From contig JAGAMK010000004.1 of the NCBI GenBank assembly GCA_017624735.1, positions 1 to 64,000 on the forward strand: a stretch of 64,000 bases of DNA, in the 5' to 3' direction. This document shows positions 1-64,000 of this stretch, piece by piece. The position numbers and the translations under genes were made by a program. Within the stretch, counting starts at the first letter, position 1, and each line of letters starts with the position of its first letter. Below the pieces are notes generated by a model that had not been told where the DNA came from, searched no databases, and saw only the letters and a program-made list of their open reading frames with translations. The stretch is from Clostridia bacterium (GTDB taxonomy: Bacteria; Bacillota; Clostridia; Oscillospirales; Acutalibacteraceae).

Positions 1-120
1 CACGGAGTGACAGAGGGGTTACGAAAAAAGCCTCAGTTAGTAAGGTGTAAAACGAACAAACCCCTCAGTCAAATGCTACGCATTTGCCAGCTCCCCTTTC
101 AGGGGAGCCGAGAATAACTC
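1..120. repeat. GC-rich intergenic palindromic repeat (family B-like)
   Basis: Non-coding stretch downstream of spoVAC. It contains two self-complementary segments, AAATGC-TAC-GCATTT near 72-87 and GCTCCCCTTTCAGGGGAGC near 91-109. The surrounding CCCCTCAGTC gives the same layout as the elements at 24877-24989 and 28723-28771 (CTCCC hairpin, small variable hairpin, then GAGGGG/GAGGGA). I read it as a member, in opposite orientation, of the dispersed palindromic repeats common in gut Clostridia. The CTCCCC hairpin could also terminate spoVAC transcription. No coding potential is seen. Confidence 0.6.
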
Positions 121-160
121 AATTAAACAACCCGACAAACTCCCAATTTGTTAAATAAAA

Positions 161-604
161 CTAATACAACTTAAAAAAATAACAAACTACCCCATAGATT
201 ACTGCGGAGAAAATTCCATATGCAATAACAGGTCCTGCGATTTTGAAGATGTTTGCACCGGTACCCATAATAATTCCCTCGGATTTAAACTCAAGTGCAG
301 GTGACACAACAGAATTCGCAAATCCTGTTATGGGTACTATTGTACCTGCACCTGCGTGTTTTGCGATTTTGTCAAAAACACCGATTCCTGTGAGAATTGC
401 TGCAATCACAATGAGAGTTGCAGGCGTAAGAGCCTTAACCACTTCCTTTGTAAAGCCGAGTCTTTCAAATCCCCAATTAAGGAATTGACCGAAGGTGCAT
501 ATTAATCCGCCGATAAGAAAAGCCTTGATACAGTTTAAAATTTTAGGTGATGGCGGAGATGCTTTCTCTGCCATTCTGTTATATTCATTATTAGTTGTTG
601 ACAC
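161..604 (-). CDS. spoVAC: Stage V sporulation protein AC (SpoVAC)
   Basis: A 147-residue membrane protein with the SpoVAC pattern: a charged N-terminus, KILNCIKAFLIGGLICTFGQ as the first membrane helix, and the conserved GAGTIVPITGFANSV segment. In spore formers SpoVA proteins form the channel that loads dipicolinic acid into the forespore and releases it at germination. The start is a GTG at 604 with an AAAGGA ribosome binding site about 9 bases upstream; an ATG two bases away is in another frame. In Bacillus the gene is followed by spoVAD and spoVAE, but here the next 160 bases hold only a repeat, so the partners are not adjacent within this window. Expected to be transcribed in the forespore by sigma-G (family knowledge; no site identified). 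Confidence 0.88.
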   Translation of the reverse strand: MSTTNNEYNRMAEKASPPSPKILNCIKAFLIGGLICTFGQFLNWGFERLGFTKEVVKALTPATLIVIAAILTGIGVFDKIAKHAGAGTIVPITGFANSVVSPALEFKSEGIIMGTGANIFKIAGPVIAYGIFSAVIYGVVCYFFKLY

Positions 605-671
605 ATTATCACGTCCTTTGTTTTATTATCCCACTATGGCGAAATATTATTATGAAATTACATGGGGATAA

Positions 672-699
672 TTGAATTTTAAAAAAAATATGCTATAAT
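672..699 (+). promoter_or_regulatory. Sigma-A-type promoter for the 732 gene
   Basis: TTGAAT, 16 bases, then TATAAT, about 30 bases before the GTG start at 732. It probably drives the peptidase-like gene and the lipoprotein gene as one unit ending at the terminator at 2037-2070. Confidence 0.6.
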
Positions 700-731
700 T
701 GAAAAAGATATATTTTTCAGGAGATTGTTGA

Positions 732-1598
732 GTGAAAAACAAAGGAAAAAGTAAAGGCTTCCGTGTTATTTGCATAATTTTTGTGGCGCTTCTTGCTTTC
801 AGGTTAGTCGATTTTGGTTTAAGTGAATGGACGGATTTGAAGGCTTATGAAGATGCTGTGAGAGACGATGCAAAATGGGAAAAGATAGTTGAAAAGATAA
901 ATAATAATATTTTTTTGACAAATGAAGAATATGAAACTGTTATGTCCCAGACAGGACTTGGCAAATCGGCATTTGATTTCCTTGTGTCTCAGGGGAGAAC
1001 AGACAAAATAGAAGTCTACAGAGATTATTATTTATCGGACAAAGAGTACTATTGCTATCGTGAAGGAATATTTGCTTGTCACGAATCAATTATGGATAAC
1101 AAGGGCGAATTTATTGACAATCCACCTTTTGCAGATATAAGAGATGGTGACATAATAGTTACTTTAAGTATTCATTCACTTGGTTGGCGACACGGACATG
1201 CTGCTATTGTTGTGGATGCTGAAAAAGGGCTTTGTATTCAGGCAAATATGGTGGGTGAAGATTCAAGCTATGGATATGTAAACACCTGGAAGGATTTCCC
1301 AATGGTTGCTCTTTTGCGAGTAAAGAATGAAAGTGTAGAAAAGGCAGAAGAAATCGCGAAGTTTGCAGATGATAACTTGAGAGGATTGCCTTATTCTTTG
1401 TTTTCAGGAATTATTACAGGAAGAGATAGTGAAAAAATACCATATGCGACACAATGCGCGCATCTGGTGTGGTATGCTTATTATCACTTCGGAATTGATA
1501 TCTCACCGCAGGGTGGAAGGATTATTACACCATATGATTTCTTGAAAAGTGAAAAATTAGAGGTTGTTCAAGTTTACGGAAGTATTTTGGAGGTATAA
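732..1598 (+). CDS. Membrane-anchored YiiX-like permuted papain-fold (NlpC/P60-related) protein
   Basis: A 288-residue protein with an N-terminal signal anchor (about residues 10-26) and an extracytoplasmic part. The C-terminal half resembles YiiX/YebB-type permuted NlpC/P60 enzymes: GDIIVTLS starts the barrel, RHGHAAIVVD carries the His, and ATQCAHLVWYAYYH carries the likely nucleophilic Cys. In this permuted order the His precedes the Cys. Members cleave or modify amide or acyl links; the substrate here is unknown. The start is GTG at 732 with a CAGGAG ribosome binding site and no competing ATG nearby. Two bases separate it from the lipoprotein gene, so the two are probably co-transcribed and act at the cell surface. 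Confidence 0.7.
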   Translation: MKNKGKSKGFRVICIIFVALLAFRLVDFGLSEWTDLKAYEDAVRDDAKWEKIVEKINNNIFLTNEEYETVMSQTGLGKSAFDFLVSQGRTDKIEVYRDYYLSDKEYYCYREGIFACHESIMDNKGEFIDNPPFADIRDGDIIVTLSIHSLGWRHGHAAIVVDAEKGLCIQANMVGEDSSYGYVNTWKDFPMVALLRVKNESVEKAEEIAKFADDNLRGLPYSLFSGIITGRDSEKIPYATQCAHLVWYAYYHFGIDISPQGGRIITPYDFLKSEKLEVVQVYGSILEV

Positions 1599-1600
1599 AG

Positions 1601-2017
1601 ATGAAATATTACATAGCATCTGCTTTGATTTTAGTGTTGTCTGTGCTTTTTGTTGCATGTACAAATAATGTGCCTGTGTACGAACAGATTGGCCCTGAAC
1701 CACAAATAACAAAACCAACACAAGAGTCTGAAACTGAAGAAGAATCGGAAAGTGAATCTTCAATAGTAATTGAAGAAAATACTGTGCCTATAGAAGATGT
1801 GACAGAGCCAAAAACTGAAAATTCTTCAAGTAACAATTCAAAACCCAACAAGCCTGTTACACCAACGAGACCGGTTACTCCTACACAACCACAAGAGCCT
1901 GAAACAGAGGAATCAACGACAGAAGAAAGTACAACTGAAGAGAGTACAACAGAAGAAAGCACAACAGAAGAATCTACAACGGAAGAATCCACAACAGATG
2001 ATGGATTTTTCGGATAA
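1601..2017 (+). CDS. Lipoprotein with Thr/Glu/Ser-rich pentapeptide repeats
   Basis: A 138-residue protein whose lipobox LFVAC (Cys about residue 20) predicts a lipid anchor on the outer face of the membrane. The rest is low complexity: acidic Ser/Glu stretches, a Pro/Thr linker (TPTRPVTPTQP) and about six consecutive TEEST repeats, ending in DDGFFG. There is no recognisable catalytic or binding domain. It resembles a disordered, possibly O-glycosylated, cell-wall-spanning stalk. It lies two bases after the papain-fold gene and is followed by a strong terminator, so it is the end of a two-gene unit. The repeats use five different Ser codons, so the peptide repeat is kept while the DNA repeat has diverged. 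Confidence 0.7.
   Translation: MKYYIASALILVLSVLFVACTNNVPVYEQIGPEPQITKPTQESETEEESESESSIVIEENTVPIEDVTEPKTENSSSNNSKPNKPVTPTRPVTPTQPQEPETEESTTEESTTEESTTEESTTEESTTEESTTDDGFFG
1904..1998 (+). repeat. 15-bp coding tandem repeats (TEEST units)
   Basis: Six 15-base units encode TEEST in the 3' part of the lipoprotein gene. The Ser codons run TCA, AGT, AGT, AGC, TCT, TCC, covering both the TCN and AGY boxes, so the array is not a recent slippage product. Confidence 0.8.
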
Positions 2018-2036
2018 AAATTAATGTTTTTCAAGG

Positions 2037-2070
2037 AGAGATGTATAGAGAAATACATCTCTTTTTTCTT
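2037..2070 (+). terminator. Rho-independent terminator after the lipoprotein gene
   Basis: A 10-bp perfect stem AGAGATGTAT/ATACATCTCT with a 6-base loop, followed by a T-rich run. It separates the lipoprotein unit from the rlmB promoter. Confidence 0.85.
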
Positions 2071-2090
2071 GTTTTTCAAGCATTTTTTAC

Positions 2091-2119
2091 TTGTATTATT
2101 ATATATTATTTGTTATAAT
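2091..2119 (+). promoter_or_regulatory. Promoter of the rlmB operon
   Basis: TTGTAT, 17 bases, then TATAAT, about 49 bases before the rlmB start and just after the upstream terminator. It is probably the promoter for the run of five genes to rsmI. Confidence 0.65.
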
Positions 2120-2167
2120 AAATTATTAAAAATATTATCAGTAATTATGCTCAAAAGAGGTCTCAAA

Positions 2168-2917
2168 ATGGACGTATTTAATGAAGAAAAAAAGAAGGAT
2201 TTAATAATCGGAAGAAATGCTGTAACAGAGCTTATTAAGTCAGGCAGAGAAATAGATACATTATTTGTTTTGCGTGGCGAAAAAAGTGGTTCTGTCGGGA
2301 AAATAATAGGACAATGCCGTGATAAGGGTGCTGTTGTCAAAGAAGTTGATAAGAAAAAGCTTGACTTTATGTGCGGACACAGTAATCATCAGGGTGTTGT
2401 TGCAATTTGTGCTGCTCATGATTATGCAACAGTTGAAGAAATTCTTGCGGTTGCAGAAGAAAGAGGAGAACCACCTTTTATCGTAGCTTGTGATGGTATT
2501 GAGGACCCTCACAATTTAGGTGCGATTATCAGAACAGCAGAGGCTGCAGGTGTTCACGGAATTATTATTCCAAAACGCAGAAGCGCATCTCTTAATTATA
2601 CTGTGGGCAAAACAAGTGCAGGTGCTCTTGAATATATGAAGGTTGCTCGTGTGCCAAATCTTGCAGCAACTCTTGATGAGTTGAAAGAAAAAGGAATGTG
2701 GGTATATGGTGCCGATATGGATGGGGAAGATATTCGTTCAGTAAATCTTGATGGTGCAGCAATACTCGTTATTGGTTCAGAAGGCGACGGAATGAGCAGG
2801 ATTGTCCGTGAAAAATGTGACTTCATTGTTTCACTTAAAATGAAAGGTCAAATCAATTCGCTTAACGCATCTGTTGCGGGTGGAATTTTAATGTACGAAT
2901 TCGCTTACAAGCGATAG
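2168..2917 (+). CDS. rlmB: 23S rRNA (guanosine-2'-O-)-methyltransferase RlmB-like (TrmH/SpoU family)
   Basis: A 249-residue SPOUT methyltransferase. The N-terminal substrate-binding domain begins IIGRNAVTELIKSG. The C-terminal knotted SAM-binding domain shows the three SpoU motifs: DGIEDPHNLGAIIRTAEAAG, VIGSEGDGMSR and SLNASVAGGILMYE. RlmB methylates G2251 of 23S rRNA in the peptidyl-transferase centre. The reading frame is open from 2024, but the ATG at 2168 has an AGAGG site 7 bases upstream and gives the normal family length; the earlier in-frame codons lie in the promoter region. It shares a transcription unit with two further RNA methyltransferases downstream (TrmN6-like and RsmI). Other TrmH-family specificities cannot be excluded from sequence alone. 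Confidence 0.85.
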   Translation: MDVFNEEKKKDLIIGRNAVTELIKSGREIDTLFVLRGEKSGSVGKIIGQCRDKGAVVKEVDKKKLDFMCGHSNHQGVVAICAAHDYATVEEILAVAEERGEPPFIVACDGIEDPHNLGAIIRTAEAAGVHGIIIPKRRSASLNYTVGKTSAGALEYMKVARVPNLAATLDELKEKGMWVYGADMDGEDIRSVNLDGAAILVIGSEGDGMSRIVREKCDFIVSLKMKGQINSLNASVAGGILMYEFAYKR

Positions 2918-2963
2918 TTTTAGAAAATAGTTTATCTGTAATAAATTTTCGGGGGATTTTATT

Positions 2964-5678
2964 ATGGCAGAGAGAATACCGGATTCTTTAATCGATGATA
3001 TTCTTAACTCAACAAAAAAATATAGTGTTGATAATTCTCAGCAGGATGAATATTCTGCTGTGGATATTGATTTTATTCTTGATGATGTGAAAGGCTATGC
3101 CGAAAAATCAATTATTGAGCCTGTTGTTGAGAAAAAAGATACAGAAGAAATTAAAATTTCTTTTGAGAAGAAGGAAAGAGAACCTAAAAAGTTCACTTTT
3201 GATTTTTCAAAGGTTGAGGGTATAGATGAGGAAGATGAAACAGAAGAAATTCCTGTTTCAGTTGATGACAATGGGCAAATAGATATCATTTCTTCTGGCG
3301 AGGGAACAAATGAAAGCGAAGAAGCAACAGAGACAGAAGACCCCAAGCCTATTACAGGACAGATTTCTATTGAAAAGACAAGAATGTTTAATGAGATTGA
3401 TATCAGGGGAGAATATAATCCCAATATTTCTCATAATTTAGGCAATAAGGTTGTAAGAACAACAAGTGGCGATGCGGAGCCTTTGTCAACCCCAGTGGCA
3501 AATGAAAACAAGTATAAGAATCATTTCTTTAATAAGCCTATGCAGAAAATTGAAAGCACTATGGAACATAAGGCTATCAGAGAAAATATGCCACAAAAGA
3601 CAATTGAAACTCCCGGTGTTGTTGTGAAGAACCGTCAGGCAGCTCAAAATACTGATGGTATTGCACCAATTCCAACTCTTGTTCCGGCTGAGTATGAATA
3701 TGAACAGGAGAAAACAAGATTTATCGCTGAAATGTCAGTCGAAAAAAATGAAGATGATAATCAGTTGATGTTCGATGGATTTGGTGAAACTGAAGATATT
3801 TTACAACAATCTGAAGAACAGGCAGAAGCAGAACTCAGAGAAACCAGAAAAGAAAAAGTTCAGGATTTTGTTGATGGTAACCTTATTTTCAAACAAGAAG
3901 TTGAAGAATCAATAGGAAAGAAGCGTTATGCACGTCAGAGCGTTTCAGTCATTCGTGAGTACTACGGACCAAAGGACGAAAACGCTGTACGAAAGGTTTT
4001 TGAAACAGAGAAAAAAGGGATATTGATTAAACTTATTTCCGTTTCAGTTATCTGTTTGGTTATGTCAATTCTTGCAGCTATTGCGGGTTCGGATAATGGT
4101 AATTTTGAATTATATGGAAACAACGAATTTGTATATTCTCTTTTCCAACTTTTCTTATTGGCGGTTGCGTCTTTTATTAGCATCCGTCCAATCAAAAATG
4201 CTATAAGGAATATTAAAAATCTTGTGGTTGATGCGGATACGATAGTTGCACTTTCAGCTATAATTGGTGCGATTCAATGTATTGTCAGCTTTGCTTTTAC
4301 TGATAGTGTTGAATCTGTTGCAAGTCTTACAACCGGTGCAGCGGTTATCCCTATGATTATGAAATATGTGGGAGAATTGATTCAATGCAATAACGATAGT
4401 GAAAACTTTGAAGTTCTTGCAGAGCAGGTGGACGATTGTTATAGTGTTGAGAATATCGACGATGAAGATGTGGCAAACGAGATTTCAAGGGGCTTGTTGT
4501 TGGCGGGACCTGAAATAAAATACACAACAAAAGTAGGCTTCCCACAAAAATTTGTGGAGCTTTCCCGCTCAGCTGATATAACCGGTTCAACTTGCAAGAC
4601 AACAATTTTGTTATCCCTCGCAGTTGGTTTTGTTGTTGGAATTATTGCTTTGATTATGACATCAAACTTATTTGTAGGAATAAGTGCTCTTACAGCAACT
4701 GTACTTATGGGCTTGCCAATGGCAACAGGCTTTGTTTCTGCAATTAATCTCCGTGCAACAAACAAACTTTTAAATGCAGAGGGGACATTGATTAACGGAT
4801 ATAGTGCTGTTGAAGATGCAGTTAATTCAAACGGTGTTATTATTGACTGTTGCGATGCCTTTGAGGAAGGTGGTTGTAACATCGAGGGAATGAAAACATA
4901 TCATAAAATGAGAATTGATGAAGCAATTCTCTACACAGCATCTGTTGTTATTCAATCAGGTGGAGTTTTGGCAGAGGTGTTCAAAGGTGTTATTGATGGC
5001 AAAAAAGAACTTCTTCTTCCTGTCGAGTCACTTGCTTATGAAGAAAAATTAGGATGTTCTTGTTGGATACATAACCATAGGGTTCTTGTTGGTAATCGTG
5101 AATTGTTGGTTCACCATAATGTTGAAACTCCTGACAGAGAACTTGAAGAAAAATACAAGCAGATGGGTAAAAACGTAATCTATCTCGCAATTGAAGGTAA
5201 AATCGCTGCAATGTTTATTGTGGTTTATAAAGCAAATCAGGAAACGGCAAAATATATCCGTGAACTTGAAAAAGATGGACTTACAATTTTCTTCAGAACA
5301 TCTGATGCAAATATTACCGAGAGATTCCTTGAACAGGAATTCGGATTACCTGAAAATGTAGTTAAAATTATCAATCCTGTTGCAGGTGATATGTTTACAA
5401 AAATCAGTAGGACAGAAAAAGAGCGTACTGATGCAAAGATAATTCATGATGGTACAACAAAAACAATGATTTCTGCACTTCACAGTGCATTTGTAATTAA
5501 CTCTTTTGTAAATTCATCAAAATTAATCCAGCTTATCGCATCAATAATTGGTGTGATAATTGTTGCTCTTCTCACATTCCTTTCAGGATTGTCACAGATT
5601 GGAGTATGGCAGATTTTGATGTATCAGGCAGTTTGGGTAGTTATCCTTGCTGCTCCTGCGTTAGCAAGAAAAAAATAA
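2964..5678 (+). CDS. P-type-ATPase-like membrane protein lacking the catalytic motifs
   Basis: A 904-residue protein. About the first 330 residues are acidic and probably disordered. A P-type-ATPase-like core follows, with hydrophobic helices near residues 350-375, 390-410, 425-450, 455-475, 535-600 and 850-900. The topology, the membrane Pro motif (GLPMA), and the order of nucleotide-binding-like and phosphorylation-like segments match heavy-metal (P1B) ATPases. However, the DKTGTLT site reads IIDCCDAFEEGG (Asp at residue 628), TGDN reads TSDAN, and GDGxND reads IHDGTTKTM. By family knowledge such a protein cannot run the phosphorylation cycle, so I infer a non-pumping scaffold, sensor or regulator. 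It starts at ATG 2964 behind GGGGGA and is followed 22 bases later by an MgtC-like gene. Confidence 0.72.
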   Translation: MAERIPDSLIDDILNSTKKYSVDNSQQDEYSAVDIDFILDDVKGYAEKSIIEPVVEKKDTEEIKISFEKKEREPKKFTFDFSKVEGIDEEDETEEIPVSVDDNGQIDIISSGEGTNESEEATETEDPKPITGQISIEKTRMFNEIDIRGEYNPNISHNLGNKVVRTTSGDAEPLSTPVANENKYKNHFFNKPMQKIESTMEHKAIRENMPQKTIETPGVVVKNRQAAQNTDGIAPIPTLVPAEYEYEQEKTRFIAEMSVEKNEDDNQLMFDGFGETEDILQQSEEQAEAELRETRKEKVQDFVDGNLIFKQEVEESIGKKRYARQSVSVIREYYGPKDENAVRKVFETEKKGILIKLISVSVICLVMSILAAIAGSDNGNFELYGNNEFVYSLFQLFLLAVASFISIRPIKNAIRNIKNLVVDADTIVALSAIIGAIQCIVSFAFTDSVESVASLTTGAAVIPMIMKYVGELIQCNNDSENFEVLAEQVDDCYSVENIDDEDVANEISRGLLLAGPEIKYTTKVGFPQKFVELSRSADITGSTCKTTILLSLAVGFVVGIIALIMTSNLFVGISALTATVLMGLPMATGFVSAINLRATNKLLNAEGTLINGYSAVEDAVNSNGVIIDCCDAFEEGGCNIEGMKTYHKMRIDEAILYTASVVIQSGGVLAEVFKGVIDGKKELLLPVESLAYEEKLGCSCWIHNHRVLVGNRELLVHHNVETPDRELEEKYKQMGKNVIYLAIEGKIAAMFIVVYKANQETAKYIRELEKDGLTIFFRTSDANITERFLEQEFGLPENVVKIINPVAGDMFTKISRTEKERTDAKIIHDGTTKTMISALHSAFVINSFVNSSKLIQLIASIIGVIIVALLTFLSGLSQIGVWQILMYQAVWVVILAAPALARKK

Positions 5679-5700
5679 CTTTATTTAGGAGGCGAACAGT

Positions 5701-6435
5701 ATGACTGAATTTATGGAAGTAATCAAGAATGCTGCTTCGTGGCTTTGGGGATTTGAACAAGTCAGATTTACAATTGATGCCTTGATAAAACTAGGAGTAA
5801 CAACCATTCTCAGTGGTTTTATCGGTTTTGAAAGAGAACATTCTCACCGTCCCGCTGGATTTAGAACACATATTCTTGTTGCGGTTGGTTCATCCCTTGT
5901 AATGCTTACGTCTGTTTATGTGTTTGACAGTCAGGGGATGAGTGGTGACGTAACACGAATGAGTGCACAGGTGCTTAGTGGTATCGGTTTCCTTGGTGCA
6001 GGTACGATTCTTCGTGAAGGCTTTTCTGTTAAAGGTCTTACAACTGCTGCGTCCCTCTGGGCAGTTGCTTGTATAGGCATTGCCGTTGGTGCGGGCTTCT
6101 ATGCCGGTGCACTTGTAGCCACTTTTGTAATTTATTTGACACTTAACTCACTTAAAAGATTTATTGTCCGTGGTTCAGCAGGTAAACTTCTCTTTATTGA
6201 AATTCGTGATGTTGGAACGCAGATTCCGCTTATTACAAAAACGATTAAACAATGTGGCGGAACAATTCATTCAATGGAAGTTGTATATACTGAAACAAAG
6301 GATTTGAAATTCAAGCGCCGTAAGGATACATCCGTTATCAAAGTGCTTGTTTTCCCTAAAAATGATGATTCACTTGCTCTTATGACAACAACAATAAGAA
6401 GTATGAGCGATGTAGAGGATATTTATGTTGACTGA
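5701..6435 (+). CDS. MgtC/SapB family membrane protein
   Basis: A 244-residue protein with the MgtC signature: a first helix followed by GFIGFEREHSHRPAGFRTHILV, then GIGFLGAGTILREGFSVKGLTTAASLW. Further helices follow, and the cytoplasmic C-terminal domain (about residues 155-244) looks ACT-like. MgtC proteins help cells cope with low magnesium and acid, and in pathogens inhibit the F-type ATPase; they are not themselves proven transporters. The start is ATG 5701 with a strong AGGAGG site. It overlaps the next gene by 11 bases, implying coupled translation. Its position directly after a catalytically dead P-type-ATPase relative is suggestive, but the functional link is inference. Confidence 0.88.
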   Translation: MTEFMEVIKNAASWLWGFEQVRFTIDALIKLGVTTILSGFIGFEREHSHRPAGFRTHILVAVGSSLVMLTSVYVFDSQGMSGDVTRMSAQVLSGIGFLGAGTILREGFSVKGLTTAASLWAVACIGIAVGAGFYAGALVATFVIYLTLNSLKRFIVRGSAGKLLFIEIRDVGTQIPLITKTIKQCGGTIHSMEVVYTETKDLKFKRRKDTSVIKVLVFPKNDDSLALMTTTIRSMSDVEDIYVD

Positions 6436-7168
6436 TAAAACAGAACTTTTTGACGGTGAACACATTGAAGATTTGGGCGAGAGTGTTGGAGTTGTGGTTT
6501 CAAAACAACATACTTTTGGTACCGATGCTATGTTGCTCGCTTCTTTTGCAAACCCTAAAAGAAATGATGTGGCTTGTGATTTTGGTTCAGGATGCGGAAT
6601 AATACCGTTTTTATGGCTTCGCGATAACAAGTGCAAAGAAATAACGGCAGTTGAAATTCAGCAGAACGCCTGTGACCAGATGACTCGCTCGCTCAGATTG
6701 AATGATACAGATAGAATAACTGTACTTAATAAAGATTTAAAGGAACTGAATGACTTAAAAGCAGGTAGTTTTGATTTAGTAACAATGAACCCACCTTATA
6801 AAATTGAGAATGGTGGAATAAAAAACGACGAGGAATATGCAACTATCGCTCGTCACGAAACTTTTTGTAATATGAACGATATTGCGAAAAGTGCATCACG
6901 TCTTTTGCGATTTGGGGGCAAACTTTGTATCTGTCACCGTCCCGAAAGAGTTTTTGATGCAATGTATGCAATGCGTGAAAATGGCATTGAGCCTAAAACA
7001 CTCCGTTTCGTGTCAAAAAAAGGTGACACTCAACCATGGTTAGTGCTTATTGAGGGGAAACGTGGAGCAAAAAACGGATTGAAAGTTGAAAAAAATCTTG
7101 TAGCATATAATGATGATGGCACTTTGTCACAAGAGATGCTTGAAATTACTGAAAAATACAGAAAGTAA
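6425..7168 (+). CDS. trmN6: tRNA1(Val) adenine-N6-methyltransferase-like (TrmN6/YfiC)
   Basis: A 247-residue class I methyltransferase. The SAM-binding motif is seen as VACDFGSGCGIIPFLWL, followed by VEIQQNACDQM. The catalytic amino-methyltransferase motif NPPY sits in VTMNPPYKIENGG. This arrangement is typical of TrmN6/YfiC, which methylates A37 of tRNA1(Val) in enterobacteria; in Gram-positives the exact tRNA target is less certain. The start ATG at 6425 lies inside the end of the MgtC-like gene (11-base overlap). The stop is almost directly followed by rsmI, and TrmN6-rsmI adjacency is common in Bacillota (family knowledge), which supports the call. Confidence 0.85.
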   Translation: MLTDKTELFDGEHIEDLGESVGVVVSKQHTFGTDAMLLASFANPKRNDVACDFGSGCGIIPFLWLRDNKCKEITAVEIQQNACDQMTRSLRLNDTDRITVLNKDLKELNDLKAGSFDLVTMNPPYKIENGGIKNDEEYATIARHETFCNMNDIAKSASRLLRFGGKLCICHRPERVFDAMYAMRENGIEPKTLRFVSKKGDTQPWLVLIEGKRGAKNGLKVEKNLVAYNDDGTLSQEMLEITEKYRK

Positions 7169-7184
7169 GGAGTGATACGGACAA

Positions 7185-8009
7185 ATGAACGGAAAACTTT
7201 ATGTTGTAGGAACGCCAATCGGCAATTTGTCCGATTTTTCTCCAAGAGCCAGAGAAACTCTCGCTTCTGTTGATTTTATAGCAGCAGAAGATACAAGAGT
7301 TACACAGAAATTACTCAATTATTTTGATATAAAAAAACCACTCATCAGTTATTATGAACATAACCGTCGTGAACGTGGAGAAATGATTATTTCCCGAATC
7401 TTAAACGGTGAGACTTGTGCAATAGTAACTGATGCAGGTATGCCTTGCATTTCTGACCCGGGACAAGACCTTGTTTATCTTTGTCACGAAAACGGAATTC
7501 CTGTTGAATCCGTACCTGGACCTACCGCCTTTGCAACAGCGCTCGCAATCAGTGGAATGGAAAGCGGACGCTTTACTTTTGAGGGATTTTTAAGTACAAA
7601 CAAGCCAAGCAGAAAAGAGCATCTTGAAGAACTCAAAAACGAAACAAGAACAATGATTTTCTATGAGGCACCACATAAGTTGAAAGCAACTTTAAAAGAT
7701 ATGTATTCGTATTTTGGTGACCGTGAAATCGCCATTGTAAAAGAGCTTACAAAAATTCACGAAACAGTAATGAGGACAAGCCTTAAAGGTGCGATTGATT
7801 ATTTTGAAATTGAAAACCCAAGAGGTGAATATGTTCTTATTATCGCTGGGGCAGAAAAGCAAAAAGAAAAACAGCCCGTTACACTTGAACAGGCTGTGGA
7901 ACTTGCAAAAGAACTTGTAAGCAAAGGTATGAGTGTCAACGAGGCATCAAAAACTGTGGCAGCTGACACGGGAATAAAAAAGAGTCTTATTTATAAAGAA
8001 TTACTTTGA
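7185..8009 (+). CDS. rsmI: 16S rRNA (cytidine-1402-2'-O)-methyltransferase RsmI
   Basis: A 274-residue protein of the tetrapyrrole-methylase fold. It shows the RsmI opening LYVVGTPIGNLSDFSPRA, then AAEDTRVTQKLLNYF, the SAM-binding DAGMPCISDPGQ, and VPGPTAFATALAISG. RsmI 2'-O-methylates C1402 in the ribosomal P site together with RsmH. The C-terminal region (about residues 225-274) is the small helical HTH_42-like tail. The start is ATG 7185, with a ribosome binding site that overlaps the stop of the preceding gene. It is the last gene of the rlmB unit and converges with an XRE regulator, sharing 9 bases at their 3' ends. Confidence 0.93.
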   Translation: MNGKLYVVGTPIGNLSDFSPRARETLASVDFIAAEDTRVTQKLLNYFDIKKPLISYYEHNRRERGEMIISRILNGETCAIVTDAGMPCISDPGQDLVYLCHENGIPVESVPGPTAFATALAISGMESGRFTFEGFLSTNKPSRKEHLEELKNETRTMIFYEAPHKLKATLKDMYSYFGDREIAIVKELTKIHETVMRTSLKGAIDYFEIENPRGEYVLIIAGAEKQKEKQPVTLEQAVELAKELVSKGMSVNEASKTVAADTGIKKSLIYKELL

Positions 8010-8624
8010 GTCCTTTGTAGAATACTTATACATTCGAGCTATTTCTTTATCAATAACTCGTGAGGCTTCATTTATGATTGTTTCCATTGATTTTGGTAAT
8101 TGTTCATTTCTTTTTGGTTTGTTGTCACCTTCAAAAATCAAGGAGTCAATAATATGGTCAATCATATTTGTAGTGATAAAAGGAGCTAAGTCTTTTCTGG
8201 CATTTTCGTGACTGGGAATAGCACCTTTGATGAGTGCAGTAAGGTAGATTTTGTAAATAATGAGAACATAAATTGTTCTGATTTTGGATGAGTGATTTCT
8301 ACCATATGTACCGAGTCTGTCCATAAGATAAACTGATGAACGAAAAACGGTACTCATTCTCATTTCCTTGTCTTGTGGTATTTCGTGTTCTGCGAACAAG
8401 GCGTCCGACATCATTTTTGTTTCTGTCATACCTAAAAGGTAGTCAGTACTTACATCATAGAAGGTTGATGCACGGCAAAGAAAGTCAAGTCCACATTCTC
8501 TGATTCCCTTTTCATAGTGGGAAAGGAGAGCCTGTGAAACACCTAATGCTGTGGCAGCTTCCTTTTGACTTAAATTTTTATCTTTTCTCAACTCTACAAG
8601 TCTTGTTGAAACAGATGTACTCAT
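8001..8624 (-). CDS. XRE-family transcriptional regulator
   Basis: A 207-residue protein. The N-terminal helix-turn-helix (about residues 5-60) reads LVELRKDKNLSQKEAATALG then VSQALLSHYEKG, with DVSTDYLLGM closing the domain. The C-terminal 130 residues are helical and not recognised, perhaps for oligomerisation or ligand sensing. The ATG at 8624 is chosen because AAGAGGTG lies just upstream; the longer frame to 8675 would run through the operator. Immediately upstream are three alternating GTATAA/TTATAC half-sites, so autoregulation is likely (inference). It is divergent from the histidine phosphatase gene, the other candidate target, and its 3' end overlaps rsmI by 9 bases. Confidence 0.85.
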   Translation of the reverse strand: MSTSVSTRLVELRKDKNLSQKEAATALGVSQALLSHYEKGIRECGLDFLCRASTFYDVSTDYLLGMTETKMMSDALFAEHEIPQDKEMRMSTVFRSSVYLMDRLGTYGRNHSSKIRTIYVLIIYKIYLTALIKGAIPSHENARKDLAPFITTNMIDHIIDSLIFEGDNKPKRNEQLPKSMETIINEASRVIDKEIARMYKYSTKDSK

Positions 8625-8635
8625 AAAAACACCTC

Positions 8636-8661
8636 TTATACTAAAAGTATAAGGATTATAC
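8636..8661. promoter_or_regulatory. Three-half-site operator candidate between the XRE gene and the phosphatase gene
   Basis: TTATACT-AAA-AGTATAA is a perfect inverted repeat (8636-8652). Its right arm also forms GTATAA-GGA-TTATAC (8647-8661) with a third half-site. It abuts the ribosome binding site of the XRE gene, so bound protein would block that promoter or leader. Confidence 0.6.
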
Positions 8662-8717
8662 AATAAATTAAACAATTTGTATATTGTGCGATATTACAAA
8701 TTTTCAGGAGATATAGT

Positions 8718-9440
8718 ATGAAAACTTACCAAATTCATTTAATTCGCCATGCTGTAACAAAAGGTAACCTTGAGGGCAGATACATCGGACATACTGATGA
8801 GCCAGTTTGTGAAGAAGGAATGGCACAGCTTAAAGACATAATGGAAAACTATGGGGAATACCCTGAGGTTGATGCGGTTTTTTGCAGCCCATTAAAGAGA
8901 TGCATAGAAACTGCACAGACAATTTATCCTGAGAGAAACCCGATAATTCTTGATGATTTAAGGGAATATGATTTCGGTGAGTTTGAGGGCAAAACTGCCG
9001 AAGAATTGCAGGATGATGAAGATTTTGCAGAATGGCTTTCCGGTACAAATCCTAATAAGGCTGCTCCATTTGGTGACAGTCAGGTAAGATTTAATTATAG
9101 AATTTGTGACTGCTTTGAAAAAATCGTTGATGGTGTAATCAAAGCAGGAGTTAAAAACACAGCAGTTATAACTCACGGTGGCGTGATTATGTCACTTATG
9201 CAGACTTATGCAATTCCCGAAGCACCAATGCACGAGTGGTTGACCCCATCTTGTTGTGGCTATACAATCCGTATTGACCCGTCAATCTGGTCAAGGGGAA
9301 TGAAAGTGGAGGCTATTGCAGAATGTCCTGCACAACCAAAGGAATTTGAACATGAACTTTGGGATGTTTATGACCCGGAAAAAGACCCCTTTGATGTGGC
9401 ATACTGGGAAGACGATAGCAACTTTACAGATGAGCAGTAA
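8718..9440 (+). CDS. Histidine phosphatase family protein
   Basis: A 240-residue protein of the phosphoglycerate-mutase-like histidine phosphatase clan. The catalytic motif is LIRHAVTKGN near the N-terminus (RH, with T in place of the usual RHGET Glu-Thr). The second Arg is in FCSPLKRCIETAQ, the Glu in LREYDFGEFEGKT, and the second His in VITHGGVIMSL. Such enzymes remove phosphate from small molecules (alpha-ribazole phosphate, phosphoglycerate and others); the substrate cannot be told here. The C-terminal 40 residues are acidic. The start is ATG 8718 with an AGGAG site. It is divergent from the XRE regulator and probably controlled by the shared operator. Confidence 0.85.
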   Translation: MKTYQIHLIRHAVTKGNLEGRYIGHTDEPVCEEGMAQLKDIMENYGEYPEVDAVFCSPLKRCIETAQTIYPERNPIILDDLREYDFGEFEGKTAEELQDDEDFAEWLSGTNPNKAAPFGDSQVRFNYRICDCFEKIVDGVIKAGVKNTAVITHGGVIMSLMQTYAIPEAPMHEWLTPSCCGYTIRIDPSIWSRGMKVEAIAECPAQPKEFEHELWDVYDPEKDPFDVAYWEDDSNFTDEQ

Positions 9441-9468
9441 AATATTCCTAAAATAGCAATAAAAAATA

Positions 9469-9499
9469 CATTGAATGAAATTTTTTTCAATGATAAAAT
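9469..9499 (+). promoter_or_regulatory. Promoter of the hexuronate operon with overlapping inverted repeat
   Basis: TTGAAT at 9471-9476, 17 bases, then TAAAAT at 9494-9499. A perfect inverted repeat CATTGAA-N10-TTCAATG (9469-9492) covers the -35 box and spacer, where a repressor would block RNA polymerase. No dedicated regulator gene lies next to it. Confidence 0.5.
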
Positions 9500-9531
9500 A
9501 ATAAACAGAAAACATAGGGAGGTAAAAAGTT

Positions 9532-10578
9532 ATGAAAATGTCATTCCGCTGGTATGGCGAAAGCGACCCGATATCGTTGCAATATATTCGTCAAATTCCA
9601 AATATGAAAAGCATAGTTAGTGCCGTTTATGATGTAAAGCCAGGTGTGGTTTGGCCGGAAGAATCAATCGAGAAAATGGTAAAACAATGCGAAGAAAATG
9701 GTCTTGTTTTTGATGTGGTTGAATCAATTCCTGTGCATGAAAATATTAAGCTTGGCAGAGATAATGTTGACGAACTTTTAGAGGTTTATTGTGAAAACAT
9801 CCGTCGTTGTGCAAAATACGGTGTTAAATGTGTGACATATAACTTTATGCCTGTTTTTGACTGGACTCGTACACAACTTGATAAAGAGGCAGAGGATGGC
9901 TCAACAAGTCTTGTTATGTACTGGGAACAAATGAAAGGTCTTGACCCACTTAAAGATGACATTCATCTTCCGGGTTGGGATGCAAGCTATAGTCAAGAAG
10001 AGGTTAGAGAATTAATCTCAGCTTATGGTGAACTAGGCGAAGAGGGACTTTGGAAAAACCTTGAAAAATTCCTTAAAAAAGTTATTCCTGTGGCTGAAGA
10101 GTGTGGCGTTAAAATGGCAATTCATCCCGATGACCCACCATATCCAATTTTTGGTATTCCGAGAATTATCACTTGCGAAGAAAACATTGACAGAATGTTA
10201 AAGCTTGTGGATAGTGAGGCAAACTGCCTTTGTCTTTGTACCGGCTCGTTAGGTTGTGCAAAATCAAATGATGTGGTAAAAATGATTAGAAAATACAGTG
10301 CAATGAACCGAATTGCATTTATGCATATCAGAAACATTTTGATTATGGAAGACGGAAGCTTTGAAGAAAGCGGACATATTTCAAGTTGTGGTAGTCTTGA
10401 TATGTATGAGGTAGTTAAGGCACTTGTAGATACAGGCTTTGATGGTTATGTTCGACCTGACCACGGTAGAATGATTTGGGGCGAAACAGGAAAACCGGGT
10501 TATGGTCTTTATGACAGAGCACTTGGTGCAACATACATAAACGGCTTGTTTGAAGCAGTTGAGAAAGGAAGTAAGTAA
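9532..10578 (+). CDS. uxuA: D-mannonate dehydratase UxuA
   Basis: A 348-residue TIM-barrel enzyme that dehydrates D-mannonate to 2-keto-3-deoxygluconate. Family features include the opening MSFRWYGESDPISLQYIRQI, KPGVVWP near residue 42, YNFMPVFDWTRT in the middle, and metal-ligand-bearing segments MAIHPDDPPYPIFGIPR, CTGSLG and MHIRNI, then DGYVRPDHGRMIWGE. The length is normal for the short Gram-positive form. The ATG at 9532 has a GGGAGG site. One base separates it from the SDR gene. It is the first gene of a hexuronate operon (uxuA, fructuronate reductase, kdgK, eda). A glucuronate isomerase (uxaC) is not in the window. Confidence 0.93.
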   Translation: MKMSFRWYGESDPISLQYIRQIPNMKSIVSAVYDVKPGVVWPEESIEKMVKQCEENGLVFDVVESIPVHENIKLGRDNVDELLEVYCENIRRCAKYGVKCVTYNFMPVFDWTRTQLDKEAEDGSTSLVMYWEQMKGLDPLKDDIHLPGWDASYSQEEVRELISAYGELGEEGLWKNLEKFLKKVIPVAEECGVKMAIHPDDPPYPIFGIPRIITCEENIDRMLKLVDSEANCLCLCTGSLGCAKSNDVVKMIRKYSAMNRIAFMHIRNILIMEDGSFEESGHISSCGSLDMYEVVKALVDTGFDGYVRPDHGRMIWGETGKPGYGLYDRALGATYINGLFEAVEKGSK

Positions 10579-10579
10579 T

Positions 10580-11428
10580 ATGCTCCACGAAAATTTAAAA
10601 GGTAGAGTAGCAGTAGTAACTGGTGGCGGCGGAGTTCTTTGTGGTGATTTTGCAAAAACTCTTGCAAAGCAGGGTGTTAAGGTTGCAGTTCTTGACCTGA
10701 ATGTTGAAGCTGCACAAAAAGTAGCAGATGAAATCGTTGCTGACGGTGGTGTCGCTATTGCAGTTGGTTGTAATGTTCTTGAAAAAGAGAGTATGGAAAA
10801 TGCTCGTGCAATCATCAATGAAAAACTTGGAACCTGTGATATTCTTCTCAATGGTGCAGGCGGAAATAATCCAAAAGGCACAACAACAAAAGAAACTCTT
10901 GAAAAGATTGACCTTATTGAAAAGAATGACGATATTAAAACATTCTTTGACCTTGATGCAAGCGGTATCTCATTCGTTTTCAACCTTAATTTCCTTGGAA
11001 CACTTATTCCTACTCAGGTTTTTGCACGTGATATGGCAGAAAAAGAGAATACTTGTATCGTTATGGTGACATCAATGAATGCTTACCGTCCACTTACAAA
11101 AATCCCTGCATATTCAGCGGCAAAAGCAGCAGTTAAGAACTTCACAGAATTTATGGCTGTTCATTTCGCAGATGTTGGTATCCGTGTAAATGCTATTGCA
11201 CCGGGATTCTTCTCAACAAACCAGAATAAAACACTTCTCTGGAATGAAGATGGCACTCCAACAGCGAGAACAAATAAGATTCTCAACGCAACTCCAATGA
11301 AGAGATTCGGTGAGGCAAACGAACTTTCAGGTGCACTTCTTTTCCTTTGTGATGAAGCATATTCAAGTTTTATTACAGGTACAAGTATATGTGTAGATGG
11401 CGGATTCTCTGCATATAGTGGAGTATAA
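10580..11428 (+). CDS. SDR-family D-fructuronate reductase (mannonate oxidoreductase)
   Basis: A 282-residue short-chain dehydrogenase. It shows the Rossmann glycine-rich motif VVTGGGGVLCGDFAK, NAG-type LLNGAGGN, and the catalytic Ser and Tyr-x3-Lys in TSMNAYRPLTKIPAYSAAKA. The C-terminus has the usual GTSICVDGGFSAYSGV. Located directly after uxuA, it most likely interconverts D-fructuronate and D-mannonate with NAD(P)H, as the SDR-type UxuB of Bacillota does. The frame extends back to 10550, but ATG 10580 fits the family and has GGAAG upstream, one base after the uxuA stop. Function is assigned from family plus context. Confidence 0.85.
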   Translation: MLHENLKGRVAVVTGGGGVLCGDFAKTLAKQGVKVAVLDLNVEAAQKVADEIVADGGVAIAVGCNVLEKESMENARAIINEKLGTCDILLNGAGGNNPKGTTTKETLEKIDLIEKNDDIKTFFDLDASGISFVFNLNFLGTLIPTQVFARDMAEKENTCIVMVTSMNAYRPLTKIPAYSAAKAAVKNFTEFMAVHFADVGIRVNAIAPGFFSTNQNKTLLWNEDGTPTARTNKILNATPMKRFGEANELSGALLFLCDEAYSSFITGTSICVDGGFSAYSGV

Positions 11429-11470
11429 TTGGTGGTTCTTTTCCCGTTATAGTAATTTGGAGGTATATAT

Positions 11471-12568
11471 ATGAACTTGAATCTTAGAAAAAAAGAAGAT
11501 TGTATGTTTGATATGATTTCACTTGGTGAAATTATGCTTCGTCTTGACCCGGGTGAAGGCAGAATTAAAACTGCTCGTTCTTTCCGTGCTTGGGAAGGTG
11601 GCGGAGAATATAATGTTGCTCGTGGTCTCCGTCGTTGCTTCGGTATGAAAACTGCAGTTGTAACAGCATTTGCAGATAACGAAGTTGGTCGTCTTATTGA
11701 AGATTTCATTTTGCAGGGTGGAGTTGATACATCACTCATCAAATGGGTTAAATACGATGGTATCGGAAGAACAGTAAGAAATGGTCTTAACTTTACAGAA
11801 CGTGGATACGGTATCCGTGGTGCTGTTGGTGTTTCTGACCGTGGTAATACAGCAATTTCTCAGCTTAAAGCAGGCGATATTGACTGGGATTACATTTTCG
11901 GCACACTCGGTGTTCGTTGGCTTCATACAGGTGGCATTTTTGCAGCACTTTCAGAGTCAACTGCAGAAGTAGCAATTGAAGCAGTTAAAACTGCAAAGAA
12001 ATACGGCACAATCGTGTCTTATGACCTTAACTACCGTCCATCTCTTTGGAATGATATCGGTGGTAAGGCGAAGGCACAAGAAGTTAACAAAGAAATTGCA
12101 AAATATATCGACGTTATGATTGGTAACGAAGAAGATTTCACAGCTTGTCTTGGTTTTGAAATCGAAGGTAACGACGAAAACCTTAAAGAACTTAATATTG
12201 AGGGCTACTACAAGATGCTTGAAAATGTTGTTAAGGTTTATCCTAACTTTAAGGTTATCGCAACAACTCTTCGTACAGTTAAAACTGCAACAGTAAATGA
12301 CTGGTCCGCAATCTGCTATGCAGATGGTAAGGTTCATAAGGGACTTGAACTCCCCGGTCTTGAAATCCTTGACCGTGTTGGTGGTGGCGACTCATTCGCA
12401 TCAGGCCTTATCTATGGTCTTATGACAACAGAAGATGCACAGACAGCAGTTAATTACGGTGTTGCTCACGGTGCACTTGCAATGACAACTCCGGGTGATA
12501 CATCAATGGCATCACTTAAAGAAGTTAATGCAATTGTTAGCGGTGCAGGTGCAAGAGTACAGAGATAG
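11471..12568 (+). CDS. kdgK: 2-keto-3-deoxygluconate kinase (PfkB family)
   Basis: A 365-residue ribokinase/PfkB-family sugar kinase: MISLGEIMLRLDPGEGRIKT at the N-terminus, the substrate loop EGGGEYNVARGLRRC, and the PfkB signature with catalytic Asp, DRVGGGDSFASGLIYGL, near residue 305. It would phosphorylate 2-keto-3-deoxygluconate to KDPG, bridging UxuA and the downstream KDPG aldolase. The ATG at 11471 has a GGAGG site exactly 7 bases upstream; a second in-frame ATG (11504) is possible but has no comparable site. A palindromic repeat follows the stop, inside the operon. The long insert around residues 185-230 occurs in several clostridial homologues. Confidence 0.87.
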   Translation: MNLNLRKKEDCMFDMISLGEIMLRLDPGEGRIKTARSFRAWEGGGEYNVARGLRRCFGMKTAVVTAFADNEVGRLIEDFILQGGVDTSLIKWVKYDGIGRTVRNGLNFTERGYGIRGAVGVSDRGNTAISQLKAGDIDWDYIFGTLGVRWLHTGGIFAALSESTAEVAIEAVKTAKKYGTIVSYDLNYRPSLWNDIGGKAKAQEVNKEIAKYIDVMIGNEEDFTACLGFEIEGNDENLKELNIEGYYKMLENVVKVYPNFKVIATTLRTVKTATVNDWSAICYADGKVHKGLELPGLEILDRVGGGDSFASGLIYGLMTTEDAQTAVNYGVAHGALAMTTPGDTSMASLKEVNAIVSGAGARVQR

Positions 12569-12660
12569 TTTCTTTTTCCGCAATACTTCGTGGCTTTCGG
12601 CTCGCGGTATAACGCATACAGCTTCGCCTCTGCCACTTTGTCTTGTGAAAAAATAAATCT
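12569..12660. repeat. Palindromic repeat family A, copy 1
   Basis: Runs from TTTTTCCGCAATAC to GTCTTGTGAAAAAA between kdgK and eda. The outer stem CGCAA/TTGTG (one wobble pair) and inner stem GTGGC/GCCAC flank a GGCTCG...CGCCTC region. It is about 80% alike with the copy after eda. No terminator-like T-run follows the core, so the operon may be read through. Confidence 0.8.
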
Positions 12661-12709
12661 ATCTCAAAATAAAAAAAGTAAAAATATATTCCAATTTGGA
12701 GATGTAATT

Positions 12710-13366
12710 ATGGATAAAGAAAAAATCATTACCCGAATTCAGGACTGCGGTATCGTAGCCGTTGTTCGTGCTGAAACAGTTGACCAGGCTATCAGAATTA
12801 CTGATGCTTGTATCGAAGGTGGCGTTGCTGCAATCGAACTTACATTCACAGTTCCTCACGCAGACAAGGTTATTGAAGAACTTGCAAAGAGATACACACC
12901 GGAAGAAATTATTCTTGGTGCAGGTACAGTTCTTGATGCAGCAACAGCAAGAATCGCTATGCTTTCAGGTGCAGAATATATTGTTAGCCCTGCTCTTGAC
13001 CTTGAAACACTTAAACTTTGTAACCGTTACAGAGTTCCAATGATGCCAGGTATCATGACCGTTCGTGAAGGCTTGCTTGCTATGGAAAATGGTGCAGATA
13101 TTCTTAAAGTTTTCCCTGCTGACCTTTTCGGACCAAAGATTATTAAAGACATCAAGGGACCAATCCCATATGCTAAGATGATGCCAACAGGTGGTGTTGA
13201 TGCTGACAATGTTGGTGAATGGATTAAAGCAGGTGCGGTTGCTGTCGGTGCAGGTTCATCTCTCACAGCAGGTGCAAAAACAGGCGACTACAAGAAGATT
13301 ACAGAAACAGGTAAGCGTTTTGTAGAGAATATCAAACTTGCTCGTGCAGAATTAGCAGGCAAATAG
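12710..13366 (+). CDS. eda: KDPG/KHG aldolase
   Basis: A 218-residue class I aldolase that splits 2-keto-3-deoxy-6-phosphogluconate into pyruvate and glyceraldehyde 3-phosphate. The catalytic Glu is in AAIELTFTVP. The Schiff-base Lys is in GADILKVFPADLFGP. Substrate-binding segments are GAGTVLD, VSPALD, PGIMTVRE, MPTGGV and VGAGSSL. The open frame from 12590 runs through the repeat; the ATG at 12710 with TTGGAGAT upstream gives the normal length. It completes the hexuronate operon. It is followed by another family A repeat and a strong terminator. Confidence 0.93.
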   Translation: MDKEKIITRIQDCGIVAVVRAETVDQAIRITDACIEGGVAAIELTFTVPHADKVIEELAKRYTPEEIILGAGTVLDAATARIAMLSGAEYIVSPALDLETLKLCNRYRVPMMPGIMTVREGLLAMENGADILKVFPADLFGPKIIKDIKGPIPYAKMMPTGGVDADNVGEWIKAGAVAVGAGSSLTAGAKTGDYKKITETGKRFVENIKLARAELAGK

Positions 13367-13461
13367 TTTCTTTTTCCGCAATACTTCGTGGCTTTCGGCT
13401 CGTGGTATACCCGATACAACTTCGCCTCTGCCACATTGTTTTGCGAAAAAATAAATCTATT
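13367..13461. repeat. Palindromic repeat family A, copy 2
   Basis: Closest relative of copy 1; both begin TTTCTTTTTCCGCAATACTT right after a TAG stop. The outer stem CGCAA/TTGCG is perfect and the inner stem is GTGGC/GCCAC. It lies between eda and its terminator. Confidence 0.8.
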
Positions 13462-13482
13462 TCAATTTTTATATAAATTATG

Positions 13483-13512
13483 GTAGGGCGGGGTCTTGAC
13501 CCCGCCTTTTTA
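13483..13512 (+). terminator. Terminator of the hexuronate operon
   Basis: GGCGGGGTC-TT-GACCCCGCC followed by TTTTTATG: a strong 9-bp GC-rich hairpin with a T-run. It is preceded by GTA, like the family C repeats at 15912 and 31353, so the terminator appears to derive from that repeat family. Confidence 0.85.
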
Positions 13513-13516
13513 TGTC

Positions 13517-13545
13517 TTGCAATAATATTGCTTTAATGGTAAAAT
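13517..13545 (+). promoter_or_regulatory. Promoter of the LRR-dockerin gene
   Basis: TTGCAA, 17 bases, then TAAAAT, about 31 bases before the ATG at 13577 and just after the preceding terminator. Confidence 0.6.
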
Positions 13546-13576
13546 ACTCTCACATCATTGAAAGGACGGTGCAGAA

Positions 13577-15043
13577 ATGAAAAGAATAATATCAATTATG
13601 ATTGTTGTTATTATGCTTGTGTGCAGCTTTTCTCTGCCGTCTTTCGCTCTTAACTATGGTAGTTTTTCTTACGAAATTATCAATGATGAGGTTGTTATTA
13701 CCAAATATATTGGCAGTAACAGAACTAGCATTACTGTCCCTGCAACAATTAAGGATGTTCCCGTTGTTGCAATAGGAGAAGGTGCTTTTAATGGGAATAC
13801 CGAATTGACAACAGTTGAAGTCAGTGAAGGTGTTAAAAGTATTGGTGCATCTGTTTTTGAAAACTGCACATCACTTGCGACTATAACGTTACCTAACACT
13901 ATAACTCGCATTGGTGAAAAAGCAATTTACAACACTGCTTATTATAATAATGAAAGCAACTGGAAAAAGCAGACTGCGGACACTTCTTCAGGGGATATCG
14001 GTTTTGGAAATGGTATGGGACAAATTCCTTGGGAAGATATTGTTGCCAACGACCTTGAATATTTGTATTTGGGTACTAATCTTATTGAGATTTCGTTTTC
14101 GGGTTCATATTCCCTAAAAAAAGGAACTCGAGTTATTGCCGATGGTGCTTTTGCAGGTTGTAATGCGGAAAGTGTAACATTATCCAATACCTTGGTCGCA
14201 ATCGGTGAAAATGCTTTTAAAGATTGTAATAGCCTTAAAAATGTCAAATTCAATGAGAATATTGAAATAATTGGAGATTATGCTTTTGATGGTTGTACAT
14301 CCCTTGAAACAATAAATTTGCCGGATAAATACATAGAGATGAGTTCAACGTCTTTCTATAATACAGGATTTTACAATACTCCAAACAACTGGGACAACAA
14401 CGTACTTTACATTGAAAATGCCTTAATTGATGTTAGTGAAAATGTTGATATTGTTGAGATTAAAGAAGGTACTAAGTATGTCGTAGGTGATTCTTTGGGT
14501 GAGAATAATGCAGTCATTCCTAAAACAGTTTCAAAGATTTCGAACAAGGCCTTTACAGACACTACAAAGGTAACGGTCTTTAGTTATGCTGACACTCACG
14601 CACAGAAATTTGCAAATGCAAACAACATAAAATTCGTGGATATAGGTAATCTTACGAAAGGTGACGTGAATCTTGACGGTAAAATTGACAAGGACGATTA
14701 TGATATTCTCTGTGATGTATCAATTATCCAAAAAACACCAAGTTTTATTGAAAAATTAGCAGGGGATATGGATGACGATGGTGCTATTGATGGTATAGAT
14801 GTTATTATCCTTGATTTGATGCTTAATGATATGCCACCGTCAAGGCTTAAGGGTGACGTGAATGGTGATAATAAGGTTGATATTGAAGATTATGAATTGC
14901 TTATAAGTATCGTATCAACAAGTGAAAAAATAACGGACAATGTTATGTTGCAACGCGCCGATATAAACGAAGATGGTGCAGTTGATGCTTTTGATGCTGT
15001 ATATCTTGATTTGGCACTTAATGGAATGGTTACTTTATTATAA
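13577..15043 (+). CDS. Secreted BspA-type leucine-rich-repeat protein with two dockerin modules
   Basis: A 488-residue exported protein. The signal peptide (about residues 1-24) ends near SFALNY. BspA/LRR_5-type repeats follow (VTLSNTLVAIGENAFKDCNS, FDGCTSLETINLP and similar) up to about residue 355. The last 130 residues are two consecutive type I dockerin-like modules with calcium loops: GDVNLDGKIDKDDYDIL with GDMDDDGAIDGIDVIILDL, then GDVNGDNKVDIEDYELL with ADINEDGAVDAFDAVYLDL. Dockerins plug enzymes or adhesins into cohesin-bearing scaffolds, so this is probably a surface-complex adhesion protein. No cohesin is seen in the window. It starts at ATG 13577 with AAAGGA and stands alone between two terminators. 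Confidence 0.85.
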   Translation: MKRIISIMIVVIMLVCSFSLPSFALNYGSFSYEIINDEVVITKYIGSNRTSITVPATIKDVPVVAIGEGAFNGNTELTTVEVSEGVKSIGASVFENCTSLATITLPNTITRIGEKAIYNTAYYNNESNWKKQTADTSSGDIGFGNGMGQIPWEDIVANDLEYLYLGTNLIEISFSGSYSLKKGTRVIADGAFAGCNAESVTLSNTLVAIGENAFKDCNSLKNVKFNENIEIIGDYAFDGCTSLETINLPDKYIEMSSTSFYNTGFYNTPNNWDNNVLYIENALIDVSENVDIVEIKEGTKYVVGDSLGENNAVIPKTVSKISNKAFTDTTKVTVFSYADTHAQKFANANNIKFVDIGNLTKGDVNLDGKIDKDDYDILCDVSIIQKTPSFIEKLAGDMDDDGAIDGIDVIILDLMLNDMPPSRLKGDVNGDNKVDIEDYELLISIVSTSEKITDNVMLQRADINEDGAVDAFDAVYLDLALNGMVTLL

Positions 15044-15047
15044 AAAT

Positions 15048-15080
15048 AACGCTTAGAGTCAAGTCTCTAAGCGTTTTCTT
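15048..15080. terminator. Bidirectional terminator
   Basis: An 11-bp stem AACGCTTAGAG/CTCTAAGCGTT with T-rich tails on both strands. It serves the LRR-dockerin gene and the convergent Cof phosphatase gene, whose stop codon lies inside the stem. Confidence 0.85.
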
Positions 15081-15897
15081 TTTCTGCAATGTACTTTACA
15101 ACACTGTCGTCATTGTTGTTGCCGATTATAATGTCAGCAATTTCTTTAACCTGTGATACAGCATTTTCTACAGCAACTGCTGTGTCTGCACCTTTAAGCA
15201 TTATAATATCATTTAGATTATCACCAAATGCTGTAATGCTTTCTGCCCCCACAATTTCCTTTGCTTCATTTGCGCCATTTGCTTTTGATGCTGTGTGAGA
15301 GTATATTTCAACAAGCCAATCGTCAGAATAACTGTCTTTATAATATGCAAAATCGATTTCGGGAATACTTTTCAATTTTTCGACAATTTCATCAAGATAT
15401 TGGGGCAGAGCATAGTAGTTTACATAAACTGGATGTTGACCTTTTTCTATGTTTGTAAGGTCGTCAGTTTGTGTAAATCTGCCGTCAAGCATATCCACAC
15501 GCATATCGTAAAATTCTTTCATTCCGTCGTTATCAAATTCTGTATATTTAATTGACAATTTATAGTCATCGCTATATAAGAACATAAACGGGTGAAGATT
15601 TTTTTCATAAAAACAATCAAGAATTTTTTGTAATGCTGAATGTGAAATTTCATGGTATTTAACAGCCTTTTTTGTTTCTGTGTCATAAACAAAAACACCA
15701 TTCATGAGCACAATAGGTGCAGCAAAACGGACTCCCTCTAAAAGCGGAGTTGCACTAACCATACTGCGTGCCGTTGCCACCGCAAAAGGAATCCCTTTTT
15801 CATAAAATTCATTCAGTTTTTCTTTTGTGTAGTCGCTCATTTTGCCATTACTCTGCAAAAGAGTACCATCCATATCGCTGATATAAAGTGTTTTCAT
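15067..15897 (-). CDS. Cof-type HAD-IIB phosphatase
   Basis: A 276-residue HAD-superfamily hydrolase. Motif I is ISDMDGTLLQSNGKM with the nucleophilic Asp, motif II is AVATARSM, the Lys is in the C2B cap/core junction (TASKANGANEAKEIVG), and motif IV is FGDNLNDIIML. The type IIB cap sits between about residues 85 and 195. Cof-like enzymes dephosphorylate small metabolites such as sugar phosphates or flavin precursors; the substrate is not predictable. The ATG at 15897 has AGGTGA upstream. It lies downstream of leuAB on the same strand but is separated from it by the family C hairpin at 15912-15938. Confidence 0.9.
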   Translation of the reverse strand: MKTLYISDMDGTLLQSNGKMSDYTKEKLNEFYEKGIPFAVATARSMVSATPLLEGVRFAAPIVLMNGVFVYDTETKKAVKYHEISHSALQKILDCFYEKNLHPFMFLYSDDYKLSIKYTEFDNDGMKEFYDMRVDMLDGRFTQTDDLTNIEKGQHPVYVNYYALPQYLDEIVEKLKSIPEIDFAYYKDSYSDDWLVEIYSHTASKANGANEAKEIVGAESITAFGDNLNDIIMLKGADTAVAVENAVSQVKEIADIIIGNNNDDSVVKYIAEKENA

Positions 15898-15911
15898 AAT
15901 TCACCTAAAAA

Positions 15912-15938
15912 GTAGGGGACGATGCCCACATCGTCCCG
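15912..15938 (-). repeat. Family C hairpin repeat, likely leuAB terminator
   Basis: GTAGGGGACGATG-CCC-ACATCGTCCC on the plus strand. On the minus strand, reading out of leuB, it gives GGGACGATG/CATCGTCCC followed by CCTACTTTTT, a usable terminator. It matches the left half of the 31353-31415 element. Confidence 0.7.
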
Positions 15939-15946
15939 TTTAATTT

Positions 15947-17020
15947 TTATTTCAATAATGACACTACAAGGTCGCCCATCTCTGATGTTGTAACTTTCTT
16001 GAATCCGTCCTCATAAATATCAGGTGTACGGGCAATTTTAAGTGCTTCGTTAACAGCATCTTCAATTGATTTTGCAGCATCTTTTTCGTCAAATGAATAT
16101 TGAAGCATCATAGCTGCAGAAAGAATTGTAGCAAGTGGGTTTGCCTTTTGCTGACCTGCAATATCAGGTGCAGAGCCGTGGATTGGCTCATAAAGTCCCA
16201 TTTTGCCTGTTGCAAGTGAAGCAGATGCAAGCATACCGATTGAACCTGAAATCATAGATGCCTCGTCAGAAAGAATATCACCGAAAATGTTAGATGTAAC
16301 AATAACGTCAAACTGACCTGGGTTTCTCACCAACTGCATTGCACAGTTGTCAACATACATATGTGAAAGTTCAACTTCGGGGTATTCAGCAGACATTTTA
16401 ATAACTGTTTCTCTCCAAAGACGAGAGCTTTCAAGAACATTCGCTTTGTCAACGCTTGTGAGCTTCTTATTTCTCTTCATAGCCATTTCGTAAGCTGTTC
16501 TTGCAATTCTCTCAATTTCAGGAACAGAGTACATTTCTGTATCGAAAGCAGCAGGGTTGCCGTCAACCTCTTTTCTGCCTCTTTCACCGAAATAAATACC
16601 ACCTGTGAGCTCACGGACAATCATAATGTCAAGTCCGTCACCGATAATGCTATCCTTGATAGGGGAAGCAGATTTAAGTGGTTCAAAAATCTTTGCAGGA
16701 CGAAGATTTGCATAAAGTCCCAATGCACCACGAATGCCAAGAAGTCCTTTTTCGGGGCGCTGATTTCCGGGAAGAGTGTCCCATTTAGGACCACCAACTG
16801 CACCAAGGAATACGCAGTCTGCCTTTTTACAAGCATCAACAGTAGCCTGTGGAAGTGGCTCGCCAGTAGCATCAATAGCAGAGCCACCGATTAACTGATA
16901 GTCATAACTGAATTTAAATCCATATTTTTCACCAGTTGCATCAAGGACTTTAAGTGCCTCGTCAACGATTTCGGGACCAATTCCGTCACCTTTTAAAACA
17001 ACAATATTATAATTTTTCAT
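15947..17020 (-). CDS. leuB: 3-isopropylmalate dehydrogenase LeuB
   Basis: A 357-residue beta-decarboxylating dehydrogenase of leucine synthesis; it oxidises 3-isopropylmalate with NAD+ to 2-ketoisocaproate. Family landmarks are [28 protein letters not shown], the substrate Args and Tyr in [17 protein letters not shown], the Lys in [23 protein letters not shown] (metal Asp residues), and the NAD-binding [14 protein letters not shown]. The length is normal. The frame is open to 17056, but ATG 17020 with AGGAC upstream fits the family. It begins 5 bases after leuA, so the two are one operon under the T-box. leuC and leuD are not adjacent. Confidence 0.95.
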
Positions 17021-17025
17021 AATAA

Positions 17026-18729
17026 TTAGTCCTTTCTGACAACATTTGGTAAACAACGGTTAACTGCACAAAGAATACCCTTGATGGATGCATAGTTGAT
17101 ATTGTGTGAAATACCGATACCGAAAACATCTTTGCCTTGTTGGTCTGTAATGTGAATATAGCTGACAGCCTTTGAGTCTGAACCAACTGAGAATGCGTGC
17201 TCGGAGTAGTCGATAAAATGGTAATCACCAAGACCGATTGTGTTCATAGCCTGACAGAATGCACCGATAGGACCTGCTGCAATACCTTCAATCTGCTGTG
17301 GCTCGTTGCCGTTGTACTGAATAGTACCAACAAAATGTACTCGTGACTGTTCTTCACCGTGTTCTCTTTCTTCAAAGAATTTGTAGCTAAGCAATTTGTA
17401 AGGACCTGCAACATTGAGGTATTCTTGTTGGAAGAGTGCGTAAACTTCTTCTTTTGCGAGTTCTTTTCCTTTTTCGTCGCAGACTTTCTGAACAATTTTT
17501 GAGAATTCAGGATGCATAGCCTTTGGCATATTGTAGCCGTACTCTGCCATAATGTATGCAACGCCACCCTTACCGGACTGGCTGTTAATACGGATGATTG
17601 GCTCATATTCACGACCAACATCGGCAGGGTCGATAGGTAAGTATGGAACTTCCCAGTACTCTGTGCCACTTGTGCGCATATATTCCTTACCCTTGTTGAT
17701 AGCATCCTGATGAGAGCCTGAGAAAGCAGTAAATACAAGTGCACCGCCGTAAGGCTTTCTTGGGTCAACAGGCATTTTTGTAGTGCGCTCAAACATTTCC
17801 TTGATTTCATTCATATTTGAAAAGTCAAGTCCCGGGTCAATACCCTGTGTGTACATATTAAGAGCAAGAGTAACAATGTCAACATTACCTGTTCTTTCAC
17901 CGTTGCCAAAAAGTGTTCCCTCAATTCTGTCGGCACCTGCTAAAAGACCAAGTTCAGCAGCTGCAACAGCAGTACCTCTGTCGTTATGAGGATGCAAGCT
18001 GATAATTGCATTTTCACGATTTTTGAGTTTTCTGCAGAAATATTCAATCTGGTCTGCATGACCATTTGGTGTACTGCCCTCAACAGTTGCAGGAAGATTA
18101 AGAATAATCTTGTTGTTTTCGTTGATGTCAAGTGCTTCCATAACCTTTTCGCAGATAAGAACTGCATTGTCCATTTCTGTTCCAGAAAAGCTTTCGGGTG
18201 AATATTCATAACGGATATTAACATCTTTCTGTGATTTTAATTCATCAGTAAGTTCTTTGATGAGCTTTGCACCCTGAACAGCGATGTCGATAACACCGTC
18301 CATATCTTTCTTGAAAACAACTTTTCTCTGGAGAGTTGAAGTTGAGTTGTAGAAATGGATGATTACGTTTTTAGCACCATCAATAGCCTCAAATGTCTTT
18401 CTGATAAGGTGTTCACGGCTTTGAACAAGCACTTGAATTGTAACATCATCTGGGATTAAATTCTTTTCAATAAGAGTTCTTAAAATTTCATATTCAGTTT
18501 CAGAAGCTGATGGGAAACCAACTTCAATTTCTTTAAAACCGATTTTAACGAGAGTTTTAAAATACTCAATTTTTTCCTTTAAATTCATCGGGTCAATAAG
18601 TGCCTGATTACCGTCACGCAAGTCAACTGAGCACCAGATTGGTGGTTTTTCAATAGTCTTACTTGGCCATTGTCTGTCAGGGATATTGATTGGTTCAAAT
18701 GGGATGTATTTTTGGCATCCTGGTTTCAT
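17026..18729 (-). CDS. leuA: 2-isopropylmalate synthase LeuA (long, type 2 form)
   Basis: A 567-residue enzyme joining acetyl-CoA and 2-ketoisovalerate, the first committed step to leucine. The N-terminus [20 protein letters not shown] and [13 protein letters not shown] (metal Asp, catalytic Arg) identify the long LeuA2 class. Other landmarks are [29 protein letters not shown] (metal His) and [13 protein letters not shown]. The C-terminal regulatory LeuA dimer domain spans about residues 430-567. The frame is open to 18876, across the T-box, but ATG 18729 has a GGAGGT site and the family N-terminus. Expression is controlled by the leucine T-box upstream. Confidence 0.95.
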
Positions 18730-18744
18730 GCTTTTTACCTCCAA

Positions 18745-19028
18745 ATAAAAAATCGCCTCTATCATCACAAAAGATTGATAGGGACGACGGAAAAATCTAT
18801 CGTGGTACCACCCTAATTCATCGGCAAAACCGACCTTAGCGACTTCTAGCAAAGTCCGACTTGATAACGGGGTCAACCGTCATGGGCTATGATTTCACCC
18901 ATGCAACTCCGAAATGAGTTATGCACATAAGCACTGTGTTGCCTTGCACCAAACGGCAACTCTCTGTAAGCAAGTGATTTATGTCTTGTTTTCTTCACTG
19001 TTTTTGATAGGGGCTATTTAATTGATTG
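18745..19028 (-). ncRNA. T-box leader (tRNA-Leu sensing) of leuAB
   Basis: Reading on the minus strand, the 14-base T-box AGGGTGGTACCACG lies at 18814-18801. It is followed by a terminator hairpin (arms about 18773-18787 and 18753-18766, 4-6 base loop) and a T-run at 18751-18746 just before the leuA ribosome binding site. The upstream part folds as a Stem I-like arm (ACATAA/TTATGT, GTTGCC/GGCAAC with a GGTGCAA loop). The UGGUACC sequence fits a tRNA with discriminator A73, as in tRNA-Leu. Two candidate specifier triplets, CTT at 18931-18929 and CTC at 18918-18916, are both leucine codons; I cannot decide between them. Uncharged tRNA-Leu would stabilise the antiterminator and turn leuAB on. 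This leader fills most of the 460-base gap between leuA and the lipase gene. Confidence 0.9.
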
Positions 19029-19034
19029 CTTTAT

Positions 19035-19063
19035 ATTTTATAGTATTTCTTTTGGTTTGTCAA
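19035..19063 (-). promoter_or_regulatory. Promoter of the leuAB T-box operon
   Basis: On the minus strand, TTGACA (19063-19058), 17 bases, then TAAAAT (19040-19035). This places the transcription start about 7 bases upstream of the T-box Stem I region. Confidence 0.75.
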
Positions 19064-19190
19064 TACAGAAATTTTGACTATCAACAATAACTAAATACTT
19101 GTCATTTTCAAGGTTTTATGTTAAAATTTTGACATAAAAGGGAAAAATGTTGATTTAATTCTTGGATTGTTAGTAGAATGGAGTGGAATT

Positions 19191-20363
19191 ATGGGAAACA
19201 AAAAGTTGAAATATCCTATAATTTTCGTTCATGGAATGTTCGGATGGGGCGAAAATGAAGGGATAAATAAGAAAATGCCTTATTGGGGTGCTACAACAGG
19301 TAGTCTTACTGATTTTCTCAATGAAAAGGGCTATGAGTGTTATGCTGCATCTGTAGGACCTATTTCGTCTGCATGGGACCAGGCTTGTCAATTATATGCA
19401 CAGCTTATGGGGACAACTGTTGATTTTGGTGCTGCTCATGCTGCTCGTCACAACCATAAACGCTACGGAAGAACATACGAAAAGCCTTTGTTTGAGGGTT
19501 GGAGTAAGGATAAAAAAGTTCATTTGATAGGCCATAGCTTTGGTGGGCTTTGTATCCGTGTTCTTTCACATCTTTTAACTTATGGTGACCCCCGTGAAGT
19601 TGAATTCAGCGGAGAAGATACATCTGAGCTTTTTAAGGGTGGTCACGCTGATTTGATTTATAGTCTCAGTGCCATTTGCTCTCCTTTGGGTGTAGTTGAC
19701 ACATACGAGGTAGCAGAAAAATATAAACTATTGCGACCTATTAAGGCGGGAACAGTATTCTATACCTGTGCTATGGGACGTTCACCGTTGAATGGCACGG
19801 CTGTTGACTTCCACCTTGAACATTTCGGACTTACAAATACACCGGGACAAAAAGATGCAGAATCAGGACATCAAGCAAGAAAACTTGTACGAAAAAAGTA
19901 TAAAGAAACAGATGATAATATCGTTTTTGGACTGTCGCCAAAGGGGATAATAAAACTCAACAATATGGTTGAGATTGTGCCGAGCATTTACTATTTTTCA
20001 TTTCCGTTCAATGCCGTTGAATATGATGAAAACAAGAAAAAAGAAATGGCAACAAAGACGGATTTGCCACTTATGCACCTGACATCATTTCTATTACTTC
20101 ATAACTCAAGGCAAAAGGGAATAGACAATAGTGGTGGTAATGACGGGCTGGTAGATGTTATAGCTGCTTGTTCGCCACCTGATGAGCCAAGTGTACAGTA
20201 TACTGAGGGTATGGAATATAATCCTGGTGTGTGGCATGTAATGCCTGTAAGAACAGGTGACCATGGTACTGCTATTGGATTGTTAGCAGACAAAGACGAA
20301 ACTCAAGGTTTTTATCTTCACATTATGGATATTCTTGAGAATATTGAGTCCAAGGAATGTTAA
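19191..20363 (+). CDS. Family I.5-type lipase-like protein without signal peptide
   Basis: A 390-residue alpha/beta hydrolase resembling thermoalkalophilic Bacillus lipases (BTL2 type). It shows PIIFVHGMFGWG (oxyanion region), the zinc-site segment VDFGAAHAARHNHKRYGRTY, the nucleophile motif HLIGHSFGGLCIRVL, the acid in NSGGNDGLVDV, and the catalytic His in RTGDHGTAIGLL. Characterised family members are secreted, but the N-terminus here (GNKKLKYPIIF) has no signal peptide, so an intracellular esterase role is more likely. ATG 19191 is chosen over the upstream 19167 codon because GGAG lies about 8 bases before it. It is divergent from leuA and has no obvious partners. Confidence 0.8.
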   Translation: MGNKKLKYPIIFVHGMFGWGENEGINKKMPYWGATTGSLTDFLNEKGYECYAASVGPISSAWDQACQLYAQLMGTTVDFGAAHAARHNHKRYGRTYEKPLFEGWSKDKKVHLIGHSFGGLCIRVLSHLLTYGDPREVEFSGEDTSELFKGGHADLIYSLSAICSPLGVVDTYEVAEKYKLLRPIKAGTVFYTCAMGRSPLNGTAVDFHLEHFGLTNTPGQKDAESGHQARKLVRKKYKETDDNIVFGLSPKGIIKLNNMVEIVPSIYYFSFPFNAVEYDENKKKEMATKTDLPLMHLTSFLLLHNSRQKGIDNSGGNDGLVDVIAACSPPDEPSVQYTEGMEYNPGVWHVMPVRTGDHGTAIGLLADKDETQGFYLHIMDILENIESKEC

Positions 20364-20388
20364 TAAATAAAAACTTGTTGCTTTTGGG

Positions 20389-20417
20389 TTGAAAAAATGT
20401 TTTAATATATCTAATAT
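20389..20417 (+). promoter_or_regulatory. Promoter of the DUF5058 pair
   Basis: TTGAAA, 17 bases, then TAATAT, directly upstream of the AGGAG site of the DUF5058-like gene. An overlapping TATAAT three bases further on is a possible alternative -10. Confidence 0.5.
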
Positions 20418-20437
20418 AATTTTAGGAGATGAAATAT

Positions 20438-21271
20438 ATGCCGACTAATGGTGATTTCAGAAACAGTACATCATTATATTTGATTGCTGCGGCTGTAATA
20501 TTATTTGTACTCGGTCAGTCTGTTTTCTTCCTTGTTAAGGCTTGGAAACAGGGAAAGGCTTTGGGCATTGATAAGAAAAAATTGAGGGATGCTGTGACAT
20601 CAAGTGCAATTTTTACAATACCATCAGCTTTGTCAATATTAGCAACGGTTATTGCATTGGCGCCTGCCTTGGGTATGGTTATTCCTTGGGTACGTCTTTC
20701 AGTTATCGGTAACCTTATGTACGAATCAACTGCTGCCGAAGCGGCTATGGAAGCATTCGGTCACATTGGCGGAATGGCTGAAAAAGTAACGGATCCAACA
20801 GTTTTTGCAGGAATTGCATGGGTTATGTCATTAGGTATTTGTTTTTCACTCGTTCTTCTTCCTTTCCTTGCAAAGCCATTACACAAAAAGTTTGTTGAGG
20901 CAGGGAAAAAGGATAAAGAAGAAACTGAAAATAATGGAGAAAAACCAAAGAAGAAAAATGATATTTCAGGATTTATGGACCTTGTTTCTCCTGCAGTTTT
21001 CATTGGTCTTATAGGTGCTTTCGTAGCAAGAGCAGTTGCGGGTTCTGGTAAACCTGATATTTTTGGTGATGGTGCAGGTGTAGTATCAGTTATAACACTT
21101 GTAACAGCAATTGTTGTTTCTTTAGTTTTCGAACTTATTGCAAAGAAACTTAAACTTACATGGCTTGAACCATTCGTTATGCCAATTGGTATGATAGTTG
21201 CGATGGTGGTATCCGTTGTAGCGTTTAATGTATTACCACCTGAAATTGCAATTTGGGAATGGAGGGGTTAA
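20438..21271 (+). CDS. DUF5058-type integral membrane protein
   Basis: A 277-residue polytopic membrane protein. The segment around residues 48-85 (SSAIFTIPSALSILATVIAL, then GMVIPWVRLSVIG) matches my memory of the uncharacterised DUF5058 family. There are about six hydrophobic helices. A highly charged cytoplasmic loop (about residues 148-180, KDKEETENNGEKPKKKND) splits the protein. No transport motif with a known substrate is visible. An ATG at 20429 touches the AGGAG site and cannot be used well; ATG 20438 has 9-base spacing. It is followed 2 bases later by a second membrane protein, and the pair ends in its own terminator. I infer a two-component permease or channel of unknown substrate. 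Confidence 0.6.
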   Translation: MPTNGDFRNSTSLYLIAAAVILFVLGQSVFFLVKAWKQGKALGIDKKKLRDAVTSSAIFTIPSALSILATVIALAPALGMVIPWVRLSVIGNLMYESTAAEAAMEAFGHIGGMAEKVTDPTVFAGIAWVMSLGICFSLVLLPFLAKPLHKKFVEAGKKDKEETENNGEKPKKKNDISGFMDLVSPAVFIGLIGAFVARAVAGSGKPDIFGDGAGVVSVITLVTAIVVSLVFELIAKKLKLTWLEPFVMPIGMIVAMVVSVVAFNVLPPEIAIWEWRG

Positions 21272-21273
21272 AT

Positions 21274-21948
21274 ATGAGTATAAAGAATAAAGCAGAAAAA
21301 ACATATTTTGACCGTGTCCATAGTTGGGGTAGAATTTCATCTGTCACAGCTCTTTGTGTGCTTTTGATGTTCCCACTTGCGATTTGTATTGATTTAAACG
21401 TATGGCCATCATTTAATGGCGTTATGAGTGGCTTGTTAAAGCTTATGCCTATCTATTGGACAACTTCTGTTCTTGAGGTTTTCCTTTATACACCAATGCT
21501 TGGCGGCGGTGGTACTTACCTTTCATTCGTTACAGGTAATATCACAAACCTTAAACTTCCTTGTGCAATCAATGCTATGGAAGGGGCAAAGGTTAAAGCA
21601 AACAGTGAAGAGGGCGAAGTAATTTCAACAATTTCTATTGCAACATCTTCTATCGTTACTACATTGGTTATGGCTGTAGGTGTTTTGGCATTTGCTCCTT
21701 TCCTTGAAACATTTACAGAAAACGAACTTTTAAAGCCTGCATTTGCACAGGTGCTTCCTGCGTTGTTTGGTGCTCTTGCGGCAGGATATTTCTCAAAGCA
21801 TTGGAAGATTTCTATTTTCCCAATTCTTGTGATGATTGTGATTTTGATTTTCTCTCCAGGTATGGGTGCAAGTACATTGCTCTTCCCGGGTATTGCTGCG
21901 GCCGTTATTGGTGCATTCGTAATGTGGAAACTTAAATGGGTTAAATAA
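21274..21948 (+). CDS. Integral membrane partner of the DUF5058-type protein
   Basis: A 224-residue hydrophobic protein with about six membrane helices and a glycine-rich turn (TPMLGGGGTYLSFVTGNITN) near residues 78-98 that could form a re-entrant or substrate loop. The family is not recognised by name; I recall such proteins being paired with DUF5058 members. The ATG at 21274 follows GGAGGGG and lies 2 bases after the upstream stop, so translation is coupled. The pairing of two unlike membrane proteins of similar size suggests a heteromeric complex. Its position before the inositol cluster makes inositol uptake conceivable, but a terminator and a new promoter lie between them. Confidence 0.6.
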   Translation: MSIKNKAEKTYFDRVHSWGRISSVTALCVLLMFPLAICIDLNVWPSFNGVMSGLLKLMPIYWTTSVLEVFLYTPMLGGGGTYLSFVTGNITNLKLPCAINAMEGAKVKANSEEGEVISTISIATSSIVTTLVMAVGVLAFAPFLETFTENELLKPAFAQVLPALFGALAAGYFSKHWKISIFPILVMIVILIFSPGMGASTLLFPGIAAAVIGAFVMWKLKWVK

Positions 21949-21956
21949 AACTATCT

Positions 21957-21987
21957 CGCTGATAAACGTAACCCGATTTAATCAGCG
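21957..21987. other. Hairpin CGCTGAT/ATCAGCG downstream of the DUF5058 pair
   Basis: A 7-bp perfect inverted repeat with a 17-base loop, without a T-run. It precedes the real terminator by 25 bases; possibly an RNA-stability stem or a regulator site. Confidence 0.4.
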
Positions 21988-22011
21988 GTTACCATAAAGA
22001 ATATATTTGAC

Positions 22012-22048
22012 AGTCCGTTGACCTGTATGTGGTTGACGGACTTTTTTA
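22012..22048 (+). terminator. Terminator of the DUF5058 pair
   Basis: AGTCCGT/ACGGACT stem with a long inner loop, followed by TTTTTT. It separates the membrane pair from the inositol operon. Confidence 0.75.
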
Positions 22049-22095
22049 TGTGAAAATACACAGAAAAATACTGCTATTTTTTTACCTATAAAACA

Positions 22096-22124
22096 TTGAT
22101 TTTACAAGGATAAAGTGTTACAAT
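22096..22124 (+). promoter_or_regulatory. Promoter of the inositol operon
   Basis: TTGATT, 17 bases, then TACAAT, about 38 bases before the TTG start at 22162. No clear operator palindrome was found around it. Confidence 0.5.
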
Positions 22125-22161
22125 AAATTGATTATAATAAAATGGATTGGAGTGGGTTGTT

Positions 22162-23001
22162 TTGGCTTTGGTTCCAATGAAAACTCTCCTCGAAAATGCA
22201 GAAAAAAACAATATTGCAGTTGGTGCTTTCAGCGTCGGCAATATGGAAATGGTTATGGGTGCTGTGGCAGCGGCTGAAGAACTTAATATGCCTATTATTC
22301 TTCAGATTGCAGAGTGCAGACTTAAAAACTCACCACTTGAACTTATGGGCCCTATGATGATTTCCGCAGCAAAAAACTCCAAGGTTGATATCGCTGTTCA
22401 CCTTGACCACGGCTTGAAAATCGAAACTGTTGAGAAAGCATTGGAAATGGGATTTACTTCTGTAATGTTTGATGGTTCAACCCTGCCATTGGAAGAAAAT
22501 ATTCGTGCAGTCAAAAAAGTACGTGAAATGGCAGATAAATATGGTGCAACCGTTGAAGCAGAACTTGGTGTTGTTGGTGGCAACGAGGGTGATGGTGCGG
22601 CTCATGAAATCCTTTGTACAAACCCAGAAGATGCAAAACTTTTCTGTGATGAAACAGGCGTTGATGCGTTGGCAGTTGCAATCGGTAATGCTCATGGTAA
22701 TTATCCAGTACTTCCAAACCTTCGTTTTGATGTGCTTGATGATATAAATAAAATGGTTGAAACACCTTTAGTCCTTCATGGTGGCACAGGAATTACAGAC
22801 GAAATGTTTCAACAGGCAATTATGCTTGGTGTTCGCAAAGTGAATATTGCAACGGCGAGTTTCGATAACCTTGCAAAATTTGCTCATGAATATTGTAAAA
22901 CAGTTGAAAAGGCAAATTACTTTGAACTGAGCAAGCAAGAGTCTATCGGTGTTTATGAAAATGTAAAAAGACATATAAAAGTTTTCAGCTTTATGGAATA
23001 A
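22162..23001 (+). CDS. Class II fructose-bisphosphate-aldolase-family enzyme, probable DKGP aldolase (IolJ role)
   Basis: A 279-residue zinc aldolase. Landmarks are NIAVGAFSVGNMEMV near the N-terminus, the metal His in VDIAVHLDHGL, EAELGVVGG, the metal His in GNAHGNYP, and LVLHGGTGITDE with phosphate-binding Gly residues, followed by VNIATASF. Standing first in a full inositol operon, it most likely splits 2-deoxy-5-keto-gluconate 6-phosphate into DHAP and malonic semialdehyde. The start is taken as TTG 22162 (MALVPMKTLLENA), which matches the family N-terminus and has GGAGTGG 6 bases upstream. The GTG-like codon at 22147 lies before the ribosome binding site. Fructose-bisphosphate aldolase activity cannot be excluded. 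Confidence 0.82.
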   Translation: MALVPMKTLLENAEKNNIAVGAFSVGNMEMVMGAVAAAEELNMPIILQIAECRLKNSPLELMGPMMISAAKNSKVDIAVHLDHGLKIETVEKALEMGFTSVMFDGSTLPLEENIRAVKKVREMADKYGATVEAELGVVGGNEGDGAAHEILCTNPEDAKLFCDETGVDALAVAIGNAHGNYPVLPNLRFDVLDDINKMVETPLVLHGGTGITDEMFQQAIMLGVRKVNIATASFDNLAKFAHEYCKTVEKANYFELSKQESIGVYENVKRHIKVFSFME

Positions 23002-23013
23002 AGGAGAAATATT

Positions 23014-24030
23014 ATGAAATACATTGAATTTGATAGCAACAAAGAATTTGATTTAATTCTTTTAGGACGTGTGGCGGTTGACCTTAATCCTGTTGACTAC
23101 TATTGTCCACTTAACGAAAGTACAACTTTTAAAAGATACCTTGGTGGTTCACCTGCAAATATTGCAGTTGGTCTTGCTCGTCTTGGAAAAAAATGTGGTT
23201 TCTTTGCACGTGTTTCTGATGACCAGTTGGGAACATTCGTGACAGATTATTTTGCAAACGAAGGTATTGACATTTCTCATATCAAGCGTTGCGAAAACGG
23301 TGAGAAAATTGGTCTTACATTCACAGAAATCAAGTCGGAAACAGAAAGCTCAATCGTTATGTATCGTAACGAAGCAGCTGACCTTAAATTGGATGTTGAA
23401 GATATTGACGAAGAATATATCAATAAAGCAAAAGCAATTCTTATTTCAGGTACTGCACTTGCTGAAAGTCCATCAAGAGAAGCAGCCCTCAAAGCAGTAG
23501 CACTTGCAAAGAAAAACGGTGTGCCAATTATCTTTGATATTGACTACCGTGCATACAACTGGAAAAACAGCGATGAAATCGCAATTTACTATTCATCAGT
23601 TGCTCGTGAAGCAGACATTATTCTCGGCTCACGTGAAGAATATGACCTTACAGAGAAATTTATCAAAGTGGGTATGACAGATAAAGAGTCAGCAGCATAT
23701 TGGCACTCACAAAATGCAAAAATCGTTATTATCAAACACGGTAAAGAAGGTTCAACAGCATATACAAATGATGGCGAAAGCTATTCAATTAAACCATTCC
23801 CGGTAAAACTCCTTAAATCATTCGGTGGCGGTGACGGGTATGCATCTGCATTCCTTTACGGCGTATTTGAGGGTTGGGAAATTATTGATGCACTTGAATT
23901 TGGTTCAGCATCAGCGGCAATGCTTGTAGCTTCTCATGCTTGCTCACAGGATATGCCAACAGTTGATGCAGTTAAGAAATTTATTGCAGACGAAAAAGCA
24001 GAATATGGCGAAATGATAGCTCGTGCTTGA
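23014..24030 (+). CDS. iolC: 5-dehydro-2-deoxygluconokinase IolC
   Basis: A 338-residue PfkB-family kinase phosphorylating 2-deoxy-5-keto-gluconate. IolC-like features are LILLGRVAVDLNPVDYYCPL, the substrate loop YLGGSPANIAVGLARLG, DIDYRAYNWKN, and the PfkB signature with catalytic Asp, KSFGGGDGYASAFLYG. It lies 12 bases after the aldolase, with AAAGGAG for initiation, so kinase and aldolase are made together and hand DKG-6-phosphate directly on. A family A repeat follows its stop codon. Confidence 0.93.
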   Translation: MKYIEFDSNKEFDLILLGRVAVDLNPVDYYCPLNESTTFKRYLGGSPANIAVGLARLGKKCGFFARVSDDQLGTFVTDYFANEGIDISHIKRCENGEKIGLTFTEIKSETESSIVMYRNEAADLKLDVEDIDEEYINKAKAILISGTALAESPSREAALKAVALAKKNGVPIIFDIDYRAYNWKNSDEIAIYYSSVAREADIILGSREEYDLTEKFIKVGMTDKESAAYWHSQNAKIVIIKHGKEGSTAYTNDGESYSIKPFPVKLLKSFGGGDGYASAFLYGVFEGWEIIDALEFGSASAAMLVASHACSQDMPTVDAVKKFIADEKAEYGEMIARA

Positions 24031-24125
24031 TTCTTTTTGGCATCTTTTCCGTAATACTTCGCTGCTTTCGGTTCGTGGTATACCCGATACAACTTCACCT
24101 CGGCAACATTGTCTTACGAAAAATC
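24031..24125. repeat. Palindromic repeat family A, copy 3
   Basis: Core from about 24053 (TTTTCCGTAATAC) to 24123 (CTTACGAAAA). The outer stem CGTAA/TTACG is perfect, where copies 1 and 2 have CGCAA with TTGTG or TTGCG. The inner stem is GCTGC/GCAAC with one mismatch. It sits between iolC and the SanA-like gene. Confidence 0.78.
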
Positions 24126-24182
24126 TGCTCAAAAATAAAGTGTTCAATTAGAAGTTGTTTTAAACTAAATTGGTGAATAAAA

Positions 24183-24872
24183 ATGATTAAGAAATTATTT
24201 AAAAACAAAGCATTTAAAGGGTTGGTAATTGCGGTACTCTGTGCTTGTTTGCTCGGTGGGGTTGCCGTAGTTGGAATTAATGCCTATATGATTTCTTATG
24301 CGAATAAATATATTTTAACTGAAGAAGACCTGAAAAATGAAAATTTTGATTGCATAATGGTACTTGGTGCTGGACTTTGGGACGGTGAGCCATCGCCAAT
24401 GCTTCAAGAAAGACTTGATTTCGGTATTATTGCTTATGAAACAGGTTGCACTGACAAAATGCTTATGAGTGGTGACCACGGCAGAAAAGAATATGATGAA
24501 GTCAACAAAATGAAAGAGATTGCGGTTCAAAATGGTGTTCTTGCCGACAATGTCTTTATGGATCATGCTGGTTTTTCAACCTATGAGTCAATGTATCGTG
24601 CAAGAGATGTTTTTCAGGTTGAAAAAATGGTAATTGTTACTCAGGAATATCATTTGTACCGTGCAGTTTATAATGCACGAAAACTTGGAATTGATGCCTA
24701 TGGCTTTGCAGCAGATAGATTGGATTACCCAATTTATAACGATGTCCGTGAGGCATTGGCAAGATTAAAAGATTTCTTTTATTGCATAGCGGAGCCCGAG
24801 CCAACATATTTGGGTGACCCGATTTCAATTCATGCAAATGGTTCATTAACTGACGATAAAGAGAGAACTTAA
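24183..24872 (+). CDS. SanA/YdcF-like DUF218 (ElyC-type) membrane protein
   Basis: A 229-residue protein with one N-terminal membrane anchor (about residues 12-34) and an extracytoplasmic DUF218 domain. Landmarks are CIMVLGAGLWDGEPSPMLQE, KMLMSGDHGRKEYDE, NVFMDHAGFSTYESMYRARD and VIVTQEYHLYRAVYNARKLG, which match SanA-type members linked to envelope barrier function. It is not a known inositol enzyme, yet lies between iolC and iolB, bracketed by a family A repeat upstream and a family B repeat downstream. This suggests insertion into, or co-option by, the operon. The ATG at 24183 lacks a strong ribosome binding site (GGTGAATAAAA). Confidence 0.82.
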   Translation: MIKKLFKNKAFKGLVIAVLCACLLGGVAVVGINAYMISYANKYILTEEDLKNENFDCIMVLGAGLWDGEPSPMLQERLDFGIIAYETGCTDKMLMSGDHGRKEYDEVNKMKEIAVQNGVLADNVFMDHAGFSTYESMYRARDVFQVEKMVIVTQEYHLYRAVYNARKLGIDAYGFAADRLDYPIYNDVREALARLKDFFYCIAEPEPTYLGDPISIHANGSLTDDKERT

Positions 24873-24876
24873 AATA

Positions 24877-24989
24877 AGCCTCCCTTGTCAAAGGGGTGCG
24901 GGTGTCCAGTGGACACCTCTGCGAAGCAGAAGCACTGTCTGAGCCGGGAGGCGAGTAATAGGGGGACCGCGTTAGCGGTGGAGGGATTC
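24877..24989. repeat. Palindromic repeat family B, long copy; supplies the iolB ribosome binding site
   Basis: Starts GCCTCCCTTGTCAAAGGG and ends GGGGGACCGCGTTAGCGGTG then GAGGGATTC. Compared with the short copy at 28723-28771 it carries about 65 extra bases with two hairpins of their own (GTGTCC-AGT-GGACAC and TCTGC-GAA-GCAGA). The GGAGGG of its right end lies 8 bases before the iolB ATG and is the only ribosome binding site there. Confidence 0.8.
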
Positions 24990-24993
24990 ATAT

Positions 24994-25761
24994 ATGTACG
25001 AAAATCCAAAATTTGATGCAAACAACGAAAAAATCCTTTGCGAAATGAACGGCAAAAATGCTGATATGCTTATGAGCATCAAAACAAAGGTGTTAAAAGC
25101 AGGGGAATCCGTTACAGTTCGTGACGCAAATAACGAAACTGCAATTCTTTTGCTTTCAGGGGATGTTGATTATTCATTTAATGGCAAAACAGAAAATGCA
25201 AAAAGAGAAAATCAGTTTGTTGACAGACCATATTGTGTACATTTCTCAAAAAACAATGAGGTTACTGTTACTGCAAATGCAGACTCAAGACTTTTAATTC
25301 AGCAGACAGATAACGAAAATGATTTCGGTTACGTTTGGTATAGTCCCAACAATGTAATTTTGCAGGAATTTGGTAAGGACCAATGGAATGGTACTGCTCA
25401 CAGACAAGTTCTTACATTATTTGACTACGAAAATGCACCATATTCAAATATGGTTTTAGGTGAGGTTATCCATAAACCGGGTTGCTGGTCAAGTTACCCA
25501 CCACATTACCATCCACAACCCGAGGTTTATTATTATGAATTTGATAAACCACAAGGTTTTGGTGTAGGGTTTAACGGTGATGATTGCTACAAAGTTGAAG
25601 ACCAAGGTGTACTTTGTATCACACCAATGAAAACACATCAGCAGGTTGCGGCTCCCGGCTATTCAATGTGCTATGTGTGGATGATTAGACATTTAGAAAA
25701 TGACCCTTGGATTAAAACACGAATTGACGACCCGGCTCACAAATGGTTGCTGGACGTATAA
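24994..25761 (+). CDS. iolB: 5-deoxy-glucuronate isomerase IolB
   Basis: A 255-residue bicupin converting 5-deoxy-glucuronate to 2-deoxy-5-keto-gluconate. The C-terminal cupin carries the family metal/substrate segment SSYPPHYHPQPEVYYYEF with three His and a Glu, followed by GDDCYKVEDQG and the His in TPMKTHQQVAAPGY; MIRHLENDPW is near the end. The N-terminal cupin (about residues 25-120) is more diverged. The initiation site GGAGGG belongs to the preceding family B repeat. Followed after 41 bases by iolD. Confidence 0.92.
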   Translation: MYENPKFDANNEKILCEMNGKNADMLMSIKTKVLKAGESVTVRDANNETAILLLSGDVDYSFNGKTENAKRENQFVDRPYCVHFSKNNEVTVTANADSRLLIQQTDNENDFGYVWYSPNNVILQEFGKDQWNGTAHRQVLTLFDYENAPYSNMVLGEVIHKPGCWSSYPPHYHPQPEVYYYEFDKPQGFGVGFNGDDCYKVEDQGVLCITPMKTHQQVAAPGYSMCYVWMIRHLENDPWIKTRIDDPAHKWLLDV

Positions 25762-25802
25762 TAAAATAAATAATTCAACTTGACATATTATGAGGTGATA
25801 TT

Positions 25803-27722
25803 ATGGCAAAAATGACAATGGCTCAGGCACTTGTTAAATTCCTTGACAATCAGTATGTGTCTTTCGATGGAGTTGAAACAAAATTTGTTGACGGAATTTT
25901 TACGGTTTTCGGTCACGGTATTGTTTTAGGTCTTGGCGAAGCACTTGACTCTGACAAGGGTGGACTCAAAGTGTATCAGGGCAAAAATGAGCAGGGTATG
26001 GCTCATGTTGCAACAGCCTTTGCAAAGATGAACAACAGAAGAAAGATTATCGCTTGTGCATCTTCGATTGGCCCCGGTGCTGCTAATATGATTACTGCAG
26101 CAGCAACTGCAACAGTTAATAATGTGCCACTTCTTTTGTTCCCTGCTGACACGTTTTCAACTCGTCAGCCCGACCCTGTACTTCAACAGTTTGAGCAGGA
26201 AAACTCACTTGCTACAACAACAAATGATGCTTACAAGGCAGTTACAAGATACTGGGACAGAATCAGCCGTCCTGAACAGTTAATGTCAGCGATGATTAAC
26301 GCTATGAGAGTATTGACAGACACTGCAAATGCAGGTGCAGTTGCAATTTGTCTTTGTCAGGATGTTGAGGGTGAAAGCTATGATTACCCTGACAGCTTCT
26401 TCGCAAAACGTGTACATAAAATTGTTCGTATGCCTGTTGCAACAGAAGAACTCCAGGATGTTGTAGATGTTGTTAAGAATGCTAAAAAACCACTTGTAAT
26501 CTGTGGCGGTGGTGTTCGTTATTCAGAAGCAGGCGAAGCACTTGAAAAATTCTGTGCAGAGTTCAATATTCCTTTCGCAGAAACACAGAGTGGTAAAACT
26601 GCTTGTCTTTCATCAGATAAATACAACCTTGGTGGTCTTGGTGTTACAGGTAATTCTGCGGGTAATGTAATGGCAAAGGATGCAGATGTGGTAATCGGTA
26701 TCGGTACTCGTTTCTCTGACTTTACAACTGCTTCAAAATCACTTTTCAAAGACGATGTTAAGATGGTAACAATTAACACATCAAGATTTGATGCTTATAA
26801 GCTCGATGCTGTTAAAATGGTTGCTGATGCTAAACTCGGTATTCTCGCTCTCGGTGATAAACTTCGCAAAGCAGGTTACAAATCAGCATATACAACAGAA
26901 ATTAAGGATGCTAAAGACGGTTGGGACAAGGAAATGGATTTCCTTGCAAACTATAATTACGATGAGAACTTTAAACCTCTTATCGCTGCTCGTGATGAAA
27001 AGACAATCCCAGAATTTGTTGAGAAAATCGGTGGTGTGATTACACAGACCTCAGCTATTGCACTTATCCGTAAACTTATTCCTGCAGATGCTCTTTGCAC
27101 AGGTGCAGCAGGTTCACTTCCAGGTTGTTTACAGAGAATGTGGACATCTGACAGCCGTTACTCATACAATATGGAATATGGTTATTCCTGTATGGGTTAT
27201 GAAATCGCAGGTGCATTAGGTAGTAAGATGGCTCATCCTGAATGTGAATCCTATGCAATGTGCGGTGACGGTAGTTATTTAATGCTTCACTCTGAACTTG
27301 TTACATCAATTCAAGAAAACAAGAAAATCAATGTTCTTCTTTTTGATAACAGCGGTTTCGGTTGTATTAACAATCTTCAGATGTCAAACGGTATCGGTAA
27401 TCTTGCAACAGAATTCCGTTACAGAGATGAAAATGGGGAACTTTTAGGTGAGCTTATTCCGATTGACTTTGCTATGGCTGCTGCAGCTTATGGTTGCAAG
27501 ACATACACAGCAAAAACAATGGAAGAATTAGAGTTCGCTCTTATTGATTCACAGAAACAGACAGTTTCAACACTTATTGACATTAAAGTTCTTCCAAAGT
27601 CAATGACTGACGGCTATGGTGCTTGGTGGCATACGGGTGTTCCATCTGTTTCAAAGAATGAAAAAGTAAACAATGCCTTCGCAGAGAAGGAAGAGAATAA
27701 AAATAAAGCAAGGAGATATTGA
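25803..27722 (+). CDS. iolD: 3D-(3,5/4)-trihydroxycyclohexane-1,2-dione hydrolase IolD
   Basis: A 639-residue thiamine-diphosphate enzyme that opens the inositol-derived ring to 5-deoxy-glucuronate. The N-terminal PYR domain has the catalytic Glu in [16 protein letters not shown]. The middle domain starts near [12 protein letters not shown]. The C-terminal PP domain shows the ThDP motif [16 protein letters not shown] through [10 protein letters not shown], which supplies the Mg ligands. The family-specific [12 protein letters not shown] is near the C-terminus. The length is normal. It starts at ATG 25803 behind GAGGTG and ends one base before iolE. Confidence 0.95.
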
Positions 27723-27723
27723 T

Positions 27724-28617
27724 ATGCTAGATAAAAACAAAGTAAAACTCGGTATCGCACCTATAGCTTGGACAAATGATGATATGCCCGACCTTGGTGC
27801 TGAAAACACATTTGAACAGTGTATTTCTGAAATGGCACTTGCAGGCTTCACAGGTTGTGAAGTGGGTAACAAGTACCCAAGAGATACAAAAGTTCTTAAA
27901 AAGGCTCTCGAACTTCGTGGTATGCAGATTTGCAACGCTTGGTTCTCAAGTTTCCTTATTACTAAACCTTATGAAGAAGTTGAAAAAGACTTTATCGAGC
28001 ACATCACATTCCTTAAAGAGATGGGTGCAAAGGTTGTTGGCATTTCAGAACAGGGTCACTCAATTCAAGGTACAGACCTTTCAATCTTCGACGACAAATA
28101 TGTTATGAATGACGAAGAATGGGATATGCTTTGCACAGGCATCAACAAACTTGGTAAAGTTGCAAAGGATATGGGCATCCAACTTTGTTTCCATCACCAT
28201 ATGGGTACAGTTGTTCAGACAGCAGCAGAAATTGACAGAATGATGGAAAACACAGACCCTGAACTTTTCGGTCTTCTTTTCGATACAGGTCACCTTGCAT
28301 ATTGTGGCGAAGACTATATGGCAGTTCTCAAGAAATATGCAAAGAGAATCCGTCACGTGCATCTTAAGGATATTCGTCCTGAAGTTGTGGCAAAAGTTAA
28401 GGCAGAAAAAATGAGTTTCTTGCAGGGTGTTCGTGCAGGTGCATTCACAGTTCCCGGTGACGGTGTAATCGATTTCAAACCTGTTTTCGATGTTCTTGAA
28501 GAAACAGGCTACGAAGGATATGTTCTTGTTGAAGCTGAACAGGACCCGGCAATTGCAAATCCTTTTGAATATGCACTTAAGGCTCGTAAATATATCTCAG
28601 AAGTTTCCGGACTTTAA
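27724..28617 (+). CDS. iolE: Inosose dehydratase IolE
   Basis: A 297-residue TIM-barrel (AP-endonuclease-2-like) enzyme that removes water from scyllo-inosose to give the trihydroxycyclohexanedione substrate of IolD. Typical segments are [18 protein letters not shown] at the N-terminus, [34 protein letters not shown] and [11 protein letters not shown], which carry the metal-binding His, Asp and Glu residues. The open frame from 27673 overlaps iolD, but ATG 27724, one base after the iolD stop, has AAGGAGATA upstream and the correct N-terminus. Confidence 0.95.
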
Positions 28618-28624
28618 TTTGTGT

Positions 28625-28711
28625 CTTTTTTCCGTAATGCGTCGTTGCTTTCGGCTCGTGGTATACCTGGATACAACTTCGCCTCGGCAACATTGCCTTA
28701 CGAAAAAAATC
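28625..28711. repeat. Palindromic repeat family A, copy 4
   Basis: TTTTTTCCGTAATGC ... GCCTTACGAAAAAAA. The outer stem CGTAA/TTACG is perfect. The inner stem is GTTGC/GCAAC, a two-sided change relative to GTGGC/GCCAC in copies 1 and 2. The flanks extend the symmetry (AATTTGT before, ACAAATT after). It is followed 12 bases later by a family B repeat. Confidence 0.8.
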
Positions 28712-28722
28712 CTACAAATTAT

Positions 28723-28771
28723 GCCTCCCTTGTCAAAGGGAGGGGGACCGCATTTGCGGTGGAGGGATTCC
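28723..28771. repeat. Palindromic repeat family B, short copy
   Basis: GCCTCCCTTGTCAAAGGGAG, GGGGACCGC-ATTT-GCGGT, GGAGGGATTC. Same ends as the element before iolB but without the 65-base insert. It lies directly after a family A repeat in the iolE-mmsA gap. Confidence 0.8.
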
Positions 28772-28809
28772 TCTATAAATTACAATTAATCCTCAAAGGA
28801 GAAAATAAA

Positions 28810-30318
28810 ATGGCAGTAGAAAAATTACAATATTTCGTGAACGGTCAGTTCAAAGATTCAAAAACAGATGTTTGGTATGACCTTCACAACCCAAGCACAG
28901 GTGAAGTTGTAGGACAGGCACCTTGCTGTACAAATGATGAAGTTCTTGAAGCAATCGAGGCTGCAAAGAAAGCATATCCGGGTTGGAGAGCAACTCCTGC
29001 TATCAAGAGAGCGCAGATTCTTTACAAAATCCGTGAACTTATCATTCGTGATATGGAAGAACTTACAATGTGCGTTGCTTGTGAAAACGGTAAAGTTTGG
29101 GGCGAAGCAGAAGGCGATGTTCTCAAAGCTAAAGAAGGTACAGAACTTGCAACTCAGGTTCCTTCTCTTATGATGGGCGAAAGCCTTATGGACGCATCAA
29201 GTGGTTATGACACAGTTAAATATCGTGAACCACTCGGTGTTTTCGCAGGTATTGTTCCTGTTAACTTCCCTGCAATGATTCCGTTTGGTTGGATGGCTCC
29301 GACTTGTATTGCAACAGGTAATACAATGGTTCTCAAAGCAGCATCTCTTACACCAAAAACAGCAATGAAATTTGCTGCAATTTATAAAGAAGCAGGAGTT
29401 CCTGATGGTGTTATCAATGTTATCACTTGTTCAAGAAATGAAGTAAACACAATTCTTGACCACCCTGATGTTAAGGGTATCACATTCGTTGGTTCAACTC
29501 CTGTTGGTCTTAAGGTTTATTCTCGTGCAGCAGCTGCAGGTAAACGTTGTCAGGCTCTTACTCAGGCTAAGAACCATGCTTTGGTTATGTCAGACTGTGC
29601 ACTTGAAAGAACAGTTGCAGGCGTTATTAACTCTGCTTATGGTTGTGCAGGTCAGCGTTGTATGGCTCTCACTTGCTGTGTTGTTGAAGAAGCAATTGCA
29701 GACAAGTTTGTTGCAGAACTTGTTAAACAAGCAAAGAATATTAAGGTTGGTCCATCCTGGGAAAAGACATCAAAACTCGGACCAATTACATACAAGAAGC
29801 ATTATGAAGAAGTTCTTGCTGACATCCAGAAGGGTATTGACGAGGGTGCAGAACTCGTTCTTGACGGTCGTGATGTTAAAGTCGAGGGTTACGAAAACGG
29901 ATACTTCATTGGACCTACAATCTTTGATAAGGTTACAGCAGATATGACAATCGGTGACGAAGAAGTATTCGGACCTGTTCTTTGCATCAAACGTTGCAAG
30001 GACTTCAACGAGGGTCTTAAGATTATGAACGACAACCCATATGCAAACGGTTCTGTTATTTATACACAGAGCGGTTACTTTGCACGTCAGTTTGCTCGTT
30101 ACACAGACGGCGGTCAGGTTGGTATCAACGTTGGTATTCCTGTTCCTGTTGGTTTCTTCCCATTCTCAGGGCACAAGCAGTCATTCTTCGGTGATTTACA
30201 CTGTTTAGGCAAGGATGCTTACCGTTTCTACACAGAATCAAAGGCAGTTACACAGCACTGGTTCGATGAAGAAGAGAAGAACACAACCAGTGTTAGCACT
30301 TGGGACGGAACTATATAA
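28810..30318 (+). CDS. mmsA: CoA-acylating (methyl)malonate-semialdehyde dehydrogenase (MmsA/IolA)
   Basis: A 502-residue aldehyde dehydrogenase that turns malonic semialdehyde into acetyl-CoA and CO2 with NAD+ and CoA, the last step of inositol breakdown. Family hallmarks are FVNGQFKDSK, PLGVFAGIVPVNFPAMIPFG, FVGSTPVGLKVYSRAAAAGK, and the catalytic Cys in GCAGQRCMAL. The CoA-dependent class lacks the usual general-base Glu, and ALTQAKNHALVMSD is in the expected place. The open frame reaches back to 28621 across the two repeats, but ATG 28810 has AAAGGAG and the family start. Followed after 21 bases by iolG. Confidence 0.95.
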   Translation: MAVEKLQYFVNGQFKDSKTDVWYDLHNPSTGEVVGQAPCCTNDEVLEAIEAAKKAYPGWRATPAIKRAQILYKIRELIIRDMEELTMCVACENGKVWGEAEGDVLKAKEGTELATQVPSLMMGESLMDASSGYDTVKYREPLGVFAGIVPVNFPAMIPFGWMAPTCIATGNTMVLKAASLTPKTAMKFAAIYKEAGVPDGVINVITCSRNEVNTILDHPDVKGITFVGSTPVGLKVYSRAAAAGKRCQALTQAKNHALVMSDCALERTVAGVINSAYGCAGQRCMALTCCVVEEAIADKFVAELVKQAKNIKVGPSWEKTSKLGPITYKKHYEEVLADIQKGIDEGAELVLDGRDVKVEGYENGYFIGPTIFDKVTADMTIGDEEVFGPVLCIKRCKDFNEGLKIMNDNPYANGSVIYTQSGYFARQFARYTDGGQVGINVGIPVPVGFFPFSGHKQSFFGDLHCLGKDAYRFYTESKAVTQHWFDEEEKNTTSVSTWDGTI

Positions 30319-30339
30319 AAAATAAAAGGAGAAAATATT

Positions 30340-31347
30340 ATGCTTAAAATCGGTATTATCGGTGCTGGCCGTATTGGTAAAGTTCACCTTGAATCAATCT
30401 CATATCACGTAAAGGGTGCAGAAGTTGTTGCAATTGCTGACCCATTTATGAATGACGAAACAAAGGCTTTCTGTGAAGGCTTTGGTGTAGAAAAAATATA
30501 CACAGATTACACAAAAATCATTGAAGATAAGGACATTGATGCAGTTCTTGTTTGCTCATCAACTGACACCCATGCTCCAATTTCTATTGAAGCAATCAAT
30601 GCAGGTAAACATGTATTTTGTGAAAAACCACTTGCAAACACAGTTGATAAAATTCTTGAAATTGCAGATGCCCTTAAAGCACATCCTGAATGCAAATTCC
30701 AGGTAGGCTTCAACCGCCGTTTTGACCACAACTTTGCAGCAGTTCGCAAAGCATACGACGATGGCAAAATCGGTGAAGCACAGATTCTTAAAATCACATC
30801 CCGTGACCCACAGGCACCACCTGTTGGCTATTGTGCAGCAAGCATCTTCCTTGATATGACAATTCACGATTTTGATATGGCTTGCTTCCTTACAAACAGC
30901 GATGTTGAAGAACTTTATGTTTATGCAGATGCCCTCATTAACCCGGGTATCCGTGAATATGGCGATTTCGACACAGCAATTATCTCAATGAAAATGGCTA
31001 ACGGTGCTCTCGCAGTTATTGACAACTCTCGTCAGGCTATGTATGGTTATGACCAGAGAGCAGAACTTTTCGGTTCAAAGGGTATGGTTGCAACTGCTAA
31101 CGATACACTTTCAACTGCAGTTGTTTCAGATGCAAACGGTGTTACAGGCGAAAAACCACTCTATTTCTTCCTTGAAAGATATATGGGTTCATTCTCAGAA
31201 GAAGTTAGACAGTTTGTTGACTGTTGTGTAAACAACAAGGAAACTCCTGTTGGTATCCACGCAGGCTTACAGTCAGTTAAAATTGCTCTTGCTGCTGAAA
31301 AATCAGCAAACGAGGGCAGACCGGTTAAACTTGCAGAAATTCAGTAA
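30340..31347 (+). CDS. iolG: Inositol 2-dehydrogenase IolG
   Basis: A 335-residue Gfo/Idh/MocA oxidoreductase that oxidises myo-inositol to scyllo-inosose with NAD+, the entry step of the pathway. The Rossmann motif is IGIIGAGRIGKVHLESI. The catalytic Lys is in HVFCEKPLANTV. The substrate-binding segment FQVGFNRRFDHNF and the Asp/His pair in FLDMTIHDFDMA are present. AAG GAG at the start and short spacing place it in the same operon as mmsA. It is the last pathway gene before the double hairpin at 31353-31415. Confidence 0.94.
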   Translation: MLKIGIIGAGRIGKVHLESISYHVKGAEVVAIADPFMNDETKAFCEGFGVEKIYTDYTKIIEDKDIDAVLVCSSTDTHAPISIEAINAGKHVFCEKPLANTVDKILEIADALKAHPECKFQVGFNRRFDHNFAAVRKAYDDGKIGEAQILKITSRDPQAPPVGYCAASIFLDMTIHDFDMACFLTNSDVEELYVYADALINPGIREYGDFDTAIISMKMANGALAVIDNSRQAMYGYDQRAELFGSKGMVATANDTLSTAVVSDANGVTGEKPLYFFLERYMGSFSEEVRQFVDCCVNNKETPVGIHAGLQSVKIALAAEKSANEGRPVKLAEIQ

Positions 31348-31352
31348 TATAT

Positions 31353-31415
31353 GTAGGGGACGGTGTCCACACCGTCCCGCTATTTTTACGGGTCGATGTG
31401 GGCATCGACCCCTAC
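31353..31415. repeat. Family C double-hairpin repeat, probable iol operon terminator
   Basis: Two 27-base hairpins facing each other: GTAGGGGACGGTGTCCACAC then CGTCCCG, and CGGGTCGATGTGGGCATCGA then CCCCTAC, separated by CTATTTTTA. The first hairpin plus the T-run could end the iol transcript. The ends GTAGGGG/CCCCTAC are mutually inverted. Confidence 0.75.
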
Positions 31416-31438
31416 ACTCAATTAAAGGAATGATTAAA

Positions 31439-31909
31439 ATGTCCATAGAAAAAGGCAGAGAATACTTCCGCCAATTCGGTATGGAAGACAGAGTGCAGGA
31501 ATTTGAAGTTTCAAGTGCAACAGTTGAACTTGCGGCACAGGCTTTAGGTGTTGAGGGTGCAAGAATTGCAAAAACTCTCTCGTTTATGGTGGGTGAACAA
31601 CCAATTCTTATCCTTATGGCAGGAGATGTTAAGGTGGATAACTCAAAATATAAAGGATTTTTCCACACAAAGGCAAAAATGATGTCACCAGAACAACTTG
31701 AAGAATATGTAGGTCATCAGATTGGTGGAGTTTGTCCGTTCGGTATAAAAGACGGTGTAGATGTTTACCTTGATATCTCAATGAAACGATTTGAAACTGT
31801 TTTCCCTGCAGTTGGTGGCTCAAACAGTGCTATCGAACTCACTATTGAGGAACTTGAAAAATACTCAAACTACAAAGAATGGGTAGATGTTTCAAAACCA
31901 ATTGAATAA
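31439..31909 (+). CDS. YbaK/EbsC-type aminoacyl-tRNA deacylase-like protein
   Basis: A 156-residue single-domain protein of the YbaK/ProX editing family, which hydrolyses mischarged aminoacyl-tRNA (often on tRNA-Pro or tRNA-Cys). The catalytic Lys is in GARIAKTLSFMV. The substrate-pocket signature GGVCPFGIKDGVDVYLD and the PAVGGSNSAIELT motif are conserved. The open frame starts inside iolG at 31250, but ATG 31439 with AAAGG upstream gives the normal length. It is separated from iolG by the family C double hairpin and is probably independent of inositol use. Confidence 0.87.
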   Translation: MSIEKGREYFRQFGMEDRVQEFEVSSATVELAAQALGVEGARIAKTLSFMVGEQPILILMAGDVKVDNSKYKGFFHTKAKMMSPEQLEEYVGHQIGGVCPFGIKDGVDVYLDISMKRFETVFPAVGGSNSAIELTIEELEKYSNYKEWVDVSKPIE

Positions 31910-31913
31910 TTTA

Positions 31914-31940
31914 TAGTATGGCGGGGTTTCGACCTCGCCA
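31914..31940. repeat. Family C-like short hairpin
   Basis: GGCGGGGT-TTCG-ACCTCGCC after the YbaK-like gene. It is close to the terminator stem at 13487-13504 (GGCGGGGTC/GACCCCGCC). A weak T-rich stretch follows (GTTTTAATC). Confidence 0.55.
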
Positions 31941-32051
31941 ATCGTTTTAATCAACACTTTTCCATAAAATGTCAATAAAAATTTAATTTTTATTCACAAC
32001 ATGTTCATTTTTTTGAGTAATAATTAAGTCAACGAAAGGTCGTGTTTAATT

Positions 32052-33584
32052 ATGAGAAGAGCATTAGCGATTATACTTGTCCTTGTAATTCTTTTTGCAG
32101 GCTGTCAAAAAACTGAAAAGACACCTGAAATTGAAGGAACAAAAATCAATTTATCTGATAATGAAATTACTGTTGATGGGAAACTCGTAACAAACGACAG
32201 TACACAGGCGGTTTATAAGGCAAACGATATTGTTTTTTATCTTGCAGGGCAGGATTTCAAATATGGTGAAGGTGAAAAGGCTGATGAACACGAGCAAAGT
32301 GAAGCGGATGCTCATACAGTTGTGCATATTTCAAAACCCGGCACGTATGTTTTAAACGGAGAATTGTCAAAGGGACAGATTGCTGTTGACCTGGGCGAAG
32401 ATGCAGAAGAAAATCCGGAAGCAGTTGTAACGTTAGTCCTCAACAATGTGGATATCACTTGTACCGTTGCTCCTGCAGTTATTTTCTATAATGTTTATGA
32501 ATGTTGTGAAAGTGATGAAGAAAAGGCAACAAAGGATGTTGACACATCAAAAGCAGGTGCAAACGTTGTAATTGCCGATGGAACAGAAAATAATATCAAC
32601 GGCTCTTATGTTGCAAAGATTTACAAGTCTTATGAACTTAATGAAGAAGGTACAGAGGTTGTTGATAGTAAAAAACTTCACAAATATGATGGTACGTTTT
32701 ATTCAAAGAAAACTATGAATGTTAACGGTGGAGAAAAAGGCGACGGTGTGCTTAACATTAAAGCCGAAAACGAGGGGCTTGACAGTGAACTTCATCTCAC
32801 TATCAATGGTGGTAATATCAATATTACATCGGGTAACGATGGGATTAACACTAATGAGGATAACGTGTCTGTAACAACTGTTAACGGTGGTAATTTGAAC
32901 GTTTTTGTTGATGGTTCAACAGGTGAGGGCGACGGAATCGACTCAAACGGTTGGCTTGTAATCAACGGCGGTTCTGTTACTGCCCAGGCTTGTGCAACAA
33001 GTGGCGATGCAGGTATTGACTCCGATAAGGGTATTTATATCAATGGTGGTAGTGTTATCGCATCAGGCAATATGCTCGACCACATAGCAGGAGGAGAGCA
33101 GACTTATGCAGTGTTCAGTTTTTCAAGCCGTCAAGTTGGTGACAGCACGTATTACTTGAAAAATGCTGATAATAAGACCATTGGCGAGTACAGACCTACA
33201 AACGATTTCACATATCTACTCATAGCAGGTGATTATCTTGCGGAGGGTGACTACACTTTCTGGCAAGGCGACACACAATTATCAGGTGCAAAATCCGAAA
33301 TGGGCAATAAGGGTGAAATGACACCACCAAACGGAGAAGAAATGCCAATGCCGGAAGGTATGGAAAGACCTGAGAATATGACACGTCCCCAAGGTGAAAG
33401 ACCCGAGATGCCCGAGGGTATGACACCACCTGAGGGAATGGAGAATATGACTCCACCAGACGGATTTAATAAAGGTGATAAAGGACAAATGGGTGGAATG
33501 CAAATGGATGTAAACACTTCCACAACATTTAAAATAACAAAAGGTGACAACCAATTCAGTAGAGTAGCACCTGCAACAGTATAA
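32052..33584 (+). CDS. Cthe_2159-like carbohydrate-binding lipoprotein
   Basis: A 510-residue surface lipoprotein: ILVLVILFAGC gives a lipobox (Cys about residue 18). Residues about 50-380 resemble the Cthe_2159/DUF4353 family of right-handed beta-helix adhesins, with repeated Asn/Gly/Asp turns such as LTINGGNINITSGNDGINTN and VDGSTGEGDGIDSNG; these bind acidic or cellulosic polysaccharides through calcium. The last 110 residues are low complexity, rich in Met, Pro, Glu and Gly (MTPPNGEEMPMPEGMERP and similar), ending in a short beta segment. ATG 32052 follows AAAGGTCGTG. It stands alone with its own terminator. Confidence 0.75.
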   Translation: MRRALAIILVLVILFAGCQKTEKTPEIEGTKINLSDNEITVDGKLVTNDSTQAVYKANDIVFYLAGQDFKYGEGEKADEHEQSEADAHTVVHISKPGTYVLNGELSKGQIAVDLGEDAEENPEAVVTLVLNNVDITCTVAPAVIFYNVYECCESDEEKATKDVDTSKAGANVVIADGTENNINGSYVAKIYKSYELNEEGTEVVDSKKLHKYDGTFYSKKTMNVNGGEKGDGVLNIKAENEGLDSELHLTINGGNINITSGNDGINTNEDNVSVTTVNGGNLNVFVDGSTGEGDGIDSNGWLVINGGSVTAQACATSGDAGIDSDKGIYINGGSVIASGNMLDHIAGGEQTYAVFSFSSRQVGDSTYYLKNADNKTIGEYRPTNDFTYLLIAGDYLAEGDYTFWQGDTQLSGAKSEMGNKGEMTPPNGEEMPMPEGMERPENMTRPQGERPEMPEGMTPPEGMENMTPPDGFNKGDKGQMGGMQMDVNTSTTFKITKGDNQFSRVAPATV

Positions 33585-33591
33585 AAAATAG

Positions 33592-33622
33592 CCTCTCAAG
33601 TTTTCGCTTGGGAGGTTTCTTT
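33592..33622 (+). terminator. Terminator after the Cthe_2159-like gene
   Basis: CCTCTCAAG-TTTTCG-CTTGGGAGG followed by TTTCTTTTG. Confidence 0.8.
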
Positions 33623-33739
33623 TGTATATCTTCAATAAGTATTCGTGCAATTATTTTTCATATTCATCAATAGAAAAGGCAATAAAAAAAGTTTATAATT
33701 ATAATGTATAATTCCAACTTGTTATTGGGAGGGAGAAAT

Positions 33740-35053
33740 TTGTACGGACTTATAGAGCATACGGACGAAATTAACCGACTTTTAGCACGATATGGTGTTA
33801 AATTCGGTATCTACAAAAACAATGTGTTTAATGAGCGTCTTTTTCCATTTGATGCAGTACCTCGTATCATTTCAAAGGATGAGTTTGACTATCTTGAAAG
33901 AGGTCTTAAACAAAGAGTGAAGGCACTTAATATTTTCTTGAAAGATATCTACACCAAAAAGCAGATTATCAAGGATAAAATTATCCCTGAGGAATTTGTA
34001 TATGGTGCAGCAGGGTATATGATGGAATGTGAGGGTGCAGTTCCGCCCAAAGATGTTTTTGCTCATATTTCAGGTATCGACCTCGTTCAGGGTAACGATA
34101 TGCGTTGGTATGTGCTTGAAGATAATCTTCGTGTGCCGTCAGGTGCGTCGTATCCGATGATTGCCCGTGAATTATGTCGTCGTGCAAGTCCCGATACCTT
34201 CCGTGCTAATACGGTTGTGGATAATCGTAATTATGGTGATTTGCTCCGTAATGCCCTCGATTATGTTAACACAGGTGGAATTAACGTAGTTCTTACTCCC
34301 GGGCGATTTAATTCCGCATTCTTTGAACATTCATATTTAGCAGAAAAAACAGGTGCTGTTTTTGCAATGCCACAGGATTTATTCGTTGAGGGTAATGTGC
34401 TTTACTACAGCGAATATTCGGGTAAACGTCAACGTGTTGGTGCTGTTTATCGTAGAATCAACGATGATTTTATGGACCCGATGACTTTCCGTGCGGATTC
34501 ACTTCTTGGTGTGCCTCATATTATGGATGCTTATCGTGCAGGTAATGTGGCACTTGTTAATGCTCCCGGTAACTCCGTTGCAGACGATAAGGGTATTTAC
34601 TATTATGTTCCTGCAATGATTAAATACTATTTAGGAGAAGAACCAATTCTTTCAAACGCACCAACATATCTTCCATTCTATGAAGAAGATATGAAATATG
34701 TTCTTGATAATATACAAAAACTCGTTATCAAGGATGTTGCTGAATCAGGTGGCTATGGTGTTGTTTTCGGTAGTGAATTATCTCTTGAAAGAGTATATGA
34801 ACTCAAGAAAATGATTCAGAAAGAGCCACGTAGATTCATAGCTCAAGAGGTTATTCAGTTCAACGATTTGAAAGTCGTTGAAAACGGTGCGTGGACTGAA
34901 AGAAAAGCAGATTTGCGTGCATTTGTCCTTACGGGTGAAGAGCCTGTTGTATGGAAATCAGGTTTAACTCGATTTTCAAAAGATGCAAATTCATTCGTAG
35001 TTAATTCTTCACAGGGAGGAGGCTTTAAAGATACATGGGTGTTATCTCGATAA
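33740..35053 (+). CDS. Circularly permuted ATP-grasp protein (type 2)
   Basis: A 437-residue protein of the circularly permuted ATP-grasp family (DUF404/DUF407). It shows the N-terminal lid-like region, ISGIDLVQGNDMRWYVLEDN with the Asp/Glu/Asn metal site, LRVPSGASYPMIARE, and the ATP-binding KDVAESGGYGVVFGSEL. The family is predicted (Iyer, Aravind and colleagues) to form peptide bonds in concert with alpha-E and transglutaminase partners, which follow directly here. TTG 33740 is taken as the start: GGAGGG lies 6 bases upstream, whereas ATG 33704 lies inside a TATAAT-rich promoter. The gene overlaps the next by 19 bases. Confidence 0.85.
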   Translation: MYGLIEHTDEINRLLARYGVKFGIYKNNVFNERLFPFDAVPRIISKDEFDYLERGLKQRVKALNIFLKDIYTKKQIIKDKIIPEEFVYGAAGYMMECEGAVPPKDVFAHISGIDLVQGNDMRWYVLEDNLRVPSGASYPMIARELCRRASPDTFRANTVVDNRNYGDLLRNALDYVNTGGINVVLTPGRFNSAFFEHSYLAEKTGAVFAMPQDLFVEGNVLYYSEYSGKRQRVGAVYRRINDDFMDPMTFRADSLLGVPHIMDAYRAGNVALVNAPGNSVADDKGIYYYVPAMIKYYLGEEPILSNAPTYLPFYEEDMKYVLDNIQKLVIKDVAESGGYGVVFGSELSLERVYELKKMIQKEPRRFIAQEVIQFNDLKVVENGAWTERKADLRAFVLTGEEPVVWKSGLTRFSKDANSFVVNSSQGGGFKDTWVLSR

Positions 35054-35721
35054 AATCAAGCGACAATCTTTTCTGGCTTGGGCGTTATGTTGAGAGAGTT
35101 TTCACAACTCTTAAAGCCTTTACAGAATGTTACGATATTATGATTGATATAAATGACGAAGAATATATTAATTTTTGTCGCAGACTTGGAATCGCAAATA
35201 ATTATTCCTGCCGTCAGGAGTTTATAAGTTCATTTTTGTTCGATTCAAATGACCCTGCGTCAATTTATTCAAGCCTTCTTCACGCTTACGACAATGCAGT
35301 TGAAATGAGAAATGTAATTTCTTCCGATACTCTTTCATATCTTCAGCTTGCAGTTGATATTATGGAAAAAAGCAGTAGCAGTAATGCTCCTTTGCTTAAA
35401 GTTCAAGAGGTAACGGACTGGATTTTCGCATTCTGGGGAAGTGCTGACGATAATATTGAGGCAGAAACTTCAAGAAATATTTTAAAATTCGGCAGAAGCA
35501 TTGAACGTCTTGATTTATACACAAGACTTGATTATCCTATTGAACTCCTAAGAAAAGAATTTTCAATTATGCTTAACCGACTTTATAAGGTGGGAATTGA
35601 CTTTAATGCTCATTCAATTGAAAGACTTACTCGTATGATATTGGAAGAGGATGACTATCAGCCTTATAAGATTTCAATTCAGAATGAATTGTGTCAACTT
35701 TTCGTAACAGGAGTGATGTAA
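35035..35721 (+). CDS. Alpha-E domain protein (DUF403)
   Basis: A 228-residue all-helical protein of the alpha-E family. It shows SSDNLFWLGRYVERVFTTLK at the N-terminus, FGRSIERLDLYTRLDY near residue 160, and many conserved acidic and Arg residues. The domain always accompanies the permuted ATP-grasp protein and is thought to be part of a peptide-ligase complex, though its biochemistry is unproven. ATG 35035 lies within the upstream gene behind a strong GGGAGGAGG, 12 bases away, so translation is coupled. The transglutaminase gene begins one base after its stop. Confidence 0.87.
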   Translation: MGVISIKSSDNLFWLGRYVERVFTTLKAFTECYDIMIDINDEEYINFCRRLGIANNYSCRQEFISSFLFDSNDPASIYSSLLHAYDNAVEMRNVISSDTLSYLQLAVDIMEKSSSSNAPLLKVQEVTDWIFAFWGSADDNIEAETSRNILKFGRSIERLDLYTRLDYPIELLRKEFSIMLNRLYKVGIDFNAHSIERLTRMILEEDDYQPYKISIQNELCQLFVTGVM

Positions 35722-35722
35722 T

Positions 35723-36499
35723 ATGGCAGTTTTAGATTTTAATTATAATATGTCAATTAAATTTTCAATGCCTGTTATTAAACATTGTTATACTCTCCGT
35801 TGCATACCATTGGAATGTGAAAGTCAGCATATTGAGGATATTAAGGTGACAGTTTTTCCCGAAAACGATTTAACATATTCTCACGATGGTTTTGGTAATA
35901 TTCTTGTAACTGACAGAATTGTTACAATGCACAATGAGTTTACTGTTGATGTAAGTGGCACAGTAACTACAGGACAGCATATAACTCCTGAAAATGACCT
36001 TAATCCTGTTTATAAATATCCCACTCATTATACAAAATGTGGGGCGGAGCTTGACAGAATGTTTGACAGAATTCAGATTGGCATATCCCAAGATGCAGTC
36101 GATACTGCTCTTAAGTTTACAAGAGCAATCCGCGCAAATATTGTGTATAAATCAGGTTCAACAAGTGTTATAACAACAGCCGAAGAAGCACTTTTAAACG
36201 GTGCTGGTGTGTGTCAGGATTATTCCCACATTCTTTTGGCACTGCTTCGTAAAGCAGGTATTCCTTGCCGTTATGTTGTTGGTATGATGGTTGGTGAGGG
36301 TGAAACTCACGCTTGGGTTGAAGTTTTTCATGATGGCAACTGGCATGGAGTTGACCCAACTAATAATCGACTTGCTGATGAAAACTATATTATCATCAGT
36401 CGTGGTCGTGATTTTGCTGATTGCGGTATAAATCGTGGGCTTTTAACAGGTGGCGGAATGCAGACACAAACAGTTGGTCTTAAAGTAACAAAAAGGTGA
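35723..36499 (+). CDS. Transglutaminase-like cysteine protease of the ATP-grasp/alpha-E cassette
   Basis: A 258-residue cytoplasmic protein with an N-terminal beta-rich domain and a transglutaminase-core domain. The catalytic Cys is in NGAGVCQDYSHILLALLRKA, the His in GETHAWVEVFHDGNWHG, and the Asp in VDPTNNR. Bacterial transglutaminase-fold proteins of this cassette are predicted peptidases that may trim or remove peptides made by the ATP-grasp enzyme. No signal peptide is seen. ATG 35723 directly follows the alpha-E stop, with AGGAGTG upstream. In some genomes an HslV/Anbu-type protease joins the cassette; none is seen here. Confidence 0.87.
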   Translation: MAVLDFNYNMSIKFSMPVIKHCYTLRCIPLECESQHIEDIKVTVFPENDLTYSHDGFGNILVTDRIVTMHNEFTVDVSGTVTTGQHITPENDLNPVYKYPTHYTKCGAELDRMFDRIQIGISQDAVDTALKFTRAIRANIVYKSGSTSVITTAEEALLNGAGVCQDYSHILLALLRKAGIPCRYVVGMMVGEGETHAWVEVFHDGNWHGVDPTNNRLADENYIIISRGRDFADCGINRGLLTGGGMQTQTVGLKVTKR

Positions 36500-36508
36500 T
36501 TTAATATT

Positions 36509-37291
36509 ATGGATATAGGTTTATCCTCAGCCTGTTTTTATCCTCTTGAAACTGAAAAATCAGTTTTGAGGGCTTGTGAGACAGGTGCAAAAACAATTGA
36601 AATATTTATGAATGCAAATTCTGAATTTCAGCCTGCATTTGTAAAGAATATGGCAGACATTTGCAAAGCCTATGGTGTGAAAGTAGCATCTGTTCATACT
36701 ATGGGGTCATTCACAGAGTCTTTCCATCTTTTCAGTTCATATAAAAGAAGATTTTTTGAAGCAAAGGATACATCATTTAAGCGTCATTTTGATGTAATGC
36801 ACACTCTCGGCGCAGAAATCCTTGTTATGCATGGTATTAAAAAGCCCGGTAGCATAGAGGATGAAGAATATTTTGACAGATTCGGTGAATTGATTCGTAT
36901 GGGTAAGACTGAAGGATTGAAAGTATGTCAAGAAAATGTTGTGCATTATCGTAGTGAAAGTCCTGATTTACTTCTTCGTATGGGCGAATATATCGGCGAA
37001 GAGTTCAATATGGTTTTTGATATTAAACAGTCCGTGAGAACTGGTGTTGACCCATTCGAGTTTGCAAAAAAACTTCATAAATATATCCGTCATATTCATA
37101 TAAGCGACCATAACAGCGAAAAGGATTGCTTTGTACCATGCAAAAACGGAACATTTGATTTTGCAAGATTTTTCACTATGATGAAAGAACTTGGTTATAA
37201 AGGGGATTTTATCATTGAGTTGTATGATAATGGCTATGAAAGTGATTATGAACTGACATTTGCCATGGAAACACTTAAAAAATTACTATAA
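36509..37291 (+). CDS. Sugar phosphate isomerase/epimerase (AP-endonuclease-2 TIM barrel)
   Basis: A 260-residue xylose-isomerase-like TIM barrel. It opens MDIGLSSACFYPLETEKSV. Metal or substrate residues are expected in KVASVHTMG, EILVMHGIKK, LKVCQENVVHY, NMVFDIKQSV, IRHIHISDHN and DFIIELYDNGY. Family members isomerise sugars, epimerise keto-sugars or act as endonuclease IV; the barrel signatures here fit a small-molecule isomerase of unknown substrate. It begins 9 bases after the transglutaminase gene, with AAGGTG at that gene's end, so it is part of the same operon, which is not typical for the ATP-grasp cassette. Confidence 0.8.
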   Translation: MDIGLSSACFYPLETEKSVLRACETGAKTIEIFMNANSEFQPAFVKNMADICKAYGVKVASVHTMGSFTESFHLFSSYKRRFFEAKDTSFKRHFDVMHTLGAEILVMHGIKKPGSIEDEEYFDRFGELIRMGKTEGLKVCQENVVHYRSESPDLLLRMGEYIGEEFNMVFDIKQSVRTGVDPFEFAKKLHKYIRHIHISDHNSEKDCFVPCKNGTFDFARFFTMMKELGYKGDFIIELYDNGYESDYELTFAMETLKKLL

Positions 37292-37295
37292 TCTC

Positions 37296-37325
37296 TTTAC
37301 ATTGTGGTTTAAAGTGTGATAGAAT
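37296..37325 (+). promoter_or_regulatory. Possible promoter of nrdR
   Basis: TTTACA, 18 bases, then TAGAAT, about 35 bases before the nrdR start. A modest match. Confidence 0.4.
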
Positions 37326-37360
37326 ACTATATATAGAATTAAAAGGTAGGAAGTGTTCTT

Positions 37361-37816
37361 ATGAAATGTCCTTTTTGCGGATTTGAAGAAAGCAAGGTAA
37401 TTGACTCTCGTCCAACTGACGAAGGCGAAAAAATTCGTCGCAGACGTGAATGCATTAAATGTGCAAAAAGATTTACTACTTACGAAATAATTGAAACAGT
37501 GCCTATTGTTGTTGTTAAAAAGGACAAGACAAGGGAAGTATTTGACCGTAGCAAGCTTATTAAGGGTATGCTTACTGCTTGTGAAAAACGTCCTGTTTCA
37601 ATGGATATGATTGAGAAGGCAGTTAGTGAAATTGAGACAACCCTTCAGAATTCTCTTGACCGTGAGGTTACAAGTGTACATATCGGTGAGCTTGTAATGG
37701 AAAAACTTAAGGGTATTGACCAGGTGGCTTATGTTCGTTTTGCTTCAGTTTATAAGCAGTTTAAGGACGTTAATGCCTTTATGGAAGAACTTTCAAACTT
37801 CCTTGATAAAAAATAA
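37361..37816 (+). CDS. nrdR: Transcriptional repressor NrdR
   Basis: A 151-residue repressor of ribonucleotide reductase genes. The N-terminal zinc ribbon has its four Cys in [17 protein letters not shown] and [16 protein letters not shown]. The ATP-cone domain (about residues 48-138) begins [20 protein letters not shown] and senses dATP versus ATP, altering DNA binding. The length is typical. ATG 37361 follows TAGGAAG. No nrd gene or clear pair of NrdR boxes is visible in the window, so targets are elsewhere. A secreted protein gene follows 22 bases later, probably independently. Confidence 0.96.
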
Positions 37817-37838
37817 AACTTTTTAATGGAGTGTTGTT

Positions 37839-39317
37839 ATGAAAAAAACAGTATATAAAGTGCTGTCCGCCATAACAGCACTTTGTGTTTTATTAAGCGT
37901 TATATCATTTGTTTCCGTAGCGGCACCTGCATCAGAATATATTCAAGGTGAACGTATCGATATAATAGATATATGCCCAGAAAAGGAATTGCCCTATGCC
38001 GATAATAACAGACCGATTAAATTCTATTCGGCTTTGGATGATGCGGATGCAGGTTATCGTTTCTATGACCAATTAACCGATAGACAAAAGAGTATGTATG
38101 ATTGCATAAAGACCGCAGGTGTTACTGATAAAGTAACACTTAGATTTAATGATTATTATCATGGCACAGGCACAACCCAGAACAATGCTGCATATGCACC
38201 ACAATCGGAAATAAACTACGATATTAAAATGGCACTTACGGCTGTTATGGAAGATAATCCTATGATTTTCTGGCCTGATGGTTTTACATATAATTATCCT
38301 TACTATCCATCGCATAATAGCACTACTGGGGAATATACAGCAGAAATCAGAAGCATTAATCTTACAGTGTATTTTGATGAAAATTCATATGTCGATATGG
38401 ATGATGTTAAATTGCATTATGATTTACTGCTTGAAGAAGTCAACGACTTTACAGTAAATGGATTTAACAGATATGAAAAAGTTAAATCAATTCACGATGC
38501 ACTTTGTGATTTAATTACATACCCTGAAAATCAAGGTACGAGTAGTTCACCAAATTATGGACCTATGGCACATCACCCAACAGGGGCATTGATTTATGGT
38601 AAATCCGTTTGTGAGGGATATGCGGAGGCTTTTAAACTTATATGTGACCGAGAGGGTATTCCTTGCATTACAGTAGTGGGTTATGGTAATGGTGGTGCCC
38701 ACAAGTGGAATTATGTTAAAATGGATGATGGTTTGTGGTATCTGTTAGATTCCACATGGTCTGACTGGATAACGTACATAGAGTATGGCGACTTTCTTAT
38801 TGGAACTGATTTTGATAGTGGAAGCCATGTGCCTACTGGTGCTATGTATAATGGTGTAACTGCTTTACAATATCCAATACTTGCAAGTGATACATACAGT
38901 TTTACAATACCAATGAAGGACACTCCGGATATGGCATTTAATAACACAAGAAATGTACTTTATGTAGGTAAGGAACTTACAAGTATTAATACAGTATTGA
39001 GTTATGTAGGTTTACCTACGGGTGTAACTTTTACCTATTCGGGATCAGGCACAACAGGCAGGGTGTTGACGTTTACAAAGGATGAAAATGGCGCTTCAAA
39101 GAGCTATACAGTAGCAATCCGTGGTGATATTAATGCGAGTAATTCAACAAATAAAACCGACTACACAGTATTAACCAAGGTGTGTGCCACAACACAAAAG
39201 ATTGAAAAAGACACTGCAAAATTCTATGCAGGGGATATGAATCAGGATGGTGCAATTGACGGATTTGATGCAATAGCACACGAATTATACACCAATGGAA
39301 CATTAACTTTCGATTAA
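37839..39317 (+). CDS. Secreted transglutaminase-like protein with C-terminal dockerin
   Basis: A 492-residue exported protein. The signal peptide (about residues 1-30) ends near SVAAPAS. A transglutaminase-core domain covers about residues 190-300: catalytic Cys in GKSVCEGYAEAFKLICDREG, His in GGAHKWNYVKMDDG and Asp in YLLDSTWSDW. The C-terminal 65 residues are a dockerin-like module whose second calcium loop is canonical (GDMNQDGAIDGFDAIAHEL) and whose first is degenerate (GDINASNSTNKTDYTVL). It may cleave or cross-link peptides or glycopeptides on a cohesin-bearing surface complex. ATG 37839 has GGAG upstream, and a strong terminator follows. Confidence 0.82.
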   Translation: MKKTVYKVLSAITALCVLLSVISFVSVAAPASEYIQGERIDIIDICPEKELPYADNNRPIKFYSALDDADAGYRFYDQLTDRQKSMYDCIKTAGVTDKVTLRFNDYYHGTGTTQNNAAYAPQSEINYDIKMALTAVMEDNPMIFWPDGFTYNYPYYPSHNSTTGEYTAEIRSINLTVYFDENSYVDMDDVKLHYDLLLEEVNDFTVNGFNRYEKVKSIHDALCDLITYPENQGTSSSPNYGPMAHHPTGALIYGKSVCEGYAEAFKLICDREGIPCITVVGYGNGGAHKWNYVKMDDGLWYLLDSTWSDWITYIEYGDFLIGTDFDSGSHVPTGAMYNGVTALQYPILASDTYSFTIPMKDTPDMAFNNTRNVLYVGKELTSINTVLSYVGLPTGVTFTYSGSGTTGRVLTFTKDENGASKSYTVAIRGDINASNSTNKTDYTVLTKVCATTQKIEKDTAKFYAGDMNQDGAIDGFDAIAHELYTNGTLTFD

Positions 39318-39327
39318 AACAATTTAG

Positions 39328-39366
39328 GGACTTGTGCAAAATGTTGAAAATGCGCAAGTCCTTTTT
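39328..39366 (+). terminator. Terminator after the transglutaminase-dockerin gene
   Basis: GGACTTGTGC/GCGCAAGTCC stem with a 14-base loop and TTTTT. Confidence 0.85.
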
Positions 39367-39450
39367 GTATGGTTTTGCAAATGGAATTTGTTTACAAAAT
39401 GTCAGATAACTGATATAATTAATCTATAAATTTTGAAAAGAGGTATCTTT

Positions 39451-41274
39451 ATGAAAAAAATCAAAAAAGTCCTCGCAGTAGTATTGGCATTGGTGCTTGT
39501 TGTTTCTTGCGTATCCGTTTTAGGATATTCTGCAAAGAAAGAATATGTTCCTACAATTATTATTCCGGGACTCTTCCAGAGCGAAACTTATGCTTATGAA
39601 AATGGTGAAATCGCTTGTGATGCTAACGGCACACCACTTGCAGCACCATTCTATGTGTCAATCGGAGAAAAAGAAATTACTGACCTTGTTACAAATGCTC
39701 TTATTCCTATTACAAGAATGTTTATTTCTCAGGAAGATAAAGACCAGTTAGCAGCTAAAGAAGTTTCAAGAATTCTTGCAGGAATTCTTATGGGCAAACA
39801 GCGTTCAGATGCTAACGGTGAATTTATTGACGATGTTCGTCCTGCAGTTTATCAGGGTAGCGTAGCAACTATCGAAGATTATCAGTTAGAGGGTGTTCTT
39901 GCAGACTTCCCTGTTCAGGAATACTTTGAAATAGCTGGTATGGAATATCTTTATGTATTCAATTATGTTTCAACAGGTAACATGATTCAGACTGCAAAAG
40001 ACCTTTATGATTACATTCAGTTCGTAAAGAAGGATACAGGTGCTGACAAAGTTAATCTTGTTCCTGTAAGCCAAGGTGGTTCAATCACTAATGGTCTTAT
40101 GAAATATTATGATGAACAGGGAATTTCACTTTCAAGAGATATCAACAGAATCGTATTTACAGTTCCTGCTCTTGACGGTGCAGCACTTCTTGGTGACTGT
40201 TACAGATACGGCTTTAACAAAAATGCAGATGTTCTTTATACATCAGCTATGCCATCAGTTATAGGTTATGAAAACTATCTTGGCTATGTTATCAACATTC
40301 TTATGAGACTTATGCCAAAAGCTGATATTGATAATCTTCTTGACTGCATTGCAGAAGCTATGGTTGTTGATTATCTGAGATACTCAACACTTCTTTGGGG
40401 TCTTATTCCTTCAGGTGACTACCCTGCATGTAGAGAAAAATACCTTTCAGAACCAGGTCTTGAGGAAATTGCAAGACAGGCAGATTGGTATTATGATGCA
40501 CAGCTTAATTCTGAAGAATATATTCTTCAGGCAATTGAAGATGGCGTAAAGGTATTTGATATCGTTGATACAAACGTTGAACTTTATCAGCTTGCAGTAT
40601 CACATGACAAGCAGAATTGTGATGGTATTATTCACGTTGATTCAACATCAATGGGTGCATATAGCGTAAACGTTGGCGAAAAACTTCCAGCAGATTATGT
40701 TCCATCACGCAACAACTGTTCAGACCCTGCAAATCACGACCATACAGACCCAGAGGGAATTATGGATGTTTGTGCAGGTCTTCTTCCTGAACACACATTC
40801 TATTTTAGCGGACAGAACCACGCAACAACAGCGTCAAATGACGTTATTATGACACTTATTATTCAGCTTCTCACAGATGATAGTTTTACAAGTGTTCATT
40901 CATATCCTGACAAGTTCCCACAGTTTAACTATAGCCGTGAAACAAAGACATTGAGAGAAGATGTTGATTATATGAGAGATTACGACACATCAACTCTTAC
41001 TCCTGAAGCTGCTGCAGAACTTGAAGGTGCAATTCAGCAGGTTGACGAAATGTTAGCAAACAAGGTTGTTGACGTTGATGAGTTCAAGGCTGCAAGCGAC
41101 CGATTCTATGCAATCAAAGGACAGATTGATAACGGTGAAGCTGTTATTACAGAAAAAGGTATAAACAGAGTGCTCTACATTCTTACAAAGACAATATCCG
41201 ATGTGCTTTACCTTATATATGGTGACACAGCATTCAGTGAAATGGGCATTTTCTGGTTAGACAAAATTAAATAA
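39451..41274 (+). CDS. Secreted alpha/beta-hydrolase-like (lipase-like) protein
   Basis: A 607-residue exported protein. The signal peptide (about residues 1-26) has the core VLAVVLALVLVVSCVSVLGY. The mature part opens with VPTIIIPGLFQSETYAY, an oxyanion-type strand-loop, and has a nucleophile-elbow-like VNLVPVSQGGSITNGLMKYY with Ser-Gln-Gly-Gly near residue 208. A candidate His is in GQNHATTASNDV late in the protein. This order fits lipase-like hydrolases, but a large C-terminal half (about residues 330-607) is not recognised. ATG 39451 with AAAGAGG is preferred over the TTG at 39433. It has its own terminator. The substrate is unknown. Confidence 0.65.
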   Translation: MKKIKKVLAVVLALVLVVSCVSVLGYSAKKEYVPTIIIPGLFQSETYAYENGEIACDANGTPLAAPFYVSIGEKEITDLVTNALIPITRMFISQEDKDQLAAKEVSRILAGILMGKQRSDANGEFIDDVRPAVYQGSVATIEDYQLEGVLADFPVQEYFEIAGMEYLYVFNYVSTGNMIQTAKDLYDYIQFVKKDTGADKVNLVPVSQGGSITNGLMKYYDEQGISLSRDINRIVFTVPALDGAALLGDCYRYGFNKNADVLYTSAMPSVIGYENYLGYVINILMRLMPKADIDNLLDCIAEAMVVDYLRYSTLLWGLIPSGDYPACREKYLSEPGLEEIARQADWYYDAQLNSEEYILQAIEDGVKVFDIVDTNVELYQLAVSHDKQNCDGIIHVDSTSMGAYSVNVGEKLPADYVPSRNNCSDPANHDHTDPEGIMDVCAGLLPEHTFYFSGQNHATTASNDVIMTLIIQLLTDDSFTSVHSYPDKFPQFNYSRETKTLREDVDYMRDYDTSTLTPEAAAELEGAIQQVDEMLANKVVDVDEFKAASDRFYAIKGQIDNGEAVITEKGINRVLYILTKTISDVLYLIYGDTAFSEMGIFWLDKIK

Positions 41275-41284
41275 ATAAACAGTA

Positions 41285-41312
41285 AGACAGGGGTTTATCC
41301 CCTGTCTCTTTT
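41285..41312 (+). terminator. Terminator after the secreted hydrolase gene
   Basis: AGACAGGGG-TTTAT-CCCCTGTCT followed by CTTTTAA. Confidence 0.85.
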
Positions 41313-41329
41313 AATGTGTAGATGTGAGA

Positions 41330-42040
41330 ATGAAAAAACCAATTAAAGAAACTCTTCTCTGGATGTTTTTTACTAAACATTGTCTTTACTGCAACAAGGT
41401 TGTTGATAGAAAAAGTGACGTTTGTGAAGATTGTCGTGAAAATCTGCCCATAATAAAAGATGAAAAGTGCAAATATTGTGGTGTAGAGAAAATTCGTTGT
41501 AATTGTAAAAATCATAGAAAGGGATATGATGGTATCTCGGCACCATTTTATTATGAAAAGAATATCAGAGAAAGTATAAGATTATTAAAATTTAATGGTA
41601 AGGATTTTATTGCAAATCAACTTTCTGATGATATGGCTGAATCTGTAAAATCCGATTTCAAAGACATTGTTTTTGATATGATTTGCTTTGTGCCATTTTC
41701 AAAAGGTAATAAACTTACCAGAAAATATAATCCTAGTGAATTGTTAGCAAAACATCTGTCAAAAAAACTTGAAATCCCATTGAAACCAACACTTACTAAA
41801 CTTTATGAAAATGAAAATCAACGAAATCTTAGCATGATGGAACGAATCGGTAATGTTTTCGGTGTTTTTGACGTGGTGGAGGATGCTGACATTAAAGACA
41901 AAACCATTTTGTTGGTGGATGATGTAAAAACTACGGGTGCAACTCTCAGTAACTGTGCATGGATATTGAAAATCCGTGGTGCAAAGAATGTTTATTGTGC
42001 GACCGTGGCAATTACACCACCAAAGAAAGATAAAAAATAA
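41330..42040 (+). CDS. ComF-like phosphoribosyltransferase-fold protein
   Basis: A 236-residue ComF/GntX-family protein. The N-terminal zinc finger has HCLYCNKVV, DVCEDCREN and CKYCGVEKIRCNC. The phosphoribosyltransferase domain shows PRPP-loop ILLVDDVKTTGATLSNCAWI and the Arg/Gln segment NENQRNLSMMERIGNVF. ComF takes part in DNA uptake during competence in Bacillus; in many anaerobes the role is undefined. ATG 41330 (or the GTG at 41324 in the same frame) is the start; the ribosome binding site is weak (GATGTGAG). It follows a terminator, and its end forms part of a convergent terminator with the PHP gene. Confidence 0.83.
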   Translation: MKKPIKETLLWMFFTKHCLYCNKVVDRKSDVCEDCRENLPIIKDEKCKYCGVEKIRCNCKNHRKGYDGISAPFYYEKNIRESIRLLKFNGKDFIANQLSDDMAESVKSDFKDIVFDMICFVPFSKGNKLTRKYNPSELLAKHLSKKLEIPLKPTLTKLYENENQRNLSMMERIGNVFGVFDVVEDADIKDKTILLVDDVKTTGATLSNCAWILKIRGAKNVYCATVAITPPKKDKK

Positions 42041-42072
42041 TCCCATGACACGAAATGTGTCATGGGATTATT
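42036..42072. terminator. Bidirectional terminator
   Basis: A 16-bp perfect stem AATAATCCCATGACAC/GTGTCATGGGATTATT with a 5-base loop and A/T tails. It ends the ComF-like gene and the convergent PHP gene. Confidence 0.9.
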
Positions 42073-42076
42073 TGAA

Positions 42077-43483
42077 TTATTTAGTTACAGGTTTAACAAG
42101 GAAATCGTAAACTTCTTTACCTAAAGGTATTGACGTACATACCTCAATGATGAAATGCTTTAATTCTGCAAGGATATTACCGAAGTCAAAAGTTGTTTTT
42201 ACATTTGATTCAGGTGCGTTATCATAGTCAAGTGTGAATGCCTGTGTATAAAGCACACCACCATGACCAAAAGCCTCTGCTCTTACGTATGAACCGATTT
42301 CATCAGAATAATCATCAAGGTCAATAGTGTTGCCAACTGCAATAACCTTGCCGTCTGCAATCCAATGAACAGTAAGTGCATTGTCAACGTCAAGAGTAAT
42401 AGTGTCGTCTGTTTCGTTAACAATAATATTTGTTACTTTTGGTGTGGGGATTGAACCGTCACGGTTTTCCTGCTCAAATTCTGTGCCCCAATCAATTCCT
42501 GTTTCAAGTGAAAACTGAGCCAATTCTTCAGAATTCTTTATGTATCGGCTAACTGCAAAGAAAGAACCATCTTGGAGACAAGTGCGAACATTCTCTGCAT
42601 TGTTTTCAGGCATGCACAAGTCAGTCCATGCACAACCAACTTTATCAAGCTGATGTGCATCCGTTGTTGCAATTGCAAATACATTTCTGCCTGTTGGAAC
42701 AACTTTTTGGAGAAGAATGTCCCAGAGTTTTCTGTCGTATTTTGTTCTGCCGTCTTTTTTAGAGTTGATATCAATACCAATGCAGGAATTGTAGTTTATG
42801 AGAATATTTGCGAACTTGTTGATAACATAGCTATACCAAGAATCACTTTCGTCATAAGCATCTGCCTGACATTCTTCTTCCTTTGCCTTTGTGTATTCGC
42901 CTGGATGGTTGATTACACTAAGGCCTCCTGTTTCGTCAACATTTCTTATAACCTCATCATAGTTGCTTGTACCACCAACAAGTCCGTCGCCGTATTCGGT
43001 AAACCAACTGTTTACATGAGCGTTGTTAAGGGATGTAGGATTCTGTTCAATTCCAAGCGGAACTGCAATCATACCTCTACCATTTCTGCCAACACCTGTA
43101 GTGATTTCGTTGTATCTTTCTTCTGTCAAAGGTGTAATCTGACGGAGTTTTCCGTCTGCAATACTCAAAGCAATTTTAAAATAGTTTCTGCTGCTTACAG
43201 TTGTCCAACCCTTGCTTGTGATACCGTGGTCAGTAAGAGCAAGAACATCATATCCTTGTGCGTAGTGTTCTTCAATCATAACATTCATGTCTTCATCACC
43301 ATCGGATGCAGTTGTGTGACAATGAAGGTCCGCCTTGTATTGGTCCCAATTTTCAAAATCAACGCTTGAATATGGGTTATTTATTATGTAGTCAACATCC
43401 TCAGCAGCAAAAGCCACTACACTACAACTGAAAGTCATTACACCCGCCAAAGCGAGAGCAATAATTTTTTTAGCCTTTTTCAT
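42077..43483 (-). CDS. Secreted PHP-domain metallohydrolase
   Basis: A 468-residue exported protein. The signal peptide (about residues 1-27) ends AFAAED. A PHP domain follows: DLHCHTTASDGDEDM supplies the first His pair, VLALTDHGITS the next, NHPGEYTKAKEEE and IATTDAHQLDKVG the later His/Asp ligands of the tri-metal site. PHP enzymes hydrolyse phosphoesters; CehA-like secreted members are known. The C-terminal 150 residues are beta-rich and not recognised. ATG 43483 has GAGGA upstream. It is convergent with the ComF-like gene and divergent from the ATP synthase operon. Confidence 0.85.
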   Translation of the reverse strand: MKKAKKIIALALAGVMTFSCSVVAFAAEDVDYIINNPYSSVDFENWDQYKADLHCHTTASDGDEDMNVMIEEHYAQGYDVLALTDHGITSKGWTTVSSRNYFKIALSIADGKLRQITPLTEERYNEITTGVGRNGRGMIAVPLGIEQNPTSLNNAHVNSWFTEYGDGLVGGTSNYDEVIRNVDETGGLSVINHPGEYTKAKEEECQADAYDESDSWYSYVINKFANILINYNSCIGIDINSKKDGRTKYDRKLWDILLQKVVPTGRNVFAIATTDAHQLDKVGCAWTDLCMPENNAENVRTCLQDGSFFAVSRYIKNSEELAQFSLETGIDWGTEFEQENRDGSIPTPKVTNIIVNETDDTITLDVDNALTVHWIADGKVIAVGNTIDLDDYSDEIGSYVRAEAFGHGGVLYTQAFTLDYDNAPESNVKTTFDFGNILAELKHFIIEVCTSIPLGKEVYDFLVKPVTK

Positions 43484-43681
43484 AAATAATCCTCATTTCC
43501 AATTTTATGATTAAATTTTACCTCGAAAAAATAAGTCTGTCAATAATATGTATGAAGATAATTTGAGTAGTTTGCGTTGACATTTTGCAGTATGAAGAAT
43601 ATGAAAAAACTTTGTTGAATAAAGGTATAAATATTACCAAAAAAATGAGATTTTGCACATGAAAAAAGTACGATATTGCTA

Positions 43682-43709
43682 TTGAAAAAAGAAAGCAAAG
43701 TGCTATAAT
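43682..43709 (+). promoter_or_regulatory. Promoter of the ATP synthase operon
   Basis: TTGAAA, 16 bases, then TATAAT, about 33 bases before the first gene (43742). The rest of the 258-base gap to the PHP gene shows no other clear signal. Confidence 0.65.
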
Positions 43710-43741
43710 AATTTTAGTATATAAAGAGAAGTGGTGATTGT

Positions 43742-44065
43742 ATGAGCCATAATATTATCGGTGCTTTGGTAACGGCTGTAATCGGTTTCTTGATTGCCTT
43801 TATCAATTATTCTTTTTCGAAAAAAGCTCTTGAAAAAGCTCCGGAAAAATTTTCACTTATAACAGTGGTTCGACAGATTTTACAGATAGGTTATCTCGCC
43901 ATTGTTTATTTTGTTGGTACAAAAATACAAGTTGCAGATGTTGTTTACCTGCTTGTGGGAGCAGTTTTGGGTATGACCATACCAATGTTCTATTTTACAA
44001 AGAAACTTTTGACATTCAACGAAAGTTTAGTTAAGACTAAAAAGGAGGATGATGCAAATGGGTGA
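43742..44065 (+). CDS. atpI: ATP synthase subunit I-like protein
   Basis: A 107-residue membrane protein with four predicted helices, at the head of the ATP synthase operon. The sequence is poorly conserved, as is usual for AtpI, which helps assemble the c-ring or admit magnesium. Helices are seen around residues 5-24, 42-60, 67-85 and 78-90 with charged connections (SKKALEKAPEKFS). The call rests on position and topology more than on motifs. It overlaps atpB by 8 bases, implying coupled translation. Confidence 0.7.
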   Translation: MSHNIIGALVTAVIGFLIAFINYSFSKKALEKAPEKFSLITVVRQILQIGYLAIVYFVGTKIQVADVVYLLVGAVLGMTIPMFYFTKKLLTFNESLVKTKKEDDANG

Positions 44066-44726
44066 AAAATCGGAAGTAATTATTAACCTTTTTGGCATTC
44101 TTGATGTAACAGGTGAAGTCGTCACAATGTGGATAATGCTTTTTGTTGTCACATTGATTTCGCTTATAGTGAAAAAAAATCTTAAAGAAAGACCGGGCAA
44201 GTTTCAGAATATTATTGAAACCGGTGTAGAGTATCTTGATAATTTCTTTACAGATATTCTCGGTAAAAAGAAGGCAAGAAAATATTTCACATTCCTTGCA
44301 TCACTTTTTATTTTCATTATTTTCTCAAACTATTCGGGAATGTTTCCTGGTGTGGGTCTTACGGATTATGTAAAGGCTCCAACAGCCTCTCTTTCCGTTA
44401 CGGCAGCATTGGGTGTAATGACATTTTTCTTCTTGCAGATTTCGGGTATCAAACACAATGCAAAGCATTATTTCAAGCATTTTGTGTCACCGATATTCAT
44501 TATGTTGCCACTTCTTTTGCTTGATGAAATAATCAAACCTGCATCTCTTGCTTTACGTTTGTATGGTAACATATTTGGTGAAGAAATGGTTACAGAAGAA
44601 CTTTATCATATCTTGCCAATTGGTGCACCTGTAATCATGATGGTACTTTCACTGCTTTTCTGTGCTTTACAAGCAATAGTGTTTACAATGCTCGTCTCAA
44701 TTTATCTTGACGAGGTTACAGAATAA
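44058..44726 (+). CDS. atpB: ATP synthase F0 subunit a
   Basis: A 222-residue membrane subunit that forms the two ion half-channels beside the c-ring. The essential Arg and neighbouring Asn are in PASLALRLYGNIFGEEM. The C-terminal helix with conserved Gln/Glu positions is in FCALQAIVFTMLVSIYLDE. It is slightly shorter than most a subunits. ATG 44058 is chosen because GGAGG lies 9 bases upstream; ATG codons at 44049 and 44052 touch the ribosome binding site. Followed by atpE after 30 bases. Confidence 0.95.
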   Translation: MGEKSEVIINLFGILDVTGEVVTMWIMLFVVTLISLIVKKNLKERPGKFQNIIETGVEYLDNFFTDILGKKKARKYFTFLASLFIFIIFSNYSGMFPGVGLTDYVKAPTASLSVTAALGVMTFFFLQISGIKHNAKHYFKHFVSPIFIMLPLLLLDEIIKPASLALRLYGNIFGEEMVTEELYHILPIGAPVIMMVLSLLFCALQAIVFTMLVSIYLDEVTE

Positions 44727-44756
44727 AATAAATTATAATTTAAGGAGTTAATAAAA

Positions 44757-44987
44757 ATGACAAATTCAGCAATTATCGCAATGGCAGCAGCAATCGCAAT
44801 CGCAATCAGTACACTTGGTCCATCAATTGGACAGGGAATTACAGCTAGGGCAGCTATGGAAAGTATTGCACGTCAGCCTGAAGCAGCAAAGGATATCCGT
44901 TCAACTCTTATTATTTCCCTTGCTCTTATGGAAGCACTTACAATCTACGGTCTTCTTATTGCATTCATGCTTGTTTCAAAAATCTAA
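44757..44987 (+). CDS. atpE: ATP synthase F0 subunit c
   Basis: A 76-residue two-helix hairpin forming the rotor ring. The polar loop is ARQPEA. The ion-binding carboxylate is Glu59 in LMEALTIYG. Gln26 (GPSIGQG) and Tyr64 lie where Na+-binding c subunits have Gln32 and Tyr70 (Ilyobacter numbering), but the position after Glu is Ala60 rather than the Ser found in classic Na+ rings. Ion specificity is therefore uncertain. The AAGGAG site is strong, as is usual for this highly expressed subunit. Confidence 0.96.
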
Positions 44988-44997
44988 GGAGTGAACT

Positions 44998-45423
44998 ATG
45001 AATATACAGCCATCAATAATGGTCTGGACTGTAATTTGCTTTTTGCTTCTGACAGTAATACTTAAAAATCTTCTCTTTAAACCGGTGCTTAAGGTTATGG
45101 ATAGCCGACGTGAAAAAACACAGGCTGCAAAAGAGAAAAAAGAAAACATTGAAAAACTTATTCAGGAGAATTTGGAGCAGGTTGAAAAAGAAAAGGCTCT
45201 TGCTGCTGAAAAGAAAATAAAAGAAGAAAAACAGAAACTTGAGCAGATACAGCTTCAAGGCAAAAACGAAATTGAAACTGCACAAAGACAATGTCTTGAT
45301 GATATACAGAAGTATAGAGAAGACATTATCCACGAGCGTGATAAAATTGTGTATTCCGTTGCTCCAAAAATGGAGACAGCGGCGGCTTTGTTTGCGAAAA
45401 ATATTATCTCGCATAGGATATGA
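44998..45423 (+). CDS. atpF: ATP synthase F0 subunit b
   Basis: A 141-residue stator subunit: one N-terminal membrane helix (MVWTVICFLLLTVILKNLLF) followed by FKPVLKVMDSRREKTQ and a long, highly charged coiled coil. It is 20-25 residues shorter than common b subunits, especially at the C-terminal end that would contact delta. The next gene carries a second b-like membrane helix fused to delta and alpha, so the stator may be a b/b' heterodimer. It starts at ATG 44998 behind AAGGAG, 6 bases before the fusion gene. Confidence 0.92.
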   Translation: MNIQPSIMVWTVICFLLLTVILKNLLFKPVLKVMDSRREKTQAAKEKKENIEKLIQENLEQVEKEKALAAEKKIKEEKQKLEQIQLQGKNEIETAQRQCLDDIQKYREDIIHERDKIVYSVAPKMETAAALFAKNIISHRI

Positions 45424-45429
45424 TAAATT

Positions 45430-47640
45430 ATGGAAATACAATATGTAATAATTAACTTTATTATCCTTCTTACAATCCTTGTTGTTGCGGGCAGAAAAAC
45501 CGTAAAGCGTATCTTTGGTGACCGTCTTGAAAAAATCAATAAAGAACTTGATGAGGCTGAAGAACTTGAAAAGATGGAAATTCCTGTTTTCGAGCCTTAT
45601 GTTGAAGACGAAACTGATGATAGAATCAGCGAAGATATTGCCAAGGCACAGGCTGTTGTAGAAGAAAAAATCAATTCAATAAAAGCATTCGGTGAGAGAG
45701 AATATAATGAAATTCATCGTACAATGATAGAGAATGCACGAAAAGAACTTTTCTCTGTTATGAAGGAAAATGTCGTTAAACTTTTCTCTTATGAAAAGTA
45801 TTCAGAGGAAATCAAGGCACTCGATGGACAGGTTTTAGATGCAATCCTTTCACAAATCGGTCTTACTAGTGGCGATATGGCATATCTTAAACACCATGAT
45901 GTGCTTTATGTTACTCTTACATCGGCATTCCCACTTGAAAAAGAATTGGTTGATAAAGTAGATGAAGCAACAAAAAAACTTCTTGAATCAGTTAATGGTA
46001 AAACATCTCTCTGGGTTCTTGAAGATAGTTCTCTTATCGGCGGTCTTAAACTTCGTATCGGTGATACTGTTTATGACGGTACAGTAAGTGAAGAACTTTA
46101 TCAATTTGAAAAAAATATGAACCATGAGCCCATCATGGATGACGATACAGTTGGTCTCCTTATTCAGGAATTCACTCAAAAAGCTGAAGAATTCAGACCA
46201 CAGATTCATAAGTATCAGTTAGGTCGTGTTATGACCGTTTCTGACGGTATCTGTTGGATGGATGGTCTTGCAGATATTATGTACGGCGAGGTTGTCGAGT
46301 TTGAGTGTGGAGAAAGAGGTATGGTTCTTGACATTCAGCAAAACCGTATCGGTTGCGTTATCTTCGGTGAGTTTGAACACATTGAAGCAGGTAGCCGTGT
46401 AAGACGTGTGGGCAGAATTGCTTCCGTTCCGGTAGGTGAATGTCTTTTAGGCAGAGTTGTTGATGCTCTTGGTAATCCTATTGATGCTATGGGCTATCTT
46501 CCTTATGAGAAAAGCAGACCTATTGAGTTCAAAGCACCTGCAATTCTTGACCGTGCACCTGTTAATTCACCAATGCATACAGGTATCAAGGCTATTGATG
46601 CTCTTGTGCCTATTGGTAAGGGACAAAGAGAACTTATTATCGGTGACAGACAGACAGGTAAAACAGCTATTGCAGTTGATACAATCATCAACCAAAAAGG
46701 TAAAAATACAATCTGCATTTATGTTGCAATCGGTCAAAAGGAAACTCTTGTTGCCGAGATAAAAGAAAAATTGCAGTCAAAGGGTGCTATGGAATACACA
46801 ACAATTATTGCTGTTCCTGCATCATCTTCCGCAGCGCTTCAGTATATTGCTCCGTTCTCGGGTTCTGCAATGGCAGAGTACTTTATGTATGAGGGCAAAG
46901 ATGTTCTCATAGTCTTTGATGACCTTTCAAAGCATGCTGTTGCTTATCGTGAATTGTCACTTCTTCTTCATCGTCCTTCAGGACGTGAAGCATATCCAGG
47001 TGATATTTTCTATCTTCATTCAAGACTTCTTGAAAGAGCAGCTCACCTTTCTGACGACCTTGGTGGTGGCTCAATTACAGCACTTCCGATTATTGAAACT
47101 CTCGCAGGCGATATTTCTGCATATATTCCAACAAACGTTATTTCTATTACTGACGGACAGATTTTCCTTGATGCAGAATTGTTCAACGAAGGTCAGCGTC
47201 CTGCAGTAAACGTGGGACTTTCAGTTTCCCGTGTTGGTGGTGCAGCTCAGAGTCCTGTTATGAAAAAGGTTTCATCAAGCCTTCGTACAAGACTTGCTCA
47301 ATACAGAGAACTTGCTGAATTTATGCAGTTTGGTTCCGATGTTGACGATGCAACAAAGGCAACTCTTGAAGCAGGAAAACGTCTTACAGAGGCTCTCAAG
47401 CAAGGCAGATTTTTACCAATTGCCGACGAAATGCAGACTATTCTCATTTTTGCTGTCAGTGAAGGCTATGCAAAGAATGTGGATGTTCAGGATATGGAAA
47501 GGTTTGAAAAGGAACTTTATAGTTTCTTTGAAACTGAGAAGGCTTCACTTGCTCTTAAGGTGAAGACTGCAAGAAAATTGGACGACACACTCAGAGAAGA
47601 ATTGAATAGTGCTCTCGTTGAATTTGTTGAGAGGTTTTAA
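45430..47640 (+). CDS. atpA: Fused ATP synthase b'-like/delta C-terminal/alpha subunit
   Basis: A single 736-residue reading frame. Residues about 4-20 form a membrane helix (YVIINFIILLTILVVAG), and about 25-125 a b-like charged helix. Residues about 155-225 match the delta C-terminal domain (LYVTLTSAFPLEKELVDKV, SLIGGLKLRIGDTVYDGTV). From about residue 236 a complete alpha subunit follows: HKYQLGRVMTVSDGI, Walker A GDRQTGKTA (about 405), SVSRVGGAAQSP. There is no stop or frame break, and no separate delta or alpha gene exists in the operon. The start is ATG 45430 with AGGAT 10 bases upstream. Met230 (46117) and Met236 (46135) could start a free alpha but lack clear ribosome binding sites. 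Three alphas per F1 make the stoichiometry puzzling. Confidence 0.93.
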   Translation: MEIQYVIINFIILLTILVVAGRKTVKRIFGDRLEKINKELDEAEELEKMEIPVFEPYVEDETDDRISEDIAKAQAVVEEKINSIKAFGEREYNEIHRTMIENARKELFSVMKENVVKLFSYEKYSEEIKALDGQVLDAILSQIGLTSGDMAYLKHHDVLYVTLTSAFPLEKELVDKVDEATKKLLESVNGKTSLWVLEDSSLIGGLKLRIGDTVYDGTVSEELYQFEKNMNHEPIMDDDTVGLLIQEFTQKAEEFRPQIHKYQLGRVMTVSDGICWMDGLADIMYGEVVEFECGERGMVLDIQQNRIGCVIFGEFEHIEAGSRVRRVGRIASVPVGECLLGRVVDALGNPIDAMGYLPYEKSRPIEFKAPAILDRAPVNSPMHTGIKAIDALVPIGKGQRELIIGDRQTGKTAIAVDTIINQKGKNTICIYVAIGQKETLVAEIKEKLQSKGAMEYTTIIAVPASSSAALQYIAPFSGSAMAEYFMYEGKDVLIVFDDLSKHAVAYRELSLLLHRPSGREAYPGDIFYLHSRLLERAAHLSDDLGGGSITALPIIETLAGDISAYIPTNVISITDGQIFLDAELFNEGQRPAVNVGLSVSRVGGAAQSPVMKKVSSSLRTRLAQYRELAEFMQFGSDVDDATKATLEAGKRLTEALKQGRFLPIADEMQTILIFAVSEGYAKNVDVQDMERFEKELYSFFETEKASLALKVKTARKLDDTLREELNSALVEFVERF

Positions 47641-47642
47641 TT

Positions 47643-48479
47643 ATGCCTACCATACAAAATCTTAAAAAGAAGCTTCAGGTAATTCATTCAACACGAAAAA
47701 TTACTCAGGCTATGAAAACTGCATCTACGGTTAAGTTTTCGAAGATGGCTACACTTTATTCTGATTATGAAAAGTATGAAGAACAGTGTAATCGTCTATA
47801 CCAGACTTATCGTAAGGATTTTAATTCCATTTTATCCCTTAAAAATCCCGATGCGCCTGTTTTATACATTCTCCTTTCTTCAAATAGGGGAATGTGTGGA
47901 AGTTTTAATACAGAATTGTTCTCGTTTTTTGAGAACGTTGTTCGTAAACAGAAAAAAACTCCTGCTGTGATTTGTTGTGGTAAAAAAGGAAAGGATTTCC
48001 TTGATAATAAGAAGATTTCTTATATCGATGCTTATGTCTTTGAAGATAAACCGGCATATTCAGATGCCTGTGAGCTTTTTGAACAAATAAAGGAACTTAT
48101 ACAAAACGGGGATGTCTCTGCCGTTAAAATGGTATATCCCCGATATACTAATATGATGAAACAAACACCTGTGTGCAGTGATTTGTTTGTTTTTGACGAA
48201 GGAATGTCAGAGGGTGAGGAACCTCTGTTTGTTCCTGACAGAGAGGCGGTTATACTCAATACTGCCGAAAAAATATTTGTTTCAATTCTCTATAAAAAGA
48301 TACTTGAAACAGCTTTAGGTGCCCAGGCGGCGACCCTTACAACAATGCGTAGTGCCTATGATACTGCTTGTGAATACAGTGCACAACTTGAAACACAGAT
48401 TAACCGTAAGCGTCAAAGTCAGGTTACTGCCGACGTTATTGAGATTTCGTCGGAATACTCAATGAAAGAGGAGGAATAA
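47643..48479 (+). CDS. atpG: ATP synthase F1 subunit gamma
   Basis: A 278-residue central-stalk subunit. The N-terminal helix signature is LKKKLQVIHSTRKITQAMKT, the middle Rossmann-like domain contains YILLSSNRGMCGSFNTELF, and the C-terminal helix has ALGAQAATLTTMRSAYDTAC then INRKRQSQVTADVIEISSEY. It turns within the alpha3beta3 ring. The start ATG follows a GAGAGG inside the end of the fusion gene, and the stop is 3 bases before atpD, so translation is tightly coupled. Confidence 0.96.
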   Translation: MPTIQNLKKKLQVIHSTRKITQAMKTASTVKFSKMATLYSDYEKYEEQCNRLYQTYRKDFNSILSLKNPDAPVLYILLSSNRGMCGSFNTELFSFFENVVRKQKKTPAVICCGKKGKDFLDNKKISYIDAYVFEDKPAYSDACELFEQIKELIQNGDVSAVKMVYPRYTNMMKQTPVCSDLFVFDEGMSEGEEPLFVPDREAVILNTAEKIFVSILYKKILETALGAQAATLTTMRSAYDTACEYSAQLETQINRKRQSQVTADVIEISSEYSMKEEE

Positions 48480-49883
<1,404 letters not shown>

Positions 49884-49888
49884 TATAT

Positions 49889-50170
49889 ATGAAGGATATT
49901 CTGACTGTAAAGTTTTTTACTGTTGACCGTCAGATTCCTGCTGTGGAATGTGACAGTGTCCGTATCCCCGTTGCAGACAGTTCAAAGGGTGAGTTTTCAG
50001 GCTCATACGGAATAAAAAAAGGCCATGCAAGAGCAGTTTTCGCTCTAAAATCCGGCACAGTAATTGTTGCCAAAGACGGAAAAACAGTCCTCACGGCTAA
50101 CATTTCCGACGGATTTGCAATAGTCGAAAATAACGAAATCAACATAACAGTTGATAGAATAGAAGAATAA
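49889..50170 (+). CDS. atpC: ATP synthase F1 subunit epsilon lacking its C-terminal helical domain
   Basis: A 93-residue protein corresponding only to the N-terminal beta-sandwich of epsilon: DILTVKFFTVDRQIP, a substituted middle, GHARAVFALKSGTVIV and the closing strands ISDGFAIVENNEINITV. Typical epsilon subunits have 130-140 residues with two C-terminal helices that inhibit ATP hydrolysis; these are absent, and a terminator follows the stop immediately, so this is not a frameshift in a longer gene. Either ATG 49889 or GTG 49880 (overlapping the atpD stop) could start it. The enzyme probably lacks epsilon-type inhibition. Confidence 0.85.
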   Translation: MKDILTVKFFTVDRQIPAVECDSVRIPVADSSKGEFSGSYGIKKGHARAVFALKSGTVIVAKDGKTVLTANISDGFAIVENNEINITVDRIEE

Positions 50171-50175
50171 AAATT

Positions 50176-50202
50176 AAACCGAGGCTATAAACCTCGGTTT
50201 TT
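50176..50202. terminator. Terminator of the ATP synthase operon
   Basis: AAACCGAGG/CCTCGGTTT stem with a 7-base loop, followed by TTTGC. It also serves the convergent XRE gene on the other strand. Confidence 0.88.
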
Positions 50203-50209
50203 GCATTAA

Positions 50210-51487
50210 TTAAGGATTTGCGCAAACATATACATAATGCTCGTCAAAATCTTCATATTCTTTATCATCGCCATTGTCTTTTGCACCAAGAATGTTGTCT
50301 ACATAATTTTCAACCAACCATAGGTATTCTCTGCCTTCATCATCCTCGAACAGTTGAACTTTATTGCCTTGCATAGATTGGTCCCATTTTGAAAGACCGT
50401 CCGTTCTGGAGTCTTCCCAGATTGTAGCACCAAACATTGTTGTGGGATAGGCGTCTTCAGGCAATTCTTCTATTCTGATATAAACATCGTCTTTGTAGGT
50501 TATTGATGAATAATCCGAAGCAACTAAATATGGCTTTTCGGTTGATACAAAAAGTATGGAGAAAACAAAAACATCCAATATTAACCAAAGCAATAAGCCT
50601 CCAATTGTAACAAGGCAAAAACCAAAACAACCGATTTTTTTACCATTGTTTCGTTTTTCTGTCTTTGCTTTGTGCATTTCGGCATTCAGAATGTTTTTCT
50701 TTAAGACATGGGGTTTGCATAAATGCTTGAAATACATGCCTCTCAAAGGGTATGCAAGAAACATTGTAATGAAGTCCAATCCCAAATCGGATTGTAAGCC
50801 TAATTTTTTGTATTTTTTAATTATTTCTTTGCTGTTCTTTCCTTTTGCATTTAGCAATTCAACTTGTATGCTGTCATTACAAATGATTTTAGGATACATA
50901 ATCTGAAAATCCTGCATTATCCAAGTTTTGTCGCCTAAGTCAAATCCGTCATGTTCAACCGTAATCAGCGAATCAGGAGATATATTAGAAATTTTATATG
51001 TACAATCCACCTGCAAAATTAAATTCATCAGCTCGGTTGTTGCCTTTTTAAAAAACTTAAACTTTATTTTCTCTTTTAAGTTTGTGGCACCAGCATCTAA
51101 TTCTTCAAAAATATCATCAGTTAAAATCTCACCGGTAATTCTAACTATAATTGAATTTGTTGCATCGTTTATTTCAATCCATTTGCTTTCATCAGCCATT
51201 ATTGAATGTAACTGTCCGTCAACATCAATCTGCATTACATAATAAAAATTATTTGTTATACAAACTCTTTTAATTCCGTCTTTACTAGCAGAAAAAATGT
51301 CCTCAACAGTTGTATCCAGTGCAACTGCAAGTTTTTCAAAGGTTTCAATTCTCGGAAAAGCTTGACCGTTTTCCCATTTGGATATTGATTTGTCAGAAAC
51401 ATCTAATTGTTTAGCGAGTTCGGTTTGAGTAAGATTTTTTTCTTCACGCAACTTGCAAATGTAATTTCCAAATTTGTACATGTTCAT
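50210..51487 (-). CDS. Membrane-anchored XRE-family regulator with extracytoplasmic domain
   Basis: A 425-residue protein. The helix-turn-helix (about residues 5-62) reads ICKLREEKNLTQTELAKQLD then VSDKSISKWENGQAFPR. An unrecognised cytoplasmic region (about 70-280) follows, then one membrane helix (about residues 295-320, GCFGFCLVTIGGLLLWLILD). The last 105 residues would lie outside the cell; they are acidic and end YVYVCANP. This architecture suggests one-component signalling across the membrane, with the outer domain sensing a ligand or envelope state. ATG 51487 with AGAGG upstream is chosen. It is convergent with the ATP synthase operon; targets are unknown. Confidence 0.78.
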   Translation of the reverse strand: MNMYKFGNYICKLREEKNLTQTELAKQLDVSDKSISKWENGQAFPRIETFEKLAVALDTTVEDIFSASKDGIKRVCITNNFYYVMQIDVDGQLHSIMADESKWIEINDATNSIIVRITGEILTDDIFEELDAGATNLKEKIKFKFFKKATTELMNLILQVDCTYKISNISPDSLITVEHDGFDLGDKTWIMQDFQIMYPKIICNDSIQVELLNAKGKNSKEIIKKYKKLGLQSDLGLDFITMFLAYPLRGMYFKHLCKPHVLKKNILNAEMHKAKTEKRNNGKKIGCFGFCLVTIGGLLLWLILDVFVFSILFVSTEKPYLVASDYSSITYKDDVYIRIEELPEDAYPTTMFGATIWEDSRTDGLSKWDQSMQGNKVQLFEDDEGREYLWLVENYVDNILGAKDNGDDKEYEDFDEHYVYVCANP

Positions 51488-51565
51488 GCTTTTCACCTCT
51501 GTATTTATTGTACTTGTTTTTCAGATTTTTGCAATAAAATAAGGGTAGAATTTAATTAGAAATTA

Positions 51566-51596
51566 AAAATCCCAAGGTTAAATACCTTGGGATTTT
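51566..51596 (-). terminator. Terminator of the GPH symporter gene
   Basis: A 13-bp perfect stem AAAATCCCAAGGT/ACCTTGGGATTTT with a 5-base loop. On the minus strand it is followed by TTTAATTTC. Confidence 0.85.
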
Positions 51597-51612
51597 GCTT
51601 GATACATAAATA

Positions 51613-53043
51613 TTAGTATTTTTTAGAAAGGAGTTTTTCAGCTTCGGCTTTTGTGATTGTACCTCTGTTACAGTCAGCCATAATTTGAACGTCCTTGTCA
51701 TTAAGACGATAGAAATACCAAATTACACAAGCGATTGCAAGACCAAAAATTGGGAAAATATTATATGCAAACCAAATTCCATCAAAAGCAGATGCAGGCT
51801 GTTGTGCAATAGCATTAATCTTTTCAAGTGCAGCAAAATCAGCGGCATTGTCAAATGAAATAAAGCCAAAAAGACCAACAATAGCAAGCCAAGCTGAGCC
51901 CGAGATAGCAGCCGCAAGTTTAACAGCGAAAGTCTGGATAGCAAAAGTGATACCCTTTGCCTCTGTACCTGTTGTATATTGACCATATTCAGCACAGTCA
52001 GGAGTGAATGTAAATGCAAGGATACCGATAACCGCAAGAGGGATTGAACGGAGCATGTAGGTAATTGTAAAGAATAAGAAGCTTTCTTTTGTGAAAAGAA
52101 TTGGGAAAGAAAGTACAAGTGCTGCAATAGCTGAAATCTTGAAAACAAGAGCCTTGTCATACTTTCTGATGATTTTAGGAACAAGCAATGCCATAATAAG
52201 CTGAGGAGCAGCCGCAACCGTACCTGTTATAAGTGATGCAAGTGAATTCTTGTAGATATAATATGCGAAAATCTGGTGCATTGAGTTATATGTCTGTGCA
52301 CCTGAAAAGAAGAGATATCCAAGGTAATATATAAGAAGATATTTGTTGCTTACAACATATTTCACCATTCTTTTAACAGTGAATTGTTCTTCATCTGTAG
52401 TTTTATATCTTTCTTTGCCCACAAAAATGAGAGGTAACATTGTTGCAATAGCAACTACAGCAATTATAACACTTGCAATACCGTAACTTACACCCACATC
52501 TTCACTTACAAGAGCAGGAACAATAACAGATGCAAGGGCAACACCGATACCTGCTGTAAGTCCCTTGACAGAGAGGATTGAATTTCTTTCTTCTATATTG
52601 TTCGACATTGCGGTAACAAGACCAAAGGCAGGAACGTCACAAAGAGTGTATGCGGTATCCCAAATAATATAAGCAAGAGCGAACCATAAAACCTGAACGG
52701 ACTCTTTAGAATCAGTTGGAATGAAGAAAAGTGCAATAGTAGATAATGGAGTAATAATACAAGCGGCTTTGAGCCATGGTATATATTTCTTTCCACTTTT
52801 GAACTTAACCTTATCAAAAATAACGCCGAAAATAGCATCATTGATTGCATCCCACAACTTAACGATACCCATAACGATTGAACATGTAATTGGGTCAATC
52901 ATAAAAGCAACGAAAGTAGGCAAAAAGCTTGCTACCATAGTATAAATCATATTCTGTCCAAAGAAATATGAATAATAACTTGCTCTTTCAGATTTAGTTG
53001 TCTGCCACAAAGGATTCTGTGGCTTGGTCTGTGTTTTACTCAT
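51613..53043 (-). CDS. GPH-family (MelB-like) sugar:cation symporter
   Basis: A 476-residue MFS transporter of the glycoside-pentoside-hexuronide group with 12 predicted helices. GPH features are the N-terminal segment SYYSYFFGQNMIYTMVASFL, GIVKLWDAINDAIFGVIFDK with the conserved Asp residues of the cation site, and FTPDCAEYGQYTTGTEAKGI in the second half. It would import a glycoside or hexuronide with Na+ or H+. ATG 53043 has AAGGAGA; the frame is open to 53085. It lies downstream of a DUF4434 gene on the same strand, but a terminator separates them. The nearest sugar enzymes are the DUF4434 and GH43 proteins. Confidence 0.88.
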   Translation of the reverse strand: MSKTQTKPQNPLWQTTKSERASYYSYFFGQNMIYTMVASFLPTFVAFMIDPITCSIVMGIVKLWDAINDAIFGVIFDKVKFKSGKKYIPWLKAACIITPLSTIALFFIPTDSKESVQVLWFALAYIIWDTAYTLCDVPAFGLVTAMSNNIEERNSILSVKGLTAGIGVALASVIVPALVSEDVGVSYGIASVIIAVVAIATMLPLIFVGKERYKTTDEEQFTVKRMVKYVVSNKYLLIYYLGYLFFSGAQTYNSMHQIFAYYIYKNSLASLITGTVAAAPQLIMALLVPKIIRKYDKALVFKISAIAALVLSFPILFTKESFLFFTITYMLRSIPLAVIGILAFTFTPDCAEYGQYTTGTEAKGITFAIQTFAVKLAAAISGSAWLAIVGLFGFISFDNAADFAALEKINAIAQQPASAFDGIWFAYNIFPIFGLAIACVIWYFYRLNDKDVQIMADCNRGTITKAEAEKLLSKKY

Positions 53044-53119
53044 AAGAATTTCTCCTTTTTCATACTGTAATGAATAGTATAACATAAATATAATATGATT
53101 TCAACAATTCCGATTATAA

Positions 53120-53150
53120 GAAATCCGTAATCACTACAATTACGGATTTC
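53120..53150 (-). terminator. Terminator of the DUF4434 gene
   Basis: GAAATCCGTAAT/ATTACGGATTTC, a 12-bp perfect stem. The T-run on the minus strand is short. Confidence 0.7.
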
Positions 53151-53161
53151 TTTCTATTAAT

Positions 53162-54514
53162 TCAGTTTATTGTTATCTTACCTGTACTGTTTCCAGCTGC
53201 GTCAACGGTTTCAATTGTATATACACTGTTTGTGCTTCCTGCTTCATCAATAAAATAGTTTTCTTCGTTTCCGTAGTATTTATCAATTCTTGCAAGGAAT
53301 TTGCCGTCTTTTTCAAGTCGGTAGTAAGCAATACCAAAATTGTCAACTGCTTCATCCCAAGAAAGCTCAACACCATTTTCACTCTGTACCTTCTTTAAGT
53401 TTTGAGGATTTTCCGGTGCTTCACTTTCAAGCACATAACCATTTTCAATATAATCAAAATATGTATTGATAAATGCAGGATTTACAAGTGAAGGGCTGTA
53501 ATAGTGATTGTATGAGAATGTAATAATGTTTTCTGCATATTTTGAAGCAATTTCCATTTGATATACAAAGTGGTCAAGAGTTGCAGTTACATTGGATGTA
53601 TGCTCTGTAATTTTTGGAGAAAGTAATCCACCAAGGCTTTCACTTGTGATTGCACCGTCAAAGTTTTCGCAGTTAGCCCAAAGCTTCACATCAGCCTTGC
53701 AGGTATCTATTGCTGCCTTATACATCTTCCAAGTCGTTTCAAGGTTTTCTTCCCTTACCCATTTTGCACCAACTGCATCTTGTGGAGCAAAAATGTCGCC
53801 ATCACGGAAATTAACCTTGTTGAAAAATTTCACATAACTACTGAGAGAAGTAACTGCCCCCGCTGACAGATATTCCGAATAGAAAGGGCTCATAAGAAAT
53901 AGTTTTGTTGCATCAACATCGTTAATTCTGTCAATTACATGGTTTATACCATCTATAATTCCGTCAAAGGTGAGTTGACAAAGAAGACCGTTACTGATTT
54001 CCGGGGTAAAATACCAACCATAAAGGGTGTCTTTATACCCTTCACCGTATTTATTATAAATATCCTCTATCATATCACCGGCAACTCGGCAAACATCCAA
54101 GTATTGTGAGCTACCTGCTTCGTTCCAGAAATCATCAAACATTGAAAGACCAACAAACACCTTGATTCCTGCATCCTGACAATGCTTCAGTGCAGGCTCA
54201 AGACAATCGCCCCCAAAGGTTGCATCTTTTAAGGCTTCAACATCAGTGTCGTAATAAACATTCCAATTACCACCATTAGCTGAATAGCCTTTATCTGCAA
54301 GACATTGAAGAATAAGATATTCAATTCCTGCTTTCTCCATATTTTCTATTTCTTCTGCCCATCTTTCATCATCCCACACACATGTCATCCAAGACTGAAT
54401 AAAAGTGCCCGTGAATTCGGGCTTGCACTTTGGTTGCTCAGGCTGACTCACCAAAGGGAGTATGGACATAATGAATGCAAGAATGGCAGAAATCATTTTG
54501 ACGAATGTAAACAT
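53162..54514 (-). CDS. Exported DUF4434-type glycosidase-like protein with fibronectin III domain
   Basis: A 450-residue secreted protein. A signal peptide or anchor occupies about residues 1-24. The TIM-barrel DUF4434-like domain (about 33-355) starts FTGTFIQSWMTCVWDDERWA; candidate acid residues lie in GWYFTPEISNG and KLWANCENFDG. The last 85 residues form a fibronectin type III module (ENPQNLKKVQSENGVELSWD ... YTIETVDAAGNSTG). By fold it could be a glycoside hydrolase, but DUF4434 activity is not established to my knowledge. ATG 54514 has AGGAG upstream. It precedes a GPH symporter gene on the same strand. Confidence 0.78.
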   Translation of the reverse strand: MFTFVKMISAILAFIMSILPLVSQPEQPKCKPEFTGTFIQSWMTCVWDDERWAEEIENMEKAGIEYLILQCLADKGYSANGGNWNVYYDTDVEALKDATFGGDCLEPALKHCQDAGIKVFVGLSMFDDFWNEAGSSQYLDVCRVAGDMIEDIYNKYGEGYKDTLYGWYFTPEISNGLLCQLTFDGIIDGINHVIDRINDVDATKLFLMSPFYSEYLSAGAVTSLSSYVKFFNKVNFRDGDIFAPQDAVGAKWVREENLETTWKMYKAAIDTCKADVKLWANCENFDGAITSESLGGLLSPKITEHTSNVTATLDHFVYQMEIASKYAENIITFSYNHYYSPSLVNPAFINTYFDYIENGYVLESEAPENPQNLKKVQSENGVELSWDEAVDNFGIAYYRLEKDGKFLARIDKYYGNEENYFIDEAGSTNSVYTIETVDAAGNSTGKITIN

Positions 54515-54542
54515 AACTTTATTTCTCCTTTTTAGGATTTAA

Positions 54543-54619
54543 TGGTGGAGACGGTGGGGCTCGAACCCATGACCTTTTGACTGCCAGTCAAACGCTCTCC
54601 CAAGCTGAGCTACGCCCCC
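54543..54619 (-). tRNA. tRNA-Ala (anticodon GGC)
   Basis: On the minus strand, GGGGGCGTAGCTCAGCTTGG starts the acceptor and D arm. The anticodon arm is TTTGA-CTGGCAG-TCAAA with anticodon GGC. The T loop is TTCGAGC. The acceptor 3' strand CGTCTCC is followed by A73 and a genome-encoded CCA. It is 77 bases long. The outermost T-stem pair is an A-C mismatch. It reads alanine GCC/GCU codons. Confidence 0.96.
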
Positions 54620-54798
54620 ATATCTATATTTATTTTATCATAATAACTTATTGTTTTCAAATTCTTTGTTTTGTTGCTTATCTCCAATATTTTACATGGT
54701 GTTTTGTGGTATCTGCCTAATTTCGGGCTATCGTATAGAAAAGTGTAATTCTTTATGCTATAATGTGAAGACAAATTGATGTTTTAAAGGTGATTTTT

Positions 54799-55803
54799 GT
54801 GGAATTCTTAACCAAAGAATATACATTTCCATCTGTTTCGGGACTTTGCGACATATATGCACAAAGTGCAGCTCCCATTGACTACGGCTCAATAAAAGGT
54901 GTTGTGCAGATCTCCCATGGTATGGCGGAATATTCAAATCGTTATTCCAAATTTGCACTTGAGCTTTGTAAAGCAGGATATGCTGTATTCATTAGCGACC
55001 ACGTAGGACATGGTGCATCCATTACAGATAAAGACATGCTTGGATTTTTCGGTGAGGAAAATGGTGAGGAAACATTTATTGATGACCTTAAGACCTTAAC
55101 CGATATGGCAAAGGCTGAGTATCCTGATTTACCATTTTTTATGCTTGGTCACGGTATGGGAAGCCTTATTGCAAGAAAATATACTGCAAAATATGGTTAC
55201 CTTCTTGATGGTGTAATTTATAGTGGTACAAGTGGCGAAAATCCTGCTTTAGGTGTGGGAATTTTACTTGCAACTGCAATGATTAAGCAAAACGGACCAA
55301 TGCATCGTTCAGAATTGTTAGATACTATCGCGTTTGGTGCTTATAACCGAAAAACAGAGAAACGCACAGAGCGTGACTGGTCAACAAGGGACGAAACCGA
55401 GGTGGATAAGATTATTGCTGACGAATTGTGTGGATATACATACACAGTCAGCGGAATGAAAGTGCTTTTCACAACCCTCAAACAAGTAACAACACGTCGT
55501 TGGTATAATACAATTCCATTAAGTATGCCAATTTTCTTGGTTTCAGGCTCAATGGACCCTGTTGGTGACTACTCAAAAGGGGTAAAAGAAACTTATAGAA
55601 TGTTAAAAAAGACGGGTCACAGAAATGTTTCAATGAAGATTTACGAGGGCGCACGTCATGAAATTCTCAACGAAACAAATCGTGACGAGGTATATGCCGA
55701 TATCATAGAGTGGCTTGATGACAAAATACAAAAACAGCAAGAAGAAGTTCAAAAACCATTGGTCGTTGAATCGATTGACGAAATACAGCCCATAGAAGAG
55801 TAA
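54799..55803 (+). CDS. Alpha/beta hydrolase (monoacylglycerol-lipase-like)
   Basis: A 334-residue serine hydrolase of the Hydrolase_4 group. It shows KGVVQISHGMAEYSNRYSKF, SDHVGHGASI, the nucleophile elbow FFMLGHGMGSLIARKY, the acid in LVSGSMDPVGDYSKGV, and the catalytic His in YEGARHEILNET. Relatives act on monoacylglycerols or lysophospholipids. The C-terminal 35 residues are a charged, probably disordered tail (QKQQEEVQKPLVV). GTG 54799 is preferred because AAAGGTG lies 6 bases upstream; GTG 54790 is part of that site. It stands alone, with a terminator after it. Confidence 0.88.
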   Translation: MEFLTKEYTFPSVSGLCDIYAQSAAPIDYGSIKGVVQISHGMAEYSNRYSKFALELCKAGYAVFISDHVGHGASITDKDMLGFFGEENGEETFIDDLKTLTDMAKAEYPDLPFFMLGHGMGSLIARKYTAKYGYLLDGVIYSGTSGENPALGVGILLATAMIKQNGPMHRSELLDTIAFGAYNRKTEKRTERDWSTRDETEVDKIIADELCGYTYTVSGMKVLFTTLKQVTTRRWYNTIPLSMPIFLVSGSMDPVGDYSKGVKETYRMLKKTGHRNVSMKIYEGARHEILNETNRDEVYADIIEWLDDKIQKQQEEVQKPLVVESIDEIQPIEE

Positions 55804-55838
55804 AAACAAACCGTAGGTTTTGCCTACGGTTTGTTTTT
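55804..55838. terminator. Bidirectional terminator
   Basis: ACAAACCGTAGG-TTTTG-CCTACGGTTTGT with A- and T-runs, between the convergent hydrolase and GH43-like genes. Confidence 0.9.
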
Positions 55839-56763
55839 ATATATTTTTCAATCTTTTGTATTCTTCGTCTGTGATTTCAACCACACCACCGTGTTTGAAA
55901 CCGTATGGGAATGAAACCAATTCAGGGCAACGAGTAACATTCATATCGCCTGGTTTGGATGAAATGAATGGTACATATCCCATTTTTTCTTTTTCGCACC
56001 CAAAGAAATCGAAAAGGATGCACCATCTTCCGTCAGGGAGAGTATAACTTGTGCCGGCTTCATAGGACCCTGCTTTTTCAACTTCGTTTGTCATATATTC
56101 TTCAAACTTTTCGTCGTGCTTGTATGGTCCATAAAGGTTGTCAGATGTTGCGTGCATATTCATTGATGGATTGTGTGCGTTTTTATAGAACATATGATAA
56201 ACACCATCAATTTTGCGTATATGTGTGTCAAGGATTTCGTTGTCCTTTGTAAAGAAAAGTTTGGGCGTGGAGAATGTTTCAAAGTCCTTTGTTACAGAGC
56301 AGTAAATTGACATATGCTTGTAATTATCTTCTGCAACGGTTGAGCCCCAATGAACAAGATATTCGTCATTGATTTCGTCATAGAACACTTCAGGTGCCCA
56401 CATGCAACCAAAATCGTCACGACCAAAATACACAAGTTTTTCTTCGCCGAAATTCACAAGGTCATCTGTTTTCCACATACGAAGACATTTACTGCCGGTT
56501 CTGTTGATATTTGACCAGTCAAGTTGCCAGTTTTCGTCATAACGATTTGCAACACACAAGTCCGTTGTGAGAATTACAAAACTGTTGTCACGAAGCCTGA
56601 CGATTTCAATGTCACGGCAACCCTTTTCACCAAGTTTAGCAGTCAAAACAGGGTTTCCGTTGTTTACTTGCTCCCAATTAAGTCCGTCACGACTGACAGC
56701 AAAGTAAACCTGTTCACCGTCGGGAGTATATTTTTCTTTAAAGTGTGTGAATAAATATGGCAA
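55837..56763 (-). CDS. Glycoside hydrolase family 43-like beta-propeller protein
   Basis: A 308-residue protein of the five-bladed beta-propeller clan that includes GH43 arabinofuranosidases/xylosidases. Propeller-type segments are QVYFAVSRDGLNWEQVNNGN, KGCRDIEIVRLRD, GCMWAPEVFYDEINDEYLVH (candidate pKa-modulating Asp/Glu), ILDTHIRKIDGVYHMFYKNA, and KAGSYEAGTSYTLPDGRWCI with a Glu in the acid position. No signal peptide, so it is probably intracellular, acting on imported oligosaccharides. The start is TTG 56763, with AAGGAGGAG 7 bases upstream; no ATG fits. It is divergent from a GPH symporter gene, a likely transport partner. Confidence 0.75.
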   Translation of the reverse strand: MPYLFTHFKEKYTPDGEQVYFAVSRDGLNWEQVNNGNPVLTAKLGEKGCRDIEIVRLRDNSFVILTTDLCVANRYDENWQLDWSNINRTGSKCLRMWKTDDLVNFGEEKLVYFGRDDFGCMWAPEVFYDEINDEYLVHWGSTVAEDNYKHMSIYCSVTKDFETFSTPKLFFTKDNEILDTHIRKIDGVYHMFYKNAHNPSMNMHATSDNLYGPYKHDEKFEEYMTNEVEKAGSYEAGTSYTLPDGRWCILFDFFGCEKEKMGYVPFISSKPGDMNVTRCPELVSFPYGFKHGGVVEITDEEYKRLKNI

Positions 56764-56881
56764 GATAACTCCTCCTTATGTTTAACAATATTTTAACATA
56801 AAATCAACAAAAAGTAAATCAGAACAAAGAAATTATAGACATTTTAGGTAGAATGTGTTAATATTTGCATTGGTGATGTTT

Positions 56882-58300
56882 ATGTGGAAGAGAAAACCTA
56901 ATCCCGAAAAGAAAGTAACTGCGGAAAATTATGTAGGTTATACTGCCATTGAAATTGCAAATAATTCCGCTTTTTGTATAATGAGTTCGTATTTGGCAAT
57001 TTATTGCTCGGATATACTTAAAATGCCGGGTGCAGTTATCAGTGCGATTATGATTATTGCAAAAATATGGGATTGCGTGGCTGACCCGATTATTGGTTCA
57101 ATCGTTCAAAGAAGACAAATAGGCAAAAAGGGTAAATACAGACCGCTTTTCCGTTTGGCTGGGTATCCCTTGGCACTTGTCATGGTTCTTATGTTCGTAA
57201 AGATTTCTGACAATTTGACCTTTAACACATTCTGGGTGGCACTTCTTTACGTGCTTTACGGCACTCTTTATACTTTTATTTCCGTGCCCTATGGCTCACT
57301 TGCCAATATTATGACACAAAGAGACGAAGAGAGAAGTTCACTTTCCGTATGTCGTTCAATCGGTGGAGGTATAGGAATTTATCCTACATTGTTCTTCCCC
57401 GTGCTTGTTATGACTGCCGGTGTTGACAAAAATCAGATGAATGCGGAGTATATGGCAATCGGTATGGCGATTGTAGGTTTCCTTATGTTCTTGTGTTATA
57501 CAGGCGGATATAATTCATTTACAGAAGAACCGGGTTATGAAAGGGATTTGAATCTCGATTCAACTCACCAAAAAACTTCGCTTCTTGGCACATTCAAGCG
57601 AATTATTAAAAACAAGGCATTCGTTATTATGTGTTGCTTAACTTGTATATTGCTTGCGACACAGATGTATACAAATACGGTCACCATTTACATTTTTAAG
57701 GACTATTTCCAAAACAGTGCATTAAATACTATATATACGTTGGCTACTTATTTACCGATGATTATATTTATACCTTTTTCCAACAAACTTATCACCAAGT
57801 TTGGCAAAAAGGAAACAAGTTTAGTGGGACTTTCTGTTGCAACACTGTCAACATTCTTGCTGTTTGTTCTTCCTATCGGTAAGGATGATGCGTGGTTATT
57901 TATTGTTCTTTCTATTTTGAACAGTTTGGGTGTAGGTTTTACATCTCTACAAACCTGGTCATTTGCTGCAGATATTATAGACCACGACGAATGGGTAACA
58001 GGTGTTCGCGAAGAAGCTGCCGATTTTGCTTTCTTTACATTTATGAGAAAAATCGGACAAGCAATTGCCTCCCTTGCTCCATGGATAGTAAGTCTCGTAG
58101 GTTATGACAGTCAAAAGGTAGGCTCGGGAATAAGTCAAAGCGAATCCGTTCTTAACGGTATGTATGATATTGCAACTTTGATACCGTTTGTTTTCAGATT
58201 TGTAGTTTTAGTGTTAATGGTATTTTATCCACTTAATAAAAAGACAACAGAAAAAATGCACAAAGAACTTGAAGAAAGACGAAAAAGTTATAAGGTATAA
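56882..58300 (+). CDS. GPH-family (MelB-like) sugar:cation symporter
   Basis: A 472-residue 12-helix transporter, second of its kind in the window. GPH features are VTAENYVGYTAIEIANNSAF, IIAKIWDCVADPIIGSIVQR with the cation-site Asp residues, RPLFRLAGYPLALVMVLMF, and the second-half segment SFAADIIDHDEWVTGVREEA. The start is placed at ATG 56882 (WKRKPNPEKK), with GGTGAT just upstream. It is divergent from the GH43-like gene, so the pair probably imports and cleaves a pentose- or hexuronide-containing oligosaccharide. A convergent terminator follows. Confidence 0.85.
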   Translation: MWKRKPNPEKKVTAENYVGYTAIEIANNSAFCIMSSYLAIYCSDILKMPGAVISAIMIIAKIWDCVADPIIGSIVQRRQIGKKGKYRPLFRLAGYPLALVMVLMFVKISDNLTFNTFWVALLYVLYGTLYTFISVPYGSLANIMTQRDEERSSLSVCRSIGGGIGIYPTLFFPVLVMTAGVDKNQMNAEYMAIGMAIVGFLMFLCYTGGYNSFTEEPGYERDLNLDSTHQKTSLLGTFKRIIKNKAFVIMCCLTCILLATQMYTNTVTIYIFKDYFQNSALNTIYTLATYLPMIIFIPFSNKLITKFGKKETSLVGLSVATLSTFLLFVLPIGKDDAWLFIVLSILNSLGVGFTSLQTWSFAADIIDHDEWVTGVREEAADFAFFTFMRKIGQAIASLAPWIVSLVGYDSQKVGSGISQSESVLNGMYDIATLIPFVFRFVVLVLMVFYPLNKKTTEKMHKELEERRKSYKV

Positions 58301-58303
58301 AAA

Positions 58304-58330
58304 GACTCCCAAGGGAAAACTTTGGGAGTT
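58304..58330. terminator. Bidirectional terminator
   Basis: Imperfect stem ACTCCCAAG/CTTTGGGAGT with T-rich tails on both strands, between the symporter gene and the serine dehydratase gene. Confidence 0.8.
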
Positions 58331-58339
58331 AATTTTTGG

Positions 58340-59773
58340 CTATATTTCAAGTGTTGCAAGCCCACCTTCACTTGTTTCGCGATATGCTGCGTGGATATCC
58401 ATGCCGGTTTTCTTCATTGTTGTAATAACATTATCAAGTGAGATTTTTCGGGTTTCGCTTAAAAAACTTGCAAGATTAACTGCGTTGATTGCTCTCATGG
58501 CAGCAACTGCATTTCGCTCAATACAAGGGATTTGTACAAGTCCGCAAATTGGGTCGCAGGTAAGACCTAAATGATGCTCAATGGCAATTTCGGCAGAGTA
58601 TTCAATCTTACCACGTTTAAGACCAAAAAGTTCTCCCAATGCAGCGGCAGCCATAGCACAAGCAGTACCAATTTCTGCCTGACATCCACATTCTGCACCT
58701 GAAATGGACGCATTTGTCTTAATGAGATTTCCGATTAGTCCACCTGTTGCAAGTGCCTGTAAAATCTGACGGTCAGTAAAACCGTGTTTTAATTGCATAT
58801 AGTAAAGCACAGCAGGAACAACACCCGATGCACCACAGGTAGGTGCAGTAACAATCTTGCCGCCAGATGCATTTTGCTCACTTACTGCAAAAGCGTAGGA
58901 ACAAACCTCACGGTTTTCTCTTGTTTCGGCACTTTCACCGATGTGTTCCATATTGTAAAGATACTTAGCCTTTTTCTGTACTTCAAGACCACCCGGGAGA
59001 ACACCTTCATCTTCAATGCCACTTTCAACAGCATTTTTCATTGTTTTCCATACTTCAGCAAGATAATCCCAAATGTATTCGCCCTCAACCTCGTCAACAT
59101 ATTGCCATAAACGATATTTTTTTTCTTTGCAATAATCCTTAATATCTTTAAATGTGCTTAATTGATAAACGATTGGTTCCTTTGCAGAAGAACTACCCTC
59201 GAATTCAATTCGTCCACCACCAACGCTGAAAACACGGATGAAATCTGTCTGCTCACCGTTTTTGTAGGCATATAAATCCATTGTGTTAGGATGCTCAATA
59301 TCTGTTTTGAGATAGTCAAATTCAACCTTACAAGGAATGGGGGAGAGTGTGCTTTCAATAACTGTGTCAGTACAGTGGCCTTTACCTGTTTTTGCAAGAG
59401 AGCCGTAGAGAATTGCTTTGAATTCGTCGGCATCAGAATTTTTTTCTTTAAAAAGCACACATGCTTTTTCAGGCCCCATTGTGTGTGAACTTGATGGACC
59501 GCGACCAATTCTGTAAAGTTGGTTTAAGGATTCCATTCCGTTGAGAGTTTCTCTTTCGGATTTTAGTTGTTCTGCTTCAAAGAAAACATCCATTGAAACG
59601 CTAAAAAGCTTTGCCATTTTGAAAAATTCTTCGGCAGATGGAACGCTTTCACCGTTTTCCCAAGAGATGACAGTTTCGGTGTTGGTATTAACACGGTCAG
59701 CAAGTCCTGACTGTGACATTCCACTCTTTTCACGGAGTTCAGTTATCTTTTTTGAATAAATATCTTTAATCAT
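58340..59773 (-). CDS. L-serine dehydratase with N-terminal XRE DNA-binding domain
   Basis: A 477-residue fusion. Residues about 8-65 are a canonical XRE helix-turn-helix (ITELREKSGMSQSGLADRVN, TETVISWENGESVPSAEEF). From about residue 78 a single-chain iron-sulfur L-serine ammonia-lyase follows: GRGPSSSHTMGPEKA (Ser94-His97) opens the beta domain, and the catalytic domain contains SGGKIVTAPTCGASGVVP, GAECGCQAEIGTACAM and TCDPICGLVQIPCIERN, providing the [4Fe-4S] Cys ligands. It converts serine to pyruvate and ammonia. Such enzymes do not normally carry an HTH, so the protein may regulate a promoter according to serine or cluster state (inference). Its ATG overlaps the stop of the YhcH-like gene (ATGA). 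Confidence 0.9.
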   Translation of the reverse strand: MIKDIYSKKITELREKSGMSQSGLADRVNTNTETVISWENGESVPSAEEFFKMAKLFSVSMDVFFEAEQLKSERETLNGMESLNQLYRIGRGPSSSHTMGPEKACVLFKEKNSDADEFKAILYGSLAKTGKGHCTDTVIESTLSPIPCKVEFDYLKTDIEHPNTMDLYAYKNGEQTDFIRVFSVGGGRIEFEGSSSAKEPIVYQLSTFKDIKDYCKEKKYRLWQYVDEVEGEYIWDYLAEVWKTMKNAVESGIEDEGVLPGGLEVQKKAKYLYNMEHIGESAETRENREVCSYAFAVSEQNASGGKIVTAPTCGASGVVPAVLYYMQLKHGFTDRQILQALATGGLIGNLIKTNASISGAECGCQAEIGTACAMAAAALGELFGLKRGKIEYSAEIAIEHHLGLTCDPICGLVQIPCIERNAVAAMRAINAVNLASFLSETRKISLDNVITTMKKTGMDIHAAYRETSEGGLATLEI

Positions 59774-60213
59774 ACTTTCACCTTCACTACAACTTTCCGG
59801 CAGGTTTTTGGTTCATCAACAGCCACGCCCGGACAATGCAAATCATTTGGATAAAGCACCATAAAGCTACCACTAAAAAGTGTCAATGGCTCGGTTTTGC
59901 ATTCATAAAACCAAACATCATTTTCAGGTTTTGCTTCGACTTCAACCTTTTCACAGGAAATCGGTGCAACCCCTATGATTTCGTCACCGTCAACCATAAA
60001 TTGAATGTCGATATATTTCTTGTGTGCCTCTGAAATTGTCTTGTTAGGGTCGGTTTCGTAAGTCTGCACCATATAGAAAATATTGTCGCCGTCAAGCTCG
60101 TATCTGCCCAGTTCCATTTGTGAGAAATCTGTTTTAGCAAGGAATTCAAGTGCGGTATAAACTCTGCCAAGCCCTGCATAATTCTTTATGTTTTCCAATG
60201 TGTCAAAAATCAT
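59770..60213 (-). CDS. YhcH/YjgK/YiaL family cupin-like protein
   Basis: A 147-residue beta-barrel protein of the YhcH/YiaL/EbgC family. It shows MIFDTLENIKNYAGLG at the N-terminus, MELGRYELDGDNIFYMVQTY, ISEAHKKYIDIQFMVDGDE with the metal His and Asp, and MVLYPNDLHCPGVAVDEP with the last His. Characterised members act on sugar anomers, for example N-acetylneuraminate. ATG 60213 has AAGGTG 6 bases upstream, with a GTG alternative at 60222. Its stop overlaps the start of the HTH-serine dehydratase gene, so the two are translationally coupled, an unexpected link between sugar and serine metabolism. Confidence 0.88.
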   Translation of the reverse strand: MIFDTLENIKNYAGLGRVYTALEFLAKTDFSQMELGRYELDGDNIFYMVQTYETDPNKTISEAHKKYIDIQFMVDGDEIIGVAPISCEKVEVEAKPENDVWFYECKTEPLTLFSGSFMVLYPNDLHCPGVAVDEPKTCRKVVVKVKV

Positions 60214-60295
60214 AGTTTTCACCTTTTTTCAAAAGTTCAGTTTACTTTTTCATTATATCATTACAGCATTACATTTTCAAGGGAAAGAAAAAAGA

Positions 60296-60320
60296 AAACT
60301 CCTATGTAAAATAGGAGTTT
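60296..60320 (-). terminator. Terminator of the APH-fold kinase gene
   Basis: AAACTCCTAT-GTAAA-ATAGGAGTTT; on the minus strand it is followed by TCTTTTTTC. Confidence 0.85.
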
Positions 60321-60332
60321 CAGTTTTGTTTA

Positions 60333-61442
60333 TTAGCTGTATTTCTTTGTGATTTCCTGCATTTCAGTCCACTTGCGTTCCATATCTTTCACGAGTTCAA
60401 ACTGTGTACGGCATCGGTCAAGGTTGTGTTCAGGATAATTGATGTGGAAATAGATGTCACCATTGAGGTAGTCTGTAAGGAAACGGATTCCACATTCGTA
60501 TGTCATCATTTTTGCACCCATAGGGAGAAGTTCTTTTTCAAGGTCTGTCAAAGCATCTTTTGCACTGCCAAGATAACCTTTAACATAAGCCTCATAAAGC
60601 GGAAGACTCAAACTTACCTTTGAAAGGTCTCTTTCGTCTTCTGCTGCTGTATTAGCACCGAAACGGATGCTGTCACCGAAGTCATAAAGTGAAAGACCCG
60701 GCATAACAGTATCGAGGTCGATAATGCAGATGCCTTTATTTGAAACATTATCAAAAAGAATGTTGTTGAGCTTTGTGTCATTATGGGTAACTCTTAAAGG
60801 AAGTTTGCCTTCGTCAATCAAATCAACAAGCATATGTGTTTCTGCTTCATAGCCTAATGCAAACTCAACTTCATCTTTAACATCATCAAGTCTGCCTGAA
60901 CGGTTTTCTTCGATAGCCTTTTTAAGGTTTTCAAAACGAGAAACGGTATTGTGGAATTTTTCAATAGTTTCAAAAAGAGTTGAACCGTCGAAATCAGAAA
61001 GAAGATTCTGGAAATCACCAAAAGCAATACCTGCGTTGCAGAAAACCTGTTCGTCATCAATGGAGTTGCATGTGTAAACATTATCTATGTAACCGTACAT
61101 TCTCCAACATTGGTTCTTTTCATCAATGAAGAAATATTTTCCGTTTTTACAAGGGAGAAAGGTGAGTGTGCCACGGTCAGCCCACGGAATGTTCTTTTCC
61201 TCATTCTTTTTACGGATATGGCTTGTAACAGCAACAATGTTGTTCATAAGTCCTTCAGGATTTTTGAATGCTTCAGTATTCACTTTTTGAAGCACGTATT
61301 TTGCAACTTCTCCGTTTTCTTCAAAAATCAAAGTGAATGTGCTGTTAACATGACCATTATTGATTTTTTCATACCCTGTAAATGTTCCTTCAAGAGAAAA
61401 CATATCACAGATTTTTTCTAAGTCAAAAGGAAGATTTGACAA
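60333..61442 (-). CDS. APH-fold sugar kinase (N-acetylhexosamine-kinase-like)
   Basis: A 369-residue aminoglycoside-phosphotransferase-fold kinase. The nucleotide loop is near INNGHVNSTFTLIFEENG. The catalytic loop is RVTHNDTKLNNILFD, with Asp in the HND motif, and the metal motif is CIIDLDTVMPGLSLYDFGD. The overall size and the DTVMPG motif resemble N-acetylhexosamine 1-kinase (NahK) and related gut sugar kinases more than antibiotic-resistance enzymes. The start is taken as TTG 61442, with GAGGTG 6 bases upstream; the frame is open to 61538. It ends in its own terminator upstream of the YhcH-like gene. Substrate is inferred only. Confidence 0.75.
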   Translation of the reverse strand: MSNLPFDLEKICDMFSLEGTFTGYEKINNGHVNSTFTLIFEENGEVAKYVLQKVNTEAFKNPEGLMNNIVAVTSHIRKKNEEKNIPWADRGTLTFLPCKNGKYFFIDEKNQCWRMYGYIDNVYTCNSIDDEQVFCNAGIAFGDFQNLLSDFDGSTLFETIEKFHNTVSRFENLKKAIEENRSGRLDDVKDEVEFALGYEAETHMLVDLIDEGKLPLRVTHNDTKLNNILFDNVSNKGICIIDLDTVMPGLSLYDFGDSIRFGANTAAEDERDLSKVSLSLPLYEAYVKGYLGSAKDALTDLEKELLPMGAKMMTYECGIRFLTDYLNGDIYFHINYPEHNLDRCRTQFELVKDMERKWTEMQEITKKYS

Positions 61443-61585
61443 AAGAAACACCTCAATACAATAAAAATTAAGGCTGACTTTATGCCAGCACAGAAAAATA
61501 ACCATACTCATTATATAACTTTTGTCGAATGAAGTCAATATGCATTTTGTATAAGAAGAAGGTCGTATTTTATTGAAAAATACTC

Positions 61586-61614
61586 TTTACATAAAGGCTA
61601 TTTTAATGTAAAAT
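61586..61614 (+). promoter_or_regulatory. Promoter of the pyrH operon
   Basis: TTTACA, 17 bases, then TAAAAT, about 52 bases before the pyrH ATG and divergent from the kinase gene. Confidence 0.6.
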
Positions 61615-61665
61615 ATACTAAATATGGTAAACGGAAAGTTGTGTTTACCGTGGAGGTGTTTTATT

Positions 61666-62379
61666 ATGGAACCAAAGTATAAAAGAGTACTCTTGAAAGT
61701 CAGTGGTGAAGTCCTTGCAGGGGATAAGAAACATGGCTTTGATTTTGACACAGTAAACAGTGTTTGTTCTGCAGTAAAAGAAATGGCAGATATGGGCGCT
61801 GAAATCGCTATCGTTGTTGGTGGAGGTAATTTCTGGAGAGGCCGTAGTAGTGGTGATATGGACAGAACAAGAGCAGACCATATCGGTATGCTTGCAACTG
61901 TAATGAATTCATTGGCACTTGCTGATTCGCTTGAGCAGTTGGGCGTTATTGTTAGAGTTCAGACTGCTATTGAAATGAATAAAATTGCTGAGCCTTATAT
62001 CAGCCATCGTGCAAAACGTCACCTTGAAAAGGGCAGAGTTGTGATTTTCGGCTGTGGAACAGGCAACCCATTCTTTTCAACTGATACTGCAGCAGCTCTC
62101 CGTGCAGCAGAAATTGATGCAGATATTATCTTTAAAGCAACAAACGTTGATGGTGTTTATGATAAAGACCCAAATCGTTTTGACGATGCAATTAAGTATG
62201 ATGTAATCACACATCAGGATATTTTAAGCAAGGGACTTGCAGTTATGGATAGCACTGCTGCTTCTCTTTGTCGTGACAATAAAATTCCGCTTCTTGTTTT
62301 CAATCTTCAGCAGCCTGAAAATATGATTAAGGCTCTTAAGGGCGAAACAGTTGGTACACTTGTTGTTGACGAGAAATAA
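61666..62379 (+). CDS. pyrH: UMP kinase PyrH
   Basis: A 237-residue amino-acid-kinase-fold enzyme that phosphorylates UMP to UDP. It shows [74 protein letters not shown] and [13 protein letters not shown], all characteristic. The frame is open to 61624, but ATG 61666 with GGAGGTG upstream gives the family N-terminus and normal length. It is first in the conserved order pyrH-frr-uppS-cdsA; rpsB and tsf, which often precede it, are absent here. Confidence 0.97.
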
Positions 62380-62407
62380 CGAGAAATAATTTTAAAGGAG
62401 ACACATT

Positions 62408-62962
62408 ATGAATACAGTTTTTGACGCAATGAAAGAAAAAATGAACAAGACTATTATGGTTCTTGAAAAAGAATTTGCAGGTATGAGAGCGGGCAGAGCA
62501 ACTCCTGCTGTTCTTGATAAAGTTTCTGTTGATTATTATGGTGTTCCAACACCAATTCAGCAGATGGCTGCTGTTTCGGTAAGTGAAGGTAGAGTTCTTG
62601 TTATTCAGCCTTGGGACGTAAGCACAATCAATCCTATTTCAAAGGCTATTCAGGCTTCTGACATTGGTATTACACCAATGAATGACGGCAAGGTTATTCG
62701 TCTTACATTCCCTCCTCTTACAGAGGAACGCAGAAAGATGCTTTGCAAGGATGTAAGCAAAACTGCTGAAGAATCAAAGGTTGCAATCCGTTCAATCCGT
62801 CGTGACGGTATCGACAAAATCAAGGCAATGAAGAAAAACAGTGAAATCACTGAAGATGACCAGAAGAATGCTGAAACAAAGATTCAGAAAATTACTGATG
62901 AATTCATAAAGGAAATCGACGCTATTGCCGATAAGAAAGAAAAAGAAATTATGGAGATATAA
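62408..62962 (+). CDS. frr: Ribosome recycling factor
   Basis: A 184-residue protein that, with EF-G, splits the post-termination ribosome. Family segments are LEKEFAGMRAGRATPAVLDK, VDYYGVPTPIQQMAAVSV, PWDVSTINPISKAIQASDIG, RLTFPPLTEERRKML and RSIRRDGIDKIKAMKK. The length is exactly typical. AAAGGAG precedes ATG 62408. Followed by a small hairpin and uppS. Confidence 0.98.
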   Translation: MNTVFDAMKEKMNKTIMVLEKEFAGMRAGRATPAVLDKVSVDYYGVPTPIQQMAAVSVSEGRVLVIQPWDVSTINPISKAIQASDIGITPMNDGKVIRLTFPPLTEERRKMLCKDVSKTAEESKVAIRSIRRDGIDKIKAMKKNSEITEDDQKNAETKIQKITDEFIKEIDAIADKKEKEIMEI

Positions 62963-62970
62963 ACAAATCT

Positions 62971-62991
62971 AAGGGCGGGTAATACCGCCTT
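62971..62991 (+). other. Small hairpin between frr and uppS
   Basis: AAGGGCGGGTAATACCGCCTT can fold into a 7-bp stem. No T-run follows, so it is more likely an RNA-processing or translation-affecting stem than a terminator. Confidence 0.4.
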
Positions 62992-63012
62992 GATTTGCTT
63001 ATTTTTGAAATT

Positions 63013-63747
63013 ATGGATAAGAAAAACATTCCCCAATTCTCTGTTTTACCAAAGCATATCGGTATAATTATGGATGGTAATGGCAGATGGGCAAAGCAGA
63101 GAAATTTACCAAGATATAAAGGTCATATTGAGGGTGCGAAAACATTTCGTAAAATCGGTGAATTCGCGGCTGATGTTGGTGTTAAATGCCTGACTTTCTA
63201 TGCTTTTTCAACTGAAAACTGGAAACGTCCTCAGGAAGAGGTTGACGCTATTATGCAGCTCTTCCGTGAATATCTTATAGAGGCGGACGAAAGAACAGAA
63301 GAAAATAAAGAAAAAGGCATTACTTTAAGATTTGTTGGTGACCGAACAGGAATTCCTGAGGATATTCAGGCATTAATGGAGCATATTGAAAATGTAAGTA
63401 AATATGAAACCAAAGTTGTTTTGAACCTTGCAGTTAACTACGGTGGTCGTCATGAAATCACACAGGGTGTAAAGGCTATTGCAGAGAAAGTGGCAAAGGG
63501 TGAAATTTCTCCTGATGATATAACGGAAGAAATGATTTCTGGAAGCCTTTACACAAAAAATCTTCCTGACCCGGATTTGATTATCAGACCAAGCGGTGAA
63601 TACAGATTGTCAAACTTTTTAACATGGCAGTCAGCATATTCAGAGTTCTGGTTTTCAAATGTTTTGTGGCCTGATTTCACAGAGGAAGACCTTTGTGAAG
63701 CATTAAGGGAGTTTGAAAAACGTAACAGACGATTTGGTGGAGTATGA
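63013..63747 (+). CDS. uppS: Undecaprenyl diphosphate synthase UppS (cis-isoprenyl transferase)
   Basis: A 244-residue enzyme that makes the C55 lipid carrier for cell-wall synthesis. The catalytic Asp and diphosphate loop are in HIGIIMDGNGRWAKQRNLPR. Others are GHIEGAKTFRKI, LTFYAFSTENWKRPQEEV, LNLAVNYGGRHEI, and DLIIRPSGEYRLSNFLTWQ with SEFWFSNVLWPDF. ATG 63013 is the best start for the family, although no strong ribosome binding site precedes it; TTG 62995 is an in-frame alternative. The hairpin at 62971-62991 lies just upstream. Confidence 0.96.
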   Translation: MDKKNIPQFSVLPKHIGIIMDGNGRWAKQRNLPRYKGHIEGAKTFRKIGEFAADVGVKCLTFYAFSTENWKRPQEEVDAIMQLFREYLIEADERTEENKEKGITLRFVGDRTGIPEDIQALMEHIENVSKYETKVVLNLAVNYGGRHEITQGVKAIAEKVAKGEISPDDITEEMISGSLYTKNLPDPDLIIRPSGEYRLSNFLTWQSAYSEFWFSNVLWPDFTEEDLCEALREFEKRNRRFGGV

Positions 63748-63793
63748 GTAACCACTTTTCAGCGGTTATTTGAGGATAGAAAAGAGGAAAGAT

Positions 63794-64000
63794 ATGGCTA
63801 AAAGAATAGTATTTGGTCTTTTGTGGACAGCAATAGGAATTTCTGCACTTGTGTTTATGCACACTTGGTTTTTCCTAGTATTTGCAATGTTCCTTTGCTT
63901 TATGGCTACCTATGAACTCAATCGTTCAATCGGACTTAAAAACAAGCCCATAATGATATTAAGTCTTATAGTTTCAACCGCTTTTCCACTCTATTATGAG
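63794..64000 (+). CDS. cdsA: Phosphatidate cytidylyltransferase CdsA (partial, runs off the window)
   Basis: The first 69 codons of a membrane protein starting MAKRIVFGLLWTAIG, with two or three hydrophobic helices and the segment FMATYELNRSIGLKNKP typical of CdsA N-termini. CdsA makes CDP-diacylglycerol from phosphatidate and CTP. ATG 63794 has AAGAGG upstream and follows uppS by 46 bases. The identification rests on this fragment plus the conserved uppS-cdsA order; the catalytic signature would lie beyond the window edge. Confidence 0.85.
   Translation, partial: MAKRIVFGLLWTAIGISALVFMHTWFFLVFAMFLCFMATYELNRSIGLKNKPIMILSLIVSTAFPLYYE

Follow-up and report, generated by a model that had tools for sequence, protein, structure and literature searches.

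A conserved gene fusion of a b-type stalk and the delta C-terminal domain with ATP synthase alpha in uncultured Clostridia, and its reading as a candidate three-stalk enzyme

In the window, a 64,000-nucleotide stretch from the draft genome of a Clostridia bacterium, the alpha subunit of an F-type ATP synthase is encoded in one frame with a membrane-anchored b-type stalk and the C-terminal domain of delta. We consider it probable that this gene specifies a naturally occurring F-type ATP synthase with three stalks, whose H+/ATP ratio would be very high; the presence of three stalks and of three a subunits, the ratio itself and its physiological use are what we infer. Rotary ATPases have been classified by their number of stalks, with one in F-type, two in A-type and three in V-type enzymes (PMC6131620). 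If the reading is correct, the enzyme would be a natural exception to the one-stalk rule for F-type enzymes, and the H+/ATP ratio of an F-type enzyme would depend on how many stators it has as well as on its c-ring. No report of a b-delta-alpha fusion was found in the literature searched, a search that lay mostly outside subscription papers; three observations appear to be new: that the triple fusion makes up an old, conserved family, that one genome (G126) has it together with an ordinary operon, and that a standalone delta C-terminal domain of 72 amino acids is encoded by genes of its own.

Layout of the fusion gene and its operon

The fusion is a single open frame of 736 codons that starts with ATG and has no internal stop (Table 1). 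Along the chain, a membrane helix with a b-type stalk is followed by an acidic, proline-rich hinge, the delta C-terminal domain, a short linker and a complete alpha. Pfam ATP-synt_B matched residues 4–115 with 28.1 bits, barely above the cut-off of 28, and the OSCP/delta profile matched residues 152–230. Because the latter match is limited to profile positions 96–172 of 172, the N-terminal domain of delta is absent from the fusion. The three Pfam alpha domains lie on residues 265–732, and the atpA model TIGR00962, starting at residue 249, scored 718.7 bits against a cut-off of 484.45. The P-loop GDRQTGKT is unbroken, beginning at residue 405, and VSRVGG is the arginine-finger motif. These matches uphold the domain reading of the initial annotation, which had assigned b, the delta C-terminal domain and alpha to the 736-codon frame.

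Table 1. Features of the fusion gene, of its operon and of the standalone delta C-terminal domain genes (window positions unless a locus is named)
Feature	Position	Strand	Evidence
Fusion gene b - delta C-terminal domain - alpha, 736 aa	45430..47640	+	Pfam, NCBIfam
Residues 1-48, transmembrane helix and start of b helix	45430..45573	+	ATP-synt_B 4-115; model helix 2-48
Residues 49-63, acidic Pro-rich hinge, predicted loop	45574..45618	+	low pLDDT, Pro content, dN/dS
Residues 64-156, rest of b helix and connection to delta	45619..45897	+	model helices 64-120, 122-140, 147-155
Residues 157-232, delta/OSCP C-terminal domain	45898..46125	+	OSCP positions 96-172; model E-H-E-E-E-H
Residues 233-240, delta-alpha linker	46126..46149	+	loop in model
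Residues 241-261, alpha N-terminal helix remnant	46150..46212	+	weak conservation; model helix 241-253
Residues 262-736, alpha proper, GDRQTGKT, VSRVGG	46213..47637	+	TIGR00962 718.7 bits
atpB, subunit a, 225 aa	44049..44726	+	Pfam ATP-synt_A 158 bits
atpE, subunit c, 76 aa, ion site MEALTIYG	44757..44987	+	Pfam ATP-synt_C 68.5 bits
atpF, free b-type stalk subunit, 141 aa	44998..45423	+	PRK08476, Pfam (both sub-cut-off)
atpG, gamma, 278 aa	47643..48479	+	Pfam ATP-synt 177.7 bits
atpD, beta, 466 aa	48483..49883	+	TIGR01039 764.5 bits
atpC, short epsilon, 96 aa, without inhibitory C-terminal helices	49880..50170	+	Pfam ATP-synt_DE_N only
Standalone delta C-domain gene	L043 6009-6227		confirmed by delta HMM
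Standalone delta C-domain gene	L044 6008-6226		confirmed by delta HMM
Standalone delta C-domain gene	L045 6152-6370		confirmed by delta HMM

The operon runs a-c-b-fusion-gamma-beta-epsilon, all on the + strand, so that homologues of alpha, beta, gamma, epsilon, a, c and b, the set that marks an F-type enzyme, lie together. A separate full-length delta, an ordinary F-type feature, is absent, and delta positions 96–172 are found inside the fusion only. Judged by these homologies, a complete F-type ATP synthase is encoded here, with the fusion as its alpha subunit. The P-loop and arginine finger of alpha, the arginine of subunit a and the carboxylate of subunit c are all present as sequence motifs. 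The free b scored 48.2 bits for PRK08476 (cut-off 118) and 24.4 bits for Pfam ATP-synt_B (cut-off 28), both below threshold. The ion site of c, MEALTIYG, is chloroplast-like and of the H+ type; as the site has this form and the Na+ motif is absent, the coupling ion is likely H+. The Gly-rich motif in helix 1 of c is altered, reading GPSIGQG in the window and APAIAQG or FPALGQG in relatives; a changed motif at this place alters c-ring size in other species. The short epsilon was rejected as a hallmark of the fusion clade, since ordinary operons of the same order can have one (87 amino acids in G010, 88 in G126). At the atpI position (43742–44065), a membrane protein of 107 amino acids gave no Pfam match over cut-off and no NCBIfam match.

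An AlphaFold2 model of fusion residues 1–262 (pLDDT 85.6) consists of a helix, the hinge, a second helix, the delta C-terminal domain and the linker, with a mean pLDDT of 53 for hinge residues 51–60. In VIA-align comparisons, where rows with an rmsd of about 20 Å and above, caused by the long helix, were set aside, the delta part superimposed on Pseudomonas aeruginosa delta over 73 residues at 1.9 Å and on bovine OSCP over 75 residues at 1.4 Å. The N-terminal model aligned with chain 9jc1_I of an engineered multi-stalk enzyme over 85 residues at 2.0 Å with 26% identity, and mycobacterial b-delta was among its top structural matches (7nkq_d, 126 residues, 2.5 Å). The model of the full chain is weak in alpha, with a mean pLDDT of 74 and residues 558–606 below 50.

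Conservation of the single frame and genomic setting

When GTDB r220 genomes were scanned with alignment A1 of the b-delta part, 91 relatives were obtained, 80 of which were examined. In all 80, with b-delta identities of 35–88%, the b-delta part and alpha share one frame (three reach a contig end), and none of these loci carries a separate alpha. A sequencing or assembly error is thereby excluded, and with it the error between residues 225 and 240 that the initial annotation had named as its possible undoing. The broader suspicion of an assembly artefact or of a decayed, silent copy could draw on the fact that the genomes are all drafts, the 80 loci all coming from metagenome-assembled genomes (MAGs), but it is very improbable in view of the 80 single-frame loci across that range of identity, the dN/dS of alpha (0.04–0.06 with three relatives), and the fusion being the sole F-type alpha found in 16 of 19 fusion genomes.

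The partner subunits are conserved as well. A free b lies upstream of the fusion in all 80 loci (75 recognised by script and five by eye), with a median gap of 4 bases in the 75 script-found cases (range −8 to 460). In the 80 loci, 74 ORFs of subunit a were recognised, and the arginine motif of this subunit was present by pattern in 73 of the 74, the remaining one reading LAFRLFGN; the c ion-site pattern was present in 71 of 74. At E ≤ 0.001, OSCP matched 36 of 36 fusion sequences and ATP-synt_B 30 of 36, the window included.

The draft genome of the window, 97.5% complete according to the tool used, has no TIGR00962 match over cut-off and no OSCP match besides the fusion, so the absence of a further delta or alpha gene, as claimed initially, extends to the entire draft. 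PF00006 also matched beta and two ORFs of contig C13 (about 51.4–54.2 kb) that have the ATP-synt_ab domain and the lengths of V-type A and B; because of these two ORFs, a V/A-type enzyme probably coexists.

The 19 fusion genomes are the 18 of the order sample, including that of the window, and G027; G013, with 9% contamination, one triple and two double fusions, was excluded from the alpha and delta counts. In all 19, the OSCP match of the fusion begins at profile position 95–101. A full delta is missing from 17; the two genomes that have one, G126 and G404, carry it next to a second alpha of the ordinary kind. In G126 the ordinary F-type operon with full delta was read alongside the fusion (L206, L207), and in G404 (L208) it was seen solely as neighbouring alpha and delta matches; if the three-stalk reading is correct, the cell of G126, and probably that of G404, would have two ATP synthases that run in different gears. 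The second alpha of G410 is a fusion of alpha with the delta C-terminal domain, and a second OSCP match there (positions 34–172) contains three stop codons and was not counted as a full delta. The fusion of G177 is cut by a contig end and falls under the TIGR00962 cut-off. Completeness is limited in several of these genomes, the lowest value being 62%, so a second alpha could have been missed in some.

The family forms one clade of uncultured Clostridia. In the order sample, 18 of 394 genomes (that of the window included) match A1 over its full length, and among the nearest genomes 5 of 59, again including it, have the single-frame fusion; in the phylum sample the window genome alone of 398 has the fusion at E ≤ 1e-20. 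On a tree of alpha sequences, 39 fusion rows (the window, 36 of the 80 relative loci, G126 and G404) are set apart from all other rows by a single branch (SH-aLRT 100), on a long stem of 0.79 changes per column; the tree was built by a quick method from 71 rows, 70 of them different (L024 and L051 are the same locus), holds a part of the alpha loci found and is read as unrooted. This topology suggests that b was added once, long ago. Isolate names of the relatives suggest ruminant, horse, rabbit and other projects, and many of these uncultured bacteria are from animal guts.

Junction, hinge and the number of stalks

If the chain is made as encoded, each alpha would be joined to its own stator arm, comprising a transmembrane b helix and the delta C-terminal domain. 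In ordinary enzymes this domain fastens b at the top of F1, and the delta N-terminal domain, placed on the three-fold axis, restricts the enzyme to one stalk; this N-terminal domain has been lost here. As F1 has three alphas and each carries b, three membrane-anchored arms would result unless the chain is cut. Each fused b would pair with a free b from the gene directly upstream, and each stalk would keep an a subunit of its own in place at the c-ring.

The initial annotation had offered two mechanisms, three stator arms or the release of free alpha by internal initiation at Met230 or Met236 or by proteolysis. In the second case, most alpha would be free and one fused alpha would assemble with two free ones into a one-stalk enzyme, in line with the rule for F-type enzymes (PMC6131620). 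Across 81 sequences (the window and the 80 loci), an in-frame ATG occurs within residues 222–262 in 46, and ATG, GTG or TTG in 66; however, Met230 is kept in only 12 and Met236 in 18, 35 sequences have no ATG and 15 none of the three codons. In the window, the Shine-Dalgarno (SD) duplex energies of the two candidates are +0.4 and −1.9 kcal/mol, compared with −4.3 kcal/mol at the annotated start. Across the family, energies of −6 kcal/mol or below were equally frequent, to a first approximation, among the best internal candidates (27%, n = 66) and the annotated starts (28%, n = 81), which are themselves weak, versus 17% of random codons.

The codons of the junction also argue for an unbroken chain. 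Over residues 222–262, dN/dS was 0.048 against L052 and 0.008 against L055, and against L053 pN was 0.039 with synonymous change saturated; the junction is constrained about equally to alpha, and by these ratios its codons are under strong purifying selection. The stretch 227–262 is 36 residues long in 77 of the 81 sequences, so its length is nearly fixed. In addition, a lone arm without the delta N-terminal domain would sit off-centre on F1, as can be reasoned from the work of Ueno et al. on the engineered enzyme (PMC12229609). We therefore disfavour internal initiation, given the unconserved methionines and poor SD energies in the window, and regard mixed alphas in a one-stalk enzyme as unlikely, while three stator arms gain from the analogy with an engineered fusion of the delta C-terminal domain and alpha.

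In that work (Ueno et al. 2025), Bacillus PS3 delta was stripped of its N-domain and the remainder fused to alpha (PMC12229609). The resulting deltaDeltaN-alpha FoF1 carried up to three stalks and three a subunits, with two stalks on average, and its H+/ATP ratio was 5.8 versus 3.0; three-stalk particles were rare on grids, stalks being lost during grid preparation (PMC12229609). The enzyme encoded here shares with it the missing delta N-domain, the joining of the delta C-domain to the alpha N-terminus, and an epsilon without the C-terminal domain, by design there and naturally short here. It differs in that the stalk of the engineered enzyme is a free b2 dimer, whereas here one b-type helix is covalent with alpha, the whole arm forms one chain, and the partner b is a separate, different subunit. 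Such a covalent linkage would cure the stalk dissociation seen in the engineered enzyme. Ueno et al. noted that a stably bound multi-stalk enzyme is needed to test the ratio against the number of a subunits (PMC12229609), and the fusion is a natural candidate for it.

A further alternative is that all three arms tether F1 to the membrane, with only one or two recruiting a free b and an a subunit, and that the fusion mainly strengthens the attachment of F1. The average of two stalks in the engineered enzyme would fit this (PMC12229609), as would a flexible hinge under relaxed selection, which could permit idle arms: over residues 49–68, dN/dS is 0.51–0.77 versus 0.008–0.12 in the other computable segments, and the hinge has about 3.3 prolines per sequence, with none in 4 of 81. 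We nevertheless hold fewer stators to be improbable, because every stalk seen in the engineered enzyme had an a subunit (PMC12229609), and because the 80 loci all have a free b upstream and include 74 recognised a ORFs.

With three stalks, energetics would follow from the proposal of Ueno et al. that the number of H+ per turn is c × a (PMC12229609): a c-ring of at least 10 would give about 10 or more H+/ATP, and ATP could be synthesised at a proton motive force (pmf) of a few tens of mV, at or below about 50 mV for 50 kJ/mol ATP by our arithmetic. Whether three a subunits fit depends on the size of the c-ring. As a whole, a naturally evolved, covalently enforced three-stator F-type enzyme with three a subunits per c-ring and at least 10 H+/ATP, able to work at a pmf of some tens of mV and of long standing in uncultured Clostridia that live largely in guts, seems to us somewhat better than an even proposition. 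If true, it would also be relevant to energy conservation in fermenting anaerobes when the pmf is very low. In the window genome the RnfD/NqrB family is represented by two genes, and PF00361 gave no match, a content that appears compatible with a weak ion gradient.

Alpha N-terminal helix and related arrangements

In ordinary enzymes, the N-terminal regions of alpha bind the delta N-domain (PMC8617483, PMC12229609). Mean pairwise identity of the 22 residues before the alpha core was 41% in loci with full delta (n = 16), 20% in fusion loci (n = 39) and 18% in double fusions of the delta C-terminal domain with alpha (n = 13), whereas the first 60 core residues gave 58%, 78% and 50%, respectively; sequences were compared without gaps, from a part of the alpha loci found, and one full-delta locus was entered twice. 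Where delta is fused, the docking helix thus appears to be free of its former constraint. Alphas beside a standalone delta C-domain (n = 3, two of them close kin) keep the helix at 48%, with 72% in the core, and because they retain it though they are without the delta N-domain, they speak against a simple rule of dock loss. A delta HMM confirmed the class of 16 of 16 full-delta, 3 of 3 standalone and 10 of 13 double-fusion rows; the other three (L047, L199 and L202) fell short of significance and were assigned by eye, L047 lying near the confirmed L048 and L205.

The double fusions, of 571–654 amino acids, occur at 13 loci in 12 genomes from several families of the phylum (HMM-confirmed: L040, L041, L046, L048, L196, L197, L198, L201, L203 and L205). 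On the alpha tree they call for five changes, at least three of them forced by the starred branches, and since they are scattered, the double fusion was gained or lost more than once. Putative full delta-alpha fusions of about 700 amino acids, to which long open frames had pointed (G632, G463, G430, G628, G480), were rejected, delta and alpha being separate ORFs. Natural delta-alpha fusions in Acidaminococcus fermentans and others are mentioned by Ueno et al. (PMC12229609).

Mycobacterial b-delta likewise has a b helix running covalently towards the delta C-terminal domain; it comprises a canonical delta domain and a duplicated linking domain, occurs as a single copy and has no attachment to alpha (PMC8617483). 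Here, in contrast, the OSCP match begins at position 96, neither a complete delta nor a duplicated domain is found, and the model shows just two short helices (122–140 and 147–155) between b and the delta C-domain. The likeness to the V/A-type E subunit and to FliH is one of shape only, at Z values that may reflect a common helical arrangement; in the V/A-type stalk, E and G are separate and detached from the catalytic head, whereas here the E-like part is fused to alpha. N-type ATPases, described as having beta and epsilon genes first and atpQ and atpR present (PMC5376962), are not matched by the gene order of the window or by its score of 595.6 bits for TIGR03324 (cut-off 750.5).

The standalone delta C-domain genes, from genomes of the same phylum (G026, G033, G051; Table 1), lie immediately 5′ of a normal alpha. 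Like the double fusions, they share the missing delta N-domain with the triple fusion but have no b segment. The enzymes encoded at these loci have no delta N-domain even though nothing is fused, and they may be multi-stalk too.
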